A stretch of 64,000 bases of DNA from Cryobacterium sp. Y29. GTDB taxonomy: Bacteria > Actinomycetota > Actinomycetes > Actinomycetales > Microbacteriaceae. The DNA is taken from contig NZ_PJJN01000028.1 of assembly GCF_002929825.1 (NCBI RefSeq), forward strand, positions 62,001-126,000. The letters run 5' to 3'. The notes below the pieces were generated by a model. It was not told where the DNA came from, did not search any database, and worked only from the letters and a program-made list of their open reading frames with translations. The translations under genes were made by a program, and so were the position numbers. Below, one piece after another: positions 1 to 64,000 of this stretch; the first letter of the stretch is position 1, and the number at the start of each line of letters is the position of its first letter.

Positions 1-116
1 CGCTGGCGCCGGTGGCGGGAGCCCCTGACAGCAGCGCGCCGGAAACGCTCGCTGACCTGCTCGCCGACGTGCCTGCCGACGTGACCGCTGACGTGACGGC
101 TGAGGTCGCAGCGTGA
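1..116 (+). CDS. C-terminal end of an unidentified protein (partial)
   Basis: An open frame (codons starting at base 3) runs from the window edge to a TGA at 114-116. The last 38 residues are Ala-, Asp- and Val-rich and low in complexity (repeats like DVTADV), which fits a disordered tail. The stop overlaps the GTG start of the next gene, so the two are probably translationally coupled. Nothing here identifies the protein family. Confidence 0.55.
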   Translation, partial: LAPVAGAPDSSAPETLADLLADVPADVTADVTAEVAA

Positions 117-820
117 GCGTGCACCTGGTCGGCGGCGGGGGAGACCCCGTACACGACATTCCGGTCTTCGCGACCTTCCGGTCCGAGGTGACCGCCCATG
201 CCGGCCAGGCCGGCCACGATGAACCGGTCGTGGCGATCATCACTGTCGGCCCGGGCAGTGCGCACGCCGAAGAGCTCGCCGCATCGCTCGGCACCGGCGT
301 GGAGACCCGCCGCACCGTGCTCGCGCCCGGTGACACGGCCGCCCTGACCGCTTTGGGCGCGGTCGATGGCATCATCATCGGCGGCGGGGTGACGCCCGAT
401 TATTTGGCCGCTCTGCTTCCGATTGCCGGCGAGATTCGCCGCCAGGTGTCTAGTGGTGTGCCCTACCTCGGTTTCTCGGCCGGCGCTATGATCGCGGCCG
501 AGCGCGCCCTCATCGGCGGCTGGCGTATCGGCGGCGTCGAGGTCACTCCGGAACACGTCTCGGAGGGCCTCGATGAAATCACCCTGGCCCAGGGGATCGG
601 CCTGCTCGACGTCACGGTCGATGTGCATGTTGCCCAGTCCGGCAGCCTGTCCCGACTGATCGCGGCGACCGAGGCGGGCCTGATCGACGGGGGCCTTGCC
701 ATCGACGAGAACACCGTGCTGGTGGTCGGTGAGGGTGCCCTCGGTGTGCTCGGAGCCGGCAGCGTCTGGCGGGTCAGTCAGGCCGACGGTGGCGTTCTCG
801 TGAGCACCATCGGCGCCTGA
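113..820 (+). CDS. Type 1 glutamine amidotransferase-like / peptidase S51 family protein
   Basis: The 235-residue product has the class I amidotransferase-like fold of peptidase E and cyanophycinase. A Gly-rich strand lies near residues 80-90 ([13 protein letters not shown]), and a nucleophile elbow [10 protein letters not shown] carries the probable catalytic Ser near residue 122. Peptidase S51 members cleave Asp-X dipeptides or release amino-acid derivatives; the substrate here is unknown. The GTG start overlaps the upstream stop, and ung follows after 7 bases, so this is an operon member. The length is normal for the family. It could equally be annotated as a peptidase E homologue. Confidence 0.8.
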
Positions 821-827
821 CCGGCTC

Positions 828-1550
828 ATGAACCTCGATGCGCTCGCGGCGACCGGGCAGGTCGACCCGGGCTGGGCGCGAGCCCTCGCTCCCGTGGCCG
901 ACGACCTGGCCCGGGTGGGTGATTTTCTGGCGAGCGAACGGGCGACCGGCCACGTCGTGTTGCCCGCGCCGGAGCACCTGCTGCGCGCGTTTCGGCAGCC
1001 GTTCGACGCCGTTCGGGTGCTCATCGTCGGGCAGGACCCGTACCCGACTCCGGGGCATCCGATCGGTTTGGCCTTCGCCGTCAACGCCGACGTGCGGCCG
1101 GTGCCGCGGAGCCTGGGCAACATCTACACCGAGCTCGGGGCTGACTTGGGCCTGCCGCGGCCCGAGCACGGCGACCTCTCGGCGTGGTCCGATCAGGGGG
1201 TCTTGCTGCTCAACCGGGTGCTCAGCGTGCGCGCCGGCGCAGCCGGATCGCATCGCCGCCACGGCTGGGAAAGCGTGACCGACCAGGCGATCCGGGCTCT
1301 CGTGCGACGGAAGCATCCGCTCGTGGCCATTTTGTGGGGCAAAGATGCCGGCGCGCTTCGGCCATTGCTCGGCGACACGCCCGTCATTGAATCGGCGCAC
1401 CCGAGCCCCCTTTCAGCCCGTCGCGGTTTTGTCGGCTCCCGGCCGTTCAGTGGCGCCAACCAGCTACTCACCGCGCAGGGGGCGGCACCGGTGCAGTGGG
1501 CTCTTCCGGTAATCTGGAACCAACAAGAAAAGGGAGTGCCGGGTGCTTGA
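828..1550 (+). CDS. ung: Uracil-DNA glycosylase, family 1
   Basis: This enzyme removes uracil from DNA arising by cytosine deamination or dUMP incorporation and starts base-excision repair. The 240-residue product has the water-activating motif [16 protein letters not shown] near residue 68, whose Asp is the catalytic base. The DNA-intercalation motif [11 protein letters not shown] lies near residue 190. Family 1 enzymes usually have GQDPYH; Pro in place of His is, to my knowledge, usual in actinobacterial homologues. It sits 7 bases after the S51-like gene, and its last codons overlap the GTG of the next gene. Confidence 0.95.
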
Positions 1551-2121
1551 GGAAGAATACGAGCCTCGTCGTCGACTGCCTCGCCACCTGCGACCGGAAA
1601 TCGCGGTCGAGGCGCCGTTCGAATATACGATGCGCGAGGTTCGAGCAACGGATCTGCCGCACATTCGCGAGATCTACAACTATTACGTCGCCAACAGCAC
1701 CGTCACCTTTGACGAAGATGCAATGACACTCACCGAGTGGCGCGACAAGTTCTACTACCTGAACAAGCAGGGCATGCCGTTCATCGTTGCCGTCTCACCG
1801 GCCGATCAAATTCTCGGTTACGCCCTGGTCAGCCCCTGGAAACAGAAGAAGGCCTTCCGGTTCACGGTGGAGAACTCGATCTACCTCGGCGCGGCGTCGA
1901 CGGGTAAAGGCCTCGGCCGCGCGCTGCTCGGCGAGCTGATCAACCGGTCTAAAGCAGCCGGCCTGAAGGAGATCATCGCCGTCATCGCCGACCAGGGAGC
2001 GGATGCCTCAATCAAGCTGCACCGCGACTTCGGCTTCGCCGAGATCGGCCGCATGGGCAAGGTCGGTTTCAAGTTCGAGCGCTGGCTCGGCACGATTCTG
2101 CTGCAGAAAAGCCTGAAGTAG
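1543..2121 (+). CDS. GNAT-family N-acetyltransferase (phosphinothricin acetyltransferase-like)
   Basis: The GNAT fold is clear: an N-terminal [19 protein letters not shown] segment, a central beta-strand region with [10 protein letters not shown], the acetyl-CoA loop ([15 protein letters not shown]), and a C-terminal [17 protein letters not shown] segment. It resembles phosphinothricin/methionine-sulfoximine acetyltransferases, which N-acetylate small amino-acid analogues; the real substrate cannot be read from sequence. The GTG at 1543 is chosen because AGGGAG lies 6 bases upstream. It gives about 29 extra basic residues before the conserved domain, and an ATG at 1630 is the alternative. It overlaps the end of ung by 8 bases. 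Confidence 0.85.
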
Positions 2122-2189
2122 TCCAGTCGCGGGTGCAAATAAGTGCCCAGCGATCTGCGCGCCCGACCGCCACTGCCGACGCATGCCCA

Positions 2190-2221
2190 AGCGCGCACCC
2201 CGCGCGCTCCAGGACTTTTTG
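2190..2221 (+). terminator. Probable intrinsic terminator after the GNAT gene
   Basis: A perfect 7-bp stem AGCGCGC / GCGCGCT with a 5-base loop is followed a few bases later by a run of five T residues. It lies between the convergent GNAT and yigZ genes and could end the + strand operon. Confidence 0.5.
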
Positions 2222-2228
2222 TCGTTGG

Positions 2229-2900
2229 TTACCGTTCGACGTCGACCCATTCGTGGCCAAGGGCTTCCAATTCCGCGGTTCCGGCCGTGACTCGGGCGAC
2301 GATCGCGGCGAGCCGCGTCGCGTCGTCATCGGCAATCTTCAGCACCGCATCGAGCCCATACTGCGTACCCAGGATGAGCACTCCGCGCTGGCGCAACTCG
2401 GCCTCGATGCGGCCGGCATCCGCGTGGGGCAGGGCGAGCGTGAACAATTCACGGCGTTCGCGCTCCACGACCAGCCCCAGGGACTGGGCCGCGTCGATCG
2501 CCGTGAGAACGGCCTCCGAGTACGCGCGCACCAGGCCGCCAGCACCGAGAAGGGTGCCACCGAAGTAGCGAGTGACGACCGCCACGCAGTCGACGAAACC
2601 TCGCCCGGACAGCGCTTCGAGCATGGGCCGCCCCGCAGTTCCCGATGGTTCACCGTCGTCATTCGAACGACGCACCTGATCGGGAGCACCGGATGACCCG
2701 AGCACGAATGCCGAGCAGTGGTGGCGAGCACCCCAGTGGGTCTTCCGTGCGTCGTCGATCGCAGCGCGCGCCGCATCCTCTGTCTCGGTTCTGACCAGGC
2801 GGCACAGAAATCTGGATCGTTTTACTTCGATCTCGGCGTCGACACGGCTGCCGATGCCGCCGTGCAAAGTGAGATCGGGCATGCGTCCAGTCTCGCGCAT
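2229..2900 (-). CDS. yigZ: YigZ/IMPACT family protein
   Basis: The 223-residue product matches the YigZ/IMPACT family. An N-terminal UPF0029 domain contains KRSRFLCRL, then HHCSAFVLG and NDDGEPSGTAGRP, and the hallmark TRYFGGTLLGAGGLVRAYS lies near residues 110-130. A small DUF1949-like C-terminal domain follows. The family relates to eukaryotic IMPACT; its bacterial role is not settled, with translation-related and peptidase roles proposed. No strong ribosome site marks the start. An in-frame ATG six codons downstream (MPDLTLHG) is equally possible. It stands alone, convergent with the GNAT gene. Confidence 0.88.
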   Translation of the reverse strand: MRETGRMPDLTLHGGIGSRVDAEIEVKRSRFLCRLVRTETEDAARAAIDDARKTHWGARHHCSAFVLGSSGAPDQVRRSNDDGEPSGTAGRPMLEALSGRGFVDCVAVVTRYFGGTLLGAGGLVRAYSEAVLTAIDAAQSLGLVVERERRELFTLALPHADAGRIEAELRQRGVLILGTQYGLDAVLKIADDDATRLAAIVARVTAGTAELEALGHEWVDVER

Positions 2901-2984
2901 CCGGGTGATCGGCGCCCGGTGCAGCAGAAGAAGCGCCCGGGGCCGGGGTAGTAGTCGTTGGTTTTCTGCCGGGGATCGAAGTCG

Positions 2985-3809
2985 TTACCGGGCGCCGTGT
3001 GGCGTGTTCATGCGCCCGACCGCGTTCAGCACGGCGCGCCGGGGGGAGATACTGACCATCCGGGCGAGCAGCGCGTTGCGCGCGCCGACCAGCACGACCG
3101 ACGGCGTCACCGACCGGTCGAGGGCAGCGAAGGAGGCACGCATGACCTCGTCCACTGTCAAGGGCGTGCCCTTCTTACCGCCGCTGGTCTGGGCGATCTC
3201 GAAGAACTCGGTGTCGGCGGGGCCCGGGCAGATCGCGGTGACCTTGAGGCCGCTCGCGCGGGTCTCGTAGCTGACCGCCTCGGTGTAGCTGAGCACATAG
3301 GCCTTGGTCGCCGCGTAGACCGCCATGCGCGGCACAGGCTGGAACGCCGCCGTGCTCGCCAGGTTCACCAGCGCTGCGGTGTGCGGATGCAGCGAGGCCG
3401 TCTCGACCAGATCGGGCAGGAAAGCATGGGTCAGCGCGGTCAGTGCGTGCACATTGAGGGCGACCTGCTCCGCTTCCCGTCCCTGGTCGGAGTCGAGTAC
3501 GGTGCCGAAGGTACCAAAGCCGGCGTTGTTGACGAGGGTGCCAATGGTGATCGCCCGTTCGCGCAGGTCGGAGACCAGCTCGGGGACGGCATCCGCTTCG
3601 CTGAGATCAAGCGGAATCACGGTGGAGACGGTGCCGTATTTCTCGGCCAGGTCGACCGCGAGCGCCTCCAGACGGGCCTGACGGCGGGCGACGAGCACGA
3701 GATCCGCGCCGCGCTGGGCGAGCTCGTGCGCGTACCCGACGCCGAGTCCGCTCGACGCTCCGGTGATGAGCGCGGTAGTGCCGATGGGATTGTACAAAGC
3801 GCTGGCCAT
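2985..3809 (-). CDS. SDR-family NAD(P)-dependent oxidoreductase
   Basis: This is a classical short-chain dehydrogenase/reductase of 274 residues. It has the cofactor motif TGASSGLG near residues 17-24, the structural NNAG motif near residue 92, and the catalytic YAATK (Tyr-x-x-x-Lys) near residue 165. The segment VLVARRQARLEALA after beta-2 suggests NADP(H) preference through its Arg residues. The DltE-like subgroup acts on varied alcohols and ketones, so the substrate is unknown. A -10 box TAACCT lies exactly 6 bases before the ATG, so the mRNA is probably leaderless. It is divergent from the amidase. Confidence 0.88.
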   Translation of the reverse strand: MASALYNPIGTTALITGASSGLGVGYAHELAQRGADLVLVARRQARLEALAVDLAEKYGTVSTVIPLDLSEADAVPELVSDLRERAITIGTLVNNAGFGTFGTVLDSDQGREAEQVALNVHALTALTHAFLPDLVETASLHPHTAALVNLASTAAFQPVPRMAVYAATKAYVLSYTEAVSYETRASGLKVTAICPGPADTEFFEIAQTSGGKKGTPLTVDEVMRASFAALDRSVTPSVVLVGARNALLARMVSISPRRAVLNAVGRMNTPHGAR

Positions 3810-3815
3810 GGCTTG

Positions 3816-3880
3816 AGGTTAGCCTCCCGGATCGAACATGACCAGAGGTGGCCGGTCACCGGGCCCGGTCGAACTAGGCT
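3816..3880. promoter_or_regulatory. Divergent leaderless promoters for SDR and amidase genes
   Basis: The minus-strand -10 box TAACCT (3816-3821) is 6 bases from the SDR ATG. The plus-strand -10 box TAGGCT (3875-3880) is 6 bases from the amidase ATG. Initiation about 7 bases after each box would put the start codon at the 5' end of the mRNA. No convincing -35 hexamers were found. Confidence 0.6.
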
Positions 3881-3886
3881 CGAATC

Positions 3887-5317
3887 ATGGCTGATCCACA
3901 CGAACTGACCGCCCTGGAACAATGGCAGGCCCTGCAGCGGCGGGAGATCAGCCCGAGCGAGCTCACCGAGCACTACCTGGCCCGCATCGAGAAATTCAAT
4001 CCGACGCTCGGCGCCTTCGTCACCGTGACCGCGGATGCCGCCCGGGCCCGGGCCCGCTTCGTTGAAGAGCGGATGCCGCTCACCGCGCCGCTTTGGGGCC
4101 TCCCCTTCGCCGACAAAGACCTGTACCTGCGTGCGGGGGTGCACGCCGGGTTCGGGTCGCGCCTGTTCGTCGACTATGTGCCCGACCAGTCCGACGACCT
4201 GGTGCAGGTACTCGATGACGCCGGGGGAGTCAGCCTCGGTAAAACCAACACGCCCGAATTCGGGCTCGCCTCGTACACCGAAAGCCTGGCCTCCCCGCCC
4301 GCCCGCACCCCGTGGAACCTCGCGCTCGGTGCCGGCGGATCCAGCGGCGGCGCTGCTGTCGCGGTCGCAGCGCGCTTGCTCCCGTTCGCGCCCGGCTCCG
4401 ACGGCGGCGGGTCTATCCGCATTCCGGCGGCCGCCTGCGGCCTCGTCGGCCTCAAGCCCAGTCGCGGGCGTGTACCCGCCGCTTCCGGCATCGACAAGCT
4501 CGGCGGCCTTTCCGTTGGTGGCCCGCTCGCTCGCACTGTAGCGGATGCCGCCCTCCTGCTCGACGCCATGATCGCGCCTCGGGACAGTCACCCCACCCAC
4601 TACTACGCACTGCGGGCCCCCGATGATCAGACGCCGCTGCTGGCAGCGGCCGTGCGCGGCGAGGGCCGGTTCCAGCTCGGCGTCATGACGACCTCGGCCT
4701 GGGACAACGACTACTCCATCGAAATCGCGCCCGAAGCGCAGGAGGCGCTCGACCGGGCCGTCGCTGGATTCGCCGCGCTGCACCACGGACTCGAAGAGAC
4801 GGCGCTGCTGCCCGACCCGAGCTACGCGCCGGCGTTTCGCACCATCTGGCAGGCTGGCGCGGCGAGCATCCCGGCCGAGACCGAGGCCGAGATCGCCCTG
4901 CTCGAACCGTTGACCCAGTGGCTGCTCGCCCGGGGCCGAAATCTCAGTGCCCGCGACCTGGCGCAGGCGCTCGCCGCGCTGACCGCGTTCGAGCGGTCGT
5001 TCATTCAGCAACTGTCGAAATTCGATGCCGTGCTGACCCCGGCCATGGCCCTGACCCCGCGGCCGGTCGGATGGTACGACGCGCACGACGCCGAGGCGAA
5101 CTTCGCCCAGCAGGTGCAGTACACGCCGTTCACCTCGATGATCAACGTGAGCGGACTGCCGGCGATCGTGCTTCCGGTGCACCAAACCGAAGACGGCCTG
5201 CCGATGGGGGTGCAGCTCATCGGCCGGCCGGGCGGCGAGGCCACGCTGCTCGCGCTCGGCGCGCAACTGGAGCGGCGCATCCGCTGGCAGGAGCGAGTAC
5301 CGCCCGAGCCGGCGTAA
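3887..5317 (+). CDS. Amidase signature family hydrolase (GatA-like)
   Basis: The 476-residue product carries the amidase-signature core: a catalytic Lys in PFADKDLYL near residue 73, a Gly/Ser-rich stretch GAGGSSGGAAVAVAA near residue 150 that supplies the cis-Ser, and DGGGSIRIPAAACGLVG, whose Ser is the nucleophile. Such enzymes hydrolyse amides (acetamide, indoleacetamide, peptide-type amides) to acid plus ammonia. GatA of the Glu-tRNA amidotransferase shares the fold, but no gatB or gatC is nearby, so a free-standing amidase is more likely. The ATG is preceded by TAGGCT at 6 bases (leaderless). The stop is 5 bases from the convergent MMPL gene. Confidence 0.88.
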   Translation: MADPHELTALEQWQALQRREISPSELTEHYLARIEKFNPTLGAFVTVTADAARARARFVEERMPLTAPLWGLPFADKDLYLRAGVHAGFGSRLFVDYVPDQSDDLVQVLDDAGGVSLGKTNTPEFGLASYTESLASPPARTPWNLALGAGGSSGGAAVAVAARLLPFAPGSDGGGSIRIPAAACGLVGLKPSRGRVPAASGIDKLGGLSVGGPLARTVADAALLLDAMIAPRDSHPTHYYALRAPDDQTPLLAAAVRGEGRFQLGVMTTSAWDNDYSIEIAPEAQEALDRAVAGFAALHHGLEETALLPDPSYAPAFRTIWQAGAASIPAETEAEIALLEPLTQWLLARGRNLSARDLAQALAALTAFERSFIQQLSKFDAVLTPAMALTPRPVGWYDAHDAEANFAQQVQYTPFTSMINVSGLPAIVLPVHQTEDGLPMGVQLIGRPGGEATLLALGAQLERRIRWQERVPPEPA

Positions 5318-5322
5318 AAAAC

Positions 5323-7380
5323 CTACTGACGCGTCGCCACCGGGTTGGACGGCCACCAGAACCGGTCATCGACCAGAAAGACCAGGGCCGGCACGAGCAC
5401 GGTGCGAACGACCAGGGTGTCCAGCAACACACCGATGCAGACGATCACGCCGATCTGGGTGAGAGCAACAACGGGTAGCACCCCGAGCACGGCGAACACG
5501 GCCGCGATCAAAATGCCGGCGCTCGTGATCACGGCGCCGGTCGAGGACAGCGCCCGCACCATTCCTTCGCGGGTGCCGTAGCACCGCGCCTCTTCGCGGG
5601 CACGCGTCGTCAGGAAGATGTTGTAGTCCACGCCGAGCGCCACCAGGAACAGGAACGCAAACAAGACGACGTTGGTGTCGAATGCGGCAAACCCGAGCAG
5701 GTTTTGAAAGATCAGGTTAGAGGCCCCCAGGCTGGCGAAGAAGGTGGCGAGCACCGTGGCAATGAGCAGTACCGGTGCCACGATCGAGCGCAGTAACAGC
5801 GCCAGAATGAGAAAGACGATGCCGAGGATCAGCGGCAGAATCAGACGCTGATCGCGCTCGGCGCTGGTCTTCGTGTCGAGGGCCGTGGCATCGCTGCCAC
5901 CGACCAGTGATTGCGAAACGGCGCCGGGGGCATCCGCTACATCGGTGCGCAGGGCGGCGATGGTCGCGAACGTTGCGTCGCTGCCCGGTTCACTGTCGAG
6001 TGTGACGTCGATGCGGGTCAGGCCGCCGGCGTTCTCACCGGCGACCGCCGCAGAAACTCCGGGGATCGCCAGAGCGACCGCCACGGTGTCAGCGGATGCC
6101 GCTTCCGGCGCCAACACAACGGTCTGGCTGGTCAGCCCCGCCGAAAACGACGCGTCCACGATGCGCTGCGCAACGACCGATTCCGGGTTGCCGAGCAGCT
6201 GGTCGGCCTGGGAGAGCCCAACCGCGGCGCCGTTCAGCCCGAAGGCGAGAGCGCCGATCGCCAGAACGGAAATGACCGTGATGATCACCGGGTGCTGGGA
6301 CACGCCCCGGCCGAGCCGTGTCCAAAAACCGGTGCGCATCGGCGCGGCTTGAGCCTGCACGCGCGGAATGAACGGCCAGAACAGGCCGCGCCCGCACACC
6401 ACGAGGGCCGCCGGCAGCACGAGCAGGGCGAACAGGATGGCGACGATCACACCGATGGCGCACGCAATGCCGAGGGCCCGGTTGCCGGCGAGTTCCGCGA
6501 ACATCAAGGTGAGAAGGCTCAGCGCGACCGTGCCGCCGCTGGCCGCGATAGCCGGGCCGGCGCTCGTCACTGCGGTACGCATCGCGACGTTGCGATTCTC
6601 AGTGTGCAGCAATTCTTCGCGGTAGCGCGCCACGAGCAGCAGGGCGTAGTTGGTACCGGCGCCGAACACGAGCACGGAGAGAATCCCCGAGATCGAGGCA
6701 TCGAGGGCGAAACCGAGCGGTTCGGCCAGCGCGCCGGCCACCTTGCCGGCCAGGCCGTCGGCGAGGCCGACCACGACGAGCGGCACGATCCACAGCACCG
6801 GGCTGCGATAGGTCACGATGAGCAGCACCGCGACGACGATCACGGTCACCAGCAGCAGGCGAAAGTCGGCTCCGGCGAAGGCATTGGTGATGTCGGCCTG
6901 AAAACCCACCGGCCCGGTGACGTAGGCGGTCAGCCCGCCGGGCAGCGCGGTCGACGCCGTAGCGCGGATAGCGGTGGCCACCTTCTCAATATCGGCCGTC
7001 GCCCCGAGGGCCTCCAGTGGCACCACGCTCAGCGCAGCCTGACCGTCGTCGCTGAACTGCGGCGTTGCTGCGCGCGGGGCGATCGACGCGGCACCGAGCT
7101 GAGCCGCGGCGGCGGTGATTGCCGTCTTGTCGGCCGCGGTCAGGCCGGCGCCGTCCCGGGACCAAACCACGATCGCAGCGGTCTGATCGGCGGAAGGAAA
7201 CGTGGTGAGCAGCTCGGTAACCCGGGCCGCCTGGCTGCTTTCCGGCAACCCCGCGGCTGGAAAATCTGCGGAGTCATTGGCCGGAAGCAGGGTGAACAGT
7301 AACCCCACGCCAACGATTGTCCCGAGCAATACCGCCCAGGCGGTGCGTTTGCCGGAGATAAAGCGGGTGATCGCGAGCAC
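5323..7380 (-). CDS. MMPL-family RND transporter
   Basis: This integral membrane protein of about 685 residues has the duplicated RND/MMPL architecture: an N-terminal helix, a periplasmic domain (about 60-170), five helices, a second periplasmic loop (about 410-520) and a final helix bundle. TM10 holds the proton-relay motif VDYNIFL, while the equivalent TM4 site reads GAGTNYALLL with Asn in place of the usual Asp. Family members export lipids or hydrophobic drugs. I place the start at the GTG at 7380, preceded by GGGAGGA at 3 bases; this leaves the Fur-like operator intergenic. It is divergent from the fur gene. Confidence 0.88.
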   Translation of the reverse strand: MLAITRFISGKRTAWAVLLGTIVGVGLLFTLLPANDSADFPAAGLPESSQAARVTELLTTFPSADQTAAIVVWSRDGAGLTAADKTAITAAAAQLGAASIAPRAATPQFSDDGQAALSVVPLEALGATADIEKVATAIRATASTALPGGLTAYVTGPVGFQADITNAFAGADFRLLLVTVIVVAVLLIVTYRSPVLWIVPLVVVGLADGLAGKVAGALAEPLGFALDASISGILSVLVFGAGTNYALLLVARYREELLHTENRNVAMRTAVTSAGPAIAASGGTVALSLLTLMFAELAGNRALGIACAIGVIVAILFALLVLPAALVVCGRGLFWPFIPRVQAQAAPMRTGFWTRLGRGVSQHPVIITVISVLAIGALAFGLNGAAVGLSQADQLLGNPESVVAQRIVDASFSAGLTSQTVVLAPEAASADTVAVALAIPGVSAAVAGENAGGLTRIDVTLDSEPGSDATFATIAALRTDVADAPGAVSQSLVGGSDATALDTKTSAERDQRLILPLILGIVFLILALLLRSIVAPVLLIATVLATFFASLGASNLIFQNLLGFAAFDTNVVLFAFLFLVALGVDYNIFLTTRAREEARCYGTREGMVRALSSTGAVITSAGILIAAVFAVLGVLPVVALTQIGVIVCIGVLLDTLVVRTVLVPALVFLVDDRFWWPSNPVATRQ

Positions 7381-7435
7381 TGTTCCTCCCAGAATGTCAC
7401 TGATCGCTATCCTAGCTAGCCAAACGATTGCACCA

Positions 7436-7458
7436 TTGTTTTGAATCACTCAAAACAA
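7436..7458. promoter_or_regulatory. Perfect 9-5-9 palindrome, candidate Fur-family operator
   Basis: TTGTTTTGA, 5 bases, TCAAAACAA form a perfect inverted repeat between the MMPL start (7380) and the fur start (7476). It overlaps the predicted fur -35 box. An A+T-rich palindrome over the promoter of a Fur-type repressor that precedes a catalase is what autoregulation by FurA/CatR-like proteins would predict. Control of the MMPL gene from the same site is an inference. Confidence 0.65.
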
Positions 7459-7469
7459 GATGCTAAGGT
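7441..7469 (+). promoter_or_regulatory. Leaderless promoter of the fur-katA pair
   Basis: A -35 box TTGAAT (7441-7446), a 17-base spacer and a -10 box TAAGGT (7464-7469) end 6 bases before the fur ATG. Transcription would start at or next to the A of the start codon. The -35 box is inside the left arm of the palindrome. Confidence 0.65.
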
Positions 7470-7475
7470 CGAAGC

Positions 7476-7955
7476 ATGACGCTACCCGAATTGAGCTCCG
7501 GCGCTGACCTGCCCCCGGCTGTAGCCGACGCCGGGTTACTCGAGGACGGTATCCGCTCGGCTGGACTCAAGGTGACCGCACCGCGTCTGGCCGTGCTTGG
7601 GGCCCTCACCGACAGGCCGCATGCGACCGCCGATGCACTGTTCAGCGCTGTGCGCGCAGACCTGCCGGGCACGTCGCTCCAGGCGATCTATGGAGTGCTG
7701 GCCTCGTTCACCACCGCAGGGATCGTACGCAAGATCGAACCGGCCGGCTCGGCCGCGCTGTTTGAACGCCGGGTCGGTGACAATCACCACCACATCGTCT
7801 GCACCCGCTGTGGCGTAGTGCACGACGTGGACTGCGCCGTCGGTCACTCTCCCTGCCTCACCCCGGTGGATGCGCTCGGCTTCGACGTGCGCGCCGCCGA
7901 GGTCATCTATTGGGGCCTCTGCGCCCAGTGCCAATCCGAAACCGCTCTCCCCTAA
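7476..7955 (+). CDS. Fur-family transcriptional repressor (FurA/CatR-like)
   Basis: The 159-residue product has the Fur layout. An N-terminal winged helix (about 25-95) contains [26 protein letters not shown] and [11 protein letters not shown] dimerisation/metal domain follows with [18 protein letters not shown] and a second Cys pair in CAQC. The two CxxC pairs fit a structural zinc site and the HHH cluster fits the regulatory metal site. With catalase directly downstream, the likely role is metal-dependent peroxide-responsive repression of katA, as in actinobacterial furA-katG and catR-catA pairs. It probably binds the palindrome overlapping its promoter. Zur or Nur cannot be fully excluded from sequence. 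Confidence 0.88.
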
Positions 7956-8002
7956 ACTTTCACCCTCAACGACGCGTTGCTGATCCACTTTCAAGGAGCA
8001 CT

Positions 8003-9493
8003 ATGACTAACAACCCCACTACTGACCAGACGGGAACGCCCGTCGCGAGCGACGCGCACTCCCTCACCGCCGGCGCCGACGGCGTCATCGCGCTGCACGA
8101 CCGCTACCTGGTCGAGAAGCTCGCCCAGTTCAACCGCGAGCGCATTCCGGAGCGCATCGTGCACGCCAAGGGCGGCGGAGCGCACGGTGAGTTCGTCGTC
8201 ACCGGCGACGTCTCCAAGTACACCCGCGCGGCCGTGTTCCAGCCGGGCACGGTCACACCGACCCTCCAGCGTTTCTCCAGCGTTGCCGGCGAGCAAGGCA
8301 GTCCAGACACCTGGCGCGACGTGCGCGGTTTCTCGGTCAAGTTCTATACGACCGAGGGCAACTACGACATCGTCGGCAATAACACCCCGGTATTCTTCGT
8401 CCGCGACGGCATCAAGTTTCCCGACTTCATCCACTCGCAGAAGCGCCTTCCCGGCACCGGCCTGCGCGACGCGACCATGCAGTGGGATTTCTGGACTTTG
8501 TCTCCGGAGTCAGCCCACCAGGTCACCTACCTCATGGGTGACCGCGGACTGCCGCGCTCGTGGCGCGAGATGCCCGGCTTCGGTTCGCACACCTACCAGT
8601 GGATCAACGCCGCGGGCGAGCGTTTCTGGGTGAAGTACCACTTCGAATCCAACCAGGGCAACGTCGAGATGGACGGGTCAGAGGCCGAACTGCTCGCCGG
8701 AGCGGATGCCGACTACTACCGTCGGGACCTGTCTGACGCGATCGCCGCCGGCAACTTCCCGTCGTGGAACGTGTCTGTGCAGGTCATGCCGTACGAGCAG
8801 GGCAACACCTACCGGTTCAACCCGTTTGACGTGACCAAGGTCTGGCCGCACGCCGACTTCCCGCTGATCCCGGTCGGCACCCACACCCTCAACCGCAACC
8901 CGGAGAACTTCTTCGCCGAGATCGAACAGGCGGCGTTCTCGCCGGCCAACTTCGTGCCCGGCATCGCGGCGAGCCCCGACAAGATGCTCATGGCACGTAT
9001 CTTCTCCTACCCCGACGCGCAGCGCTACCGCGTGGGTACCAACTACGCGCAGCTGCCGATCAATGCTCCCAAGAGCCCGGTCAACAACTACTCACAGGAC
9101 GGCTCGCAGCGCCACCACTTCAACGCACCGAGCGTACCGAACTACGCGCCGAACTCGCTCGGCGGCCCCGTCGCCGACCCGGCCGCTGCCGGTGAGGGCG
9201 CATGGGAGGACGACGGGACGCTGCTGCGTGCCGCCGCGACCCTGCGCAGCGAGGACAGCGACTTCGGCCAGGCCGGAACGCTCTACCGCGAGGTCTACGA
9301 CGATGGCGCCAAGGAGCGTCTTCTCGACACCATCACCGGTGCCATCAGCGGCGTGACCCGCCCCGAGGTCACCGAGCGAGCAATCTGGTACTGGACCAGC
9401 GTTGACGCCGACCTCGGCGCCAAGCTGCGCGCGAACCTCGCCGTTTTCGCCGAGGCTGCAGCGGTCGACGCGGCATACGTCGCCGGCCAGTAG
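8003..9493 (+). CDS. katA: Monofunctional haem catalase (clade 3-like)
   Basis: This enzyme dismutates hydrogen peroxide to water and oxygen in the cytoplasm. The 496-residue product has the distal catalytic His in [14 protein letters not shown] near residue 54, the Asn motif [14 protein letters not shown] near residue 128, and the proximal haem-ligand Tyr motif [14 protein letters not shown] near residue 335. Length and motifs match small-subunit catalases. The ATG at 8003 is preceded by AAGGAG at 4-5 bases; the frame stays open further upstream, but that would overlap fur. It lies 47 bases after fur, and a strong terminator follows. Confidence 0.95.
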
Positions 9494-9509
9494 TAACACC
9501 CGCACGACA

Positions 9510-9545
9510 AAAACCGCCCGGCCTGATTGCAGGCCGGGCGGTTTT
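9510..9545 (+). terminator. Intrinsic terminator after catalase
   Basis: A perfect 16-bp stem (left arm 9510-9525, right arm 9530-9545) with an ATTG loop begins with AAAA and ends with TTTT. It could work in both directions, ending katA on + and the small HExxH gene on -. Confidence 0.85.
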
Positions 9546-9657
9546 GTGCGTGTTTCCGCTCGTGAGGGGTCGCAAATCGACCGTCGGGGGCCGGCTCTGG
9601 TCGGTGGGTGAACCTCACGCGACGGATGGGTGGCCGCCGCGCTGGCCAGCCGCTGCT

Positions 9658-10017
9658 TTAACGCAGGTAGCCGCCTTTTTTCAGGCCGGCCTCGATCTCA
9701 AAACGGTTCTTCAGCGGATTGCGCCCGGCGACCGCGTACAGCAGCGGAAAGACCATGCCGAACCGTTGCCACTGGCGTTTGTGCACGGCTTCATGCTCGA
9801 GGACAGCGGCTGTGACGTTCTGGTTGGTGAGGTAGCAGCCGCCAACGCAGGAGCCGCCGCGACCGAAGGTCCATGGTGGCATTCCGCGGAACACGAACAA
9901 CCCTGCCCTTTTTTCGACCCGCCCAGTGCTCCAGATCGACCCCCAGACCAGTCCGAACGCGGTGGCGTAGAGGTAGCCGGCCCGGCTGACCGATGAATCA
10001 AAGAGGAGGCGACGCAT
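9658..10017 (-). CDS. Small conserved-type protein with HExxH motif
   Basis: This is a 119-residue protein of unknown function. It has a hydrophobic segment near residues 13-30 (GYLYATAFGLVWGSIW) and a central VLEHEAVHKRQWQRFG segment containing HEAVH, the zincin signature HExxH, near residue 76. Two Cys occur in GSCVGGCYL. The metal site suggests a membrane-associated minimal metalloprotease-like fold, but there is no proof of activity. The ATG is 3 bases after the stop of the upstream flavin reductase, so the two are almost certainly one operon. That pairing hints at a redox-linked role. Confidence 0.65.
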   Translation of the reverse strand: MRRLLFDSSVSRAGYLYATAFGLVWGSIWSTGRVEKRAGLFVFRGMPPWTFGRGGSCVGGCYLTNQNVTAAVLEHEAVHKRQWQRFGMVFPLLYAVAGRNPLKNRFEIEAGLKKGGYLR

Positions 10018-10020
10018 GCC

Positions 10021-11484
10021 TTACCGTGAAGCCTCGTCGGTGAACCCCGGGCGCCCGAAGGCTTCGAGCAGGCGCAGCCACACCTCGCTGAGGGTGGGGA
10101 AACTCGGTACCGCGTGCCATAAACGATTGATGGGAACTTCGCCGACAATCGCGACCGTGGCCGAGTGCAGCAGCTCGGCGACGTCTTGGCCGACAAAAGT
10201 AACGCCGAGAAGGACCTCTCGGTCGAGATCGACGATCGCCCGGGCCTTGCCGACGTAGCCGACCGCGAGTACCGAGGCGCCGCCCAGGTTGGCGAGGTCG
10301 TAGTCCAGTATGCGGATGCGATACCCCGCCTTTACGGCGGACGCTGCGGTCAGCCCCACCGAGGCAACCTCCGGGTCGGTAAAGGTCACTTGCGGAACGG
10401 CGGCGTGGTCGGCCGTCGCCACGTGCGCGCCCCAGTGCGCATCATCGACCGGGGTGCCGGCTGCACGGGTCACGATCGCGTCGCCGGCCGCGCGGGCCTG
10501 GTATTTGCCCTGGTGCGTGAGGAGCGCTCGGTGGTTGACGTCGCCGGTGGCATAGAGCCAGTCGCCGGACAGCGCGGGGGAGTCGCCCTGCACGAGCAGC
10601 GAGTCGTCTACCACGAGCCAGTCACCCGGGTTGAGGCCGACCGTGTCGAGGCCGAGGTCGTGGGTGCGAGCGGTGCGCCCGATGGCTACGAGCACCTGGT
10701 CGGCCGCGACGGTGGTGCCGTCATCGAGCGTGAGCGTGACCGTACCGGTCGCATCCCGGTGCGCGGTCGTGGTGGACGGGCCGACGAGCACGGTCACCCC
10801 ATTCTCCTCGAGCGCGGCGGTGATGAGTTCGCCCGCAAAGGGTTCCTGGTTGCCGAGCAGCGCGCTGCGGGCGATCACCGTCACCGTCGAGCCGAGCGAG
10901 GAGTAGGCGGCGGCCATCTCGGCGGCGACGACGCCGCCGCCGATCACGGCGAGACGCTCCGGAATCTGCTGGGCGCTCGTCGCATCGCGGCTGGTCCACG
11001 GCTCGATCTCTTTCAGACCGTCAATGTCGGGCAGCAGCGCCGCCGACCCAGTGCTGACGACGACCGCATGGGTGGCGGTCAGAACGGTCACCGCGCCATC
11101 CGGTGCGGTCACGGTGACCTCTTTGACGCCAGTGAGACGGGCATGGCCACGCACGAGGCCGATACCAGCCGACTCCAGCCATTTTGCCTGGCCGTCGTCC
11201 TTCCAGTTGCTCGTAATGGAGTCGCGTTGCTTGAGGGTCGCCCGCACGTCGATGCTTCCCGTGACGGCCTCGGCGGCGCCCGGAACCCGGCGGGCCGCAG
11301 CGAGGGCGGCGCCGCTGCGCAGCAGCACTTTCGACGGCATGCAGGCCCAATACGAACACTCGCCGCCGACCAGATCGCTCTCGACGAGGACTGTGCGTAG
11401 TCCGCCCTGGGCGGTGCGGTCGGCAACGTTCTCCCCGACGGCGCCGCCGCCGATGACGATGACGTCGTAGATCTGACTCGACAT
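10021..11484 (-). CDS. Pyridine nucleotide-disulfide oxidoreductase (dihydrolipoamide dehydrogenase/mercuric reductase-like)
   Basis: The 487-residue class I flavoprotein reductase has an FAD motif VIGGGAVGENVADR near residue 10, a redox-active disulfide GGECSYWACMPSK near residue 42, an NAD(P) motif VIGGGVVAAEMA near residue 180, an FAD motif LYATGDVN, and a C-terminal dimerisation domain (TFTDPEVASVGLT). The disulfide spacing CxxxxC is that of lipoamide dehydrogenase, glutathione reductase and MerA. No E2 subunits, MerR or mercury genes are nearby, so the substrate is open. The start at 11484 is chosen because AGGAG lies 6 bases upstream. It is coupled to the HExxH gene. Confidence 0.85.
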   Translation of the reverse strand: MSSQIYDVIVIGGGAVGENVADRTAQGGLRTVLVESDLVGGECSYWACMPSKVLLRSGAALAAARRVPGAAEAVTGSIDVRATLKQRDSITSNWKDDGQAKWLESAGIGLVRGHARLTGVKEVTVTAPDGAVTVLTATHAVVVSTGSAALLPDIDGLKEIEPWTSRDATSAQQIPERLAVIGGGVVAAEMAAAYSSLGSTVTVIARSALLGNQEPFAGELITAALEENGVTVLVGPSTTTAHRDATGTVTLTLDDGTTVAADQVLVAIGRTARTHDLGLDTVGLNPGDWLVVDDSLLVQGDSPALSGDWLYATGDVNHRALLTHQGKYQARAAGDAIVTRAAGTPVDDAHWGAHVATADHAAVPQVTFTDPEVASVGLTAASAVKAGYRIRILDYDLANLGGASVLAVGYVGKARAIVDLDREVLLGVTFVGQDVAELLHSATVAIVGEVPINRLWHAVPSFPTLSEVWLRLLEAFGRPGFTDEASR

Positions 11485-11785
11485 TGAAGCTCCTTGATTC
11501 GGGGTGTACCGGCCTGGAGATGAAAAACTGGCCACGGCTGCTCGGGCTGGTGGTCGTTAGCCGGGACGTGGAGAGCGTGAATCAGTGCAGCCTACCCTGA
11601 CGTTCTTACTCAGTGTGTGAGTTTGTTTGAGACGTCGCCGCCTGCCGTAAACGACTGGGATCAGGCCATCTGGCTTTCGGCGAGTGCTGTGACACCGGGC
11701 CCACCTTATGAACGCGGGCCCAGTTTATAAGCTGGGCCCGCGTTCCGGGCCCAGGCCCCGTCCACACGTGATGGGGCGTGGGGTA
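11485..11785. other. Intergenic region with a hairpin and the reductase promoter
   Basis: This 301-base region has no gene. On the minus strand it should contain the reductase promoter. A short inverted repeat ACTCA-GTGTG-TGAGT lies near 11608-11622 and is followed by GTTTGTTTGAG, which resembles half of the Fur-like palindrome at 7436. A strong hairpin sits at 11710-11745. Confidence 0.45.
11710..11745 (-). terminator. Strong GC-rich hairpin after the crotonase gene
   Basis: A perfect 14-bp stem (11710-11723 with 11732-11745) encloses the loop TTTATAAG. It lies 40 bases past the crotonase stop on the minus strand. There is no T-tract on either side, so termination is likely but unproven. 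Confidence 0.55.
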
Positions 11786-12574
11786 CTAGCGGCCGAGGAA
11801 GACGGCGGGGATCCGGGTCAGGAACGACTGCATACCGATGCGGGAGTCCTCGGTGGCCACCAAGCGGGCGAGAGCCGGCTGCAGTGCTGCTTCAGCAGAT
11901 GCCGGACCGCTCCGCTCGGCCAGGCGCGCGTTGGCCAGGGTGGCTTGGATAGCGAGCGGGGCCTGGGCAGCGATCTTCTCGGCGAGCATGAGCGCCCGGT
12001 CGAACTGGGCGCCGTCGGGCACGATTTCCTGCACGAGGCCGAGGCGGTACGCCTCGGCGGCATCGAACAGGTCGCCGGTGAGTAGCCAGCGCATGGCATT
12101 GCCCCAGCCGGCCGCACGCGGAAACCGAATCGTCGCGCCCCCGAACGGCAGAATGCCCCTGGCGACCTCGATCTGACCGAACCGAGTGGATTCGGCGGCG
12201 ACCACGATGTCGCTCGCCAGCATCAGCTCGATGCCGAGGGTGAGGCAGGTGCCCTGCACAGCAATGACGACCGGTTTGCTGAGGGATTCGCCATCCACTT
12301 GCCACGGGTTGATGCCGCCCGCCGGTACCATTTCGAGCCCGTTCGGGCCGAGTCTTGGGCCGATATCGGCGAGGTCGAGTCCGGCCGTGAAGTGTTCCCC
12401 GACCGCGTAGACCAGGCCGACGCGCAGCCCGAGGTCGCGGTCGAGCTCACCGTAAGCGAGCGCGAGCTGCTGCAACAGCGAGAAATCGGCGGCATTGCGT
12501 TTTTCGGGCCGGTTGAACCCGATCAGCAGAATGTGGCCACGACGCTCGGTGAGAATGCGGGGCTCGTCGGTCAT
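11786..12574 (-). CDS. Enoyl-CoA hydratase/isomerase (crotonase) family protein
   Basis: The 262-residue crotonase-fold protein has IGFNRPEKRNAADFSLL at the first conserved block, an oxyanion-hole strand EHFTAGLDLADIGPRL near residue 65, and GIELMLASDIVVAAESTRFGQIEVARGI near residues 113-140. Such enzymes hydrate enoyl-CoA or act as isomerases in fatty-acid and aromatic catabolism. The usual Glu pair of true hydratases is not evident (the second block reads QIEVARGILPFGGA), so the exact reaction is uncertain. It is followed by a strong hairpin. AGAGG lies 4 bases before the ATG. Confidence 0.82.
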   Translation of the reverse strand: MTDEPRILTERRGHILLIGFNRPEKRNAADFSLLQQLALAYGELDRDLGLRVGLVYAVGEHFTAGLDLADIGPRLGPNGLEMVPAGGINPWQVDGESLSKPVVIAVQGTCLTLGIELMLASDIVVAAESTRFGQIEVARGILPFGGATIRFPRAAGWGNAMRWLLTGDLFDAAEAYRLGLVQEIVPDGAQFDRALMLAEKIAAQAPLAIQATLANARLAERSGPASAEAALQPALARLVATEDSRIGMQSFLTRIPAVFLGR

Positions 12575-12664
12575 GGGGCCTCTATCGGTACAGGTGACGT
12601 TGCAGGTGGAAGTGGCGAGCGGATGCTCTGTGGCCGGCTCGGGGCGCAGTGACGGGGCATCCAG

Positions 12665-13498
12665 CTAGCGGGTGAGCGCGCCGATGATGCGCAGAATGCT
12701 CGGCAGGTCATCGGTCGCCGCTGCCGGCGACGCGGGCGCGAACCCGGTGATGGTCGCGCCGGCGAGAGTGAACTCGGCGCGTAGCGCGGTGATCGCGCCG
12801 CCGAGATCAGCCACGCTCAGCCCGAACGGAATGAGATCGCTGAGGCCATCGAGCGCCGAAGGATCGAGCACGTCAAGGTCGATGTGCACGAAAACGTGCG
12901 TGGCGCCGATTGCCGCAACCGCGGCAATGAGCGCGGCGGGGTCGGCCAGCTCGGAGCACGACACGCTCACCAGGCCGTGCTCGTTCAGCAGTACGTCCTC
13001 GGCATCGTCGATGTCACGAATGCCGGCGAGAACGACGTTCTGCAGGCGCACGCTGCTCGCGGCGGCCAGCTCGAGTTCGGCCGGCCCTTCGCCGCTGATC
13101 GCGCGCAAGACCATGCCACAAAATCCGCCCGACGGCGAGGATTCCGGCGTGTGCAGGTCGGGGTGGGCGTCAAACCACACCACGGCCAGATCGCCTGGAT
13201 GCGTGCGCGCCGCGTGTTCGACCGCGGCCAACGCGATGCCGCAGTCGCCACCGATCGAGAGGGCCCAATCGGTGGTGTCCTGCAAGATCCTGGTGTGTCG
13301 TTCGCGTACCTGTTGGATCGCCGAGAACCGACGCACGCCGGTATCGAGCGAATCACCGGCCTCGACCGGCACATCGACCAGACGTGTGGCCGAAAAGGGG
13401 AGGTCGCCCTGGATAGCCGCCGCCCCGTCTATCAGGCGCATTGCGCGCGGAGAAGTCGAACCCTGCCACTGCGGTACTACAACGAAGGTGGGAGCCAT
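12665..13498 (-). CDS. Arginase/agmatinase (ureohydrolase) family protein
   Basis: The 277-residue product has three ureohydrolase metal motifs: SIGGDCGIALAAVEHA near residue 85, VVWFDAHPDLHTPESSP near residue 108, and FVHIDLDVLDPSAL near residue 200. Family enzymes use two Mn ions to hydrolyse guanidino groups (arginine, agmatine, formiminoglutamate). In the first motif the usual metal-ligand His of GGDHS is Cys, so the metal site may differ. No urease, arginine or histidine pathway gene is adjacent. The substrate is therefore unassigned, and 'arginase family' is the safe name. Confidence 0.85.
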   Translation of the reverse strand: MAPTFVVVPQWQGSTSPRAMRLIDGAAAIQGDLPFSATRLVDVPVEAGDSLDTGVRRFSAIQQVRERHTRILQDTTDWALSIGGDCGIALAAVEHAARTHPGDLAVVWFDAHPDLHTPESSPSGGFCGMVLRAISGEGPAELELAAASSVRLQNVVLAGIRDIDDAEDVLLNEHGLVSVSCSELADPAALIAAVAAIGATHVFVHIDLDVLDPSALDGLSDLIPFGLSVADLGGAITALRAEFTLAGATITGFAPASPAAATDDLPSILRIIGALTR

Positions 13499-13656
13499 AC
13501 CTCAGTATGGCTTAGCGACCGTGCAGGCAGCATCCGCTTCGCCGACAACAAATTTCTTGCGGCCGACAGGGGAGCGGATGCCGCCATGCCGTCTCTCGAC
13601 GAATTCGTCGGGTACACACCGGGTCGTCACGACTCGCACGTGTCGAGTGCGCAGGC

Positions 13657-14388
13657 CTAACCCTCGATGGCGGCGGTGTTGCCGGCCTTCAGAGCGGCGA
13701 GGCGGGCATCCACTTCGGTGAGTTCGCCGAGATCGTCGAGGCTTTCGAACTGCGCATCGAGGCTGGATGCGGCGAGTTCTTGGGCGCCACGTACGCGGGC
13801 CTCCTCGCGGCGGATCTTGTCTTCGAAGCGGTTGACCTCGCTCGTCGGGTCCATCATGTCGATGCTTTTGACGGCGTCCATCACCTGCGCCTGCGCTTTC
13901 GCGGTCTTGGAGCGCGCGATCAGCTCAGCGCGCTTGTTGGTGAGCTGTACCAGCTTCTCTTTCATGGCGTTCAGGCCGGTCTTGAGCTGGTTGACGACGG
14001 CGGTCTGCGCCTGAATCTGTGGTTCGGCGGTCTTGACCTCCTTCTCGGAGGTGAGCTGTCGACCGAGCGCGACCTTGGCGAGGTTGTCGAACTTGTCGGC
14101 GTCGGCAGCGTTGCCGACCAGGCGCAGCTCGTCGGCCTTGCGACTCGCGGCGAGGGCCTTGTCGCCCCACTCCACGGCGGCTTCCTGGTCTTCACGATGG
14201 TCGTCTTCGAGCAGACGCAGGTTGCCGATGGTCTCGGCAATCGCGCTCTCGGCATCGGAGATGCTGCTCGAGAAGTCGCGCACCATCTGGTCAAGCATTT
14301 TGGCCGGGTCTTCCGCCGAGTCCAGGATGGCGTTGATGTTCGCCTTCGCAAGCTGGGAGATACGGCCGAAGATGGACTGCTTGGTCAT
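13657..14388 (-). CDS. pspA: PspA/IM30 (ESCRT-III-like) membrane stress protein
   Basis: The 243-residue product is almost wholly helical and charged. The N-terminus IFGRISQLAKANINAILD forms an amphipathic membrane-binding helix, then DPAKMLDQMVRDF leads into long coiled coils rich in Ala, Glu, Lys and Gln, as in PspA/Vipp1. These proteins polymerise on the inner membrane face and counter proton leakage and envelope stress. AAAGGACC lies just before the ATG. The gene is single, without pspB/C, as is usual in actinobacteria. It is divergent from the gamma-glutamyl hydrolase. Confidence 0.9.
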   Translation of the reverse strand: MTKQSIFGRISQLAKANINAILDSAEDPAKMLDQMVRDFSSSISDAESAIAETIGNLRLLEDDHREDQEAAVEWGDKALAASRKADELRLVGNAADADKFDNLAKVALGRQLTSEKEVKTAEPQIQAQTAVVNQLKTGLNAMKEKLVQLTNKRAELIARSKTAKAQAQVMDAVKSIDMMDPTSEVNRFEDKIRREEARVRGAQELAASSLDAQFESLDDLGELTEVDARLAALKAGNTAAIEG

Positions 14389-14625
14389 TCGGAGGTCCTT
14401 TCACAAAGAGTGACCCTGGCCGAAGGATTCCGCCGGGGAAGTGCATGTCTGTTGCAAAGTTTAGGGTGACCGGTAGACCCGAGTCTGGGAACCTCCAAAA
14501 ATCTGCCCGAGGGCGATGTTGCCCCGTGTTACAGGACCGCTCGCACACGACGCGCGCGCCGCCCAAAATGGGACGAGCGCGGCTTTGATTGAACGCAGCG
14601 CAATCGACACCGACGGGAGCCCCGC

Positions 14626-15405
14626 ATGAACGAAGAACTCACGAACCGCATGCTCGCCGTCGTCGAGGTCACGACCGCGCGTCCCGACCGGCCCGCTTAC
14701 CACGCCAAGGTACAGGTGCTCAACTCTCGCGTCGTCGCTGAGGCCAAGGCAGGTGGCTGGTCTGTCACCCGCGTCGCCGCCGCCGACGTCACCCCCGCCG
14801 AACTGTTGCGCCGTACTGTGGACGCCGACGCTGTCGTCATCGTCGGCGGCGAAGATATCTCCCCCAGCTATTACGGCGGCACGACCGGCTATGAGGGCGA
14901 GACGGTGCACTTCGCTTCCGCAGACGAGGGCCAGATCGCTCTCGTGCAGCGTGCGCTCGCGCTCGGCACACCGCTGCTGGGCATCTGCCGCGGCCTGCAG
15001 ATCATCAACGTCGCCCTCGGCGGCACCCTCGTGCAGCACATCGACGACGGCATTCACAAGAACATCGACGTGCCGGTCGACCAGATCCTTTCTACCCACG
15101 ACGTCACACTGGCCACAGGCAGCACTATCGCGACCGTCCTCGGCGGGGTGGACATCTCGGTGCAGAGCGCCCACCACCAGATCGTCGACGATCTCGGCGC
15201 CGGGCTGGTGGCCGCGGCCCACGCCCCGGACGGCTTGATCGAAGCGCTCGAGCACGGAAGCGCTCCAATCGTTGGTGTGCAGTGGCACCCCGAAGCGCCC
15301 GATTCCCCAGCCGACCAGCTGGCTCTGCTTTTGGCCGGACTGGCCGCTCAGCACGACGCCCGCACGCGGGTCGAGGCCCGAATCACAAGCGCCCTGGCCG
15401 CTTAG
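14626..15405 (+). CDS. Class I glutamine amidotransferase / gamma-glutamyl-GABA hydrolase family protein (PuuD-like)
   Basis: The 259-residue product has the peptidase C26 triad: nucleophile Cys in LLGICRGLQIINVALGG near residue 119, and His and Glu in GVQWHPEAPD near residue 220. An additional conserved segment QSAHHQIVDDLG lies near residue 180. PuuD-type enzymes release glutamate from gamma-glutamyl-GABA in polyamine breakdown. No other puu gene is close, so the substrate is unproven. GGGAG lies 6 bases before the ATG. The stop is 12 bases from the convergent trans-sulfuration gene. Confidence 0.87.
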   Translation: MNEELTNRMLAVVEVTTARPDRPAYHAKVQVLNSRVVAEAKAGGWSVTRVAAADVTPAELLRRTVDADAVVIVGGEDISPSYYGGTTGYEGETVHFASADEGQIALVQRALALGTPLLGICRGLQIINVALGGTLVQHIDDGIHKNIDVPVDQILSTHDVTLATGSTIATVLGGVDISVQSAHHQIVDDLGAGLVAAAHAPDGLIEALEHGSAPIVGVQWHPEAPDSPADQLALLLAGLAAQHDARTRVEARITSALAA

Positions 15406-15417
15406 CTGCGCGACGGA

Positions 15418-16668
15418 CTAGAGAACGGCAGCGTCGAACGTGGCATCGAGGGCCGCCGCGAGATCTGCCACCAGGTCAATGGTGTCTTCGAGGCCCACCG
15501 AGAAGCGGAGGTGCCCGAATTCGCGAAATGGTGCCGGGTACGCCGCGACGCGCGGCCCGGAGTTGTCGACGTGCACGATGAGAGACTCATCGTGCCCGAG
15601 CGACACGGCCGACGTGATCACGCGCAGGTTCGCGACGAACCGGTTCTGCGCCGCCTTGTCGCCAGTGACGGCGAAGGCGAGCACCCCGCCGAAACCGTGT
15701 GGCAGCTGCCGCAGGGCCACGGCGTGCTGCGGATGCGAGGCTAACCCCGGGTAGGCGACGTACGCGACCCGCGGATCGGCCTCGAGAAAACGGGCGATGG
15801 CGAGCGCCGACTCGCAGTGCTGTCGGATGCGCAGGGGGAGCGTAACCGAGCCGCGCATTATCAGCCAGGCGTTGAACGGGCTGATCACACCGCCCACGTC
15901 GACCATCGCGTCAACCTTGATCCGCCGAATCAGCGCCGCGCTACCGATGACGGCGCCACCCATCGCGTCGCCGTGCCCGTTGATGTACTTTGTCAACGAG
16001 TGCACGACAAGGTCGGCTCCGTGCTCGAGGGGGCGAAACAGCGGCGGCGGCGTGAACGTGTTGTCGATCGACAGCAGGGCGCCGGCTTCGTGCGCGATCT
16101 GTGCGACGCCCGCGACATCCGTCACCGCGGTCGTGGGGTTACCGACCGTCTCGATGTGAATCAGACGCGTCGTAGAGCGGATGGCGGACCGCACCGCAGC
16201 CAGGTCCGTCGCGTCCACAAAGGTGGCCTCGATTCCGTATTTGTTGGGCAAAAGCTCGGTGAAGAGCCGATATGAGGCCTCGTAGGTGACGTTGGCGACG
16301 ACGACGTGGTCGCCGGTCTTGAGCAGTGTGAAGAACACGGCGTGCAGGGCGGCGACACCGCTGGCCAGGACCACGGCGTCTTCGCCGCGCTCGAGCACGG
16401 CGAGCTTGTGCTGCAGGCCCTGCTGATTCGTGCCGGTGTTGCGGGTGTAGAGACCGGGCGTCGCGCCCGACCAGCTCATCATCGACGGGTCGTCGGGCAG
16501 AGCGTATGAGTTGGCCATCACGATCGGTGTGCGGAGCGCCCCCGACCCGACATCGATCGCGTTGCCAGCGTGGACCGACTGGGTCTGAAAGCCCAGCGTG
16601 GCCGGATCGTGCTTGTTCGGCCGTGGTACCGGGCTCGAGGCGGGGATCGGTTCGGTGCGAGAGGTCAT
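15418..16668 (-). CDS. Trans-sulfuration PLP enzyme (cystathionine gamma-lyase/synthase family)
   Basis: The 416-residue Cys/Met-metabolism PLP enzyme has the conserved N-terminal YTRNTGTNQQGLQHKLAVLE, a Gly-rich phosphate-binding segment VLASGVAALHAVFF, LSIDNTFTPPPLFRPLEHGADLV, and the PLP-Lys motif VVHSLTKYINGHGDAMGG near residue 210. The family includes cystathionine gamma-synthase, gamma- and beta-lyases and methionine gamma-lyase. Sequence alone does not separate them reliably, and no sulfur genes are adjacent. The start is supported by TAGCGT exactly 6 bases upstream (leaderless). Confidence 0.87.
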   Translation of the reverse strand: MTSRTEPIPASSPVPRPNKHDPATLGFQTQSVHAGNAIDVGSGALRTPIVMANSYALPDDPSMMSWSGATPGLYTRNTGTNQQGLQHKLAVLERGEDAVVLASGVAALHAVFFTLLKTGDHVVVANVTYEASYRLFTELLPNKYGIEATFVDATDLAAVRSAIRSTTRLIHIETVGNPTTAVTDVAGVAQIAHEAGALLSIDNTFTPPPLFRPLEHGADLVVHSLTKYINGHGDAMGGAVIGSAALIRRIKVDAMVDVGGVISPFNAWLIMRGSVTLPLRIRQHCESALAIARFLEADPRVAYVAYPGLASHPQHAVALRQLPHGFGGVLAFAVTGDKAAQNRFVANLRVITSAVSLGHDESLIVHVDNSGPRVAAYPAPFREFGHLRFSVGLEDTIDLVADLAAALDATFDAAVL

Positions 16669-16674
16669 CCCTCC

Positions 16675-16680
16675 ACGCTA
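16675..16680 (-). promoter_or_regulatory. -10 box for leaderless trans-sulfuration gene
   Basis: TAGCGT on the minus strand is separated by 6 bases from the ATG at 16668, so the transcript would begin at the start codon. It lies just past the 6C-type RNA terminator, so the gene has its own promoter. Confidence 0.55.
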
Positions 16681-16745
16681 GCCCCGCCGCAGTGTGCACC
16701 ATGAAACGTTACGTGCCGGGGGTGACCACCTGGCCGGTGCCGACG

Positions 16746-16872
16746 ACGAAAAAGCCCCGGCACTTCTCGCCTGGGGGGAGGTGAGAAATATGCCGGGGCC
16801 AATCGTTGGAGTGGGGGAACTCCGTATGTAACGGTACGGGGGATGGCCTGAGAAGGGGCTGATAAAAATGGA
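16746..16872 (-). ncRNA. 6C-type small RNA (actinobacterial C-loop sRNA) with terminator
   Basis: On the minus strand there are two stem-loops with C-rich loops: GGAGT-TCCCCC-ACTCC (16807-16822), and a hairpin whose inner stem CCT/AGG closes a loop of six C residues. The second is extended by TTCTC/GAGAA and an outer stem of nine pairs (16754-16762 with 16791-16799), and is followed by TTTTT. Another C5 run precedes them near 16837. This matches the described 6C RNA motif of actinobacteria: two hairpins with runs of C in the loops, ending in a terminator. A -10-like TAGACT at 16879-16884 suggests a start near 16872. The first loop has five C rather than six. Such RNAs pair with G-rich target sites. 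Confidence 0.72.
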
Positions 16873-17115
16873 ATCTGGAGTCTACCCCCAGTACGCGACC
16901 GGCGCCTCCCGGTCGGTCGGTTTGTTATGCACCCGTTGTAACCGCCTCGCGCCCGAGCCGTCTTGTTTGGGGCGCACGTGGGATGGTCGAGGGCCGCATT
17001 AACCCAGATGAGGCGGTGCCGTCCCGGCAATTCGGGGGCATCGCCTCGTCTGGTTTACCGACGGCAGCACTTGGTTGGATGAGTCAAGGGCATCGGTCGG
17101 GGAAAAAAAGTGGGT
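16873..17115. other. Intergenic region upstream of the 6C-type RNA
   Basis: No gene is supported here. The region holds the likely 6C promoter and a long imperfect inverted repeat at 17001-17055. Short open frames in this stretch lack ribosome sites and have irregular codon use. Confidence 0.5.
17001..17055. terminator. Long imperfect hairpin downstream of the zinc-ribbon gene
   Basis: The arm 17001-17020 (AACCCAGATGAGGCGGTGCC) pairs with 17038-17055, allowing two G-U pairs and one bulge. An inner CCCG/CGGG stem is also present. The hairpin lies about 60 bases beyond the stop of the minus-strand zinc-ribbon gene and probably ends it. No T-tract is seen. Confidence 0.45.
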
Positions 17116-17421
17116 TCAGGCGGCCTGGTGTTTGTCGGTGCCAACTGCGGTCGTGGAGTGCGCCCAGGCGAGTGACTCAGCCTGCGCGCGTCGACGGCTC
17201 GCGGCGGTTTGCTTGGGGGGTACCGGAACGTTCATTCGGGAGCCGGGGCAATCCTTGGTTGAGTTGGCCAGCGAGTGATAGGTCGCGAATCGGGTATCCG
17301 ATGTGATCCACACCATCTGCTCGCATTCTGGGCACTCTGTCTGCAACATTTTCACGATTGTCCGTTCCATCGCCGACTCGGGTAATCGGTTCGATAACTT
17401 CAATCTAGTGGGGATAGACAA
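17116..17421 (-). CDS. Small zinc-ribbon-like hypothetical protein
   Basis: This is a 101-residue protein of unknown function. TECPECEQMVWI near residue 28 gives a CPxC knuckle, and a downstream His plus KDCPGSR near residue 58 complete a probable C2HC zinc site. The C-terminal third is basic and Ala/Ser-rich (ASRRRAQAES), suggesting nucleic-acid contact. The TTG start at 17421 is supported by GGGGAGG 8 bases upstream. The gene lies upstream of the 6C-type RNA on the same strand and is separated from it by a hairpin. Codon use is less G+C-rich at the start than in its neighbours. Confidence 0.6.
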   Translation of the reverse strand: MSIPTRLKLSNRLPESAMERTIVKMLQTECPECEQMVWITSDTRFATYHSLANSTKDCPGSRMNVPVPPKQTAASRRRAQAESLAWAHSTTAVGTDKHQAA

Positions 17422-17484
17422 GTCAATGTCCTCCCCATTCGTGGGGCAGAAAAATACGCGAAACGGTGGTATTTTGTGGCCAGG

Positions 17485-19356
17485 TCAGCGACCGGCCGCG
17501 TATCCCTGCGCCCCGCGTGCATCTGCCGCCGCCTGCAGCAGCCCGCTCCGCGGGTCGCGAGTGACCGCTGAGACGCGACCGATCGCCCAGTCGCCGGCCC
17601 GGGTGATCCGGTGGCCGCGCCCTTCCAGTTCGGCGATGACTGTCTCGCCGAGCCGATCCTCGACTACGGCGCCGCCGGGTTCCCAGGTACGCGGCCAGAA
17701 CGAGCCCGGAAACGAGGTGCTGTGAAAGGCGGGCGCATCGATCGCCTGCTGCGGAGTGTACCCGCCGACGATCGTGCGCAGCAGATACAGCAACTGCCAC
17801 TGGTCCTGCTGGTCACCGCCGGGGGAGCCAAGCGCCGCCACCGCCTGCCCGTCCTTCAGCACGAGCGTCGGGGTGAGGGTCGTACGTGGGCGCTTACCGC
17901 CGGTCAGCGCCGACGGCGCGCCGGGCTCGAGCCAGGTCATCTGCAGGCGTGAACCGAGGCAGAATCCCAACTCGGGAATGGTCGGTGACGACTGCAGCCA
18001 GCCACCAGACGGTGTCGCCGAGACCATGTTGCCCCAGCGATCGACGACGTCGATGTGGCAGGTGTCGCCGCGCATTTCACCGGTCGCGAGGGTTTCTGGC
18101 TCAGCTTCGGTGCGGGCCGGTGCATCGACCGTTGGTTCGCCGACTGCAGCGGATGCCTGCGCACCCTGCTTCGTCAACGCCGCGGTCGTGTACGCGGTGC
18201 GCAGCACCGGGTAATACGGGGTGTAGCCGGGTACGAGGCCAGGGCGAAGCTCGTGCGAGGCGGTCTCCGTGATGAGCGCGCGGCGGGCGGCCGCGTAGAC
18301 GGGCGACAGGAGGTAATCGAGCGGTACGGTGTCAAGCGGCATTTCGGCGTCGCCATAGTAGGCTTCCCGGTCGGCGATCGCCAACTTCTGGGCCTCCAAG
18401 ATGGTGTGCGCGCCGAGCGCGGTAGATGGGTCGAGCTCGGCGTCGCTAAACCCCTCCAGAATCATCAGGGTCTGGAGCAACGCCGGTCCTTGCCCCCAGG
18501 CGCCGGTTTTAGCGATCGTGTGGCCGCGAAAAACGACCGTTGTGGCTTCTTCGATGCTCGCTTCGAAGCCGGCCAGGTCGGCCAGTGTCATGACACCGGC
18601 ATGATCGGTGCCGGAGGAATGCCGGTGCGGGGTCTGCCCGAAGTCGACGATGGCCCGGGCCACGAATCCTTCCCGCCACTCCTGCCGGGCCGCGTCGATG
18701 CGTTCCTTTCTCGTCGCGACGGCCCTGGTGGCGCTGGCCGCGATCAGCCGGTCGAGACTCCTCGCCCAGGCTTCATTGGTCACCAGGTCACCGGCTGCGG
18801 GCAGGGTGCCATTTGGCATCCACTGTGCTGCCGAGGTCGGCCAGTGCTGTGAGAACAGGGCCGCGACCGAGCTGATGGTGGCGACGACCCGGCCCAGAAC
18901 AGGATGCCCATCTCGGGCGTAGCCGCGGGCGAACGCGAGCACTTCGGGCAGCTCCCAGGTACCGAAGTCGCGCAGCAGCACGAGCCAGGCGTCGACTGCG
19001 CCGGGAACGGCTGCGGCGAGCGCCCCCGATCCGGGAACGAGGTCGAGGCCCTCGGACCGGTAGTGTTCGATGGAGGCTGCCTGTGGGGCCGGCCCCTGCC
19101 CCATCAGCACGCGCGGAGCATCCGGTTCACTCGCTGTCACGAAGACGCCGGTCATATCGCCGCCGGGTCCGTTTAGGTGCGGTTCGACGATGTGCAAAAC
19201 GAAGGCACCGGCCACGGCTGCGTCGAAGGCGTTGCCACCCCGTTCGAGCACGGCCTGGGCGCAGGCCGTAGCGAGCCAGTGCGTGGAGGCGGTCATTCCG
19301 AAGGTTCCCCGCAGGGTCGGACGGGTGGTGAAGACGTTCGGTGCGGTATAGGTCAC
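17485..19356 (-). CDS. Gamma-glutamyltransferase family protein
   Basis: The 623-residue Ntn-hydrolase of the GGT family has the N-terminal ASTHWLATACAQAVLERGG and NAFDAAVAGAFVLHIVEPHLN-type segments and the substrate loop NGPGGDMTG. The autocatalytic processing/nucleophile Thr is in GDTCHIDVVDRWGNMVS near residue 430, and the oxyanion region reads RPRTTLTPTLVLKDG with SPGGDQQDQW. GGTs cleave gamma-glutamyl bonds (glutathione, capsule poly-Glu); acylase-type relatives act on other amides. No signal peptide is visible, so it is probably cytoplasmic. The GTG start has only a very close GGGGAG, so the exact start is uncertain. Confidence 0.87.
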   Translation of the reverse strand: MTYTAPNVFTTRPTLRGTFGMTASTHWLATACAQAVLERGGNAFDAAVAGAFVLHIVEPHLNGPGGDMTGVFVTASEPDAPRVLMGQGPAPQAASIEHYRSEGLDLVPGSGALAAAVPGAVDAWLVLLRDFGTWELPEVLAFARGYARDGHPVLGRVVATISSVAALFSQHWPTSAAQWMPNGTLPAAGDLVTNEAWARSLDRLIAASATRAVATRKERIDAARQEWREGFVARAIVDFGQTPHRHSSGTDHAGVMTLADLAGFEASIEEATTVVFRGHTIAKTGAWGQGPALLQTLMILEGFSDAELDPSTALGAHTILEAQKLAIADREAYYGDAEMPLDTVPLDYLLSPVYAAARRALITETASHELRPGLVPGYTPYYPVLRTAYTTAALTKQGAQASAAVGEPTVDAPARTEAEPETLATGEMRGDTCHIDVVDRWGNMVSATPSGGWLQSSPTIPELGFCLGSRLQMTWLEPGAPSALTGGKRPRTTLTPTLVLKDGQAVAALGSPGGDQQDQWQLLYLLRTIVGGYTPQQAIDAPAFHSTSFPGSFWPRTWEPGGAVVEDRLGETVIAELEGRGHRITRAGDWAIGRVSAVTRDPRSGLLQAAADARGAQGYAAGR

Positions 19357-19580
19357 CTCCCCACCCTCGCACGAGTGGTGGCACGGTGCGCCCGTGGAGC
19401 CCGACCCGGAGTCGTTGCGACGTGATCGGATGCCGAGCGCCGGATGTATTCGATTATCTGCCTCGAATTGGCTCGATTCGTGCGATGATCAGGCCAAGAG
19501 TGTGCGCGCCCGTCGTCGCAGGCTGTGATCAGGATCTCTGCCCGGCAGCTGCGCAAACCCGAGACGAGGAAAGACAATAA

Positions 19581-20087
19581 ATGGACTTTGATTGGGAATT
19601 CAACGGATTGCCGTTGCACGTGCTGATCGTGCACGCGGTCGTGATCGTGGTGCCGTTGGCCGCGCTGTGCGCGGTGCTCACTGCCTTCTGGCCGACCGTT
19701 CGGCGGCGGCTGGGCATCGTGACGCCGCTCATCGCCCTCGCCGCGCTCGTGTTGGTTCCCCTCGCGGTGCAGGCAGGCGAATGGCTGCAGTCCCGCCTCG
19801 TCACCATCACACCATTGCTCGGCGCGCACACGTCCCTGGGTGAAACCTTGCTGCCGTGGGTGATCGCTCTGTTCCTCGTGGCTGTGCTGCAATGGGGCTG
19901 GTATCGCTACATCAATGGAGACGGCGCCCGCTCCGCGTCCGTTCTGCGCAGCCGTACCGGGCGCCTGATTGCCACCGTCATTATCGATCTCGCGGTTGTG
20001 GTGAGCGCGGTCGGAGCAGTGATCACCGTGGCGCTCATTGGAGAATCGGGATCCCGGGCAGTCTGGACCGACCTCTTCACCTCGTAG
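19581..20087 (+). CDS. DUF2231-like integral membrane protein
   Basis: The 168-residue product has four hydrophobic segments (about 12-35, 45-65, 92-112, 128-152). The N-terminus GLPLHVLIVHAVVIVVPLAA resembles DUF2231 proteins, which open with a conserved His-containing first helix (two His here). The family is of unknown function and is sometimes linked to haem or redox membrane complexes. GAGGAAAG lies just upstream of the ATG, and a strong terminator touches the stop codon, so this is a single-gene unit. Confidence 0.75.
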   Translation: MDFDWEFNGLPLHVLIVHAVVIVVPLAALCAVLTAFWPTVRRRLGIVTPLIALAALVLVPLAVQAGEWLQSRLVTITPLLGAHTSLGETLLPWVIALFLVAVLQWGWYRYINGDGARSASVLRSRTGRLIATVIIDLAVVVSAVGAVITVALIGESGSRAVWTDLFTS

Positions 20088-20114
20088 GGGTGCCGCTCAT
20101 AAGTGCGGCACCCC
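20087..20114 (+). terminator. Hairpin terminator of the DUF2231-like gene
   Basis: A perfect 10-bp stem GGGGTGCCGC / GCGGCACCCC has the loop TCATAAGT and starts at the last base of the stop codon. It is followed by TGTCTCGTCT, with no true T-tract. It may also serve the convergent FHA gene. Confidence 0.65.
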
Positions 20115-20129
20115 TGTCTCGTCTGCTGG

Positions 20130-21131
20130 TCAGGCGCGACGCCTGGGCGGTTGAGGTTTCTGCACGGCCAGTTCGCCCCCCACTCGTCCGCCGAACGGAC
20201 GGCCGTGATCGGCGAACTCCTCGCGAAAGTAGCCCATCCGCCACGGTCCCATTTCGAGTCGTGAACCGGTGCGCAGAATCTGCCCGTTGCGGATGCTGCG
20301 ACCGTCGTCGGACGGTCGAGAGCTACCCGAGACGTCACCGGTGGCAAACAGACGGTATTCGTCGTTGTCATCGTGGCGAATCTCGGCGTGCAAGGGTTTC
20401 AGCCCCGGCAGTTGCAGATCGGCCGCAGCCGAGGATCCGATCGTTGTTATGCCCGGCAGTAGATTGAACTCACGGGGCATCTGCCCGTTCCAGTTCTGTG
20501 ACCCCACGACGAAAATGAGTCGAGGACGCCCGCTTCCGGCCGTGTAGTGAGTCGTCGTCACGCGGCGGCGACTGCGCCGGTCGAAGGTCGGAGCGAGCGG
20601 GAATACGGTCGATGGCGGAAGCGGAATCGCCACGGGCATCCGTGACTGTCCTCGCATTCGCGCTTGTACCAGCGGGCCCAAAGCGGCGCGGGACCCGAGG
20701 ACGATGTTCGGCGACCGCGTCACCAGACGTTGCGTGACGGATGCCCGCACGTCGCCCAGCCGGGCGATCAGCCCGACGGGACCGGTGATGGAAACAGTCA
20801 GGCCGCGACTGGCCAACTCGGAGGCGAGCGTGCGCAGCGGTTCCAGATTGAGTGCTCGGCCCTGCACGAACATTTCGGGGTTGCTCGTAAAGACAGTGAT
20901 TTCAGAACCGTTGGCAGTCACCGTGCCGTGCATGGCATCCTCTGCCCCGAAGGAATCACCGAATTCTGAACCGGTCGAATCCGTATCAGGATTAGCCTTC
21001 GAAGCGCCGACTGCCCCGGTGGGCTCCACCAGGGAGAAGCCGAGATCGATGTTCAGCTTGACGCGGGAAGGTGTCCGTTTGGCGGCGGATACTTTCGAAT
21101 TTCCCGTTGGGGAGCCCGCTGAGGCGTTCAC
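20130..21131 (-). CDS. FHA domain-containing protein
   Basis: The 333-residue product has a low-complexity N-terminus (about 1-50), a middle region of unknown fold (about 70-170) and a C-terminal FHA domain (about 225-310). The FHA segment shows TTIGSSAAADLQLPG, LKPLHAEIRHDD and IRNGQILRTGSRLEMG; FHA domains bind phosphothreonine peptides, usually products of Ser/Thr kinases. The common Gly-Arg of the first FHA strand is Gly-Ser here, so phosphopeptide affinity may be altered. The GTG start is supported by GGAG at 5 bases and lies one base after the upstream stop, so it is translationally coupled. Confidence 0.75.
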   Translation of the reverse strand: MNASAGSPTGNSKVSAAKRTPSRVKLNIDLGFSLVEPTGAVGASKANPDTDSTGSEFGDSFGAEDAMHGTVTANGSEITVFTSNPEMFVQGRALNLEPLRTLASELASRGLTVSITGPVGLIARLGDVRASVTQRLVTRSPNIVLGSRAALGPLVQARMRGQSRMPVAIPLPPSTVFPLAPTFDRRSRRRVTTTHYTAGSGRPRLIFVVGSQNWNGQMPREFNLLPGITTIGSSAAADLQLPGLKPLHAEIRHDDNDEYRLFATGDVSGSSRPSDDGRSIRNGQILRTGSRLEMGPWRMGYFREEFADHGRPFGGRVGGELAVQKPQPPRRRA

Positions 21132-21132
21132 A

Positions 21133-21405
21133 TTAGCTCCGAAAGGGGTCGGAGCCGGCTGTCTTCTCGTCGCTGGTGGTGACGCGCAGGGTGCCGTTGA
21201 ATTTCCACACTGCTCGCGGGGCATCGGGGCCGATGTCGCGGGGAACCTCGACGACCATATCAACGAAACTGTAGTTGATAGCGGCGCCTTTGCCCGTAAG
21301 GTACGACCACATCTCCTGCCCGAGGTCGGTCCAGTCTGTGATGGTGCGCTCCGCGCTGTCAGGGGAGCTTTCGACATTACCCAGGTACGTCTGTCGTTCG
21401 GTCAC
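21133..21405 (-). CDS. Hypothetical protein coupled to the FHA gene
   Basis: This is a 90-residue acidic protein of unknown function, with segments like DWTDLGQEMWSYLTGKG and MVVEVPRDIGPDAPRAVW. It shows no signal peptide or membrane helix. The GTG start at 21405 has AGGAAC 5 bases upstream. The one-base gap to the FHA gene strongly suggests a shared transcript and function, possibly a small partner of the FHA protein. Its predicted alpha/beta content (WKFNGTLRVTTS strand) suggests a compact domain. Confidence 0.65.
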   Translation of the reverse strand: MTERQTYLGNVESSPDSAERTITDWTDLGQEMWSYLTGKGAAINYSFVDMVVEVPRDIGPDAPRAVWKFNGTLRVTTSDEKTAGSDPFRS

Positions 21406-21543
21406 GGTAGGTTCCTTTTCGCTCGCAGGGAAAATGTTGCCGGTTCCGGTAGCTGCGCCGGTCACGAGGACGAACCTCGAGATTACCTACTTTAGCTACC
21501 TAGTTGTGCGGCGTAAAGGATTCCACGCAAACGGGAACGGGTA

Positions 21544-21822
21544 TCACTCGGCGTCGAGGTCGGTCTCGAGAATCTTGACGAGGGAGTCGAGAGCCTCGTC
21601 GGCGCCGTCGCCCTCTGCCCGCAACACCACGGTGTCGCCGTTGGAGGCGCCTAGGCTCATGATCGAGAGAATGCTCGAGGCATCCATGGCGTCGTCGACC
21701 GGTTCGCCGGCCATGGCGATGGTGACCTCGATGGGTAATTCGCCAACGGCGGCGACGAAAATACCAGCCGGGCGGGCGTGCAGGCCGACGCGACTGGCAA
21801 TGACGGCGGTTCGTTCAGACAT
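21544..21822 (-). CDS. ptsH: HPr, phosphocarrier protein of the PTS
   Basis: HPr takes a phosphoryl group from Enzyme I and passes it to EIIA domains. The 92-residue product has the active His at position 15 in SRVGLHARPAG. The expected central helix segment DASSILSIMSLGA aligns with the regulatory-serine region. Length is normal. It is the last gene of the fructose PTS group and lies 56 bases after ptsI on the same strand. AGGATCC precedes the ATG. Confidence 0.95.
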   Translation of the reverse strand: MSERTAVIASRVGLHARPAGIFVAAVGELPIEVTIAMAGEPVDDAMDASSILSIMSLGASNGDTVVLRAEGDGADEALDSLVKILETDLDAE

Positions 21823-21878
21823 GGGATCCTCCTGAGTAGGCGTGTGAAAAGTCAGCGAGATGAAAAGGGTTCGACGGG

Positions 21879-23621
21879 TTAGAGACCCAGCGTATTAAGA
21901 ATGGGTAGTTGCTCGCGAACCAAACGACGCGCGTCCGTTGCCGAGTGCGCCGTCAACGCCAGTTTGGCGAGCTGCTGCGCCTCGGGGAGCGTCACACTCG
22001 CGAGTACCGCGGCGACGGACGACAGTGCCCGCGCGGTCATCGACAGTGTGGCCACGCCGAGTCCGACGAGTACGACTGCCAGGGCGGGATCGGCTGCGGC
22101 CTCGCCGCAGACACCGACCGGTTTGTCGTGCCCCTCGTCGCGCGAGCCGTTCACGGTGAGACGAATCAGGTGCAAAACGGCTGGCTGCCAGGGCGTGTTG
22201 AGGGCGGCGAGCGGGCCGAGCTGGCGGTCGGCGGCCATGGCATATTGGGTGAGGTCGTTGGTGCCGAGGCTCACGAAATCGACGTGCTCAAGAATGCTCG
22301 CGGCGGTCAGCGCGGCCGAGGGCACTTCGATCATAACGCCGGGTGTCGCGAGGCCGGCGGCTGAGCAGAGTGAGGCGAAGTGCTCGGCTTCCTCCGCGGT
22401 GGAGATCATCGGGGCCATCACCCACACGTGCGCTTGGGTACCCTCAGCGGCTTGGGCGATAGCGGTGAGCTGACGCTCGAGCACGCCGGGCGAGGTGAAA
22501 TCGGTGCGGTAGCCGCGCACGCCGAGGGCCGGGTTGGGCTCGGAGGCATCCGTCAGAAACGGTAGCGGCTTGTCGGCGCCGGCATCAAGGGTGCGCACGA
22601 CGACCTTCTTACCGGGAAAAGCATCGAACACCCCGCGGTAAGCCTCCACCTGTTCAGCGATGGACGGCTCGGTGTCGCGTTCCAGAAAACAAAACTCAGT
22701 GCGCAGCAGGCCAACGCCCTCGGCACCGGCTGCCGCGGCCTTGACCGCATCCTTCGAGCCGCCGACATTGGAGAGCAGGGGAACCAAGTGGCCGTCCTGC
22801 AGCCGCCCGGTGCCGTCGAACGCGGCTAGGGCGGCGGAGCTGGTCTCCCAAGCTGTGGCGAGGGCGACCTCGTCGGCTCCGGGGTCGACCAGAATGGTGC
22901 CCGCAGCCCCGTCGACGAAGATGCGGGTGCCATTTGCGAGGGCGGTGACCCCGACAGCGGCGACCACCGCGGGCAGCCCGAGCGCGCGGGCGATGATAGC
23001 CGTATGGGACTGCGGTCCGCCGCTCGAGGTGACGAGCGCGATCACCTTCGCCGGGTCGAGGGTGGCGGTGTCGGCCGGTGCGAGGTCCTCGGCTATCAGA
23101 ATGAACGGCGTGTCAGAATAGGGAATGCCAGGGGCCGGAACGCCGCGCAGCTCGGCGACGATGCGCCCGCGCACGTCGAGAACGTCGGTCGCCCGCTCGG
23201 CCATGTAGCCCCCGAGGTTGTGCAGCATCTCGGCCACCGACGCCGCTGCGTCCCAAATGGCCCGCTCCGGCGAGGCACCGTTGATAATGAGCTTGATGGC
23301 GGCCTTGACCAGCATCGGGTCATTCGCCATCAGAGCCGTCGCCTCCAGCACCTCCCGGCCGGCACCGAAGGCGCCGACCGAGCGGGCGGTGAGGTTGGTC
23401 TGCACGGCCTTGGCGGCGGTACGCAGAGCGGTGGATGCTTCCTCCGGCGACGTTCCCTCGGTCAGACTCTCACCCACGGCGGGTTCGCGCACGGCCTGGG
23501 GCATCAACAAAATGGAGCCGATGATGCGTCCGGGGCTGACTCCGACTCCAGCGAAGGTGCGGCCGATTTCGGACTGGTCTGTACTGGCACTGCCTGGAAG
23601 CGTCTGCACGATCGTCCTCAT
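21879..23621 (-). CDS. ptsI: Enzyme I of the PTS (phosphoenolpyruvate-protein phosphotransferase)
   Basis: This 580-residue cytoplasmic enzyme starts the PTS cascade by autophosphorylation from PEP. The phosphorylated His is in GGPQSHTAIIARALGLP near residue 206. The PEP-binding TIM barrel has LLRTEFCFLERD and VVRTLDAGADKP, then VDFVSLGTNDLTQYAMA, and the catalytic Cys in PVGVCGEAAADP near residue 516. The length is typical. It follows fruA after 75 bases and precedes ptsH, so a fructose-induced supply of general PTS proteins is likely. Confidence 0.96.
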   Translation of the reverse strand: MRTIVQTLPGSASTDQSEIGRTFAGVGVSPGRIIGSILLMPQAVREPAVGESLTEGTSPEEASTALRTAAKAVQTNLTARSVGAFGAGREVLEATALMANDPMLVKAAIKLIINGASPERAIWDAAASVAEMLHNLGGYMAERATDVLDVRGRIVAELRGVPAPGIPYSDTPFILIAEDLAPADTATLDPAKVIALVTSSGGPQSHTAIIARALGLPAVVAAVGVTALANGTRIFVDGAAGTILVDPGADEVALATAWETSSAALAAFDGTGRLQDGHLVPLLSNVGGSKDAVKAAAAGAEGVGLLRTEFCFLERDTEPSIAEQVEAYRGVFDAFPGKKVVVRTLDAGADKPLPFLTDASEPNPALGVRGYRTDFTSPGVLERQLTAIAQAAEGTQAHVWVMAPMISTAEEAEHFASLCSAAGLATPGVMIEVPSAALTAASILEHVDFVSLGTNDLTQYAMAADRQLGPLAALNTPWQPAVLHLIRLTVNGSRDEGHDKPVGVCGEAAADPALAVVLVGLGVATLSMTARALSSVAAVLASVTLPEAQQLAKLALTAHSATDARRLVREQLPILNTLGL

Positions 23622-23696
23622 TCCTGTTCTCCCCAGCGGGCGGCTGGCGTTACTGTACTGCGTGTCGTTCCGCGCGCGTATCTGATGCTTGTCGGG

Positions 23697-25721
23697 TTAC
23701 GCGTCCACGAGAACGGCTTCCGGGGCGTCGACCGTGCGCTTCCGCACCGCGTAACGCTTGAGTCCGACGACGGCAAACGCCGATACAACAGTACCTATTG
23801 CAACGGCGAGCAGGAACAGCAGGAAGTTGTCAATGGCGAAGAACACGAATACTCCACCGTGCGGCGCCTTGCTCGTGATGTTCCAGGCCATCGACAGGCC
23901 ACCGGTGACGGCGGCGCCGAGCATGGCAGCCGGAATCACCCGGAACACGTCGGCGGCGGCGAACGGAATAGCACCTTCGGAGATGAACGAGGCACCGAGC
24001 AGCCAAGCCGCCTTGCCGTTCTCGCGCTCAGTCACGCTGAACAGCTTCTTGTCGAGAACGGTGGCGAGGGCCATCGCGAGCGGCGGCACCATGCCGGCGG
24101 CCATGACTGCGGCCATGATCTGCCACGGCGCCTGGTTGGCGAGGGTTGCCGCACCGAGGCCGGCGACGGCGAAGGCATAGGCGACCTTGTTGACCGGGCC
24201 GCCAAGGTCGAAGGCCATCATGAGGCCCAGGATGACACCGAGAATCACAGCGGATGCTCCGGTCATGCCGTTCAACCAGTCGCCCAGTCCCACGGTGAGC
24301 AGCGCGATGGGCCCGCCGAGAACGATGAACATCAAACCGGAGGCGACGATCGACGCGATCAGGGGAATGATTACGACGGGCATCAGGCTGCGCAGCCAGC
24401 GCGGAACGTTGAGCTTGGCGAAGCTCGCGGCCACGACACCGGCGAGCAGGCCACCGACGATACCGCCGAGGAATCCAGCACCCATGAAACCGGCGACGGA
24501 GCCGGCGACGAAGCCCGGTGCGATACCGGGACGGTCGGCGATGGCGAAGGAGATGTAGCCGGCCAGCGCAGGAACCAGGAAGCCCATCGACAGGGCACCG
24601 ATCTTGAAGAAGACCGCCCCGAGATAGACACCCAACCCGCCGAGAACGTTCGCCCCACCGTCCGGCAGATTGAAGAGGCTGTTGTTCAGCACCACCTCGT
24701 CGGCTACATCCGTGATCGCGTAGCCGCCGAGCAAAAAGCCGAGGGCGATGAGCAGGCCTCCGCCGGCGACGAAGGGAATCATGTAGCTGACACCGGTGAG
24801 TAGCGCGCGCTTGAGCTTCTGGCCCAGGTGCTCGCTCTTCTCCGTCGCGTCATTCTGGTCAACGGTTCCGCTGACCCGACGGGCATTCGGGTTGAGGGCA
24901 GCCGCGAGGGCCTCCTCGATCAACCGGCCGGGTTCGTCGATGCCGCGCTTGACCGGGGCGTTGATGACGGGCTTGCCAGCGAAGCGTTCCCGGCCGCGCA
25001 CGTCGACGTCGACGGCGAAGATGACGGCGTCGGCCGCAGCGATGACCGCGGGGTCGAGCGGGGTGAGGCCGGCTGACCCCTGGGTTTCCACCTGGAGGTC
25101 GACTCCAACCGCTTGAGCCGCGGCAACCAGGGAGTCGGCAGCCATGTAGGTGTGCGCGATGCCGGTCGGGCAGGCGGTGACGGCGACGATTCGCTTCGTA
25201 CCGGTCCGTGCTGGACCGGTACGGGTATTCGCACTGTCACGGGCAGCGTGGGCGCCGGCTGCTACGGCCACCGGGGCGACGACGTTGTTGACGAGTTCGA
25301 CGATCTGCTGCGTGTTCGATGCATCGCGCAGCGCAGCGGTGAAGTCCTTCTTCATGAGCGACCGGGCGAGCTTGGCCAAAATCTGCAGGTGCTCCTGGTC
25401 GGCGCCGCCGGGTGCGGCAATGAGAAAGACGAGGTCGGCCGGGCCGTCTTTCGAGCCGAAATCGACCGGGGTCGACAGGCGCGCGAGCGCGAGCGTGGGT
25501 TCCAGCACGGCGGTGGAGCGGCAGTGCGGAATAGCGAGCCCCCCCGGGATGCCGGTGGCCGTCTTCGCCTCGCGGGCGAGGGCATCCGCGTACAGAGCCT
25601 CGATTTCCGTGGCCCGACCCGACGCGACGACGAGCTCGGCCAGGTGCCGAATGACGTCCTTCGGCTCGGTACCGAGATAGGTGTCCAGAGCGACAAGCTC
25701 CGGGGTAATCAGTGCACTCAC
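23697..25721 (-). CDS. fruA: PTS fructose-specific EIIABC transporter
   Basis: The 674-residue fused permease imports fructose as fructose 1-phosphate. The N-terminal EIIA domain (about 1-150) has the phospho-His in GGLAIPHCRS near residue 67. A short linker leads to EIIB (about 180-275) with the phospho-Cys in VTACPTGIAHTYMAADSL. EIIC (about 310-660) has multiple helices (VSYMIPFVAGGGLLIALGF, GGPVNKVAYAFAVAG). Domain order A-B-C matches actinobacterial FruA. It overlaps fruK by 4 bases (ATGA). Confidence 0.96.
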   Translation of the reverse strand: MSALITPELVALDTYLGTEPKDVIRHLAELVVASGRATEIEALYADALAREAKTATGIPGGLAIPHCRSTAVLEPTLALARLSTPVDFGSKDGPADLVFLIAAPGGADQEHLQILAKLARSLMKKDFTAALRDASNTQQIVELVNNVVAPVAVAAGAHAARDSANTRTGPARTGTKRIVAVTACPTGIAHTYMAADSLVAAAQAVGVDLQVETQGSAGLTPLDPAVIAAADAVIFAVDVDVRGRERFAGKPVINAPVKRGIDEPGRLIEEALAAALNPNARRVSGTVDQNDATEKSEHLGQKLKRALLTGVSYMIPFVAGGGLLIALGFLLGGYAITDVADEVVLNNSLFNLPDGGANVLGGLGVYLGAVFFKIGALSMGFLVPALAGYISFAIADRPGIAPGFVAGSVAGFMGAGFLGGIVGGLLAGVVAASFAKLNVPRWLRSLMPVVIIPLIASIVASGLMFIVLGGPIALLTVGLGDWLNGMTGASAVILGVILGLMMAFDLGGPVNKVAYAFAVAGLGAATLANQAPWQIMAAVMAAGMVPPLAMALATVLDKKLFSVTERENGKAAWLLGASFISEGAIPFAAADVFRVIPAAMLGAAVTGGLSMAWNITSKAPHGGVFVFFAIDNFLLFLLAVAIGTVVSAFAVVGLKRYAVRKRTVDAPEAVLVDA

Positions 25722-26719
25722 TGGTCATCCTCCTTTGGATGTGTGGCCAGTACCAGCCGGGGGGCCGGTGCTGGGGCAAGGTCCGTCACGGTGACGGCGC
25801 TGGGGTTGGTTTGGTGCAGGGCAGGAACAGTGGAACCGGGTAGGGAGGCTGCGGCGGCGCCGTGGGCGGTGGCTTGGCGCAGGCAGGCACGGGCGCTCGC
25901 GCCGAGATTGCTCTGCAGCAGGTAGCCGGCCAGGGCGGAGTCGCCGGCGCCGACGGTGCTGACGGCACGCATCGGGGGAGTGGTAGCGAGCCAGCTGCCC
26001 TCGGCGGTGACGAGTACGGCACCCTTCGCTCCGAGCGTCGCGAGCACGGCACCGACACCGCCCGCGATGAGAACGCGAGCCGCGTCGACCACTCGCGCGG
26101 GGTTCGCCTCGAGCGTGTCGCCGTCGAACAGTCCGCTGAGCTCGGCGAGTTCCTCAGCGTTGGGCTTGAGCAGATCGGGGTGAGCCAGCGCGGCTGCGGC
26201 GAGCGGGCCGCCCGAGGAATCCACGGCGACCTTCGGTGCGTCACTGCCGAGCCGAGCGCGCAGCTCACGAATGATCTGGGCGTAGAAATCGTCGGGCACA
26301 CCGGGCGGAACCGACCCGGCCAGTACGAGCCAGCTCGCGCCGACCGCCTGCTCCAGCACCAGGTCGATGAGTGCACGCTGCTGGTCCGGACTCAGCCTCG
26401 GGCCGGGTTCATTGACTTTGGTCGTCGTGCCGTCGGGTTCGGTGATCGCGACGTTGCTGCGGAGCGGCTGGCCGATCGGCAGGCCGAGGTGCGGTACCCC
26501 GTGGCTGGTCAGGGCGATCAGCACCCGGTCGTCGGGGTCGCCCGGCAGAATGGCGAGGCTTCTGATGCCACTCGCTTCGAGGGCGCGGCAGATGTTGACG
26601 CCTTTGCCGCCGGGTTCGCCGTGGGCGGCGACCGCCCGTTGCACCTGGCCGCGCGCGAGCTGTCCAGCCAGTTCGATGGTGCGGTCGAGGCTCGGGTTGG
26701 GGGTCAGGGTGACGATCAT
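25718..26719 (-). CDS. fruK: 1-phosphofructokinase
   Basis: This kinase converts fructose 1-phosphate to fructose 1,6-bisphosphate, the step after FruA uptake. The 333-residue PfkB-family protein has TPNPSLDRT at the N-terminus, the substrate loop GEPGGKGVNICRALEASG near residues 36-53, and the ATP/anion-hole motif TVGAGDSALAGYLLQS with catalytic Asp near residue 258. It overlaps both fruR (upstream) and fruA (downstream) by 4 bases, so the three are translationally coupled. Confidence 0.95.
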   Translation of the reverse strand: MIVTLTPNPSLDRTIELAGQLARGQVQRAVAAHGEPGGKGVNICRALEASGIRSLAILPGDPDDRVLIALTSHGVPHLGLPIGQPLRSNVAITEPDGTTTKVNEPGPRLSPDQQRALIDLVLEQAVGASWLVLAGSVPPGVPDDFYAQIIRELRARLGSDAPKVAVDSSGGPLAAAALAHPDLLKPNAEELAELSGLFDGDTLEANPARVVDAARVLIAGGVGAVLATLGAKGAVLVTAEGSWLATTPPMRAVSTVGAGDSALAGYLLQSNLGASARACLRQATAHGAAAASLPGSTVPALHQTNPSAVTVTDLAPAPAPRLVLATHPKEDDQ

Positions 26720-27504
26720 GCGATCACCACGTCGACGTCGGCTGCGGCGAGTGCGGCGGCAAGATCAGCGGATGGCGCAGCATCCGTTATCAGGGTATCG
26801 ATCGCTGCGAGCGCGGCAAAGCAGACCAGCGTCTCTTGGTCGAGTTTGCTGGAGTCGGCGAGCACGACGACGCGGCGGGCCGACCGCACGATGGCCGATT
26901 TGACGGCCGCTTCGACCGAGTCCGGGGTGCTCAGACCGAAGGTCGCGCTGATGCCGTTGGTGCCGATGAAGGCGATATCGGGACGGAGCGCCCCGAGCTG
27001 CGCCACGGTGCCGGCACCGACGATGGCACGGGTCAATCCGCGAACGAGGCCACCGAGTATGTGCAGTTGGATCGCTTCGTTGCGGGAGAGTTTGCCGGCG
27101 ATCGGCACCGCATTCGTGACCACGAGCAGCTGATCACCGGCAACCGCGGGCGTGAAGCCGCCTAGACGGTCAGCGAGGCGCTCGGTGGTGCTGCCGGCGT
27201 CGAGCAGGATCGACCCGGTGCGGCTGGTGGGGATCATGCGCATTGCGGTGTCGGCAATGCGCGACTTCTCGTCGAGGCGCTGCGTCTGGCGTTCATCGAG
27301 GCTCGGCTCCGACAGGCTCAGGCGGTCGATGGCTACGGCGCCGCCGTGCACGCGACGTAATTGGCGGGCGGCCTCAAGGGTGTCGAGGTCGCGCCGCACG
27401 GTTTCGGCGGTGATGGCGAAACGCGCTGCGAGGTCGGTCACGGTGACTCGACCCTCGGTTGCCACGAGAGCGGCGATTAAGAGTTGACGTTCTTCGGCGA
27501 ACAC
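26716..27504 (-). CDS. fruR: DeoR-family regulator of the fructose operon
   Basis: The 262-residue DeoR/GlpR repressor has a winged helix at residues 1-57 (RQLLIAALVATEGRVTVTDL, AETVRRDLDTLE, LRRVHGGAVA) and a sugar-phosphate-sensing domain with ILLDAGSTTERLADRL and FIGTNGISATFGLSTPD. Its ligand is probably fructose 1-phosphate or fructose 1,6-bisphosphate, as for FruR in Corynebacterium. The GTG at 27504 is chosen because GAGGAGG lies 5 bases upstream. It is the first gene of fruR-fruK-fruA and is expected to repress its own promoter. Confidence 0.9.
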   Translation of the reverse strand: MFAEERQLLIAALVATEGRVTVTDLAARFAITAETVRRDLDTLEAARQLRRVHGGAVAIDRLSLSEPSLDERQTQRLDEKSRIADTAMRMIPTSRTGSILLDAGSTTERLADRLGGFTPAVAGDQLLVVTNAVPIAGKLSRNEAIQLHILGGLVRGLTRAIVGAGTVAQLGALRPDIAFIGTNGISATFGLSTPDSVEAAVKSAIVRSARRVVVLADSSKLDQETLVCFAALAAIDTLITDAAPSADLAAALAAADVDVVIA

Positions 27505-27553
27505 GAAAGCCTCCTCGACGATGAGTGACGAAGTCACGAATTTGGTTTCACTG

Positions 27554-27583
27554 ACTTTACCTGTGTTTATTTCTGTTTGTCAA
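27554..27583 (-). promoter_or_regulatory. Promoter of the fruRKA operon with A-rich direct repeats
   Basis: On the minus strand a -35 box TTGACA (27578-27583), an 18-base spacer and a -10 box TAAAGT (27554-27559) give a near-consensus promoter. Transcription would begin near 27547, about 43 bases before the fruR GTG. The spacer contains the repeats AAACAGAAATAAACA, a plausible DeoR-type operator. It is the most consensus-like promoter I saw in the window. Confidence 0.75.
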
Positions 27584-27685
27584 AAAAAAGAAGAAAAACA
27601 AAGAATTGCCTGGGGGCCGCAGGGTCGACTCGGCGCGAGCAGCGCCCAGTGGATTCCGACGGTCGGCGCTGTCAGTGGGCCCCGG

Positions 27686-27691
27686 TAGCGT
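27686..27691 (+). promoter_or_regulatory. -10 box for leaderless sbcD
   Basis: TAGCGT lies 7 bases before the sbcD ATG, and no ribosome site is present, so the sbcDC transcript is probably leaderless. Confidence 0.5.
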
Positions 27692-27698
27692 AAAGAAC

Positions 27699-28880
27699 AT
27701 GAAGATCCTGCACACGTCGGACTGGCACATCGGGCGCACCTTCCATACCCATTCCACGCTCGAGCACCTGGGACTCGTGCTGGATGCCCTCGTTGCGGTG
27801 GTGGCGGAACGCGCTGTCGACGTAGTGGCGGTGGCGGGGGATGTGTTCGATTCCGCGATGCCCTCCAAAGAGAGCTATACACTGCTGACCGACACGTTGC
27901 GGCGGTTGAAGGAGGCCGGGGCGTCCGTTGTGATGACGAGCGGCAATCATGATTCGGCGACTCGGCTCGGCTTCCAGTCGGAGTGGGCGGCACTGGCCGG
28001 CATTCACGTTCTGACCCGGCCCGATCAATATGCCTCACCCATCTCCATCACCGACGAGCATGGCCCAGTGCATTTTTATGGCATCCCGTATCTCGAGCCC
28101 GCACTCATTCGCCACCTACACCCGGGTGTATCGCTGAAAACGCACGAACAGGTTCTCGATTTCGCCATGACGCGGATTCGCGATGATCTGGCACTGCGCC
28201 GCCTCAGTGAGTGCGGCGGCCGCAGCGTCGTTCTCTCGCACTGCTTTGCGGCCGGCGTGGCACCGGCCACCGAGTCGAGCGATGTGGAGCGCGACATCAC
28301 CGCCGGCGGACTCGACGTCGTACCGCTTCGGGTTTTCGACGGCTGCGACTACGTCGCCCTCGGCCACATCCACGGGCGGGCCACTCTGACCGAGCGGGTG
28401 CGCTACTCCGGGGCGCCGCTGCACTACTCTTTCGCCGAAGCCGGCAAGGCGCGCGGCGCCTGGCTGGTCGAACTCGATGCCGGTGGTCTCGGCCCGATCG
28501 AGTGGGTCGACCTGCCCGTTCCGCGCCGACTCGTCGTACTTACCGGTGAACTCGCTGATCTGCTCGCTGACGAGGCGTACGCCGACAACGAAGGCGATTG
28601 GGTGAAAGCCATCCTCACCGACCAAGTACGCCCGCTTGACGCGATGCGGGCGCTGCAAACCCGATTTGTCCACGCGGTGACGCTTGAGCACCGCCCCACG
28701 ATCATGGTCGAACCGGATGGCTCGACCTACGCCGAGCGTATTCGCGCGGCCACGGGTGATCCCGAGATCGTGGCGGGCTTCCTGTCGTTCGTGCGCAATG
28801 GGGTTGGGCCCAGCGAGTTTGAAAGGGCGTTGATCGCAGAACTGCTGAACGAACAGAATGCGAAGGCGGTGAACGCATGA
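27699..28880 (+). CDS. sbcD: SbcCD/Mre11-type nuclease subunit D
   Basis: SbcD is the Mn-dependent nuclease that with SbcC cuts hairpins and protein-blocked DNA ends. The 393-residue metallophosphoesterase has SDWHIGRTF near residue 8, VAGDVFDSAMP near residue 48, SGNHDSATR near residue 85, SHCFAAG near residue 184 and GHIHGRA near residue 223. All five metal-binding motifs are intact. The ATG at 27699 is the first with the conserved MKILHTSDWH start. The stop overlaps sbcC by 4 bases (ATGA). Confidence 0.95.
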   Translation: MKILHTSDWHIGRTFHTHSTLEHLGLVLDALVAVVAERAVDVVAVAGDVFDSAMPSKESYTLLTDTLRRLKEAGASVVMTSGNHDSATRLGFQSEWAALAGIHVLTRPDQYASPISITDEHGPVHFYGIPYLEPALIRHLHPGVSLKTHEQVLDFAMTRIRDDLALRRLSECGGRSVVLSHCFAAGVAPATESSDVERDITAGGLDVVPLRVFDGCDYVALGHIHGRATLTERVRYSGAPLHYSFAEAGKARGAWLVELDAGGLGPIEWVDLPVPRRLVVLTGELADLLADEAYADNEGDWVKAILTDQVRPLDAMRALQTRFVHAVTLEHRPTIMVEPDGSTYAERIRAATGDPEIVAGFLSFVRNGVGPSEFERALIAELLNEQNAKAVNA

Positions 28881-31800
28881 AGATCAAGCGACTGCGTCTG
28901 GCCGGATTCGGACCATTCAAGAACGAACAGGTTGTCGATTTTGAACGCTTTGATGCCGACGGTATCTTCCTCATCACCGGTAAAACCGGCGCAGGCAAGT
29001 CCAGCATTCTCGACGCCATCAGCTTTGCCCTCTACGACTATGTGCCGCGATTCTCCGATGTCGCGCCGCGTCTGCGCAGCGATTACTGCGAGCCCGATGA
29101 TCCCACCTTCGTCGAACTCGACTTCAGCCTGCACGGGCGCGATTACCGTCTCCTGCGCAGCCCGGCTTACGAGCGAGCCAAGATGAACGGTACCGGGACC
29201 ACCACGGCAGCGCCCACCGCGCTGCTGCAGGTTCTGCACGGCACCGAATGGCGGGGCCTTGCGGCGAAACCAAAAGCCGTCGGCCTTGAACTGAGCGCGA
29301 TCCTGCCCTTGAAGGCCGACCAATTCCTCCAGGTGATCCTGCTCGCCCAAAACCGGTTCCAATATTTTCTGCTGGCCAAAACCGATGAACGGCGTGCCGT
29401 GCTGCGCAGCCTGTTCGGAACAACCCGGTTCGAACGACTGGAAACCGCGCTTGTGCTGCGCCGCAAGTCACTCGACGACCGGCTCGCCGACGTACAGCGT
29501 GCTGTGGCGGAACAGACCACCGCTGCCCTGCATCAGCTTCGACTTGTCGAAGCACCAGTGGCGCCCGACCTCGGCTGGTTCCGTGACGCTCTGGCCGGCC
29601 TGAATAGCGCAGTAGACGTCGCCTCGGCGGAGGCGACCCGTGCGGCTGCTCGGCTGTCCGCTGTAAGCGAGGAACATAAAGCGGCAACGGAGATCCAGCG
29701 ACGTCAGGCTCGGCGCGTTCTGGCCGACACCGCTCTTGCCACCCTCGACCGCCGCCACGCCGCGGTCGAGGGACAACGCGGTACGCTGCTGCGCGCGGCC
29801 CGTGCGGCACGGGTCTGGCCGCATATTCGGAGCAGCCGGGCCGCGACTCATGAATGGCAGAGAGCCCTGGCCGATGAAACCACGGCCCGGACCGCTTGGT
29901 TGCCGTTTGGCGGCAGCGGTGCCAGTGACAGTGACAGTGACAGTGACAGTGACAGTGACAGTGGTGCGAGTGACAGTGGTGCGAGTGACAGTGGTGCCAG
30001 TGACAGCGCTGGCGATTCGCAGCGGGCGCTTCGTCCGATCATGGATGCCCTCGTAGGACGGCTCGGAGCGCTGGCAGAGGTGCTCGCGGAAGAAAAACAG
30101 CTCCCAGCCCTGAACCGTGAGATTACAGCCTTGTTTGACTCGCTCACCGGCCACACCGATGGCCTGACGCGTGCCCAGCAGCGAATCGATGAGCTGCCCC
30201 AGCAGATTGATTTCGTTGGCGAGCAACTCACGACGGCAACCCTCGCCGCAGCCGGGGCGACAGACGCCGCTCTGGCCTTGCGCCGGGCTGAAATCGGGTT
30301 CGTGGCCGCCGAGGACGTGGTGGCTTTGCTGGGGGAGTTGGCCACGGCAGGCACACAACTGTTGGAGCGCAGTCGTGACAACGCGGCAGCGGCCGTCGAC
30401 TACGAGGCGCTCGTGTCCCGCCGGTTCGCCGGGCAGGCGTCTGAACTAGCCAGCCGTTTGGTCGAAGGTGATCCCTGCGCGGTCTGCGGGGCCATCGAAC
30501 ACCCTGCTCCGGCAGCAACGAAGGGCGAGCTGGTCACCGCAGCCGACCTCACCACGGCCCGTCTGCAGATGCAGGGCCGCCAGCAGGAGTTGACCGATGC
30601 CCAGGAGACCTCGACGTCGCTGACGAATCGTCTCGGGCAGGCGCAGGCGCTGGCCGGGCAGCGAAGCGTCGGTGAACTGCGAGCCGAGTGCGTTGCTGCC
30701 CGTGCCCGGTTGGCCACCGCGCGCACGGCTACCGACCTGATCGGCGGGCTTCGGCACGAACAAGCCGACCTTCGGCAGTCCCAGACCACCGCCTCGGCCG
30801 CGCTGGTGAGCCTCCGTGCGGCACGCGATGTGGCGGCCGACACCCACAGTGAGCGATCTGGGCAGCGCGACCTGCTCACGGCCCGCGTGGGCGCGCAGCG
30901 TGGTGCAAGCGATACCGTAACCGATCAGGTACGCGCACTGCAGCACGAGCTGGACTGCGCGCGCACACTAAGCGACGCCCTCATCCTCAGTCGGCAACGC
31001 GCCGATGCCCGTGATGCGTCCACTCTCGACCTCGCGAATCAGCTGGCGGAGGAAGACTTCGACGATGAGGAGACGGCGTCCGCGGCGCGGCTTGACGAGG
31101 GCCAGGCCATCGAGCTGGCGAACGTCGTGCGGTCCTATGACGACCAACGTGCAGCAGCCCTGGCGGCTGTGGCCGATCCTGAGCTGGTCGATCTTCCCTC
31201 AGATCCGATCGATCTCCAGCCGTCGCTGCGAGCCTTCGAATCCGCGAGCAACGCGCGCGATGACGCTGTGAGCTCGCACAGCTCACTCGCCGAACGGGCC
31301 GGCCAGCTGCAAGCGCTCGTGCAGGGAGTCACGACACGCTTTGCCGCATCCGCTGACCTGATAGACCAGCACTCTCAGGTGCGTGCGCTAGCCGATGTCA
31401 TGCAGGGCGACGAACCGAACACGAAACGGATGCGTCTGGAGACCTATGTTTTAGCCGCCCAGCTGGAAGACATCGTCGTGGCGGCGAACGTGCGCCTGCG
31501 CACGATGACAAGCGGACGCTACACCCTTGAACACGATGACTCACGCGTGAAGGGTGGCGCTCGGTCCGGTCTGGGGCTGGCGATCCGAGATGAGTTCACC
31601 GGTCGCGCCCGGCCAACGCATTCGCTGTCCGGCGGTGAGACATTCCTTGCCTCGCTCGCGCTCGCGCTCGGACTAGCCGAGGTGGTCACCGGGCAAGCGG
31701 GTGGTATCACCCTCGATACCCTGTTCGTCGATGAGGGCTTCGGCTCGCTCGACAGCGAGACTCTCGAGACTGCCATGAGCACCCTTGACACCCTGCGCGC

Positions 31801-31927
31801 CGGCGGACGCACTATCGGCCTGATCAGCCACGTTGATTCAATGAAAGAGCAGATTCCAGCGACGCTGCGCATCTCGGTCACCAATCAGGGATACAGCCGA
31901 ATCGAGGCCGACACCCCGATCGAATGA
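28877..31927 (+). CDS. sbcC: SbcCD/Rad50-type ATPase subunit C
   Basis: The 1016-residue SMC-like ATPase has an N-terminal Walker A in TGKTGAGKSSILDA near residue 36. Long coiled coils carry a zinc-hook CAVC near residue 534, and the C-terminal ABC signature LSGGETFLASLALALG (near residue 917) and Walker B TLFVDEGFGSLDS follow. It bridges DNA ends and powers SbcD. Unusually, the first coiled-coil arm carries an Asp/Ser repeat tract at about residues 352-378 encoded by short DNA repeats, with no counterpart that I know in the family. The rest looks complete and functional. Confidence 0.94.
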   Translation: MKIKRLRLAGFGPFKNEQVVDFERFDADGIFLITGKTGAGKSSILDAISFALYDYVPRFSDVAPRLRSDYCEPDDPTFVELDFSLHGRDYRLLRSPAYERAKMNGTGTTTAAPTALLQVLHGTEWRGLAAKPKAVGLELSAILPLKADQFLQVILLAQNRFQYFLLAKTDERRAVLRSLFGTTRFERLETALVLRRKSLDDRLADVQRAVAEQTTAALHQLRLVEAPVAPDLGWFRDALAGLNSAVDVASAEATRAAARLSAVSEEHKAATEIQRRQARRVLADTALATLDRRHAAVEGQRGTLLRAARAARVWPHIRSSRAATHEWQRALADETTARTAWLPFGGSGASDSDSDSDSDSDSGASDSGASDSGASDSAGDSQRALRPIMDALVGRLGALAEVLAEEKQLPALNREITALFDSLTGHTDGLTRAQQRIDELPQQIDFVGEQLTTATLAAAGATDAALALRRAEIGFVAAEDVVALLGELATAGTQLLERSRDNAAAAVDYEALVSRRFAGQASELASRLVEGDPCAVCGAIEHPAPAATKGELVTAADLTTARLQMQGRQQELTDAQETSTSLTNRLGQAQALAGQRSVGELRAECVAARARLATARTATDLIGGLRHEQADLRQSQTTASAALVSLRAARDVAADTHSERSGQRDLLTARVGAQRGASDTVTDQVRALQHELDCARTLSDALILSRQRADARDASTLDLANQLAEEDFDDEETASAARLDEGQAIELANVVRSYDDQRAAALAAVADPELVDLPSDPIDLQPSLRAFESASNARDDAVSSHSSLAERAGQLQALVQGVTTRFAASADLIDQHSQVRALADVMQGDEPNTKRMRLETYVLAAQLEDIVVAANVRLRTMTSGRYTLEHDDSRVKGGARSGLGLAIRDEFTGRARPTHSLSGGETFLASLALALGLAEVVTGQAGGITLDTLFVDEGFGSLDSETLETAMSTLDTLRAGGRTIGLISHVDSMKEQIPATLRISVTNQGYSRIEADTPIE
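29931..30010 (+). repeat. In-frame short tandem repeats inside sbcC
   Basis: About six copies of the hexamer AGTGAC (Ser-Asp) are followed by three 15-base units AGTGGTGCGAGTGAC (Ser-Gly-Ala-Ser-Asp). All units are multiples of three, so copy-number change keeps the frame. Confidence 0.9.
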
Positions 31928-31947
31928 CTTTTCACAGGCCGTACTCT

Positions 31948-31975
31948 GGCTGTCCCCGGGCCGTGTGGGGCAGCC
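31948..31975 (+). terminator. Hairpin after sbcC
   Basis: GGCTG and CCCC pair with GGGG and CAGCC around a 9-base loop, with one bulged T. It lies 20 bases beyond the sbcC stop. No T-tract follows, so it is only a candidate terminator. Confidence 0.4.
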
Positions 31976-32074
31976 GAGCTGAGGAGATGGAGGGCTTTGG
32001 CCATTGCCGATCCGTGGTGAGCCTGCCACGATCGAAGCGTTACCGCAACGAAGCGAGCCTGCCAGGGAGCCCGA

Positions 32075-32614
32075 ATGAAAAAGATCCTCTATATCGACCT
32101 CGACAACACCCTCGTCAATGTGCAGTCGGGAATCGATCGACTCACCAACGCCGAGTACTCGCGCTATGAGAAAAGGCTCGATGAAGTGCCTGGAATTTTC
32201 GCCCGCATGGAACCGATCAGCGGTGCCATCGACGCTTTTCACACCCTCGCCCAATCGTTCGATACGTATATTCTCTCGATGGCCCCGTGGGGCAACGCGA
32301 GTGCCTGGCAACACAAGCTCGAGTGGGTGCAGGAACACCTCGGAGCAGACGCCGGTGGGCCGGCCTACAAACGGCTCATTCTGTCGCACCACAAGCATCT
32401 CAATCGCGGCGACTTTCTCGTGGACGACGGATCAGCCGTTGGCGCTGACCGGTTTGAGGGCGAACTGATCAAGTTTCTGACCCCCCTGTTTCCCGACTGG
32501 AACACGGTGACGCGCTACCTGCTGGAGCGTGCCGACAACTCGCCGTACCCCTACGTGGCGCGCCGGACCGGAAAGCGACCGGCGATACGGGGCGGAGCCG
32601 CTTTTTCTCGGTAA
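32075..32614 (+). CDS. 5'(3')-deoxyribonucleotidase-like HAD protein (NT5C family)
   Basis: The 179-residue HAD phosphatase opens with ILYIDLDNTLVNVQSG (catalytic Asp pair near residues 8-10). It continues with FHTLAQSFDTYILSMAPWGNASAW (motif II region), KRLILSHHKHLNRGDFLVDDG and a C-terminal acidic loop (GADRFEGELI). This layout is that of NT5C-type nucleotidases, which dephosphorylate dNMPs or other small phosphates. GGGAG lies 7 bases before the ATG. It stands alone between sbcC and the toxin-antitoxin module. Confidence 0.85.
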   Translation: MKKILYIDLDNTLVNVQSGIDRLTNAEYSRYEKRLDEVPGIFARMEPISGAIDAFHTLAQSFDTYILSMAPWGNASAWQHKLEWVQEHLGADAGGPAYKRLILSHHKHLNRGDFLVDDGSAVGADRFEGELIKFLTPLFPDWNTVTRYLLERADNSPYPYVARRTGKRPAIRGGAAFSR

Positions 32615-32700
32615 CCGCGATTATCTCGCTATCCTCATGCCGTTCGACCGGTCACAACCCGCTTGAGTGAATCCCGCAACGGAAAAGGTTGACGTGGCCC

Positions 32701-32729
32701 TTGAGCGCCCGCCTATGGCGTTGTATATT
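32701..32729 (+). promoter_or_regulatory. Upstream promoter-like sequence before a short inverted repeat
   Basis: TTGAGC (32701-32706), a 17-base spacer and TATATT (32724-32729) make a good promoter. Transcription would start near 32736, just before the inverted repeat GACCAGTCC / GGACTGGTC (32742-32750 with 32767-32775). Confidence 0.5.
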
Positions 32730-32853
32730 AAAAATCGCACCGACCAGTCCTGGTGTCCTTCCGAACGGACTGGTCCTTCCTGCTTTGCACGATTTCGACC
32801 GGCAATCACGTTTCGCGGCTCACCAAACTAAGTCGTGATCTTTTGATAAGGGG

Positions 32854-32882
32854 TTTACCCACATGTGAATATGGGGTAATCT
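32854..32882 (+). promoter_or_regulatory. Toxin-antitoxin promoter with embedded operator-like inverted repeat
   Basis: A -35 box TTTACC (32854-32859), a 17-base spacer and a -10 box TAATCT (32877-32882) are present. The inverted repeat TTACCC / GGGTAA (32855-32860 with 32874-32879) spans the promoter with ACATGT in its centre. A repressor bound there would block both boxes, as in autoregulated toxin-antitoxin operons. Confidence 0.55.
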
Positions 32883-32959
32883 CACTTTCAGATGGGCATG
32901 GATCGGTCTCGGTGATTTACTCGGACCGGTGCGGGCCACCAAGTGATCGGGTGAAGACG

Positions 32960-33307
32960 ATGGTGGAACTGAAGAAGACGACGGAACTCAAATCGGATTT
33001 CATTCCGATGGGCGAGGTGTGTGCCGATGAGCGTTCGAGAATGGCTTTCGGCAAAGCGGGTGTGCACCGCGACGACCGGTATGCCGTAGCAGTGAACGCC
33101 GAGGGTGAAATTCTGCTGACCCCGCTCGTGTCTATCCCGCGTCGTGAACTTCTGGTCTGGGACGACGAAGGCATCCGTGCCGCACTGGTGCGCGGCCTCG
33201 AACACAGCAGCAAGGAAGACACCAGCGAGGGTGGCGACTTTACCCGGTTTGCCGGTGAGGAGTATGCGGTCGATGAGTCGGCCGCTCCCGCCGAGCCCCA
33301 GTCATGA
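32960..33307 (+). CDS. Putative antitoxin of a RelE/ParE-type module
   Basis: The 115-residue acidic protein resembles a family commonly found next to RelE-like toxins. A swapped-hairpin-like strand pair, DRYAVAVNAEGEILLTPLV, is followed by SIPRRELLVWDDEGIRAALVRGLEHS, and the tail is disordered and acidic (SEGGDFTRFAGEEY). The N-terminal strands would make an AbrB/VapB-type DNA-binding part, and the tail would wrap the toxin. ATG 32960 is chosen; an in-frame GTG at 32951 is possible. The stop overlaps the toxin ATG (ATGA). It is probably autoregulated through the operator upstream. Confidence 0.7.
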   Translation: MVELKKTTELKSDFIPMGEVCADERSRMAFGKAGVHRDDRYAVAVNAEGEILLTPLVSIPRRELLVWDDEGIRAALVRGLEHSSKEDTSEGGDFTRFAGEEYAVDESAAPAEPQS

Positions 33308-33600
33308 GCTTTACGCTCTTACTCACGAGAGAAGCGGCGTCAGGATTATCCATCCTCGAAACGAAACCTCAACTGGTCGGTCGGCTGAAGCGGGTGCGCA
33401 CTGCTCTCGGACGGCTGCAGCTCAACCCCGACGATCCCGCATTGCGCTCGCACAGATACGTGTCGCTAGCTGGTAAGAAGGGCGAGGCGGTCTGGGACTC
33501 GTATATCGAACATCGCACGCCGACCGCCGGCCGCATCTACTGGCACTACGGTCCCGGCCTTGATCGCATCACCGTTGTGATCATCACGCCACACCCGTAG
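33304..33600 (+). CDS. Putative RelE/ParE-superfamily toxin
   Basis: The 98-residue basic protein has an N-terminal helical pair (KPQLVGRLKRVRTALGRL) and a C-terminal beta-sheet ending in RIYWHYGPGLDRITVVIITPHP-type strands. This is the shape of RelE/ParE toxins, which act as ribosome-dependent RNases or gyrase poisons. Candidate catalytic residues are the basic and aromatic side chains in the last strands (Arg, Tyr, His), but the activity is unproven. It is translationally coupled to the antitoxin by a 4-base overlap. Confidence 0.72.
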   Translation: MSFTLLLTREAASGLSILETKPQLVGRLKRVRTALGRLQLNPDDPALRSHRYVSLAGKKGEAVWDSYIEHRTPTAGRIYWHYGPGLDRITVVIITPHP

Positions 33601-33625
33601 TTCTTTCCGTGCCGGCTGTTGCGCC

Positions 33626-34495
33626 CTAGAACGGGTGGAGCAGCCGGTGCAAAAACTGGCGAGTGCGTTCCTGCTCCGGGTGCCGCAGCAACTGCTTCGG
33701 CTCGCCATGCTCGACGATGACGCCGCCGTCCACGAAGGCGATCTCATGCGCGACCTCGCGGGCGAATTCGAGTTCATGCGTGACGATGACCATGCTCCAG
33801 CCTTCGTCGGCCAGCTCCTTGATCAGGCGCAGCACATCGCCCACGAGCTCCGGATCGAGGGCCGAGGTCGGCTCGTCGAACAAGAGCAGCTGTGGGCGCA
33901 GTGCGAGGGCCCGCACAATGCCAACCCGCTGCTGCTGGCCGCCGGAGAGTTCGAACGGAAAGCTGCCCTGCTTGTCTGTCAGGCCGACCCGTGCGAGAAG
34001 GGCGAGCGCCTCGGCCGTGACCTCGGCGACCGGGCGGCGTTGCACGATGACCGGTCCTTCGATCACGTTCTGCAACACGGTCTTATGCGGGAACAGGTTG
34101 TAGTGCTGAAAGACCATGGCCGACCGGTCACGCAGGGCGCCGAGCTGTTTCGGCGAGGTCTTCCCGGCGAAGTCAATGGTCACCGGCGCGGACGACGCGG
34201 CGCCCCTGCCGGTAGTGGTGCCGCCACCAGCCCGGTCAGCAGTCACTGTAGCGGCCACCTCGATGGTGCCGCCGTCGGGAAGCTCCAGTCCGTTCAGGCA
34301 TCGCAAAATTGTGGTCTTACCGGAGCCGGACGGACCGATCAGGGCCAGCACCCGGCCGCGGCCTACGGTGAGGTCGACCGACTCCAGAACCCGATTGCTG
34401 CCAAAACTCTTCTGCAGCCCGCGCACGCGGAGCAGGGCAGCGGATGCCGCAGCATCTCTTTGGCCGGTCGTCGTGGGGGGATCAGCGGGCGACAT
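33626..34495 (-). CDS. Polar amino-acid ABC transporter ATP-binding protein
   Basis: The 289-residue ATPase has Walker A in LIGPSGSGKTTILRCLNGLE near residue 52, a Q-loop in MVFQHYNLFPHKTVLQNV, the signature LSGGQQQRVGIVRALAL near residue 190, and Walker B with LLFDEPTSALDPELVG. This is the GlnQ/HisP class. Between Walker A and the Q-loop sits an insertion of about 30 residues rich in Gly, Thr and Ala (about 76-110), longer than usual. The ATG at 34495 overlaps the end of the permease gene by 14 bases. It works with the next two genes as an importer. Confidence 0.9.
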   Translation of the reverse strand: MSPADPPTTTGQRDAAASAALLRVRGLQKSFGSNRVLESVDLTVGRGRVLALIGPSGSGKTTILRCLNGLELPDGGTIEVAATVTADRAGGGTTTGRGAASSAPVTIDFAGKTSPKQLGALRDRSAMVFQHYNLFPHKTVLQNVIEGPVIVQRRPVAEVTAEALALLARVGLTDKQGSFPFELSGGQQQRVGIVRALALRPQLLLFDEPTSALDPELVGDVLRLIKELADEGWSMVIVTHELEFAREVAHEIAFVDGGVIVEHGEPKQLLRHPEQERTRQFLHRLLHPF

Positions 34496-35150
34496 AGCGG
34501 TCCAATCGCTTCTCAAGAAAACTCTGCCCGGTGGACAGCACCAGGCAGATAACCCAGTAGATGAGGGCTGCTTCAAGGTAGATCAGCATGAATTTCTGAC
34601 TGAAGGCCGTGATCTGCTGCGCCTCACGGAATAGGTCGGTGACCAGAATCAGGGAGGCGAGTGAGGTGTCCTTGACCAGGCTGATGAACGTATTCGATAG
34701 GGGCGGCACCGAAACCCGGGCAGCCTGCGGCAGGATAATGCGGGCGAGGGCCCGACGGTGGGACATGCCGATCATGTAGGCGGCTTCCCACTGGCCCTTC
34801 GGAACGGAAAGAATCGCTGCGCGGATGACTTCGGCGGCATAACCGCCGACGTTGATGGAGAAAGCCACAACCGCGCTCGGCCACGGCTCGATGGTCACGC
34901 CGACCGACGGCAGTCCGTAGAAGATCACGAACAGCTGCACGAGCAGGGGAGTGCCGCGCACGATCGAGATATAGCCGCGAGCGATGCCCGACACCCAACG
35001 CTTCACCGATAACCGCATGAGCGCAAGCACGAGTGCGAGCACAAGGCCGATCGCGAATGACGTGAGGGCAAGCGGAATCGTGCCGCGTACCGCGCCGTCC
35101 AGCAGGGGCCAGAGCGAGCCGACGAACAACTCCCAATCAGGCTGAATCAT
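34482..35150 (-). CDS. Polar amino-acid ABC transporter permease
   Basis: The 222-residue inner-membrane permease of the His/Glu/Gln family has five or so helices. The EAA loop reads GGYAAEVIRAAILSVPKGQWEAAYMIG near residue 105, where the conserved Glu and Gly contact the ATPase. TPLLVQLFVIFYGLP is the typical second segment. It lies between the binding protein and the ATPase genes and overlaps the latter, forming one operon. Confidence 0.92.
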   Translation of the reverse strand: MIQPDWELFVGSLWPLLDGAVRGTIPLALTSFAIGLVLALVLALMRLSVKRWVSGIARGYISIVRGTPLLVQLFVIFYGLPSVGVTIEPWPSAVVAFSINVGGYAAEVIRAAILSVPKGQWEAAYMIGMSHRRALARIILPQAARVSVPPLSNTFISLVKDTSLASLILVTDLFREAQQITAFSQKFMLIYLEAALIYWVICLVLSTGQSFLEKRLDRYVAR

Positions 35151-35162
35151 CGAATAGTCGAG

Positions 35163-35951
35163 CTATTGGCTGACGTCGGCGCCGAAGTACTTGTCGGAGA
35201 GCTCGGCGAGCGTTCCGTCAGCGGTGAGGGTCGCGAGCGCGTCGCTCACGGCCTCGGCCAGCGCGGTGCCGTCTTTCGCGAAGGCGAAGGCACTCTCCGA
35301 ACGTTCCGTCGTCTCGGCGGCGATTTTCAGGTTGTCGGCGCCGGTGGACTTCTGGTAGTCGAGGAAGGTCAGTTTGTCGTTGACCGTGGCATCCACTCGA
35401 CCCTGCTCGACCAGGGTGACCGACTGGGCCCAGCCCTCGACGGCTTCGACGGTCGCGCCGCTCTCGGTGGCCAGCGTGTTCCAGTTGCTGGTCAGCGACT
35501 GCGCCGTAGTGAGGCCCTTGAGGCTGGCGAACGACGTGATCGACGTATTGTCGGCGGGAACGACGATGACGCCGGTGGAGTAGGTGTAGGGCGTGGAGAA
35601 CTCGTGCGAGCCCACGCGTTCCGGGGTGATCGACACCTGGTTGGCGATCGTGTCCCAGCGACCGGCGGTGAGGCCGGCGAAAATGGCATCCCACTGGGTT
35701 TCTTCAAATACGGCGTCAACGCCGAGCTCGGCGGCGACAGCTCGCGCCACCTCGACATCGTAGCCAGTGAGCTCGCCCGAACCGCCTTCGTGGAACGAGA
35801 ACGGCCGGTAGGTGCCCTCGGTACCGATCGTGAGGGTGCCCGAGTCGAGCACACTGCTCAGCGACTCGTCGGTGGCGCTCGACGCGGAGCAACCGGTGAG
35901 GGCGAGGGCAACGACACTGAGCAGGGCAACCGGAATGAGTCTGAGCTTCAT
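35163..35951 (-). CDS. Amino-acid ABC transporter substrate-binding lipoprotein
   Basis: The 262-residue family-3 solute-binding protein has a lipoprotein signal peptide MKLRLIPVALLSVV with lipobox LTGC (Cys about 21). The mature part has GTLTIGTEGTYRPFSFHE, then LTGYDVEVARAVAAELG, FEETQWDAIFAGLTAGRWD and VSITPERVGSHEFSTPY. The pattern is close to cystine and glutamine binders (TcyA/FliY-like), so cystine is a reasonable guess but unproven. It is the first gene of the three-gene importer, 12 bases before the permease. Confidence 0.9.
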   Translation of the reverse strand: MKLRLIPVALLSVVALALTGCSASSATDESLSSVLDSGTLTIGTEGTYRPFSFHEGGSGELTGYDVEVARAVAAELGVDAVFEETQWDAIFAGLTAGRWDTIANQVSITPERVGSHEFSTPYTYSTGVIVVPADNTSITSFASLKGLTTAQSLTSNWNTLATESGATVEAVEGWAQSVTLVEQGRVDATVNDKLTFLDYQKSTGADNLKIAAETTERSESAFAFAKDGTALAEAVSDALATLTADGTLAELSDKYFGADVSQ

Positions 35952-36096
35952 GAAAAAGAACGCCTAACGAACTAGATGGGGCGAGCGCGGGTTGTGCGAG
36001 TGCTCTCCAGAGTGTGCGGAAGACAGGGGTAGCGCCTTCTGTAGGTTGTCAAGGAGCTGCAAGCCGCAGTTATTCCGACTACATCAAATATAAGGG

Positions 36097-38238
36097 CTAC
36101 GAGCGCAGGGCCAGGGCGAACGGGAGCACTGCCGATGCGCCGTGCCGTCGCAGCACCCGACTTGCCACGGTCATGGTCCACCGGCTGTCGGCGAGATCGT
36201 CGATCAGCAAAATGGGGCGGCCGTCGAACGCAGCGAGTGCCTCAGCCAGCTCGGCGCCAACAGCGAAGCGGTCCCACACGCTGGATAGCCGATAGGCGCT
36301 GTTGCCGCCCGGCTCGCCGGTAGGGCCGCCGTTCACCCAGTCCAGGGCGCCGAGCAGGGGCAACCGACCGACGTCGGATAACGATCGTGCCACCGAATCG
36401 ATAAGGAGCGGATGCCGCCGCGACGGCATCGAGACGATGGCTGCCGGACGCTCTGCCCACCCCCACTCGGCGAGCACCCGCACACAGGCGGCCAGAAGGG
36501 CCGGTGGGGCGGCGGCATCCGCTGCCTGGGCGTCGAATAGGTTCCGCAGCGGACCACCCCAGCCGAGGTCGGTCAGGCGGGCCAGCGCGCGGCCGGGCTC
36601 GGCGCGTTCGCCGAGCGCAATCTTGCCGGAGGCCGCGACGCCGAGGCTGCTCATGCCGGTAGGCCATTGGGCGCGCACATCGATGGCGACACCGACTCGC
36701 TCGAGCGACTTCGCTGCCGTGGCGGCCGCGCCCGCGGCCACGTCACTCGGATACCAGACGCCCTGGCAATTATCGCAACGACCGCACGCCACCGCAGTCT
36801 CGTCGTCGAGGGCGCGCTGGAGAAACTCCATGCGGCATCCACCGGTGGTTTCGAATTCGAGCATGGCCTGCTGCTCACCGAGCCGGGCGGCAGCGATGCG
36901 TTCGTAACGCTCCTTGTCGTAGACCCAGGGCTGCCCGGTGGACTGCCAGCCGCCTGTGACCCGGTGCACGGCGCCGTCAACGTCGAGCACCTTGAGCAGC
37001 AGCTCGAGCGGGGTGCGCTTCAGGTCGACCCGAGCTTCGAGCGCCGGTGTGGATAGGGGCGCGCCGGCGGCTTCGAGTGCGCCGACCACGGCGAGGGCCT
37101 TGGCCTGATTGGGCATTGAGGCGGTGGCGAAATAGTGCCAGATGGCCTCATCTTCGACGCCGGGCAGCAGCAATACGTCGGCCGAGGCGGTGGCACGGCC
37201 GGCGCGACCAACCTGCTGGTAGTAAGCAACGGGGGAGGATGGCGCGCCCAGGTGCAGCACGAACCCGAGGTCGGGTTTGTCGAATCCCATTCCGAGGGCG
37301 CTCGTGGCGATGAGGGCTTTGACCTGGTTGGTCTTGAGTAACTCCTCGGATTCTTCGCGTTCGGCCGTGTCCGTCTGGCCGGTGTAGGCGCGCACCGCGT
37401 GACCGGCCTCCCGCAGCAGCCGGGCGGTGTCTTCGGCGGCCGCTACGGTGAGGGTATAGATGATGCCGCTGCCGGGCAGGTCGCCGAGGTGACTGAGCAG
37501 CCAGGCGAGGCGCGCCCGCGAGTCGGGCAGGCGCAGCACACCGAGCCGCAGCGACGAGCGGGCGAGCGGACCGCGAATGGTGACGACTTCAGCGGTTCCG
37601 GCGCCGGCGCCATCGAAGCCGGTGGCGACCATGCCAACCTGCTCCGCGACATCCTGCACGACCCGGCTGTTGGCGGTGGCCGTGGTGGCGAGCACGGGCA
37701 CGCCGGTCGGCATCTGGGCGATCAGGTCGCGCAGGCGGCGGTAGTCCGGGCGAAAATCGTGGCCCCAGTCGGAGATGCAGTGCGCCTCATCGACCACGAG
37801 CAGGCCGACCCGGGAAATCAGGGCGGGCAGCTGCTCATCGCGGAAAGAGGGATTGTTCAGTCGTTCGGGCGAGACCAGCAGCACGTCGACCTCGTCGGCG
37901 TCGAGCTGGCGTAGCACGTCGCTCCACTCGTGCGCGTTCGACGAGTTTATCGACACCGCCCGCACGCCGGCCCGGGCCGCGGCGGCGACCTGGTCACGCA
38001 TCAGGGCGAGCAACGGCGAGACCAAAATGGTCGGGCCAGCGCCTTGGCGGCGCAGCAGCAGGGTCGCCACAAAGTACACGGCCGATTTGCCCCACCCGGT
38101 GCGTTGCACCACAAGCGCGCGGCGACGGTGGTCGACCAGGGTTTCGATGGCCTCGAACTGTCCGTCATGAAAGTCGGCGTCGGCTCGCCCCACCAGGGTG
38201 CGCAGAATGGCCAGAGCGGATGCGCGGGTGTCGGTCAT
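36097..38238 (-). CDS. RecQ-like ATP-dependent DNA helicase with phosphoribosyltransferase-like C-terminus
   Basis: The 713-residue superfamily 2 helicase has Walker A RTGWGKSAVYFV near residue 47, DEAH box VVDEAHCISDWGHDFRPDY near residue 148, motif VI YQQVGRAGRA near residue 345, and a RecQ zinc site ending in AVACGRCDNCQGVW near residue 495. Instead of an HRDC domain the C-terminus resembles a PRTase fold, with PILLIDDLADSRWTMTVA near residue 677 (the PRPP-loop pattern). It likely unwinds recombination intermediates. The same domain pairing occurs in other actinobacterial RecQ homologues as far as I know. Confidence 0.88.
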   Translation of the reverse strand: MTDTRASALAILRTLVGRADADFHDGQFEAIETLVDHRRRALVVQRTGWGKSAVYFVATLLLRRQGAGPTILVSPLLALMRDQVAAAARAGVRAVSINSSNAHEWSDVLRQLDADEVDVLLVSPERLNNPSFRDEQLPALISRVGLLVVDEAHCISDWGHDFRPDYRRLRDLIAQMPTGVPVLATTATANSRVVQDVAEQVGMVATGFDGAGAGTAEVVTIRGPLARSSLRLGVLRLPDSRARLAWLLSHLGDLPGSGIIYTLTVAAAEDTARLLREAGHAVRAYTGQTDTAEREESEELLKTNQVKALIATSALGMGFDKPDLGFVLHLGAPSSPVAYYQQVGRAGRATASADVLLLPGVEDEAIWHYFATASMPNQAKALAVVGALEAAGAPLSTPALEARVDLKRTPLELLLKVLDVDGAVHRVTGGWQSTGQPWVYDKERYERIAAARLGEQQAMLEFETTGGCRMEFLQRALDDETAVACGRCDNCQGVWYPSDVAAGAAATAAKSLERVGVAIDVRAQWPTGMSSLGVAASGKIALGERAEPGRALARLTDLGWGGPLRNLFDAQAADAAAPPALLAACVRVLAEWGWAERPAAIVSMPSRRHPLLIDSVARSLSDVGRLPLLGALDWVNGGPTGEPGGNSAYRLSSVWDRFAVGAELAEALAAFDGRPILLIDDLADSRWTMTVASRVLRRHGASAVLPFALALRS

Positions 38239-38439
38239 CCTTCAAGGGTGCCAGATGCCACCGACAACCCCGTTCCGTATGCTCGCGATACTGATCAATG
38301 GTCGACTCGCCATGCGCAACCCACCGAAACGCCGTTATTCCACAACGTACAGGTGGTACTTCCTGGGCGCAGAGCGGCGTGGGCTGGATCGGCAGCGCGT
38401 GTCGCAGGGCATTCGCCACCTTCGAGCGGGATCGCTCAG

Positions 38440-38445
38440 TAGGCT
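38440..38445 (+). promoter_or_regulatory. -10 box for leaderless 38452 gene
   Basis: TAGGCT is followed by exactly 6 bases and then the GTG start at 38452. No ribosome site is present. Confidence 0.5.
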
Positions 38446-38451
38446 CGGTGG

Positions 38452-39186
38452 GTGAACGTGATTCAGGAGATCGAAACGCGGCTGCCGGAACAGGCCGTTG
38501 TGGGTTTTCGCCGACTCATCGGGCAGGCCCGGGTGAAAGATCCGATCCTGCTGCAGGAGCGGGCCATGGCCCGCATGGTGGCCCCGGCGCAGTGGATTCT
38601 GACCCGGGTCGGGGCCGACGGCATCCGTTTGACCAAGGCGGGACACCTGCCGCCTTCGGTCGTCCTTGAAGCATCGGCCGAGCTCGACTGGGGCTGGCCG
38701 ATCAGCGTGAACCGCGAGGCGCACCTGCGTCCGTTGCAGGAACTGCGCGGCCACCTGCGCGACGTTGGGCTGCTGCGGGTGAGCAAGGGCACGCTCGTGG
38801 TCACCAAGAAGGGTAGCTCCCTCTCCGGCACCCCCCGCGAACTCTGGTGGCACCTCGCCCGCACCATCCACCACAGCCGCACACCGGCCGTGGGCGACGC
38901 CACTCGTCTGTTGCTGTTGTTCGTTGCGACCCGCGGCCTGGCGCGACGCGAGGACTACCTCACAACGCTGTCGCGCTCGCTCGGTTCGCTCGGCTGGGTA
39001 CAGTTCGACGGCCAGGAACCGACGACGCAGTCGGTCTGGCACCTCATCGACACGAAATGGCGCCTGCTCGACCGACTCGGAGCGTTCGAGCAGACCGAGG
39101 CGTGGCACGGCGACCGCGGCACGGTCACCGTCGGCGGCGCCGCTTTCGCGCGCGCTGCGTTGCAGGCCGACGCGCCCGCCGAGTAG
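38452..39186 (+). CDS. Conserved-type hypothetical protein
   Basis: This is a 244-residue basic soluble protein of unknown function. It has no signal peptide and no membrane helix. The segments LTKAGHLPPSVV, LRPLQELRGHLRDVGLLRVSKGTLVVTKKG and WHLIDTKWRLLDRLGAFEQ suggest two winged-helix-like units, the second ending in a beta-hairpin with TVTVGGAAFARAAL. A nucleic-acid-binding or regulatory role is possible but is not shown by sequence. The start GTG is supported by the leaderless -10 box. It is followed by the M18 aminopeptidase after 50 bases. Confidence 0.65.
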   Translation: MNVIQEIETRLPEQAVVGFRRLIGQARVKDPILLQERAMARMVAPAQWILTRVGADGIRLTKAGHLPPSVVLEASAELDWGWPISVNREAHLRPLQELRGHLRDVGLLRVSKGTLVVTKKGSSLSGTPRELWWHLARTIHHSRTPAVGDATRLLLLFVATRGLARREDYLTTLSRSLGSLGWVQFDGQEPTTQSVWHLIDTKWRLLDRLGAFEQTEAWHGDRGTVTVGGAAFARAALQADAPAE

Positions 39187-39236
39187 GAGCACGCCCGCGG
39201 CATCCGCTGCCCCCGCGCGGGTGGTTGGATGGATGA

Positions 39237-40520
39237 ATGGACGCAACACTCGACTACATCGCCGATTTTTCCGCCTTTCTGCACGCGTCACCGTCGTCGT
39301 ACCACGCCGCTGCAGAAGTGGCCCGGCGGCTGCACGCGGCCGGCTTCACCCGGCTTGATGAGCCGGAGAAGTGGACGATCGACGAGGCCGTTGGCTTCTA
39401 CGTCGTGCGTGATGGTGCCGTCATCGCCTGGTCGCAGCCGGCGGGGGCTGGGCCGACGACACCGTTTCGCATTCTCGGCGCCCACACCGACTCCCCGGGT
39501 TTCAAGCTCAAGCCCAAACCCACGATCAGCTCACACGGCTGGCTGCAGGCCGGAGTCGAGGTCTACGGCGGGCCGCTGCAGAACTCGTGGCTGGACCGCG
39601 AGCTTGAACTCGCCGGTCGGCTGGTCACCCGGCAGGGCACCGAGCACCTCGTGCGTACCGGCCCGTTTTTGCGCATTCCACAACTCGCCGTGCACCTCGA
39701 CCGCGAGGTAAACAATGGCCTGACCCTCGACCGGCAACGCCATCTCACGCCCGTCTTCGGTGTCGGCGAGGCATCCGAGGCAGACCTGGTAGCCCACCTG
39801 GCGGGCCTGGCCGGGCTTCGGGCAGCGGATGTCGCCGGTTACGACATTCTCACCGCCGACACCAACCCGCCGGCCACCTTCGGCCTCGGCGACACACTGT
39901 TCGCCGCCGGCCGTCTCGACAATCTCTCGTCGGTCTATGCGGGCCTGCACGCGCTTATCGCGACCAGCCACCTGACAACGGGGGGCTCGATCAATGTGCT
40001 CGCCGCCTTCGACCACGAAGAGCTCGGTTCGCAGTCCCGCTCCGGCGCCAGCGGGCCGTTTCTGGACGACATTCTCACCCGCATCGGTTACGGCCTCGGC
40101 GCGACCGGGTCGGAGCGGCTGCAGGCCTACGCCGAATCGTGGTGCCTCTCCGCTGACGCCGGCCATGCCGTGCACCCGAACTACCCCGAGCGCCACGATC
40201 CGGCTAACCAGCCCATTCTCGGCGGCGGTCCGTTACTGAAAATCAATGCCAACCAGCGCTATGCGACGGATGCCCATGGCGCGGCCCTCTGGGCGCGCAC
40301 CTGTGCCCGGGCGAACGTGGAGTATCAGGAGTTCGTCTCGAACAACACCGTTCCCTGCGGTTCGACCATCGGGCCGCTGACGGCGACCCGGTTGGGCATT
40401 CGGGTTGTGGATGTCGGCGTGCCGCTGCTGTCGATGCACTCGGCCCGGGAAATGTGCCACGTCAACGATCCGCAGTCGCTCGCTGCGGCGACCGCAGCTT
40501 TCTTCGCACCCGAGGTCTGA
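39237..40520 (+). CDS. M18 family metallo-aminopeptidase
   Basis: The 427-residue aspartyl-aminopeptidase-like enzyme has an N-terminal FSAFLHASPSSYHAAAEVARR and the first metal ligands in LGAHTDSPGFKLKPKP near residue 82. A second set lies in AAFDHEELGSQSRSGA (catalytic Glu pair) near residue 260, with later ligands in SADAGHAVHPNYPE and a C-terminal MHSAREMCH. It removes N-terminal residues (often Asp or Glu) from peptides in the cytoplasm using two zinc ions. The length fits bacterial M18 enzymes. Immediately before the ATG is TTGGAT at 6 bases, a weak leaderless-type -10 box. Confidence 0.92.
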   Translation: MDATLDYIADFSAFLHASPSSYHAAAEVARRLHAAGFTRLDEPEKWTIDEAVGFYVVRDGAVIAWSQPAGAGPTTPFRILGAHTDSPGFKLKPKPTISSHGWLQAGVEVYGGPLQNSWLDRELELAGRLVTRQGTEHLVRTGPFLRIPQLAVHLDREVNNGLTLDRQRHLTPVFGVGEASEADLVAHLAGLAGLRAADVAGYDILTADTNPPATFGLGDTLFAAGRLDNLSSVYAGLHALIATSHLTTGGSINVLAAFDHEELGSQSRSGASGPFLDDILTRIGYGLGATGSERLQAYAESWCLSADAGHAVHPNYPERHDPANQPILGGGPLLKINANQRYATDAHGAALWARTCARANVEYQEFVSNNTVPCGSTIGPLTATRLGIRVVDVGVPLLSMHSAREMCHVNDPQSLAAATAAFFAPEV

Positions 40521-40674
40521 TCCATGCAGGGCCCCGCCCTCGGCGACCGCGCGCACCGTCGTTGCCATGCTGCATCTGAGCGCCGCGTTCGCCATCATGG
40601 TGATTCTTTTGCTGGGCATCCGGAATCGGGCCCAGCGCGGGCAGGACGCTCTGTCGATCGCGTGACCGGTGGAG

Positions 40675-41595
40675 TTACGGCGCGCTGGGGTGCTCCAGTT
40701 GTTTCGTTGCGGCGATACGCGCGAGCCGCGTCCGGGCAGCATCCTCTGAGGTCGACGAGGGACCAAGTAGAGCGCCCACGACACCGAGGACCAATCGGGT
40801 ACCCCAGATCGTGGGCAGGAAAGATCGTTTCAGGCCGAGCATGTCGCGATACTCGCGGGGGATCGACGCAACGGCGCCGGCGAACATGATGCGGTAGAAC
40901 GGCAGCATCCCGCGGCTGAGCGGCGGGTAACGGATGAACCGCACCGCTTCGGCCACTCGGGCGTCGCTCTTGAGCGTTCCGGCGCTGCGAAAGGCTTCGA
41001 GCTGCGCGGCAAGCTCGGCCGCCGAATGCGGAGCATTCCGCACGCCGACGAGTTCGCCGGCAGTCGCCCATTCGTCGACGTAACGATCGGCGCCACCGGG
41101 AATAGCTGTGCCCCACAGCAGGTGGGATTGCAGAAAAGCGTCGGTGAAGACGACGTGTACCCACGACAGAAGCTCGGGATCGTCGGCGGCATAGGGCCGT
41201 TCCTCGCCTCGAGCATCAAGATAGGTGCCGACCACCCGGTCGTGAAAGTGCGCGACCCGTCCCGACTCCCGCTCAGCGACGACGGTATCGGCGAAGGTGA
41301 CCGTGATGAGCCATTGGATGGTGCCGGAGAGGCGGCCGAGCGGGTCTTCGTGGTACCGCGACCAGTCGTGCACGCCGGCCATAGCGCCCGGATGCAGGGT
41401 CTGCATGAGGAGAGCGCGAATGCCGGCGACCATGGTTGCCATGCCACCGTGCACGGTCCAGACAGCGCTTCCCGGGCCGAAGAAGCCAGCGTTGTCTCCC
41501 GTGGCAATCTGGCCGACCCATTTCGGTCGCCCCTCGCTGTTCCCCGAGAGGGTCACTAAGAGATGCGAGCGCCAGCTGTCCGTGAATCTGCCCAT
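40675..41595 (-). CDS. MpaB/DUF2236 family oxygenase-like protein
   Basis: The 306-residue product belongs to the DUF2236 family. FGPGSAVWTVHGGMATMVAG and LLMQTLHPGAMAGVHDWSRY near residues 35-65 carry the conserved His, and VHVVFTDAFLQSHLLW near residue 140 is another signature. Founders (latex-clearing protein, MpaB) use haem b to oxidise hydrophobic substrates. Here the substrate is unknown. The ATG at 41595 is supported by TACCAT at 6 bases upstream (leaderless); the longer open frame upstream is probably not translated. It is convergent with the M18 gene. Confidence 0.8.
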   Translation of the reverse strand: MGRFTDSWRSHLLVTLSGNSEGRPKWVGQIATGDNAGFFGPGSAVWTVHGGMATMVAGIRALLMQTLHPGAMAGVHDWSRYHEDPLGRLSGTIQWLITVTFADTVVAERESGRVAHFHDRVVGTYLDARGEERPYAADDPELLSWVHVVFTDAFLQSHLLWGTAIPGGADRYVDEWATAGELVGVRNAPHSAAELAAQLEAFRSAGTLKSDARVAEAVRFIRYPPLSRGMLPFYRIMFAGAVASIPREYRDMLGLKRSFLPTIWGTRLVLGVVGALLGPSSTSEDAARTRLARIAATKQLEHPSAP

Positions 41596-41601
41596 ATCCG
41601 G

Positions 41602-41607
41602 ATGGTA
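41602..41607 (-). promoter_or_regulatory. -10 box for leaderless MpaB-like gene
   Basis: TACCAT on the minus strand lies 6 bases from the ATG at 41595 and decides the start codon. Confidence 0.5.
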
Positions 41608-41849
41608 GCCCCGCCTCGCTGGACGCCCGCCGTAAGCGGCCGCCGGGCCAGCGGGTCGTCGTCGCATATGACGCGCGGAGGCGCCAGCTGACCGGGTCCA
41701 CGGGGTGCGCCGTTCGCGACGGCTGAACGGATGATGAATTCCGTTTCGGCCGCGCGGGAAGCAGGTCCTCCGACGCTGGTACGCCGGTTCGGAACTGACG
41801 CGCGCCAGTTTATTCGACTGCTCTGCGCGGCATCCGCTGACACCCGAAG

Positions 41850-41855
41850 TAGGCT
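41850..41855 (+). promoter_or_regulatory. -10 box preceding a leaderless mini-ORF
   Basis: TAGGCT is followed by 6 bases and a GTG at 41862 that opens a 9-codon frame including the stop. Confidence 0.5.
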
Positions 41856-41861
41856 GATCAG

Positions 41862-41888
41862 GTGAGCAATCGATACCCAGCACGATGA
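41862..41888 (+). CDS. Leaderless 8-codon upstream ORF coupled to the sugar transporter
   Basis: GTG AGC AAT CGA TAC CCA GCA CGA TGA encodes VSNRYPAR. It begins 6 bases after TAGGCT, so it would be read from the 5' end of the transcript. Its TGA overlaps the transporter ATG (ATGA), and the transporter has no ribosome site of its own. Ribosomes finishing the short frame could re-initiate on the ATG. The peptide itself has no recognisable function; the role is likely translational coupling. Confidence 0.55.
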   Translation: MSNRYPAR

Positions 41889-43345
41889 ACGCGTCTACTC
41901 AGGCAACTGACCTGGCACCCGGATCGAACAGAAAAGTCATCGTTTTGGCCGTCGCCGGCGCCCTCGGCGGATTTCTCTTCGGGTTCGACTCCTCGGTCAT
42001 CAACGGGGCCGTCAACGCCGTGCAGCAGGAATTCGGACTGAACGCTACCCTGACCGGTTTCGCGGTAGCCTGCGCGCTGCTCGGCGCCGCGGCCGGTGCG
42101 TTCTTCGGCGGTCGCTTTGCCGACCGCTACGGACGCATCCCCATGATGGTGGTTGGCGGCGTGGTCTTTTTGGTCAGCTCGATCGGCTCAGGTTTCGCGT
42201 TCGGCGTGGTCGACCTGATCATCTGGCGAATCATCGGCGGGCTCGGTATCGGCCTCGCATCCGTTGTCGCACCGGCTTATATCGCCGAAATTTCACCGCG
42301 GCATATGCGCGGACGACTCGGCTCCCTGCAACAGCTTGCGATCACGCTGGGCATCTTCACCGCGCTGCTTTCCGACGCCGTGTTCGCCGAGAGTGCTGGC
42401 GGAGCAGCTGGCGAGTTCTGGTTCGGGCTGGAAGCCTGGCGCTGGATGTTTCTCGTCGGCGCCGTGCCGGCCGTCGTGTACGGCGGCATCGCGTTCATCC
42501 TTCCAGAATCCCCGCGTTTCCTTATTCTCAAAGACAAAGAAGCGGATGCCCGCGCCGTGTTCACCCGGCTCTGGCCGAGCGGGGACGTCGACCGGGAGAT
42601 TCGAGACATGCGTCGCTCGATCGAGGTCGATGCGCGGTCACAGAGGGCGGGGTCTCTGCGTGGCAGTGCCTTTGGTCTCAAGCCGATTGTCTGGGTCGGC
42701 ATCATCTTGTCGGTGTTCCAGCAGTTCGTCGGCATCAACGTGATCTTCTACTATTCGACCACCCTCTGGAGCGCGGTCGGCTTCGAGGAATCCAATTCGC
42801 TGACCATCTCGGTGATCACCTCGGTCACCAATATTCTGGTCACCCTGGTCGCGATCGCCCTGGTCGACCGGATCGGCCGACGACCGATCCTGTTGGCCGG
42901 CTCCATCGGCATGACGGTGTCGCTGGCAACAATGGCGGCGGCGTTCAGCCAGTCGGTCACGGTCGACGGCGCGCTCAGCCTGCCGGGTGCCTGGGCGCCG
43001 ATCGCGCTCGTTGCCGCAAACCTGTTCGTGATCTCATTCGGAGCTTCCTGGGGCCCGGTCGTGTGGGTGCTCCTCGGCGAGATGTTCCCCAACTCGATTC
43101 GTGCCAAGGCCCTCGGGCTGGCTGCAGCCGCCCAATGGATCGCGAACTTCTTGATCACGGTCAGCTTTCCGCCGATGGCGGATGCCTCCCTACCGATCAC
43201 CTATGCCCTGTATGCCCTGTTCGCCGGACTATCATTCTGGTTCGTGCTGCGCAAGGTGCCCGAAACCAATGGAATGTCGCTGGAAGAGGCTGACACTCTG
43301 CTCCCGCCGAAGAACTCTGCACGGAAGGCCGCTTCCGTCAAGTAG
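41885..43345 (+). CDS. Sugar-porter family MFS transporter
   Basis: The 486-residue, 12-helix proton or facilitated sugar transporter has GGFLFGFDSSVINGAV in helix 1 and FADRYGRIPMM after helix 2. RIIGGLGIGLASVVAPAYIAEISP lies near residue 120, with PESPRFLILKDKEADA before the central loop and QQFVGINVIFYYS in helix 7. DRIGRRPILLAGS and a C-terminal PETNGMSLEE complete the sugar-porter signature (XylE/GalP/GlcP class). The sugar is unknown. Translation is probably coupled to the short upstream ORF. Confidence 0.92.
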   Translation: MNASTQATDLAPGSNRKVIVLAVAGALGGFLFGFDSSVINGAVNAVQQEFGLNATLTGFAVACALLGAAAGAFFGGRFADRYGRIPMMVVGGVVFLVSSIGSGFAFGVVDLIIWRIIGGLGIGLASVVAPAYIAEISPRHMRGRLGSLQQLAITLGIFTALLSDAVFAESAGGAAGEFWFGLEAWRWMFLVGAVPAVVYGGIAFILPESPRFLILKDKEADARAVFTRLWPSGDVDREIRDMRRSIEVDARSQRAGSLRGSAFGLKPIVWVGIILSVFQQFVGINVIFYYSTTLWSAVGFEESNSLTISVITSVTNILVTLVAIALVDRIGRRPILLAGSIGMTVSLATMAAAFSQSVTVDGALSLPGAWAPIALVAANLFVISFGASWGPVVWVLLGEMFPNSIRAKALGLAAAAQWIANFLITVSFPPMADASLPITYALYALFAGLSFWFVLRKVPETNGMSLEEADTLLPPKNSARKAASVK

Positions 43346-43448
43346 GCATCTAAGCAGTATTTGGCGATACCCACAAGACCCCGAACGGGCTGTCGCAATC
43401 CGACCGGTTTGTGGATAACTTCACAGGACAAGATTGTGGAGTGTGGCC

Positions 43449-44687
43449 ATGCCCGAACGTGGATACGCGGTTATAAGTTTGAAAACTACCGGACTGTTCC
43501 CGTACCAACGGGATCGGGTCGTCGAGGTCGCTGTGGTGCACCTCGACGTGGGTGGTCGCATTGCTGCGCGCTGGCAAACCGTCGTGAACCCGGGAAGCAA
43601 CGCCGGGGACGTGGCGAACCACGGCGTCAGCACCGCCGAACTCTTGCGCGCGCCGACGTTCGAGCAGATTGCACCGCGCCTGGTCGACCTGCTGCGTGGC
43701 CGGGTATTGGTGACGCACAACGCCCAGTTCGTCACCGGATTTCTCATGCGCGAGTTCGAGCTGATGGGTTATGCGCCCGGCCGCGGACTCGAGGCCGTCT
43801 GCACCATGCACCTGGCCCGCACCTATTTGCCTGGCGCTGGTCGACTGCTGGTCGATTGCTGCGCCGCCTATGACATTGAAATCGAGCCCGGACCGGGGGC
43901 ACTGGTTCAGGCCGTGGCCTGCGCGAGTCTTCTCGCCGCCTACGTGCAGGGTTCGCCCCGCGTCGCGCCGTGGGTCGACGCTCTCGACCGTGCCGAGCAA
44001 TCCGCCTGGCCGAGAATCACCGCTGCCACCGACGCAGAGTGGGTGCAGCGCGACCCGTCAACGCCGGGCGACGAGGCACCGGCACCGAGTTTCCTGGCCC
44101 GGGCGGCTGTAAAACTCCCCGACTACACCGGTCCCGAAGAACATCTCGACTACCTCGCCCTGCTCGATTTGTGCCTGCTCGATCATGTTCTCTCGCCGCA
44201 GGAAACACGTGAACTTCGGGTTTTGGCCGAATTCAGCGGTGTGACGGCCGCCGAGGGCATCGCACTGCATCGCCGTTATTTTGAGGACCTCGTGCAGGTT
44301 GCCTGGTTGAACGGCGCTCTCAGCGTCGCGGATTCTGCCGACCTGATCGCGGTCGCCCGCATGCTCGATGTCGCTCCAAAAATCGTTGCCGCCGCACTGG
44401 CGGCGCCCGCCTCGGTGGTGCAGTTGCCGCTCGCCTCGATCGACACTGTGCTGCTGGAACAGGGCGACATCGTCGTGCTGACCGGTGATATGGCCCGGGC
44501 CCGTTCCGACTGGGGCCGGGAACTGGTCGCTCGGGGTCTGTCCCTGGGCACGGCGGTCACCCTGCGCACGCGCCTGCTCGTTGCGGCCAACCCCGCGTCG
44601 ATCACCGGAAAAACCGGGAAGGCCCGCGACTACGGCATTCCGATCGTCTCCGAATTCGGCCTGCGGTCTCTCATCGGAGTGCGCTGA
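43449..44687 (+). CDS. Degenerate DnaQ-like (DEDDh) exonuclease-fold protein with BRCT-like domain
   Basis: The 412-residue product has the layout of actinobacterial DEDDh exonuclease/BRCT proteins: exonuclease fold (about 1-165), helical linker with a TerB-like region (about 225-320), and a C-terminal BRCT-like domain (about 335-410, GDIVVLTGDMARARSDW and KARDYGIPIVSE). All catalytic positions are changed. The motif normally DxETTG reads ISLKTTGLFP, HNARFD reads HNAQFVTGFL, and the last motif has Pro and Gln where His and Asp are expected. So it is probably a catalytically dead, structural or regulatory DNA-binding protein. GGAG lies 7 bases before the ATG. Confidence 0.82.
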   Translation: MPERGYAVISLKTTGLFPYQRDRVVEVAVVHLDVGGRIAARWQTVVNPGSNAGDVANHGVSTAELLRAPTFEQIAPRLVDLLRGRVLVTHNAQFVTGFLMREFELMGYAPGRGLEAVCTMHLARTYLPGAGRLLVDCCAAYDIEIEPGPGALVQAVACASLLAAYVQGSPRVAPWVDALDRAEQSAWPRITAATDAEWVQRDPSTPGDEAPAPSFLARAAVKLPDYTGPEEHLDYLALLDLCLLDHVLSPQETRELRVLAEFSGVTAAEGIALHRRYFEDLVQVAWLNGALSVADSADLIAVARMLDVAPKIVAAALAAPASVVQLPLASIDTVLLEQGDIVVLTGDMARARSDWGRELVARGLSLGTAVTLRTRLLVAANPASITGKTGKARDYGIPIVSEFGLRSLIGVR

Positions 44688-44754
44688 CCGAGCCGCGGGC
44701 CGCATCGTTTAGACGTCGACACGGGTGGGTGAACGGACCAGTGGGCAGCGTCGG

Positions 44755-45561
44755 CTAGCTGATCAGGCCGCGCAGGTAATCCTCGACGGTCTCGCCGCGC
44801 TCTTCTGAGCGCGAAATTAGACGCCGATGCTCCTCGTCGCTGAGCGAGAGCGTCACCCGGTGCAACTCATCGCCGGTGCGCCTGGCGTCGGGGCTGTTCG
44901 GATCGGTGAGGTTGCGGCGATCCTCGCCGATCTCCTCGCCAATATCGTCCAACGAGAAGAGTTCGTCGTGCGCGTAGGCGACCGCCCGTTCCGTGCTTCG
45001 ACCAGTGCTCAGGGTCGACGCAGTCGGCGAACCCGCGGTACGCAGCCCACCGGATGCCGCAGCGCCCGTCCGTCCAACCGGTTGAGCTTCTGATTGCCTC
45101 CCGGCAAAACCGGGTCCGGCCGGGGCCGGTCGACCACGCTGGAAGGCTTCGGCCGCGCCGCGCGCGCGCTCGTCGGCGGCCTCGTTGAGCGGATGCCCCA
45201 CGTGTCCTTTCACCCACTCGAATCGGTACCGACGCCCGGCGATAACCTCGTCGATCTCTTTGAGCAGGTCGAGGTTCATCACCGGTTTGCCGTCACCCTT
45301 ACGCCAGCCCTTGGCCTTCCAACCCTTCATCCACTTGGTGACGGAGTTGATCACGTACTGGCTGTCGCACAGCACGAGCAGGTCGTCGTCGATGTGCGCG
45401 GTGGCGCGAAATAGCTCGAGCACGGCCTTCAACTCGCCTTGGTTGTTGGTGGCGTGCTTCCAACCACCGGCGGCCCAGCAGGAGTCGTCGACGTACCAGG
45501 CCCAGCCGGCTGGTCCGGGGTTCCCGAGGGCAGAACCGTCGGCGGCGGCGGTGATTGTCAT
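44755..45561 (-). CDS. rnhA: Ribonuclease HI with C-terminal ribbon-helix-helix-like tail
   Basis: RNase HI cuts RNA in RNA-DNA hybrids. The N-terminal domain (about 1-145) has the four acidic residues: AAADGSALGNPGPAGWAWY (Asp), NNQGELKAVLELF (Glu), VLCDSQYVINSVTKW (Asp) and HPLNEAADERAR (Asp). A proline- and glycine-rich linker follows. The last 35 residues read as a strand VTLSLS plus two helices (DEEHRRLISRSEERG, ETVEDYLRGLIS), a ribbon-helix-helix-like unit. The whole is 268 residues, versus about 150 for plain RNase HI. The ATG at 45561 is preceded by AAAGGCTCC. Confidence 0.9.
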   Translation of the reverse strand: MTITAAADGSALGNPGPAGWAWYVDDSCWAAGGWKHATNNQGELKAVLELFRATAHIDDDLLVLCDSQYVINSVTKWMKGWKAKGWRKGDGKPVMNLDLLKEIDEVIAGRRYRFEWVKGHVGHPLNEAADERARGAAEAFQRGRPAPAGPGFAGRQSEAQPVGRTGAAASGGLRTAGSPTASTLSTGRSTERAVAYAHDELFSLDDIGEEIGEDRRNLTDPNSPDARRTGDELHRVTLSLSDEEHRRLISRSEERGETVEDYLRGLIS

Positions 45562-45841
45562 GTGGAGCCTTTCCAACAGCGGATGCGCGGGCGCGGGTCT
45601 ACCAGTCTGCCACCCCCGGCATCCGGTACCGGTATTGCTGGGGACTCAGCGCCGATTGTGTCCGTCGTGTAACAGCGCCCCAACAACCCCTCGAACGGCG
45701 TGTGATCATCTGGTGATCGAAAGGTAACCGGTGCCAGGGTTGCCGGAAACACGCGCTGGCTAACGTCAAAGCAGGGGAGTCGCCCCGGCTGCCTGCAGAT
45801 CCTTGCACCGCCGTTTCATTCCAATCCCGAGGGGGACTTCA

Positions 45842-47254
45842 ATGACATCCAGCACAATTGGATCAGCGCTCGGCCACGCCGCATCCACGACCGACGAGGC
45901 GGTGCTGGTGCACCGTCCCGGTCGGTGGATCGACCAGTGGAACCCCGAGAACACGAAGCAATGGGAACAGGGCGGCAAGCTCATCGCCGCTCGCAACCTC
46001 AAATGGTCGATCTTGGCCGAGTTCCTGGGCTTCGTGATCTGGCAGCTGTGGAGCATCGTCGTCGTGTCGTTGCCGGCGGCCGGCTTCACCTTCTCGACCA
46101 CCGAGGTGTTCTGGCTCATCTCGATGCCGAGCCTCGTCGGTGCCACCCTGCGTTTTCCCTACACGTTCATGGTGCCCAAATTCGGTGGCCGCAACTGGAC
46201 CATCATTTCGGCCGGCCTGCTGCTGATCCCCTCTATCGCCCTGGGCTTCTGTGTCGGCAACCCGGACACCCCGTTCGGTGTCATGCTGTTCGTCGCGGCT
46301 CTCGCCGGTCTCGGTGGCGGAAACTTCGCCAGCTCGATGTCGAACATCACCTACTTCTACCCGCAGAGCCAGAAGGGCTACGCGCTCGGTTTGAATGCTG
46401 CGGGCGGCAACCTCGGCGCCGCGATGGCCCAGCTCATCGTGCCGATCGTGATCACCCTCGGCGCCGTCGGCACGCTCAATATCAGCCTCGCTGGCTGGTT
46501 CTGGATTCCATTCATCCTCCTCGCCATGTGGGGCGCCTGGAAGTACATGGACAACCTCACTAACGCCAAAGCCGACTTCGCCGGTTCCATCGCCGCGGTG
46601 AAAGAACCACATTTCTGGATTCTCGCCGTGCTCTACATCGGTACCTTCGGCTCCTTCATCGGCTTCGCGAGCGTGTTCCCCAAGCTCATCGCCGACCAGT
46701 TCCCGGCCTACTCCACCCTCCAGGTCGCGTCAGCGTCACTCTCCCTCGCGTTCATTGGTGCCCTCGTCGGGTCGCTGGCCCGGCCGGCCGGCGGACGCCT
46801 GGCCGATCGCTTCGGCGGGGCATTGGTCACCGTTGCAGCTTTCGGCGTGATGGGCGTCGGCGCCCTCGTGGTCGCGGTGGTGCTGCCGCTCGGCAACTTC
46901 TGGGCTTTCCTTGGCAGCTTCCTGCTCATCTTCGTCGCCACCGGGATCGGCAACGGCTCGACGTACCGCATGATCCCGAGCGTGTTCTCGGCGCGCAGCG
47001 GGGTGAAAGACGCCCACGAGAACTCGGGTGACGTCACTACCCAGCGCATGAGCGCTGCGGCCCTCGGCCTCATTTCCGCCGTCGGCGCCTACGGTGGGTT
47101 CATCATTCCGCAGGTGCTCGGCTTCTCCAAGACCTCCACCGGCGACTACTCAAGTGCGATCTACGCCTTCGCCATCGCCTACGTCGTCATGATGTGCGTC
47201 ACCGCTTTCGTCTACCTGCGCCGCGGTTCGTCCGTCGCCGGCCAGAAGATCTAG
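45842..47254 (+). CDS. narK: Nitrate/nitrite transporter (NarK/NasA-type MFS)
   Basis: The 470-residue, 12-helix MFS protein has the nitrate-porter signature GLGGGNFASSMSNITYFYPQ near residue 160, where Gly-rich helix 5 and its Asn line the nitrate path. A matching second motif GTGIGNGSTYRMIPSVFSAR-like lies near residue 375, and NSGDVTTQRMSAAALG follows. It moves nitrate in or exchanges it for nitrite. AGGGGGA lies just before the ATG. It leads the nitrate reductase genes by 7 bases, so uptake and reduction are co-expressed. Confidence 0.93.
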   Translation: MTSSTIGSALGHAASTTDEAVLVHRPGRWIDQWNPENTKQWEQGGKLIAARNLKWSILAEFLGFVIWQLWSIVVVSLPAAGFTFSTTEVFWLISMPSLVGATLRFPYTFMVPKFGGRNWTIISAGLLLIPSIALGFCVGNPDTPFGVMLFVAALAGLGGGNFASSMSNITYFYPQSQKGYALGLNAAGGNLGAAMAQLIVPIVITLGAVGTLNISLAGWFWIPFILLAMWGAWKYMDNLTNAKADFAGSIAAVKEPHFWILAVLYIGTFGSFIGFASVFPKLIADQFPAYSTLQVASASLSLAFIGALVGSLARPAGGRLADRFGGALVTVAAFGVMGVGALVVAVVLPLGNFWAFLGSFLLIFVATGIGNGSTYRMIPSVFSARSGVKDAHENSGDVTTQRMSAAALGLISAVGAYGGFIIPQVLGFSKTSTGDYSSAIYAFAIAYVVMMCVTAFVYLRRGSSVAGQKI

Positions 47255-47261
47255 GCGCTCG

Positions 47262-49427
47262 TTGTCCACCGCCACGCACTGCCCGTACTGTGCCCTGCAG
47301 TGCGCCATGAAGCTCAGTCTCGGTGAAACGACGCCGGCCGAAGCGGATGCCGCCGCATCCGCGTCGCCGGCTGCCCCGGCCGCCTCCTTGACGGTGGCCG
47401 GCCGGGCGTTCCCGACCAACCGGGGCGGCCTGTGCAAGAAGGGCTGGACCGCCGCTGAACTGCTCGTCTCGCCAGACCGCATCCTCGAACCAATGGTGCG
47501 GCAGAATGATGGCACCTTCGCAGCGACCTCCTGGAGCCACGCGCTCGACCTCGTTGCCGCGAAGCTGCGCGTCACCCGGGCTGAGTACGGGGCCGACGCG
47601 GTCGGCGTGTTCGGCGGCGGCGGCCTCACCAACGAGAAGGCCTACCAGCTCGGTAAATTCACCCGGGTGGCGCTTGGCTCCAGCCGCATCGATTACAACG
47701 GCCGGTTCTGCATGTCCAGTGCCGCCGCGGCCGGCAACCGGGCCTTCGGACTGGACCGAGGCCTGCCGTTTCGGGTTGACGAGCTCGATACGGCCGACAC
47801 CATTCTGATTCTCGGCTCCAACGTGGCGCAGACCATGCCGCCGTTTATCGGTCACCTCGAGGGCGCTCGCGCCGCCGGGGGACTCGTGGTCATCGACCCG
47901 CGCCGCACGGCGACAGCGCGGCTCACCGACGATGGCGCGGGAATGCACGTACAGCCCACCCCGGGCAGCGACCTCGTGCTGCTACTCGGCCTGACCCACA
48001 TCGTCATCGTCGAGAAACTTGTCGACCGGGGCTACCTCGCCAATCGCACCACCGGGTTTGACGCGGTGCGCCGCTGCGTGAGCCGTTGGTGGCCGACCAG
48101 AGTGCAGGAACAGACCGGCGTTCCGGTCTGGCAGCTGCGGCAGCTGGCCCGCCGTCTCGCGGCCGGTGCTGCACGGGGGGCCGCGACCGGCAGCGGAACG
48201 TATATCCTCACCGGGCGCGGTGTTGAGCAGCACGCCGACGGCACCGACACGGCCACTGCCGCCATCAACCTCAGCCTCGTGCTCGGCCTCGTCGGAACCA
48301 CGCACTCCGGCTACGGCACCCTCACCGGCCAGGGCAACGGTCAGGGTGGTCGTGAGCACGGGCAGAAGTGCGACCAGCTGCCCGGCTATCGCAAGATCAA
48401 CGATCCCGTCGCTCGCACGCACGTCGCCGGGGTATGGGGAGTCGATCCCGACAGCCTGCCCGGCGTCGGCCTGCCCGCGGTCGAGCTTCTCGGCGCGCTG
48501 GGGGAGCCGGGCGGGATCCGCTGTCTTCTCGTGCACGGCTCCAACATCGTCGTCTCCGCGCCCAACGCCGACCAGGTGCGAGCCGCCCTGAAAACCCTCG
48601 ACTTTCTGGTGGTGGCCGACTTCTTCTTCTCCGACACCGCGGTGCTCGCCGACGTCGTGCTGCCGGTCACGCAGTGGGCCGAGGAAGAGGGCACGATGAC
48701 CTCCCTCGAGGGCCGCGTCATCCGTCGCCGGCTCGCCGTCAACGCGCCGGAGGGCGTACGCAGCGAACTGTGGATCTGGCAGGAGCTCGCGCGGCGCCTC
48801 GACTCGGCCGGAACCTTCAGCTCCCAGGCGAGCGAGGTGTTCGACGAACTCTGCCGGGCATCGAAGGGCGGACTCGCCGACTATTCCGGCCTCAGCTATG
48901 CCCTGCTCGATACCGAGGAACCGGTGTTCTGGCCCTACCCGGTCGGGTCGACTGGCACGCCGCGACTGTTTCTGGACCGCTTCGCGCACCCCGACGGCCT
49001 GGCTCGCCTCGTAGTCGTCGAGGCGCGGCGCCTCGGCGCACCGGCCCAGGTCGGTGGCACTCTGACCCTCATCACCGGCCGGCTGCTCGAGCATTACCAG
49101 AGCGGCACCCAGACCCGGCGGGTGCGAGAGCTTTCCGACGCCCAGCCGGAGGCCAGACTGCAGCTCCACCCGGCCACCGCCGAGCAGTTCGGAATCAGTG
49201 ACGAGGCCTGGGTCGAGGTCAGCACCGACCGCGGTACGGTGCGTTGCCGCGCACAGGTGAGCACCGACATACGCTTTGATACGGTCTTTCTGCCGTTTCA
49301 CTTTAGTGACGACCAGCGCGCCAACCTGCTGACCGACGACGAAACCGATCCGGTGAGTGGCATGCCGGAGTTCAAGAAGACAACCGTTCGGGTGCGTGCA
49401 CTCGTGAAAGCAGGCGCCCATGTCTGA
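47262..49427 (+). CDS. Assimilatory-type molybdopterin nitrate reductase, catalytic subunit
   Basis: The 721-residue Mo-bisMGD enzyme reduces nitrate to nitrite in the cytoplasm. It has an N-terminal [4Fe-4S] site at Cys7, Cys10, Cys14 and Cys58 (HCPYCALQC and GGLCKKGW). The probable molybdenum-ligand Cys is in YNGRFCMSSAAAAGNRAFG near residue 151. GQGNGQGGREHGQKCDQLPG lies near residue 350, and the C-terminal dinucleotide-binding domain has TLITGRLLEHYQSGTQTRR. No Tat signal is present, so it is NasA/NasC-like rather than periplasmic NapA. The TTG start is forced by the Cys positions. It overlaps the next gene by 8 bases. Confidence 0.9.
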   Translation: MSTATHCPYCALQCAMKLSLGETTPAEADAAASASPAAPAASLTVAGRAFPTNRGGLCKKGWTAAELLVSPDRILEPMVRQNDGTFAATSWSHALDLVAAKLRVTRAEYGADAVGVFGGGGLTNEKAYQLGKFTRVALGSSRIDYNGRFCMSSAAAAGNRAFGLDRGLPFRVDELDTADTILILGSNVAQTMPPFIGHLEGARAAGGLVVIDPRRTATARLTDDGAGMHVQPTPGSDLVLLLGLTHIVIVEKLVDRGYLANRTTGFDAVRRCVSRWWPTRVQEQTGVPVWQLRQLARRLAAGAARGAATGSGTYILTGRGVEQHADGTDTATAAINLSLVLGLVGTTHSGYGTLTGQGNGQGGREHGQKCDQLPGYRKINDPVARTHVAGVWGVDPDSLPGVGLPAVELLGALGEPGGIRCLLVHGSNIVVSAPNADQVRAALKTLDFLVVADFFFSDTAVLADVVLPVTQWAEEEGTMTSLEGRVIRRRLAVNAPEGVRSELWIWQELARRLDSAGTFSSQASEVFDELCRASKGGLADYSGLSYALLDTEEPVFWPYPVGSTGTPRLFLDRFAHPDGLARLVVVEARRLGAPAQVGGTLTLITGRLLEHYQSGTQTRRVRELSDAQPEARLQLHPATAEQFGISDEAWVEVSTDRGTVRCRAQVSTDIRFDTVFLPFHFSDDQRANLLTDDETDPVSGMPEFKKTTVRVRALVKAGAHV

Positions 49428-51060
49428 ACGAAGCACCTCACAAATGCAGAACCCTGAGCGCATCGTGCTCGTCGGTTACGGTCCGGTCGGGGCCCGATTC
49501 GTCGAAGAACTGTTGCCGCTCGTGCGCCGGGGCGTTGCCACGTTGACCGTGGTCGGGGCCGAAAACACGGACGCTTACAACCGCGTGCTGATCGCCGAAC
49601 ACGCAGTCGGCAACGCCGACCGTGACAGCCTCGAGATCACCGACACCTTCGCCGCCCGCGAGGCCGGTGTTCATCTGCACCTCGGCGTGAGCGTGACCGC
49701 GATTTTACGCAGCCGCTCTGCTGTATCGCTCAGCGACGGCACCCTGCTGACCTATGACCGGCTCGTGCTCGCCACCGGCGCCCGCGCCAACATTCCCACC
49801 CTGGCTGGGATCATCCGGGTGCGTCGTGACCGGCAGATGCCGGCAGCGGATGCCGCAGCCCTTGATACCGGCGGCGCCACACTTCCACGCGGGGTCACCG
49901 TGCTGCGTGACCTCGATGATGCCCAGCGGGTACTCGCGGCCGTGACCGCGGGCAAGCGCATCGTCGTGCTCGGCGCCGGCGTGCTCGGCATGGAGATCGC
50001 GCTGGCTGCGGCTTCGGCCGGGGCGCAGTCCTGCGTCGTCTACCACGGGGAAATTCCCATGAACCGTAACCTCGACCGCGGCGGCGGCAATGTACTGGCG
50101 CAGAGCGCCCGACGGGCGGGCGTGACCATGGTCAATCATTCCCGCGCCGAGAGCCTGCTCTTTCACCGGGATGACGACGGCGTAGACCGGTTCGACGCTC
50201 TTATCTGCGCCGACGGCAAGCAGATCCACGGCGACCTGCTGCTGCTTTCGTGCGGAGTCGGCGCTCGAACCGAGCTGGCACAGCTGGCCGGGCTGCCGGT
50301 TTCGACCGGGATCCTGGTTGATTCGAACTTGCAGAGCTGGGGCGATCCGCGCGTCTACGCGATCGGCGACTGCGCCCACGTGGCACCTGTCCGCCGTGCC
50401 GGTGAGTCGACGGCGTTGCCGACCGGCGGCCCGAGCGGTCTGATCGAGCCGGGCTGGCGCCAGGCCGACTGGCTCGCCCGGCGGTTCAGTAACGAGGTGC
50501 TGGGCGCGGGGGAGGTCCATGCCCTGATCGGTGCGGCGGCGGGCGTGGTGATGCTGAAAGCCGAGGGCGTCGAGGTTGTGTCGGTCGGCAACACCGTCGC
50601 CGACCCGTGGGTTCACGGGGCCGATGGTCATGCCGCTGCGTGTGACGCAGCTCCGTTGAACGTGTCGCAGTGGGCTGATCCCGAACACGGCCGCTACGTG
50701 AAGATGGTCACCCGCGCGGGGATTCTGGAGGGCTTCGTCTGCGTCGGTATGCCGCGCACCGCCGCCGAACTGACGCTCCTGTTCGAGCGCGGCAGCGAAC
50801 TACCGGCTGACCGGTCGGTGCTGCTGCGCTACGACGGGCCGGACTATGAGCCCTCGGTCGCCGGCGCCTTCGACATGGGCGCGACGGTGTGCTGGTGCAA
50901 CGGCGTCACCGTGGGCGCCATTGCCGAATCGGCCGAGGTTGGCAACACGAGTGTCGCCTGTATCGGTGCAGCGACCCGAGCCGGCACCGGATGCGGCGGG
51001 TGCAAAATGCGTATCGGCGAGGTTCTCGACCGCTTCGCAACGTTCGGGGCGATGTCCTGA
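49420..51060 (+). CDS. FAD/NAD(P) oxidoreductase with BFD-like 2Fe-2S domain (nitrate reductase electron-transfer subunit)
   Basis: The 546-residue protein resembles the N-terminal half of NirB and B. subtilis NasB. It has FAD motif ERIVLVGYGPVGARFVEE near residue 15, NAD motif RIVVLGAGVLGMEIALAA near residue 183, the FAD-binding VYAIGDCAHVA near residue 315, and a C-terminal BFD domain with CWCN near residue 491 and TGCGGCK near residue 525 (C-x-C and C-x-x-C). The siroheme part of nitrite reductase is missing. It likely passes electrons from NAD(P)H to the nitrate reductase just upstream, with which it overlaps. Confidence 0.87.
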   Translation: MSERSTSQMQNPERIVLVGYGPVGARFVEELLPLVRRGVATLTVVGAENTDAYNRVLIAEHAVGNADRDSLEITDTFAAREAGVHLHLGVSVTAILRSRSAVSLSDGTLLTYDRLVLATGARANIPTLAGIIRVRRDRQMPAADAAALDTGGATLPRGVTVLRDLDDAQRVLAAVTAGKRIVVLGAGVLGMEIALAAASAGAQSCVVYHGEIPMNRNLDRGGGNVLAQSARRAGVTMVNHSRAESLLFHRDDDGVDRFDALICADGKQIHGDLLLLSCGVGARTELAQLAGLPVSTGILVDSNLQSWGDPRVYAIGDCAHVAPVRRAGESTALPTGGPSGLIEPGWRQADWLARRFSNEVLGAGEVHALIGAAAGVVMLKAEGVEVVSVGNTVADPWVHGADGHAAACDAAPLNVSQWADPEHGRYVKMVTRAGILEGFVCVGMPRTAAELTLLFERGSELPADRSVLLRYDGPDYEPSVAGAFDMGATVCWCNGVTVGAIAESAEVGNTSVACIGAATRAGTGCGGCKMRIGEVLDRFATFGAMS

Positions 51061-51188
51061 CAGCGTGAATTCCGTTTGCGGGAGTGCGAAATACCTGACA
51101 AGGGAAAAATAAATGAGGTTTACCCGGTTTTATCTCCGCTGAGACCGTTACACTGCTGGTCGACCGACTCACTAGAGGGAGAATTCGC

Positions 51189-51470
51189 ATGCTCAGCAAC
51201 CTGACCGGATGGCATTTTCTAATTATTCTCGTCGTGATCCTGCTGTTGTTCGGAGCACCGAAACTGCCGGGGCTCGCCCGCAGTCTCGGTCAGTCCATGA
51301 AGATTTTCAAGAGCGAGATCACCCCGGAACGCACCGATGACGGCACGCCGGATAGTGCGGCCGACAGTACTCGCACCGACAGTACTCGCACCGGCAGTAC
51401 TCGCACCGACAGTACTCGCACCGACAGTACTCGCACCGACCCGAGCAGCACGCCGAACCCGAAAGCCTAG
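51189..51470 (+). CDS. tatA: Twin-arginine translocase subunit TatA
   Basis: The 93-residue Tat component has one N-terminal helix ([19 protein letters not shown]) followed by the conserved FGxxKLPxLAR hinge and an amphipathic helix ([12 protein letters not shown]). TatA multimers form the translocation path for folded proteins. The C-terminal tail consists of five 5-residue repeats (STRTD type). AGAGGGAGAATTCGC precedes the ATG. tatC follows after 6 bases. No tatB-like gene is seen, as is usual for a minimal TatAC. Confidence 0.9.
51363..51440 (+). repeat. In-frame 15-base tandem repeats in tatA
   Basis: Five tandem copies of GACAGTACTCGCACC (one with GGC for GAC) encode Asp-Ser-Thr-Arg-Thr. 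The unit is a multiple of three, so copy changes alter only tail length. Confidence 0.92.
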
Positions 51471-51476
51471 GCAATC

Positions 51477-52274
51477 GTGGTGGTGGAGGGCGTGCGCACC
51501 GCGCCCGCCCAGAAAAAGATGTCGCTTGGGCAGCATCTGCTCGAGCTACGCAAGCGACTCTTTCTCGCTGCTGCGGGCATCCTCATCGGTGCCATCGCCG
51601 GCTGGTTTCTTTCCGGCTTCGTCTGGGATGGTCTGCGTGAGCCGATCTACGCCATTGTGCGCGCCCAGAACCGCAACGCCCAGATCAATTACCCGGATAT
51701 CACGAGCGCCTTCGACCTCAAACTGCGCATCTCCTTCTACGTCGGACTGATCGTATCGAGCCCGATGTGGCTGTATCAGGTCTTTGCTTTTCTGACGCCC
51801 GGTCTCACGCGCAAAGAAAAGCAGTACACCTTTGGGTTCTTTTTTTCCGCTGTGCCGCTGTTTCTGCTGGGGTGCGCGTCGGGCTGGTACGTGTTGCCGC
51901 ACGTGGTTGAACTGATGACGAGTTTCGCGCCGCAGCAGGACGCCGCACTGATCAATGCGGGAAACTACTTCGACTTCGTGCTCAAACTGATGATCGCCAT
52001 CGGGATCGCGTTCGTGCTGCCGGTATTTATTGTGCTGCTGAACTTTGCCGGGGTGATCAGCGCCAACTCCATTATCAAATCCTGGCGTCTGGCCATTCTG
52101 GTGATCGTCCTATTCACGGCCATTGCGACGCCGGCAGCCGACGTCGTGTCCATGTTCCTGCTCGCCGTGCCAATGATCGTGTTGTACTTCACCGCGTACG
52201 GAATTGCACTACTTCACGACCGCCGGGTCGCTCGCCGAGTGCCGCGAGTCGGCGCAGACGGCCTGCTGCTCTAA
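51477..52274 (+). CDS. tatC: Sec-independent protein translocase TatC
   Basis: The 265-residue, six-helix protein is the Tat signal receptor. It has the conserved cytoplasmic N-terminus SLGQHLLELRKRLFLAA, PDITSAFDLKLRISFYVGL in the first loop, MWLYQVFAFLTPGLTRKEK after helix 2, and NYFDFVLKLMIAIGIAFVLPV before helix 4. The Glu in the HLLELRKR segment and the Phe-rich loops match the twin-arginine binding site. The GTG start is 6 bases after tatA, so the two form one transcript. The last residues form a basic tail. Confidence 0.93.
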   Translation: MVVEGVRTAPAQKKMSLGQHLLELRKRLFLAAAGILIGAIAGWFLSGFVWDGLREPIYAIVRAQNRNAQINYPDITSAFDLKLRISFYVGLIVSSPMWLYQVFAFLTPGLTRKEKQYTFGFFFSAVPLFLLGCASGWYVLPHVVELMTSFAPQQDAALINAGNYFDFVLKLMIAIGIAFVLPVFIVLLNFAGVISANSIIKSWRLAILVIVLFTAIATPAADVVSMFLLAVPMIVLYFTAYGIALLHDRRVARRVPRVGADGLLL

Positions 52275-52489
52275 TCTGCGATCGCTCCGACTCGATGATT
52301 TCACCGAGACTGCACGCACGATGGCGCGCCTAAAAAGCGCAAACACCTACCCATGCACAAAAGTGAGAATGATTCTTATCGTTTGCTTACAACTTTTGTC
52401 CAGCCTGACACGGGAGTGATTTCCGCGGGTACATTACCGGTGTTACTGAGCCATACCCGGAACGTTCACTTACCGTCAGGAGATCTGGA
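52275..52489. other. tatC / ferritin-like intergenic region
   Basis: This stretch of 215 bases has no gene of its own. It carries a 7-1-7 inverted repeat at 52364-52378 that looks like a Fur-superfamily box. Further features of the ferritin-like promoter were not recognised with confidence. Confidence 0.4.
52364..52378. promoter_or_regulatory. Candidate Zur/Fur-family box
   Basis: TGAGAAT-G-ATTCTTA is a 7-1-7 near-palindrome (one mismatch). It resembles actinobacterial Zur boxes and the Fur consensus. It lies about 110 bases upstream of the ferritin-like gene start. Confidence 0.5.
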
Positions 52490-53443
52490 ATGTTTGATCA
52501 GGGTTTTATCACTAATGCCATCAATCGCAGCGCGGAGAATTCGTCGGATCGCCGAAACTTTCTACGTGCGGCGGGTGTGGCGGGCTTCGGTGTCGGAGCA
52601 GCGGTGCTCGCTACCGGCAGTCCGGCGCTGGCTGCCGAGTCCACCGGCCCGGCGGAGGCGCCGAGCGATGCAGCCATTTTGAACTTCGCCCTCAACCTCG
52701 AGTACCTCGAGGCCGAGTTCTACCTGCGGGCAACAACCGGCCGCGGGCTTCCCGACAGTATGACGACGGGAACCGGCACGCGCGGCGGTGTGACCGGCGG
52801 TCGCATGGTGCACTTCAAGACCTCAATCATCAAGAAGTACGCCGATGAGATCGCCGCTGACGAGAAGGCCCACGTGGCCTTCCTACGGTCCGCCCTGGGC
52901 AGTGCAAAGGTGTCTCGCCCCAAGATCAACCTCGACGCGAGCTTCACGGCTGCCGCCCAAGCGGCCGGTCTGGTCAAGCCCGGTCAGAAGTTCGACGTGT
53001 ACGCCAATGAGGCGAACTTCCTCTTCGGGGCGTTCATCTTCGAGGATGTCGGAGTCACCGCGTACAAGGGCGCCGCGCCGCTGATCACGAACAAGACATT
53101 CCTCGAAGCTGCCGCCGGGCTGCTCGCGGTCGAGGCCTATCACGCGGGCGTCATCCGCAGCACGCTGTACGCACTCGGCATCGCGCTTCCCTCGGTGTAC
53201 ACGACCGCGCAGTCGATCTCCGATCTGCGCGACGCCGTCGACGGCCCGACCGATCTTGACCAGGGTATTGGTAACGCGGCGAAGGCGAACCTGGTGCCGA
53301 CCGACGCCAACGGCCTGGTCTACAGCCGCAGCGCCGCGCAGGTGCTCAACATCACCTACCTCAATGCGGCGCCCGTGAAGTCGGGCGGGTTCTTCCCGGC
53401 CGGTGTGAACGGCGTCATCAACACCAGCGGGGCCAACGGCTAA
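52490..53443 (+). CDS. Tat-exported ferritin-like domain protein
   Basis: The 317-residue product has a long N-terminal region with the twin-arginine motif SSDRRNFLRAAGVAGF, a hydrophobic stretch and an ALA cleavage site near residue 48. The mature part (about 60-240) is a ferritin-like helical bundle: LNFALNLEYLEAEFYLRATTG near residue 65, DEIAADEKAHVAFLRSAL near residue 120, ANFLFGAFIFEDVGVTAYKGA and LLAVEAYHAGVIRSTLYALG. The Glu and His residues in these helices fit a di-iron site. Family members of this type are often exported and of unknown role. AGGAGAT lies just before the ATG. It follows tatA-tatC, the export machinery. Confidence 0.85.
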   Translation: MFDQGFITNAINRSAENSSDRRNFLRAAGVAGFGVGAAVLATGSPALAAESTGPAEAPSDAAILNFALNLEYLEAEFYLRATTGRGLPDSMTTGTGTRGGVTGGRMVHFKTSIIKKYADEIAADEKAHVAFLRSALGSAKVSRPKINLDASFTAAAQAAGLVKPGQKFDVYANEANFLFGAFIFEDVGVTAYKGAAPLITNKTFLEAAAGLLAVEAYHAGVIRSTLYALGIALPSVYTTAQSISDLRDAVDGPTDLDQGIGNAAKANLVPTDANGLVYSRSAAQVLNITYLNAAPVKSGGFFPAGVNGVINTSGANG

Positions 53444-53462
53444 GGAACACCGAGAATCCCGG

Positions 53463-53524
53463 GTGCGGGAGTATCGTCGCTGACCGGGAAGTACGACTCT
53501 CGCTCAGCGGCGGTACTCCCGCAC
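53463..53524. repeat. Long RNA-type hairpin (21-bp stem)
   Basis: The arm 53463-53483 pairs fully with 53504-53524 (two G-U pairs allowed), with a 20-base loop. It follows the ferritin-like gene stop by 19 bases. Confidence 0.75.
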
Positions 53525-53532
53525 ACGTCTGA

Positions 53533-53565
53533 CGGGGAGGTTCTGGACACGCCCGGACCTCCCCG
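53533..53565. terminator. GC-rich hairpin after the long stem
   Basis: CGGGGAGGT (53533-53541) pairs perfectly with ACCTCCCCG (53557-53565) around a 15-base loop. There is no T-tract. Confidence 0.45.
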
Positions 53566-53745
53566 CCGTGGCGTAAACCCCGCGCATCGAGGTCTCGGCT
53601 GGCTTTGCACGGGAGTGGGCACGGCCTCTGCCCGGTGGCATTGGCGGGGCTGCGTCTGCGACCGGCCTCCGCTCAACGATGTTCTACCGACGCGATCATC
53701 ACTGGTGTGGCGGTCGGGCACATGTTCTAGCCTGCGCCCAGCAGG

Positions 53746-55368
53746 TCACGCCGAGACGGACACCGAGATTTCATGCAGTCCGGTGGCACCGTTCGGGGCG
53801 ACGTCGGCGGTGGCCGACGTCTGGACGAGGCCTGCGGCATCCGTTGCCCGCACCGTGATGGTGTGGTCGCCGGCGCCCGCGTTCTCCCAGGTGTAGGCCC
53901 ACTGACGCCAGGTGTCGACCGAGATCGCGTCGGCGAGGGTGGCGTCCTGCCAAGGGCCATCGTCGACCTGCACGGCAACCGCGCTGATCCCCACCTGCTG
54001 CGACCAGGCCACACCGGCGATGACGACCGACCCGGTGGATACCGAGGTCCCCTGGCGGGGCACGTCGATGCGGGAGGAGAGCTTGACCGGTCCTTGTGCT
54101 GACCAACCGCGCGGGGTCCAATAGCCCTGCTCCTGGTCGAACCGGGTGAGTTTGAGTTCGACGACCCATTTCGTCGCCGAGACATAGCCGTACAAGCCGG
54201 GCACGACCATGCGCACCGGATAACCGTGTTCAAGGGGGAGCGGCTCGCCGTTCATGCCGACGGCGAGAATGGCGTTGCGGCCGTCGGTAAGCGCCTCGAT
54301 CGGGGTGCCGGCGGTGAAGCCGTCCTGGCTGGTTGAGAGCACCATATCGGCACTATCCGTGGGCTTGGCCCGCGCGAGCAGCGCGCGAATCGGGTAGCCG
54401 AGCCAGGTAGCGGTGCCGATCAGGTCGCCGCCGACGTAGTTCGACACGCAGGCCAAGGTGGTCGTGCTCTCTTCAAGCGGCAGGGCGAGCAGCTCGGCGA
54501 AATCGATCTCGACCTCGTTCTCGACCATGCCGGTGACCTTCAGCCGCCAAGTGGTCGGGTCGATGCGCGGCACGCTCAAGGCGGTGTCGATGCGGTCGAA
54601 GTCGGCGTTCGGGGTGATCAGCGGGGTGATCCCTGCTACGTCGAGGCTCGCCCCGGCCGGAATGGCGGCGGCGCGAATGGATGGCGTGGGCAGCGTGAAT
54701 AGCGCGCGCGCGGCATCCGCTGCCCGGGTGGCTGCGGCACTGAACTGTGCGCCGGCCAGGACCAGCAGGCCGATGCCCGCGGTGATTGCGGTGTAGACGA
54801 GGAAGCGGCGACGGCCCGGGCCGCTGCCGTCGAGGCGTGCCGGCACCTGTTCCGGCACCGATGCCGTGGCGGCGTGCCCGGTGCGGTGATCGACGGGCAG
54901 CCTGGTCGTGAGAAAGGTCAGCGCGATGGCTGCGACGCCCATGGCCACGACGGCTGGGACCGCGTCGAGGGTAGAGGCGCTCGAACGGGAGAGCGCCGCG
55001 AACAGGGCGATCGCGCCGATGAGCACCACCAGCAGGCGGCCGAATGGCGGGCGCCGGCTCTCGAGAATGCCGGCCAGAGCGGCGACCAGGAGGAGCACGA
55101 GCACGATGGTCACGATCAGCACGATCTTGTCGGCCGTGCCGAACAAGCCGATGACGAGGTCCTTGACGCCGGCTGGAACGATGTCGATGATGAGGACACC
55201 GACCGTCAGCACCGGGCTCGCTCCGGGAGCGATCCAGGCCGCGGCCAATTCGGCGGCACCGAGACCGGCGAGGGCTGCGGCCAGACCGGCGGCCGCCGGG
55301 CGCCAAAGTGCCTGAGCACGGTGTGGCGGAGCAACCGCAGTGATGTCCGGAGGAGTGACGTAGGCCAT
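53746..55368 (-). CDS. Membrane-anchored molybdopterin oxidoreductase, sulfite oxidase/YedY family
   Basis: The 540-residue protein has several N-terminal helices (about 25-175; GFALAGLGAAELAAAW-like and ITAGIGLLVLAGAQF) and then an exported Mo domain. That domain has LALPLEESTTTLACVSN with the probable Mo-ligand Cys near residue 305, then GYPIRALLARAKP, PLEHGYPVRMVVPGLYGYVS and a C-terminal dimerisation domain (VIAGVAWSQQVGISAVAVQV). It resembles actinobacterial sulfite-oxidase-like oxidoreductases, possibly methionine-sulfoxide or sulfite reactions. No twin-Arg is visible, so the helices anchor it. The start is supported by TAGGCT at 6 bases (leaderless). Confidence 0.85.
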   Translation of the reverse strand: MAYVTPPDITAVAPPHRAQALWRPAAAGLAAALAGLGAAELAAAWIAPGASPVLTVGVLIIDIVPAGVKDLVIGLFGTADKIVLIVTIVLVLLLVAALAGILESRRPPFGRLLVVLIGAIALFAALSRSSASTLDAVPAVVAMGVAAIALTFLTTRLPVDHRTGHAATASVPEQVPARLDGSGPGRRRFLVYTAITAGIGLLVLAGAQFSAAATRAADAARALFTLPTPSIRAAAIPAGASLDVAGITPLITPNADFDRIDTALSVPRIDPTTWRLKVTGMVENEVEIDFAELLALPLEESTTTLACVSNYVGGDLIGTATWLGYPIRALLARAKPTDSADMVLSTSQDGFTAGTPIEALTDGRNAILAVGMNGEPLPLEHGYPVRMVVPGLYGYVSATKWVVELKLTRFDQEQGYWTPRGWSAQGPVKLSSRIDVPRQGTSVSTGSVVIAGVAWSQQVGISAVAVQVDDGPWQDATLADAISVDTWRQWAYTWENAGAGDHTITVRATDAAGLVQTSATADVAPNGATGLHEISVSVSA

Positions 55369-55374
55369 ACGACC

Positions 55375-55380
55375 AGCCTA
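55375..55380 (-). promoter_or_regulatory. -10 box of leaderless molybdopterin oxidoreductase gene
   Basis: TAGGCT on the minus strand is exactly 6 bases from the ATG at 55368. Confidence 0.5.
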
Positions 55381-55511
55381 GAACGGGCGGCTGTGATTGC
55401 CGCCCGGCCAGGGGCCTCGGCGGGTTTCGTCAGACATCCGCAATATTCTTGCGGCTGGGCTGGGTGGCCATTTCGACAACTTGCACCGGCCATCCACACG
55501 GGCACCAGGAT

Positions 55512-55625
55512 GGCCATCGACCGTGCATAACTCCTGCAATTTGGGGGCGAAGCTCCGGACCTGCCCGACTTTTCGCACCGAGTGTTCAGGCGGCTCGCGA
55601 ATTGCAGGAGTCATGCGCGATGGCC
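55512..55625. repeat. Large inverted repeat in divergent intergenic DNA
   Basis: The 12-base arms ACTCCTGCAATT / AATTGCAGGAGT (55530-55541, 55600-55611) are perfect. The arms extend outwards through GCAT/ATGC to GGCCATCG / CGATGGCC (55512-55519, 55618-55625). The loop is about 58 bases. Confidence 0.8.
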
Positions 55626-55715
55626 GAGCCGGTGTGCGGCGAACTGTGACAGTTGAACAGACGAGAAGGGGCAGAGTCGAAGGCGAGGTGCGAAGTAGTG
55701 CAGTCTTGAGGGACT

Positions 55716-58214
55716 ATGTCTCTGCTTGCGCGCCTCGAAAACGAAACCGACCCCGACGTTCTCTTCGAGGCGTTTGAAACCTGGGCGACCGAACAGGGCC
55801 TCACCCTGTACCCGGCGCAGGAGGAAGCGGTCATCGAGATCGTCTCGGGGGCCAACCTCATCCTGAGCACACCGACGGGAACCGGCAAATCGCTCGTGGC
55901 CGTCGGAGCTCATTTCGCGGCGCTCTCCGCCGGTAAACGCAGCTTCTACACCGCGCCGATCAAGGCCCTCGTGAGTGAGAAGTTCTTCTCACTGGTCGAA
56001 ACTTTCGGGGCTGAGAACGTCGGCATGATGACCGGCGACTCGAGCGTCAACGCCGACGCCCCAATCATCTGCTGTACCGCCGAGATTCTCGCCAATCTCG
56101 CGCTGAGGAACGGCGAAGACACCGAGGTCGACCTCGTCGTTATGGATGAATTCCATTTCTACGGGGACCCGGAGCGCGGCTGGGCTTGGCAGGTTCCCCT
56201 GCTGCTGTTGCCACGGGTACAGTTCATCCTCATGTCGGCCACACTCGGCGACGTGAAATTCATCAGCGATGACCTGACCCGGCGAACCGGGCGGGCCACC
56301 GCGGTCGTCACCGGGGTGGAGCGCCCGGTTCCGCTCAGCTATTACTACGAGCAGACCCCGGTGCACGAAACGGTCGAAGAGCTGCTGCACACCGACAAAG
56401 CGCCGGTATACATCGTGCACTTCTCTCAGGCGGCTGCACTGGAACGTGCTCAGGCCCTCGCGAGCGCGAAGGTGGCCTCCCGGGAGCAGCGTGACGTCAT
56501 CGCCGAGCTGATCGGCGAGTTTCGGTTCACCACCAGTTTCGGCAAGACCCTGTCCCGGCTGATCCGCATGGGAATCGGCGTGCACCATGCGGGCATGCTG
56601 CCGAAATACCGCCGACTGGTGGAGCAGCTCGCGCAGCGCGGCTACCTGCGGGTGATCTGCGGCACAGACACCCTCGGCGTCGGCATCAATGTGCCCATTC
56701 GCACCGTGCTGTTCACCGCCCTCACCAAATATGATGGTGTGAAAATGCGCCAGGTGAACGTGCGCGAGTTCCACCAGATCGCGGGCCGGGCTGGGCGGGC
56801 CGGCTATGACACCGCAGGAACGGTGGTGATTCAGGCGCCCGAGCACGAGAGCGACAATCTCAAGGCTATCGAGAAAGCCGGCGATGATCCGAAGAAGAAA
56901 CGCAAAATCGTGCGTAAGAAGGCGCCGGACGGCTTTGTGTCCTGGGGTGAACCGAGCTTCCGCCGGCTGGTCGAGGCTGAACCCGAAACCCTCTCGTCGA
57001 GCATGCAGATGACCGCTGCGATGCTCATCAATGTGATCGGCCGCGGCGGCGATGCCTTCGCCCACGTGCATTCCCTCGTCTTTGACAACCACGAGCCCTG
57101 GAAGCGTCAACTGGTTTTGGCCCGGCGGGCTCTGGGTATCTACAAGACCCTGCGCGAAGCCGGAATCGTGGAGCAGGGCGCGAGCGGCAGCATCCGTTTG
57201 ACCGTCGACCTGCAGACGAACTTTGCGCTCAACCAGCCGCTGTCGCCGTTTGCGTTGGCCGCGTTCGAACTGCTCGACCCTGAAGCGCCCACCTACTCGC
57301 TCGACATGATTTCGATTCTGGAGTCAACGCTCGACGACCCGCGACCCGTGCTCATGGGGCAGCAATTCGCCGCCCGTGGCGAGGCCGTGAACGCGATGAA
57401 GCGTGAGGGCATCGAATACGACGAGCGGATGGCGCTGCTCGAGGAGATCACGCACCCCAAGCCGCTCGAAGAATTGCTGAACTACACCTTCGACACCTAT
57501 AAGGCTTCCCAGCCGTGGATCGCGGACTTTGAACTCAAGCCCAAGTCCGTCGTGCGCGATATGTATGAGAGGGCCATGTCGTTTGGCGAGTTCATCGCGT
57601 TCTACAAGCTCGCCCGCAGCGAGGGCGTCGTGTTGCGCTACCTGTCGGACGCGTATCGGGCCGCCCGGCAGACCATTCCCGACGAGGCAAAGAACGAAGA
57701 CCTGCTCGACCTGATCGAATGGCTCGGTGAGCTCGTTCGTCAGGTGGACTCGAGCCTGCTCGACGAGTGGGAAGAATTGCTGCACCCCGATCTTGCCGCG
57801 CACGAGGCAGAAGCGCATACGATTCTGCCTCCGCCGCCGCGTCGACTTACCACCAACGTGCGAGCTTTTCGTATCCTGGTGCGCAACGAACTGTTCCGCC
57901 GGGTGCAGCTCGCCGCCTTGGAACACTACGACGAGCTCGGCGAGCTCGACCGGGAGCACGGCTACTCGGATGATGTCTGGGCTGAAGCGATGGACGGCTA
58001 CTTTGCTGAGCATGACGAGATACTCACCGGCGGTAACGCCCGCAGTTCTGACCTGCTCATCATCGAGGAGGGAGCCGAGGAATGGACCGTGCGCCAGATT
58101 ATCGACGACCCGGCCGGTGACCATGACTGGGGGATCAGCGCGAGCGTGAACCTCGCCGACTCCGATGAACTCGGCGCGGCTGTCGTGCGCGTGACCGGTG
58201 TCAACCGGTTGTAG
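55716..58214 (+). CDS. DEAD/DEAH-box helicase with DUF3516 (Ski2-like)
   Basis: The 832-residue superfamily 2 helicase has the motif LYPAQEEAVIEIVSGANLIL, Walker A STPTGTGKSLVAVGAHFA near residue 50, a Walker B DEFH box VVMDEFHFYGDPERGW near residue 142, and SAT motif LMSATLGD near residue 171. GIGVHHAGMLPKYRRLVEQL near residue 287 and motif VI HQIAGRAGRAGYD near residue 352 follow. The last 400 residues are the DUF3516 region found with this helicase in actinobacteria. A role in RNA unwinding or decay is likely but unproven. Its start has TTGAGGGA before the ATG. Confidence 0.9.
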   Translation: MSLLARLENETDPDVLFEAFETWATEQGLTLYPAQEEAVIEIVSGANLILSTPTGTGKSLVAVGAHFAALSAGKRSFYTAPIKALVSEKFFSLVETFGAENVGMMTGDSSVNADAPIICCTAEILANLALRNGEDTEVDLVVMDEFHFYGDPERGWAWQVPLLLLPRVQFILMSATLGDVKFISDDLTRRTGRATAVVTGVERPVPLSYYYEQTPVHETVEELLHTDKAPVYIVHFSQAAALERAQALASAKVASREQRDVIAELIGEFRFTTSFGKTLSRLIRMGIGVHHAGMLPKYRRLVEQLAQRGYLRVICGTDTLGVGINVPIRTVLFTALTKYDGVKMRQVNVREFHQIAGRAGRAGYDTAGTVVIQAPEHESDNLKAIEKAGDDPKKKRKIVRKKAPDGFVSWGEPSFRRLVEAEPETLSSSMQMTAAMLINVIGRGGDAFAHVHSLVFDNHEPWKRQLVLARRALGIYKTLREAGIVEQGASGSIRLTVDLQTNFALNQPLSPFALAAFELLDPEAPTYSLDMISILESTLDDPRPVLMGQQFAARGEAVNAMKREGIEYDERMALLEEITHPKPLEELLNYTFDTYKASQPWIADFELKPKSVVRDMYERAMSFGEFIAFYKLARSEGVVLRYLSDAYRAARQTIPDEAKNEDLLDLIEWLGELVRQVDSSLLDEWEELLHPDLAAHEAEAHTILPPPPRRLTTNVRAFRILVRNELFRRVQLAALEHYDELGELDREHGYSDDVWAEAMDGYFAEHDEILTGGNARSSDLLIIEEGAEEWTVRQIIDDPAGDHDWGISASVNLADSDELGAAVVRVTGVNRL

Positions 58215-58241
58215 CGCTTTCCGCCCGGAGAGATCGCGGCG

Positions 58242-59138
58242 CTACACGCCGGGCGCGTGGAGCGGAGCGGAGGCGTCGGCGGCCCACTCATTGAGGGAAC
58301 CGTCGTAGATGGAGACGTGCTCGTTGCCGGCACGGATGAGAGCGAGAGCGCTCGCGGCTGCGGCGATCCCGCCACCGCAGTAAGTCACCAGGTGGCCCGA
58401 CGCCCCAGCTGCCGACGCCGCCACGGATGGGGCGACCGTTGCCTGGAGCTGGTCGCCGCGCAGGAACGTATTCGTGGCGGGGTCGACGAGTGTGCCGGCC
58501 GGTAGGTTGACACTGCCGGGAATGTGTCCGACGCGCGGGCGTGACCCGGCCGTGCCGGCGAATTCCGCCGGAGGAACGGAGCAGACGAGGGCGGCATCTG
58601 CCTTGCCGGCGACGATCGACTCGACGTAGCTCTTGTCGACCCACAGCTCGGGACGCGGGGTGGCCGTGAAGCCGCCGACGACCCGTGGTCGCGTCCCTCC
58701 GGTGGCGAACGGGCGGGTCTCGGCGTGCCACTTGGTGAGACCGCCGTCGAGCACGGCGACATCGTCGTAGCCGAAGGCGCGAAACAGCCACCAGATGCGG
58801 GCAGCCCACTGTCCCACCACGGCATCATAAACGACGACGGTCGTGGTGTTGTCGATTCCGACGGATGCCGCGGCCGCTTCAAACAGAGCGGCGCTCGGCC
58901 GGGAGAAATCGAATTCGCCCGCTGGGTCGGAGAAGACATCGAACAGGTCAGCGAACACCGCTCCGGGAATGTGCCCCTTGGTGAGGTAGTCGTCACGCCC
59001 GCTGAGGTAGCGCGGCCCGGAATCTGAAGGTGCGAGCGCGAGCACGGTGGCGTCGAGAATGACGAGGTGGTCAGAACCGAGATGATCGGCCAGCCATTGC
59101 GTGGAGACGACGGGCGACGAGGAAACGGGAGAATTCAT
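58242..59138 (-). CDS. Two-domain sulfurtransferase (rhodanese, SseA-like)
   Basis: The 298-residue tandem rhodanese has an inactive N-terminal repeat (about 10-140, with STQWLADHLGSDHLVILDAT and GHIPGAVFADLFDVFSDP) and an active C-terminal repeat (about 155-295). The catalytic Cys is in HLVTYCGGGIAAAASALALI near residue 253. Such enzymes move sulfane sulfur from thiosulfate or 3-mercaptopyruvate to cyanide or thiols. The active loop CGGGIAA has only small residues, unlike the CRKGVT of thiosulfate enzymes, so mercaptopyruvate-like activity is plausible. The start is supported by TAGCCT at 6 bases (leaderless). Confidence 0.9.
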   Translation of the reverse strand: MNSPVSSSPVVSTQWLADHLGSDHLVILDATVLALAPSDSGPRYLSGRDDYLTKGHIPGAVFADLFDVFSDPAGEFDFSRPSAALFEAAAASVGIDNTTTVVVYDAVVGQWAARIWWLFRAFGYDDVAVLDGGLTKWHAETRPFATGGTRPRVVGGFTATPRPELWVDKSYVESIVAGKADAALVCSVPPAEFAGTAGSRPRVGHIPGSVNLPAGTLVDPATNTFLRGDQLQATVAPSVAASAAGASGHLVTYCGGGIAAAASALALIRAGNEHVSIYDGSLNEWAADASAPLHAPGV

Positions 59139-59144
59139 GACACA

Positions 59145-59150
59145 AGGCTA
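59145..59150 (-). promoter_or_regulatory. -10 box of leaderless rhodanese gene
   Basis: TAGCCT on the minus strand is 6 bases from the ATG at 59138. Confidence 0.5.
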
Positions 59151-59221
59151 GCGCCGGCCGCCGACACGGGGTAGAACCGGTGCCCGGGCGAGTCATCCGG
59201 CGACATCCGGCGTCATAACGA

Positions 59222-59710
59222 CTACCGGGTGGTGGTCCAGTCCAGGTTGATGATCTGCTTGATATAGATGTTCTCGCCGAGCCCGGGAACCGAGGGGTTC
59301 ATGGTGAGCATGAGTTGAACCGGAACGTTGAATCGTTGGGCGATGTCGAAGAACGCGTCGCCCTCGACGACCGTATAGGTGAGCAGGGCTCCCGCACCGT
59401 CAGCGGTCGTTGTGCCGCGGGCACCCGGTGTGCTGCCCTGGTCAGCGGCGGGTCCCTGCGGCAGGGGCACGGGCTCCGCGTTGGGAACGAGGTCGGGAAC
59501 CGTTGGGTTGGGAATAAGCGCCGGCTCTTCGGTGGGAACCGGCGTCGGTGTCGGTGTCGGCGTGGGGCTGGGGGTGGGCTTGGGGGGCACGGTCGGGGTG
59601 ATCGTCACCGTGACGGCCGGAGCAGGTTCACCGGCACAGCCAGCCACCGCCACGAGTAGGACAGCGGTAACGATGATGCCCCACGGGCGACGTACGAGTG
59701 AGCTGCGAAT
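59222..59710 (-). CDS. LysM domain lipoprotein with probable ATT start
   Basis: The 162-residue exported lipoprotein has a signal peptide (RSSLVRRPWGIIVTAVLL) and lipobox VAGC. A Pro/Thr-rich wall-spanning linker follows (PTPSPTPTPTPTPV), and the C-terminal LysM domain has YTVVEGDAFFDIAQRFNV and LMLTMNPSVPGLGENIYI. LysM binds peptidoglycan. No ATG, GTG, TTG or CTG is available upstream of the signal peptide. The only usable codon is ATT at 59708-59710, with AGAAGGG 7 bases upstream. The GTG codons further in would destroy the signal peptide. It lies 117 bases after sdaA on the same strand. Confidence 0.75.
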   Translation of the reverse strand: MRSSLVRRPWGIIVTAVLLVAVAGCAGEPAPAVTVTITPTVPPKPTPSPTPTPTPTPVPTEEPALIPNPTVPDLVPNAEPVPLPQGPAADQGSTPGARGTTTADGAGALLTYTVVEGDAFFDIAQRFNVPVQLMLTMNPSVPGLGENIYIKQIINLDWTTTR

Positions 59711-59827
59711 GGTTCAACCCTTCTTTCTGAGACACGCTGTGACCGCGTCTATGCGCGCACTCAGCCAGCTTAGGCTGAACGCGTGGTGGCTCGACCGAGT
59801 CGGTTACCCCCGTTCGGGGTGTTGCGC

Positions 59828-61222
59828 TCAGCATTCGATGACGTTGACCGCGAGCCCGCCCTCGCTGGTTTCTTTATACTTCGTCATCATGTCGAGTCCG
59901 GTCTGCCGCATTGTCTCGATTACGGCGTCGAGTGAAACCAGGTGTGTTCCGTCGCCGTGCAGCGCCAGCCGTGCCGCCGACACCGCCGTCGACGAGGCGA
60001 TCGCGTTGCGCTCGATGCAGGGAACCTGCACGAGCCCGCCGACCGGGTCGCAGGTGAGCCCGAGGTGATGTTCCATCGCGATCTCCGCCGCATTCTCGAC
60101 CTGACGCGGCGTTCCACCGAGCACGGCGCAGAGTGCGCCAGAAGCCATGGCGCACGCGGCGCCGACCTCAGCCTGGCAACCGCCCTCCGCCCCTGAGATC
60201 GACGCGTTGGCCTTCACCAGGGAGCCGATGGCGACGGCCGTGAGCAGGTATTGACGGATCCCGGCCGCATCCGCCCCCGGAACGAAACGCAGGTAGTAAT
60301 GGCCGACGGCGGGAATGATGCCGGCCGCCCCGTTCGTCGGCGCGGTGACGACTCTCCCGCCCGCCGCGTTCTCCTCATTGACGGCGAGCGCGAAGGCGTG
60401 CAGCCATTCTGTTGACGTGTCATGGTCGCAGAGGGCCAGCCCGTCATATTCCTCCAAGCGGATTCGTACCGCGGATGCCCGGCGCTTGACGTTGAGGCCG
60501 CCCGGCAGCACGCCGGTGGTGCTGAGTCCGGCCTCCACGCAGGTGTGCATGGCCTTCCAGATGGCGTCGAGTCCCTCGTCGAGCGCTGCCGCGCCGTGAA
60601 TCGCTTCCTCGTTACAGCGGGCGACCTCGCAGATCGACAAATCATGGGCTTCGCACAGGGCGAGCAGCTGTGCGCTGGAATCATAGGGGAGTGGCTGGGT
60701 GACGCGGGTCTGGGCGCTCGAGGGTTCGGTACCCCGGCGGATGAACCCGCCACCGATCGAATAGAAGGTCTCCTCGAGGAGAGGAACGGAATCTGCCCTG
60801 CTGTCGCTCGCATAGGCGGACAGCGTGAGCGCGTTCGGGTGCCCAGGTAGGCGCGTGCGAGGCTCGAAGTGCACGTCGTTGGTATGGATAGGAATGCTGC
60901 GCCCGCCGAGCAGGGTCAGGTTGGCACCGTCTTGGATACCAGACCAGGCGGCGCGCACCTGATTGGGGTCGCAGGTTTCCGGGCGCAGGCCGGTCAATCC
61001 GGCGAGCACGGCATCGGGCGTACCGTGGCCGAGACCGGTCGACCCCAGAGATCCAAATAGTGAGCAGCGGATGCGCCCCACCGCATTGAGACGCCCGGTT
61101 GCCACGAGATCTTCGGCGAATAGGCGCGCAGCACGCATCGGGCCCACCGTGTGGGAACTGGAAGGGCCGATTCCGATGGAAAACAGGTCCAAGGCTGAGA
61201 CGTACGCTGTCACGATCTTCAT
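59828..61222 (-). CDS. sdaA: L-serine dehydratase, iron-sulfur dependent, single chain
   Basis: L-serine is deaminated to pyruvate and ammonia. The 464-residue fused alpha/beta enzyme has SIGIGPSSSHTVGPMRAA near residue 16, EENAAGGRVVTAPTNGAAGI near residue 280, and a C-terminal [4Fe-4S] site with Cys residues in GAEGGCQAEVGAACAMASG, GLTCDPVGG and LVQVPCIERNA. These three Cys segments match known SdaA enzymes. The length fits the single-chain form. ATG at 61222 is preceded by TACCGT; an internal GTG at 61213 with TACGAT 7 bases before it is a leaderless alternative start. Confidence 0.93.
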   Translation of the reverse strand: MKIVTAYVSALDLFSIGIGPSSSHTVGPMRAARLFAEDLVATGRLNAVGRIRCSLFGSLGSTGLGHGTPDAVLAGLTGLRPETCDPNQVRAAWSGIQDGANLTLLGGRSIPIHTNDVHFEPRTRLPGHPNALTLSAYASDSRADSVPLLEETFYSIGGGFIRRGTEPSSAQTRVTQPLPYDSSAQLLALCEAHDLSICEVARCNEEAIHGAAALDEGLDAIWKAMHTCVEAGLSTTGVLPGGLNVKRRASAVRIRLEEYDGLALCDHDTSTEWLHAFALAVNEENAAGGRVVTAPTNGAAGIIPAVGHYYLRFVPGADAAGIRQYLLTAVAIGSLVKANASISGAEGGCQAEVGAACAMASGALCAVLGGTPRQVENAAEIAMEHHLGLTCDPVGGLVQVPCIERNAIASSTAVSAARLALHGDGTHLVSLDAVIETMRQTGLDMMTKYKETSEGGLAVNVIEC

Positions 61223-61355
61223 CGTACGGTACCCAGACGTGGTGGGCAGGGAACGGTGCCGGGATTCAACACGGCGCTTAACCCCAAACGCCCCGCACCG
61301 TAAAGTGCGAGGCGCTACCCGAGAGGTCCAGCCGGGGAGCCGGCGAGAATGGTCG

Positions 61356-61572
61356 CTAGGCGATGGTGAACGTGATGGTCGACACGGAGGGGGAGGGGTT
61401 GACGGCGGTGGTGCAATGCCCCGGACGGGCGTTGGCGTTGGAGGCGACGAACTAAGAAATGGTGAAAGTGCGCACCGTGACGTCGGGGTTCACGGGCGAG
61501 TTGCCGGTGGCGCCCGAGGAACTTCGTACTAACAACTTCACCTCGCTCTGGATACCAATTCCCGAATACCCA
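61356..61572 (-). pseudogene. Remnants of two C-terminal copies of an exported beta-rich protein
   Basis: In one minus-strand frame, codons read SEVKLLVRSSSGATGNSPVN then DVTVRTFTIS and TAG. The same frame continues to TTAVNPSPSVSTITFTIA and another TAG. The two ends share the pattern VNP-x-x-x-V-x-T-x-T-x-T-I before a stop, as if the C-terminal strands of one beta-sandwich had been duplicated and then broken. No start codon or ribosome site fits. This is a weak but real coding signature, probably a decayed surface or adhesin-like gene. Confidence 0.4.
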
Positions 61573-61584
61573 GAAAATGAAGAA

Positions 61585-61612
61585 AGGCCGCCTCCCCGAG
61601 GAGAGACGGCCT
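61585..61612 (-). terminator. Intrinsic terminator of the desaturase gene
   Basis: On the minus strand, AGGCCG and CTCC segments pair with GGAG and CGGCCT around a short loop and are followed by the T-rich run TTTCTTCATTTT. It lies 19 bases past the desaturase stop. Confidence 0.75.
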
Positions 61613-61630
61613 GTTGATTATTACGTTGGC

Positions 61631-62731
61631 TTAGTGCGTACGGAACCGCGCGGTCATCGGGCAGTCGAACGGATCGCGAGCGGCCAGGCCCACCCTGTTG
61701 AGGTAAGCAATGACAATGCCGTAACTCTCAAAGACACCGGTTTCGGTGTACTTCACGTCGTGCGAGAGACAATATTCCTTGGCGATTTCCTGCGCCTTCC
61801 GCAGGTGCGGGCGGGCCATGTTGGGAAACAGGTGGTGCTCAATCTGGTAATTGAGACCACCCATGTAGGTGTCGATGAAGGTGCCTCCGCGAATGTTCCG
61901 GCTGGTCAGCACCTGGCGGCGCAGAAAGTCGACCTTGCTTTCGGCCGGAAGCTGCGGCATGCCCTTGTGGTTCGGAGCGAAAGATGCCCCCATGTAGACG
62001 CCGAATACCGCCATCTGCACCCCGACGAAGGCGAACGCCATGCCGAGCGGTAGGAAGTAGAAGATGACGGCGAAGTAGGCGATGATGCGCGTCACGAGCA
62101 TCGTGATCTCAACCCAGCGCTCGCTGACCTTGTTCTTGCCGAAGACGGTCTTGAAGCCCTGGATGTGCAGGTTGATGCCTTCGAACATCAACAGCGGGAA
62201 GAAGAAGTAGCCCTGCTTGCGAGTGATGATGGCGCCGATCCGGCTGACTTTTTTGGCGTCTTCTTCACGGAAGACGATGAAGTCTGGTTCGATGTCGGGG
62301 TCTTTGCCAATGACGTTCGGCTGGGCGTGGTGACGGCTGTGCTTGGTCATCCACCAGGCGTAGCTGATGCCGACGAAAAGGTTGGCGAGAACCCGGCCCG
62401 CTCGGTCGTTGGCTTTGCCGGAGGTAAACACGGCGCGGTGTGAGGCTTCGTGGGCGAGAAAGGCGAACTGGGTGAAGATGAGGCCGAGCGCGGCGGCGAT
62501 GATCAACTGGTACCAGGTGTCTCCCAGCAGCACGAATCCGACGGCAGCGCCGAGGGTGGCGGCCACGAGAATAGAGAAAACCAGCCAGTAGAAACCGGTG
62601 CGGCGGCCGAGAAGGCCGAGGTTGCGCACGGTATGCAGGAGCGCTGAATATTCTGTGGTGGGGTTTTTCGTGTCTCCACCCGGTCGGGTCCTGATGATGC
62701 GGACCGAGGGTGCGGCTAGTGCTTCCGACAT
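61631..62731 (-). CDS. Membrane fatty-acid desaturase (acyl-CoA/linoleoyl type)
   Basis: The 366-residue membrane di-iron desaturase has the three His boxes: LAHEASHRAVF near residue 94, TKHSRHHAQPNV near residue 130 and NYQIEHHLFPNM near residue 300. Four main helices flank them. The Gln in the third box marks the front-end/linoleoyl-CoA-like class, though the regioselectivity cannot be read with certainty. It inserts double bonds, lowering membrane melting temperature; this is useful in cold environments. AGGAAGG precedes the ATG. Its own terminator follows. Confidence 0.9.
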   Translation of the reverse strand: MSEALAAPSVRIIRTRPGGDTKNPTTEYSALLHTVRNLGLLGRRTGFYWLVFSILVAATLGAAVGFVLLGDTWYQLIIAAALGLIFTQFAFLAHEASHRAVFTSGKANDRAGRVLANLFVGISYAWWMTKHSRHHAQPNVIGKDPDIEPDFIVFREEDAKKVSRIGAIITRKQGYFFFPLLMFEGINLHIQGFKTVFGKNKVSERWVEITMLVTRIIAYFAVIFYFLPLGMAFAFVGVQMAVFGVYMGASFAPNHKGMPQLPAESKVDFLRRQVLTSRNIRGGTFIDTYMGGLNYQIEHHLFPNMARPHLRKAQEIAKEYCLSHDVKYTETGVFESYGIVIAYLNRVGLAARDPFDCPMTARFRTH

Positions 62732-62903
62732 GAGGCCTTCCTGAGCTTAGAACTCTCAGCGTTCGGGACTTCTCAGCCGGGGAATGAGCAATTACTCGTG
62801 GAACAGATAGCGGCCAGTCTACGTTCGGGAGCTCCCCATTCGCTCACAATTCACACGTTTTTCTCAGTCATTATATGCCAAAAATGGAATGTATCTGACC
62901 GAT
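62732..62903. other. Intergenic region between desaturase and mannosyltransferase
   Basis: It is 172 bases, A+T-richer than its neighbours (TTTTCTCAGTCATTATATG). This fits a promoter region for the desaturase. No gene or strong hairpin is seen. Confidence 0.4.
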
Positions 62904-64000
62904 CTATCGCCAACCTGGCATCCAAATGTGGAGTTGCCAAAACGCGAAGGAAGTCTGCATTCCGGTCCAAACCGGGAAGAAAAATGCCGTAACCAGCAGC
63001 GCGACACCCAGCCCCACGACCACCGCAGTGAGGGTGCCAGCCGGCGGTTGGGGGTCATATTCCGGCACCTGCAAATGTGCTGAATGCCTGCGTCGTGGCC
63101 GCGCCTGGTCGGGAATTCGTTTGAGGAGCAGCCCGATGACGAAAGTGAGACCGAGCAGCAGGTATGGCTCGAAGGCGATCGTGTAGAACTGGAAGACCGT
63201 GCGATTGAGATACATCAGCCACGGCAGATAACCGGCGATCATGCCCATCAGAATGAAGCCGACCCGCCACTCGCGATACCGGGCGAGTCGGTAGACGAGG
63301 TAGAACAAGGCCGCCGTGGCGGCCCACCAGATCAGCGGGTTGCCGACGGAGGTGATGGCCTCAGAGCAGCTCTGAAACTGGCAGCCGAATTCGCCCGCGT
63401 CCAAGCCGCGATAGTACATGCTGGTTGGCCGAATCATGAACAGCCAGGTGAGTGGGTTCGCCTGATATGGATGCGGTGTGGCCAGCCCCACGTGATACGT
63501 GTACGCAGCGGCCTGGTAGTGCCAGAAGCTTTGAACCGTGTGCGGCACCCACGCCAGCGGTCCGGTCCAGGCGGCACCCACCCCGTCAGCCCAGTCGCGG
63601 TAGTAGCCACCACGGGTGACAAACCAGCCGGTCCAGGAGATGAGGAACGTGGCGCCGGCGATGGGAACGAGCGTCAGAAACGTGGCGGGGGCCTGTTTGA
63701 GGATGGCAGCACTGAGCCAGAATGAGACGCCGTTACGACGCCGGGCCAGGGCATCGACGACGACGAGATAGATGCCGAACGCGGCGAGAAAATACAGGCC
63801 GGACCACTTCACCGAACTGGTCAGTCCAAAGGCGAGGCCGGCCGAGAGCAACCACGGCCGCCACCACAGTGTGGGACCCCAGCCGGGGTCGTCTCGACCC
63901 GCGAGCCGGGTCGCGAGACGCGTCGCGTGCCAGTCACGGTCCATCAACACGGCGCCGAAACCGAGCAGGGCGAAGAACATCACGAAATTATCGAGTAATG
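62904..64000 (-). CDS. Dolichyl-phosphate-mannose-protein mannosyltransferase (Pmt), C-terminal part
   Basis: The GT39-type membrane mannosyltransferase moves mannose from polyprenyl-phosphate-mannose to Ser/Thr of exported proteins. The 5' end runs off the window. The first residues seen are LLDNFVMFFALLGFG, which match Pmt near the third conserved loop. Helices continue (SAGLAFGLTSSVKWSGLYFL), then the exported central loop with TWLFMIRPTSMYYRG and a Cys-containing EFGCQFQSC segment, and C-terminal helices with AGYLPWLMYLNRTVFQFY. Actinobacterial Pmt lengths (about 500) indicate that about 140 residues are missing. The stop at 62904 is certain. Confidence 0.9.
   Translation of the reverse strand, partial: LLDNFVMFFALLGFGAVLMDRDWHATRLATRLAGRDDPGWGPTLWWRPWLLSAGLAFGLTSSVKWSGLYFLAAFGIYLVVVDALARRRNGVSFWLSAAILKQAPATFLTLVPIAGATFLISWTGWFVTRGGYYRDWADGVGAAWTGPLAWVPHTVQSFWHYQAAAYTYHVGLATPHPYQANPLTWLFMIRPTSMYYRGLDAGEFGCQFQSCSEAITSVGNPLIWWAATAALFYLVYRLARYREWRVGFILMGMIAGYLPWLMYLNRTVFQFYTIAFEPYLLLGLTFVIGLLLKRIPDQARPRRRHSAHLQVPEYDPQPPAGTLTAVVVGLGVALLVTAFFFPVWTGMQTSFAFWQLHIWMPGWR

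Follow-up and report, generated by a model that had tools for sequence, protein, structure and literature searches.

A gene of Cryobacterium sp. Y29 (43449..44687 on the forward strand of the window, the whole stretch of 64,000 nucleotides that was analyzed) appears, from its residues and its pattern of substitution, to code for a stand-alone bacterial pseudo-exonuclease that bears evidence of selection. Its 412 aa product is a DEDDh-fold/TerB-like/BRCT protein predicted to be catalytically dead. The dead protein is kept by purifying selection, and it is the live paralogue, not the dead gene, that is decaying in Cryobacterium. The protein is probably a former DEDDh exonuclease which, having given up its metal ligands and general base, was retained for binding nucleic-acid ends and not for cutting them.

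Domain architecture and the lost catalytic site

The reading frame is open from an ATG to a TGA. An in-frame TTG lies 15 bases 5' of the ATG; the ATG is backed as the start by the ribosome-binding-like GTGGAG that precedes it (43436..43441, +), a candidate site kept in all 18 of the close orthologues. The first 167 residues (43449..43949, +) form the exonuclease-fold domain. Pfam RNase_T matches residues 13-145 with 47.7 bits (cut-off 24), placing the protein in the exonuclease fold, and an alignment profile matches the E. coli epsilon structures 2gui and 1j53 over epsilon residues 8-169 (E 2.6e-17). The best NCBIfam model, PRK06063 'DEDDh family exonuclease', gives 133.7 bits, far under its cut-off of 389. 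Next come a variable linker (residues 168-212; 43950..44084, +), which differs in length among the orthologues, and a TerB-like helical domain (residues 213-325; 44085..44423, +). For the latter, Pfam TerB reaches 23.3 bits in the relative L053, slightly under the cut-off of 24.4, but does not match the window protein itself, and the TerB structure 2ou3 gave only a weak Foldseek match; none of the Foldseek matches reached E 0.001. The C-terminal residues 336-412 (44454..44684, +) are a BRCT domain of the LigA/RFC1 type. Pfam BRCT scores 22.0 bits in the orthologue L104, above the cut-off of 21.3, the window protein's own C-terminus matches the LigA BRCT with E 0.00026, and the BRCTs of LigA and RFC1 are its recognizable relatives. 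The exonuclease/TerB-like/BRCT layout proposed in the sequence-only reading is thus borne out by the RNase_T and LigA-type BRCT matches, less firmly so for the TerB-like part. Two AlphaFold models were poor (mean pLDDT 59.8 and 57.3); as both were too weak for pocket geometry, structure-based inference about the pocket was dropped.

Homology to the live exonuclease-TerB-BRCT paralogues and to the sister sequences described below extends over nearly the entire length and all three domains at 46-58% identity, and by this measure the window protein would be a member by descent of the Microbacteriaceae exonuclease-TerB-BRCT family. The live actinobacterial proteins of this kind (PRK06063-like) have the same domain order and length, but they keep DEDHD or DEEHD together with the acidic positions of TerB, whereas in the window protein both sets are incomplete.

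The catalytic positions were read from an alignment with E. coli epsilon (2gui, 1j53) and 69 distinct catalytically intact homologues, 56 of them DEDHD, 12 DEEHD and one cut at the N-terminus. All five DEDDh positions are replaced in the window protein (D10S, E12K, D95V, H149P and D154Q). The former DxE motif is now Ser10-Leu-Lys12 (43476..43484, +), followed by the retained TTG; the former second Asp, of HNAxFD, is Val95 (43731..43733, +); the former catalytic His is Pro149 (43893..43895, +); and the former last Asp is Gln154 (43908..43910, +). These are exactly the replacements that had been claimed from the sequence, with DxE as Ser-x-Lys, the second Asp as Val and the last His and Asp as Pro and Gln. 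Neither the DxE metal ligands, nor the D or E of HNAxFD, nor the HxxxxD that would supply the general base and last metal ligand is present in the window protein, and on these defining residues it would not be an active DEDDh 3'-5' exonuclease.

The same loss is found throughout a group of 18 orthologues that includes the window gene, and so is more than chance or sequencing error. The group reads [S/C]-K-V-P-Q, with exceptions at single positions in L047 (K12N) and L016 (P149S). Among the exonuclease-domain columns that are at least 95% conserved in the live sequences (n=41), the live residue is gone from all 18 at six, namely 10, 12, 148, 149, 154 and 158, which are four catalytic columns and two neighbors (148 and 158; hypergeometric p 1.5e-4). 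Column 95 falls outside the 41 because it is D or E in the live sequences. The exonuclease domain has a net charge of -7.9 in the live copies of Cryobacterium and of -2.9 in the 18; with the five catalytic sites excluded it is -3.9 in the live copies versus -3.8 in the 18. As the rise is confined to these five sites, it amounts wholly to the loss of the acidic pocket.

Conceivably, the pocket was rebuilt around Ser/Cys10, Lys12 and Gln154 for a different catalytic activity. The near fixation of K12 (17/18), V95 (18/18) and Q154 (18/18) would suit such new chemistry, but position 10 is split between S in nine sequences and C in nine, the sister group has other residues at every position, and the newly fixed acidic or His residues are unclustered, being three single gains at 3, 104 and 115. 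We therefore regard a new catalytic activity as very improbable.

An orthologous locus in Cryobacterium

The dead gene was found in 22 copies in 21 of 57 Cryobacterium genomes, and all 22 frames are intact. In a tree of 48 sequences, the 22 dead copies form one clade (support 99/96), within which the group of 18 is monophyletic (100/100) and has a sister group of four (99/96); two broken live copies, L058 and L020, were excluded from the trees and tables. The dead-gene locus is orthologous. The locus was examined in 21 relatives, and in 20 of these an RNase HI gene lies 3' of the dead gene, with further neighbors common to most; the sole relative locus without RNase HI next to it, L046, comes from a short contig that shares little flanking sequence.

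The four earlier-branching sister sequences read EQDRH, EQEQQ, DEAHK and HEGAQ in place of DEDHD. The last Asp is the only position lost in all 22, so the other catalytic positions went by separate routes. In two sister-group genes, L102:8569-9801 (G016) and L101:8417-9598 (G015), the stretch around H58 is varied or missing. The G015 protein (DEAHK) has a deletion near H58, yet retains active-site D, E and H, and may on these residues have residual nuclease activity. Cryobacterium sp. Y50 (G074) carries two dead copies, L047:6001-7302 and L046:3369-4607, one of them with K12N and a linker extended by ALVGT repeats.

The region 5' of the gene holds a candidate -10 region, GATAACTTC (43414..43422, +), which by eye is exact 5' of 16 of the 22 orthologues and from which we infer a promoter. 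Co-transcription in an operon with the upstream sugar transporter was rejected, as the transporter gene is not directly upstream in 3 of 17 relatives from the group of 18 (L042, L045 and L051); given this, the dead gene probably has its own promoter. The group of 18 mostly conserves a CCCCGAACGGG-like stretch 5' of its genes (about 43375-43400 of the window), and the sister group has a related version; the stretch is a possible regulatory site. A perfect DnaA-box-like TGTGGATAA lies at 43410-43418, 31 bases 5' of the start codon (0.06 expected in the window); a link to replication was dropped, as the box is shared by just 3 of 18 orthologues.

Beyond Cryobacterium, the analysis sampled 299 Microbacteriaceae genomes out of a larger set and scored at most six first-look candidates in each; at least 64 of the 299 have a match. 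Fifty loci were read from this draw: 47 are DEDHD or DEEHD, one is truncated at the N-terminus, and two (L169 and L170) have lost residues. A third degenerate copy, L171, was found on a further look. All three (in G210, G131 and G200, respectively, from two other Microbacteriaceae genera) are shorter, BRCT-less and partly degenerate, and in a quick tree they fall outside the dead clade. Since they are separate from that clade, catalytic residues have been lost in spare copies elsewhere too, there without the full layout. G210 and G131 also carry a live full-length copy.

Selection on the dead gene and decay of the live paralogue

Codon models were fitted with our own script (F3x4, GY94 type). 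With synonymous changes saturated on the older branches, omega in the group of 18 was 0.124 for the whole gene, 0.081 for the exonuclease domain, 0.28 for the linker, 0.18 for TerB and 0.031 for BRCT. An omega of 1 was rejected for the whole gene and for every domain of the 18 (2dL 93 to 1688), and two starting points gave the same exonuclease and BRCT fits. The corresponding values for a live group of nine were 0.066, 0.047, 0.26, 0.072 and 0.019. As the separately fitted omegas of the 18 are the higher, constraint is somewhat weaker on the dead gene than on its live counterpart, most of all in TerB. Consistent with this, the acidic TerB positions 245, 252 and 288 are relaxed in the 18, and mean pairwise identity within the group is 90% for the exonuclease domain and 93% for BRCT, with 76% for TerB and 61% for the linker.

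The joint tree for a two-ratio test took in 23 of the 44 Cryobacterium sequences, dead and live together. On it, omega for the exonuclease domain was 0.077 in the dead gene versus 0.062 in the live one, which is not significant (2dL 1.6). There was no detectable difference for BRCT (live 0.046 versus dead 0.029, 2dL 3.2) and a weak one for TerB (live 0.089 versus dead 0.131, 2dL 4.6). A separate omega for the stem branches (0.158 in the exonuclease domain) was likewise not significant on the joint tree. The sequence-only reading had argued for selection on a non-nuclease function; the intact frames of all 22 copies and an omega that stays far below 1 throughout the domains tested agree with it, and the relaxed selection of a decaying gene, which it had named as grounds for its own rejection, is not what omega indicates.

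Slow decay, with the gene a pseudogene still open by chance, could draw on the missing catalysis, on the relaxed TerB domain and linker and on the G074 copy that carries K12N and linker repeats. Against these stand the 22 intact frames, omega well below 1 in all domains and the conserved ribosome-binding site, and real decay is visible for contrast in the fragments of the live paralogue, making it most improbable that the dead gene is decaying.

The intact live paralogues of Cryobacterium (n=22) are all DEDHD, and the full-length one most similar in kind to the dead protein is 46-48% identical to it. Among the matches listed for the 57 Cryobacterium genomes, the live paralogue is intact in 22 and present only as broken traces in 12, and 19 have neither the dead nor the live gene; given these 19, the function is dispensable in Cryobacterium. 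Among the matches listed for the 21 dead-gene genomes, the live copy is intact in nine, broken in eight and without trace in four, and the dead copy is the sole intact one in 12. A broken dead gene was found in 0 of 21 genomes versus an only-broken live gene in 12 of 34 (among the matches listed); since the genomes are related, the Fisher p for this contrast (0.0017) should not be read as a true probability. Some of the broken live calls are thin: G009 and G025 each show one stop, G021 has a split frame and G001 a single fragment, short and weak. Assembly errors or misassignment could account for these calls. The live-gene fragments in G000, G028, G013, G074 and G035 have neighbors in common with intact live loci. 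L058 (G009) and G036:C14:36806-36955 are broken second live traces next to a more complete copy, and this arrangement suggests that a tandem duplication took place long ago.

The genome of the window (37 contigs) has the live gene as fragments with stops on contig C19, and the other exonuclease-fold genes there are an oligoribonuclease and two DnaQ-like genes. These findings bear on the proposal, also made from the sequence, that the dead protein competes with an active paralogue. A dominant-negative competitor of an active DEDDh paralogue would find an intact target, about 46-48% identical to itself, in the nine dead-gene genomes with a live copy among the matches listed, and the other DnaQ-fold proteins could be its target in the window's genome. 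However, most dead-gene genomes are without an intact live copy (12 of 21 among the matches listed, eight broken and four without trace, with the window's genome among the broken), so competition does not stand as a general role. Nor does constraint detectably follow the live copy, as exonuclease omega on tip branches is 0.075 in genomes with it and 0.095 in those without (three classes versus one, 2dL about 1.4). Taken together, a competitor is an improbable explanation for the dead gene.

Possible roles at nucleic-acid ends

The residues that persist may point to binding. In the exonuclease domain, T13, T14, G15, H58, H90, N91, A92 and F94 are each kept in 18 of 18 sequences, in accord with the retained TTG and HNA noted from the sequence along with the intact frame. 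We take T15, H66, H98 and F102 of epsilon, the equivalents of the pocket Thr and of H58, H90 and F94, to contact the nucleotide. The kept pocket residues may, however, only hold the fold. In the BRCT domain, T345 is kept in 17 of 18 and G346, R352 and K391 in all 18. From alignments with LigA and RFC1, T345, G346, R352 and K391 would be the equivalents of Rfc1 Thr166, Gly167, Arg174 and Lys209, which form the DNA phosphate site of the Rfc1 BRCT (PMC9359705). BRCT-mediated binding is thus plausible from the residues kept. The LigA and RFC1 BRCTs, relatives in sequence of residues 336-412 whose TG/Arg/Lys phosphate-site residues the window protein shares, sit in a ligase and a clamp loader, whereas the window BRCT is joined to a dead exonuclease.

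With residues of the nucleotide pocket and the BRCT phosphate site kept and the metal ligands gone, the protein would keep hold of ends, shield them or serve as a scaffold in repair. Under this scenario, the BRCT would dock on a 5'-phosphate, be it at a nick, at a gap or at a recessed end, and the dead exonuclease pocket would cradle either the 3' end or a short stretch of single strand, leaving it uncleaved. The bound protein could then shield the ends from nucleases, or mark them or hand them to a partner such as a ligase or polymerase; scaffolding of repair would be a further role. The loss of catalysis in several ways within one clade fits a role that was already mainly about binding.

The main rival to end binding is a protein-interaction scaffold, in which the dead fold docks a replicase, clamp, ligase or helicase and its own nucleic-acid binding is irrelevant. 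The exonuclease fold is constrained as a whole (omega 0.081), as a scaffold would lead one to expect. Mycobacterial DnaQ, or Rv3711 'epsilon', presumably a member of PRK06063, has a DEDDh-type exonuclease domain as the window protein does. The live Rv3711 of M. tuberculosis is reported to bind the beta clamp and to stimulate the polymerase; its active site is present and it degrades single-stranded DNA with Mg (PMC4731781, PMC12926913), whereas the window protein is without the site. Bacterial PolA2/APEX and PolB2 keep a vestigial, inactivated DnaQ-like exonuclease domain in their lineage, and that of PolA2/APEX bears a clamp-binding motif (PMC12926913). Those exonucleases are polymerase domains, whereas the window protein stands alone and, read by eye, is without the QxxLF clamp motif. 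In addition, surface docking alone would not require the pocket residues H58, H90 and F94 to be kept in 18 of 18. A scaffold is accordingly a real possibility, though a good deal less likely than end binding.

End binding by a dead exonuclease fold has a likeness among animals. Exuperantia and PML-1 PXL have the exonuclease fold and have lost the DEDD residues, as has the window protein; PML-PXL, which like Exu is without DEDD residues, binds single-stranded nucleic acid but is inactive as a nuclease (PMC12934764). The animal proteins have an EXO/SAM arrangement with no TerB or BRCT, and no close sequence kinship to the window protein is claimed. In open-licence PMC text, no paper was found on the Cryobacterium protein or on any dead DEDDh-TerB-BRCT protein. 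To our knowledge, few pseudo-exonucleases have evidence of function: the animal proteins Exu and PML-PXL, and dead domains that form part of polymerases.

For annotation, the 'DEDDh exonuclease' and 'RNase_T' models match a gene product that, judging by its residues, is not expected to cut. More speculatively, and rather doubtfully at present, this actinobacterial lineage may have swapped an exonuclease that trims DNA ends for its own dead duplicate, which caps the ends or hands them over, with loss of catalysis repeatedly favored and the live enzyme left expendable and decaying. One orthologous locus offers a graded series of partly to fully dead sister proteins, and the live paralogue allows direct comparison, partly in the same genomes, so that the transition from nuclease to binding protein becomes testable.
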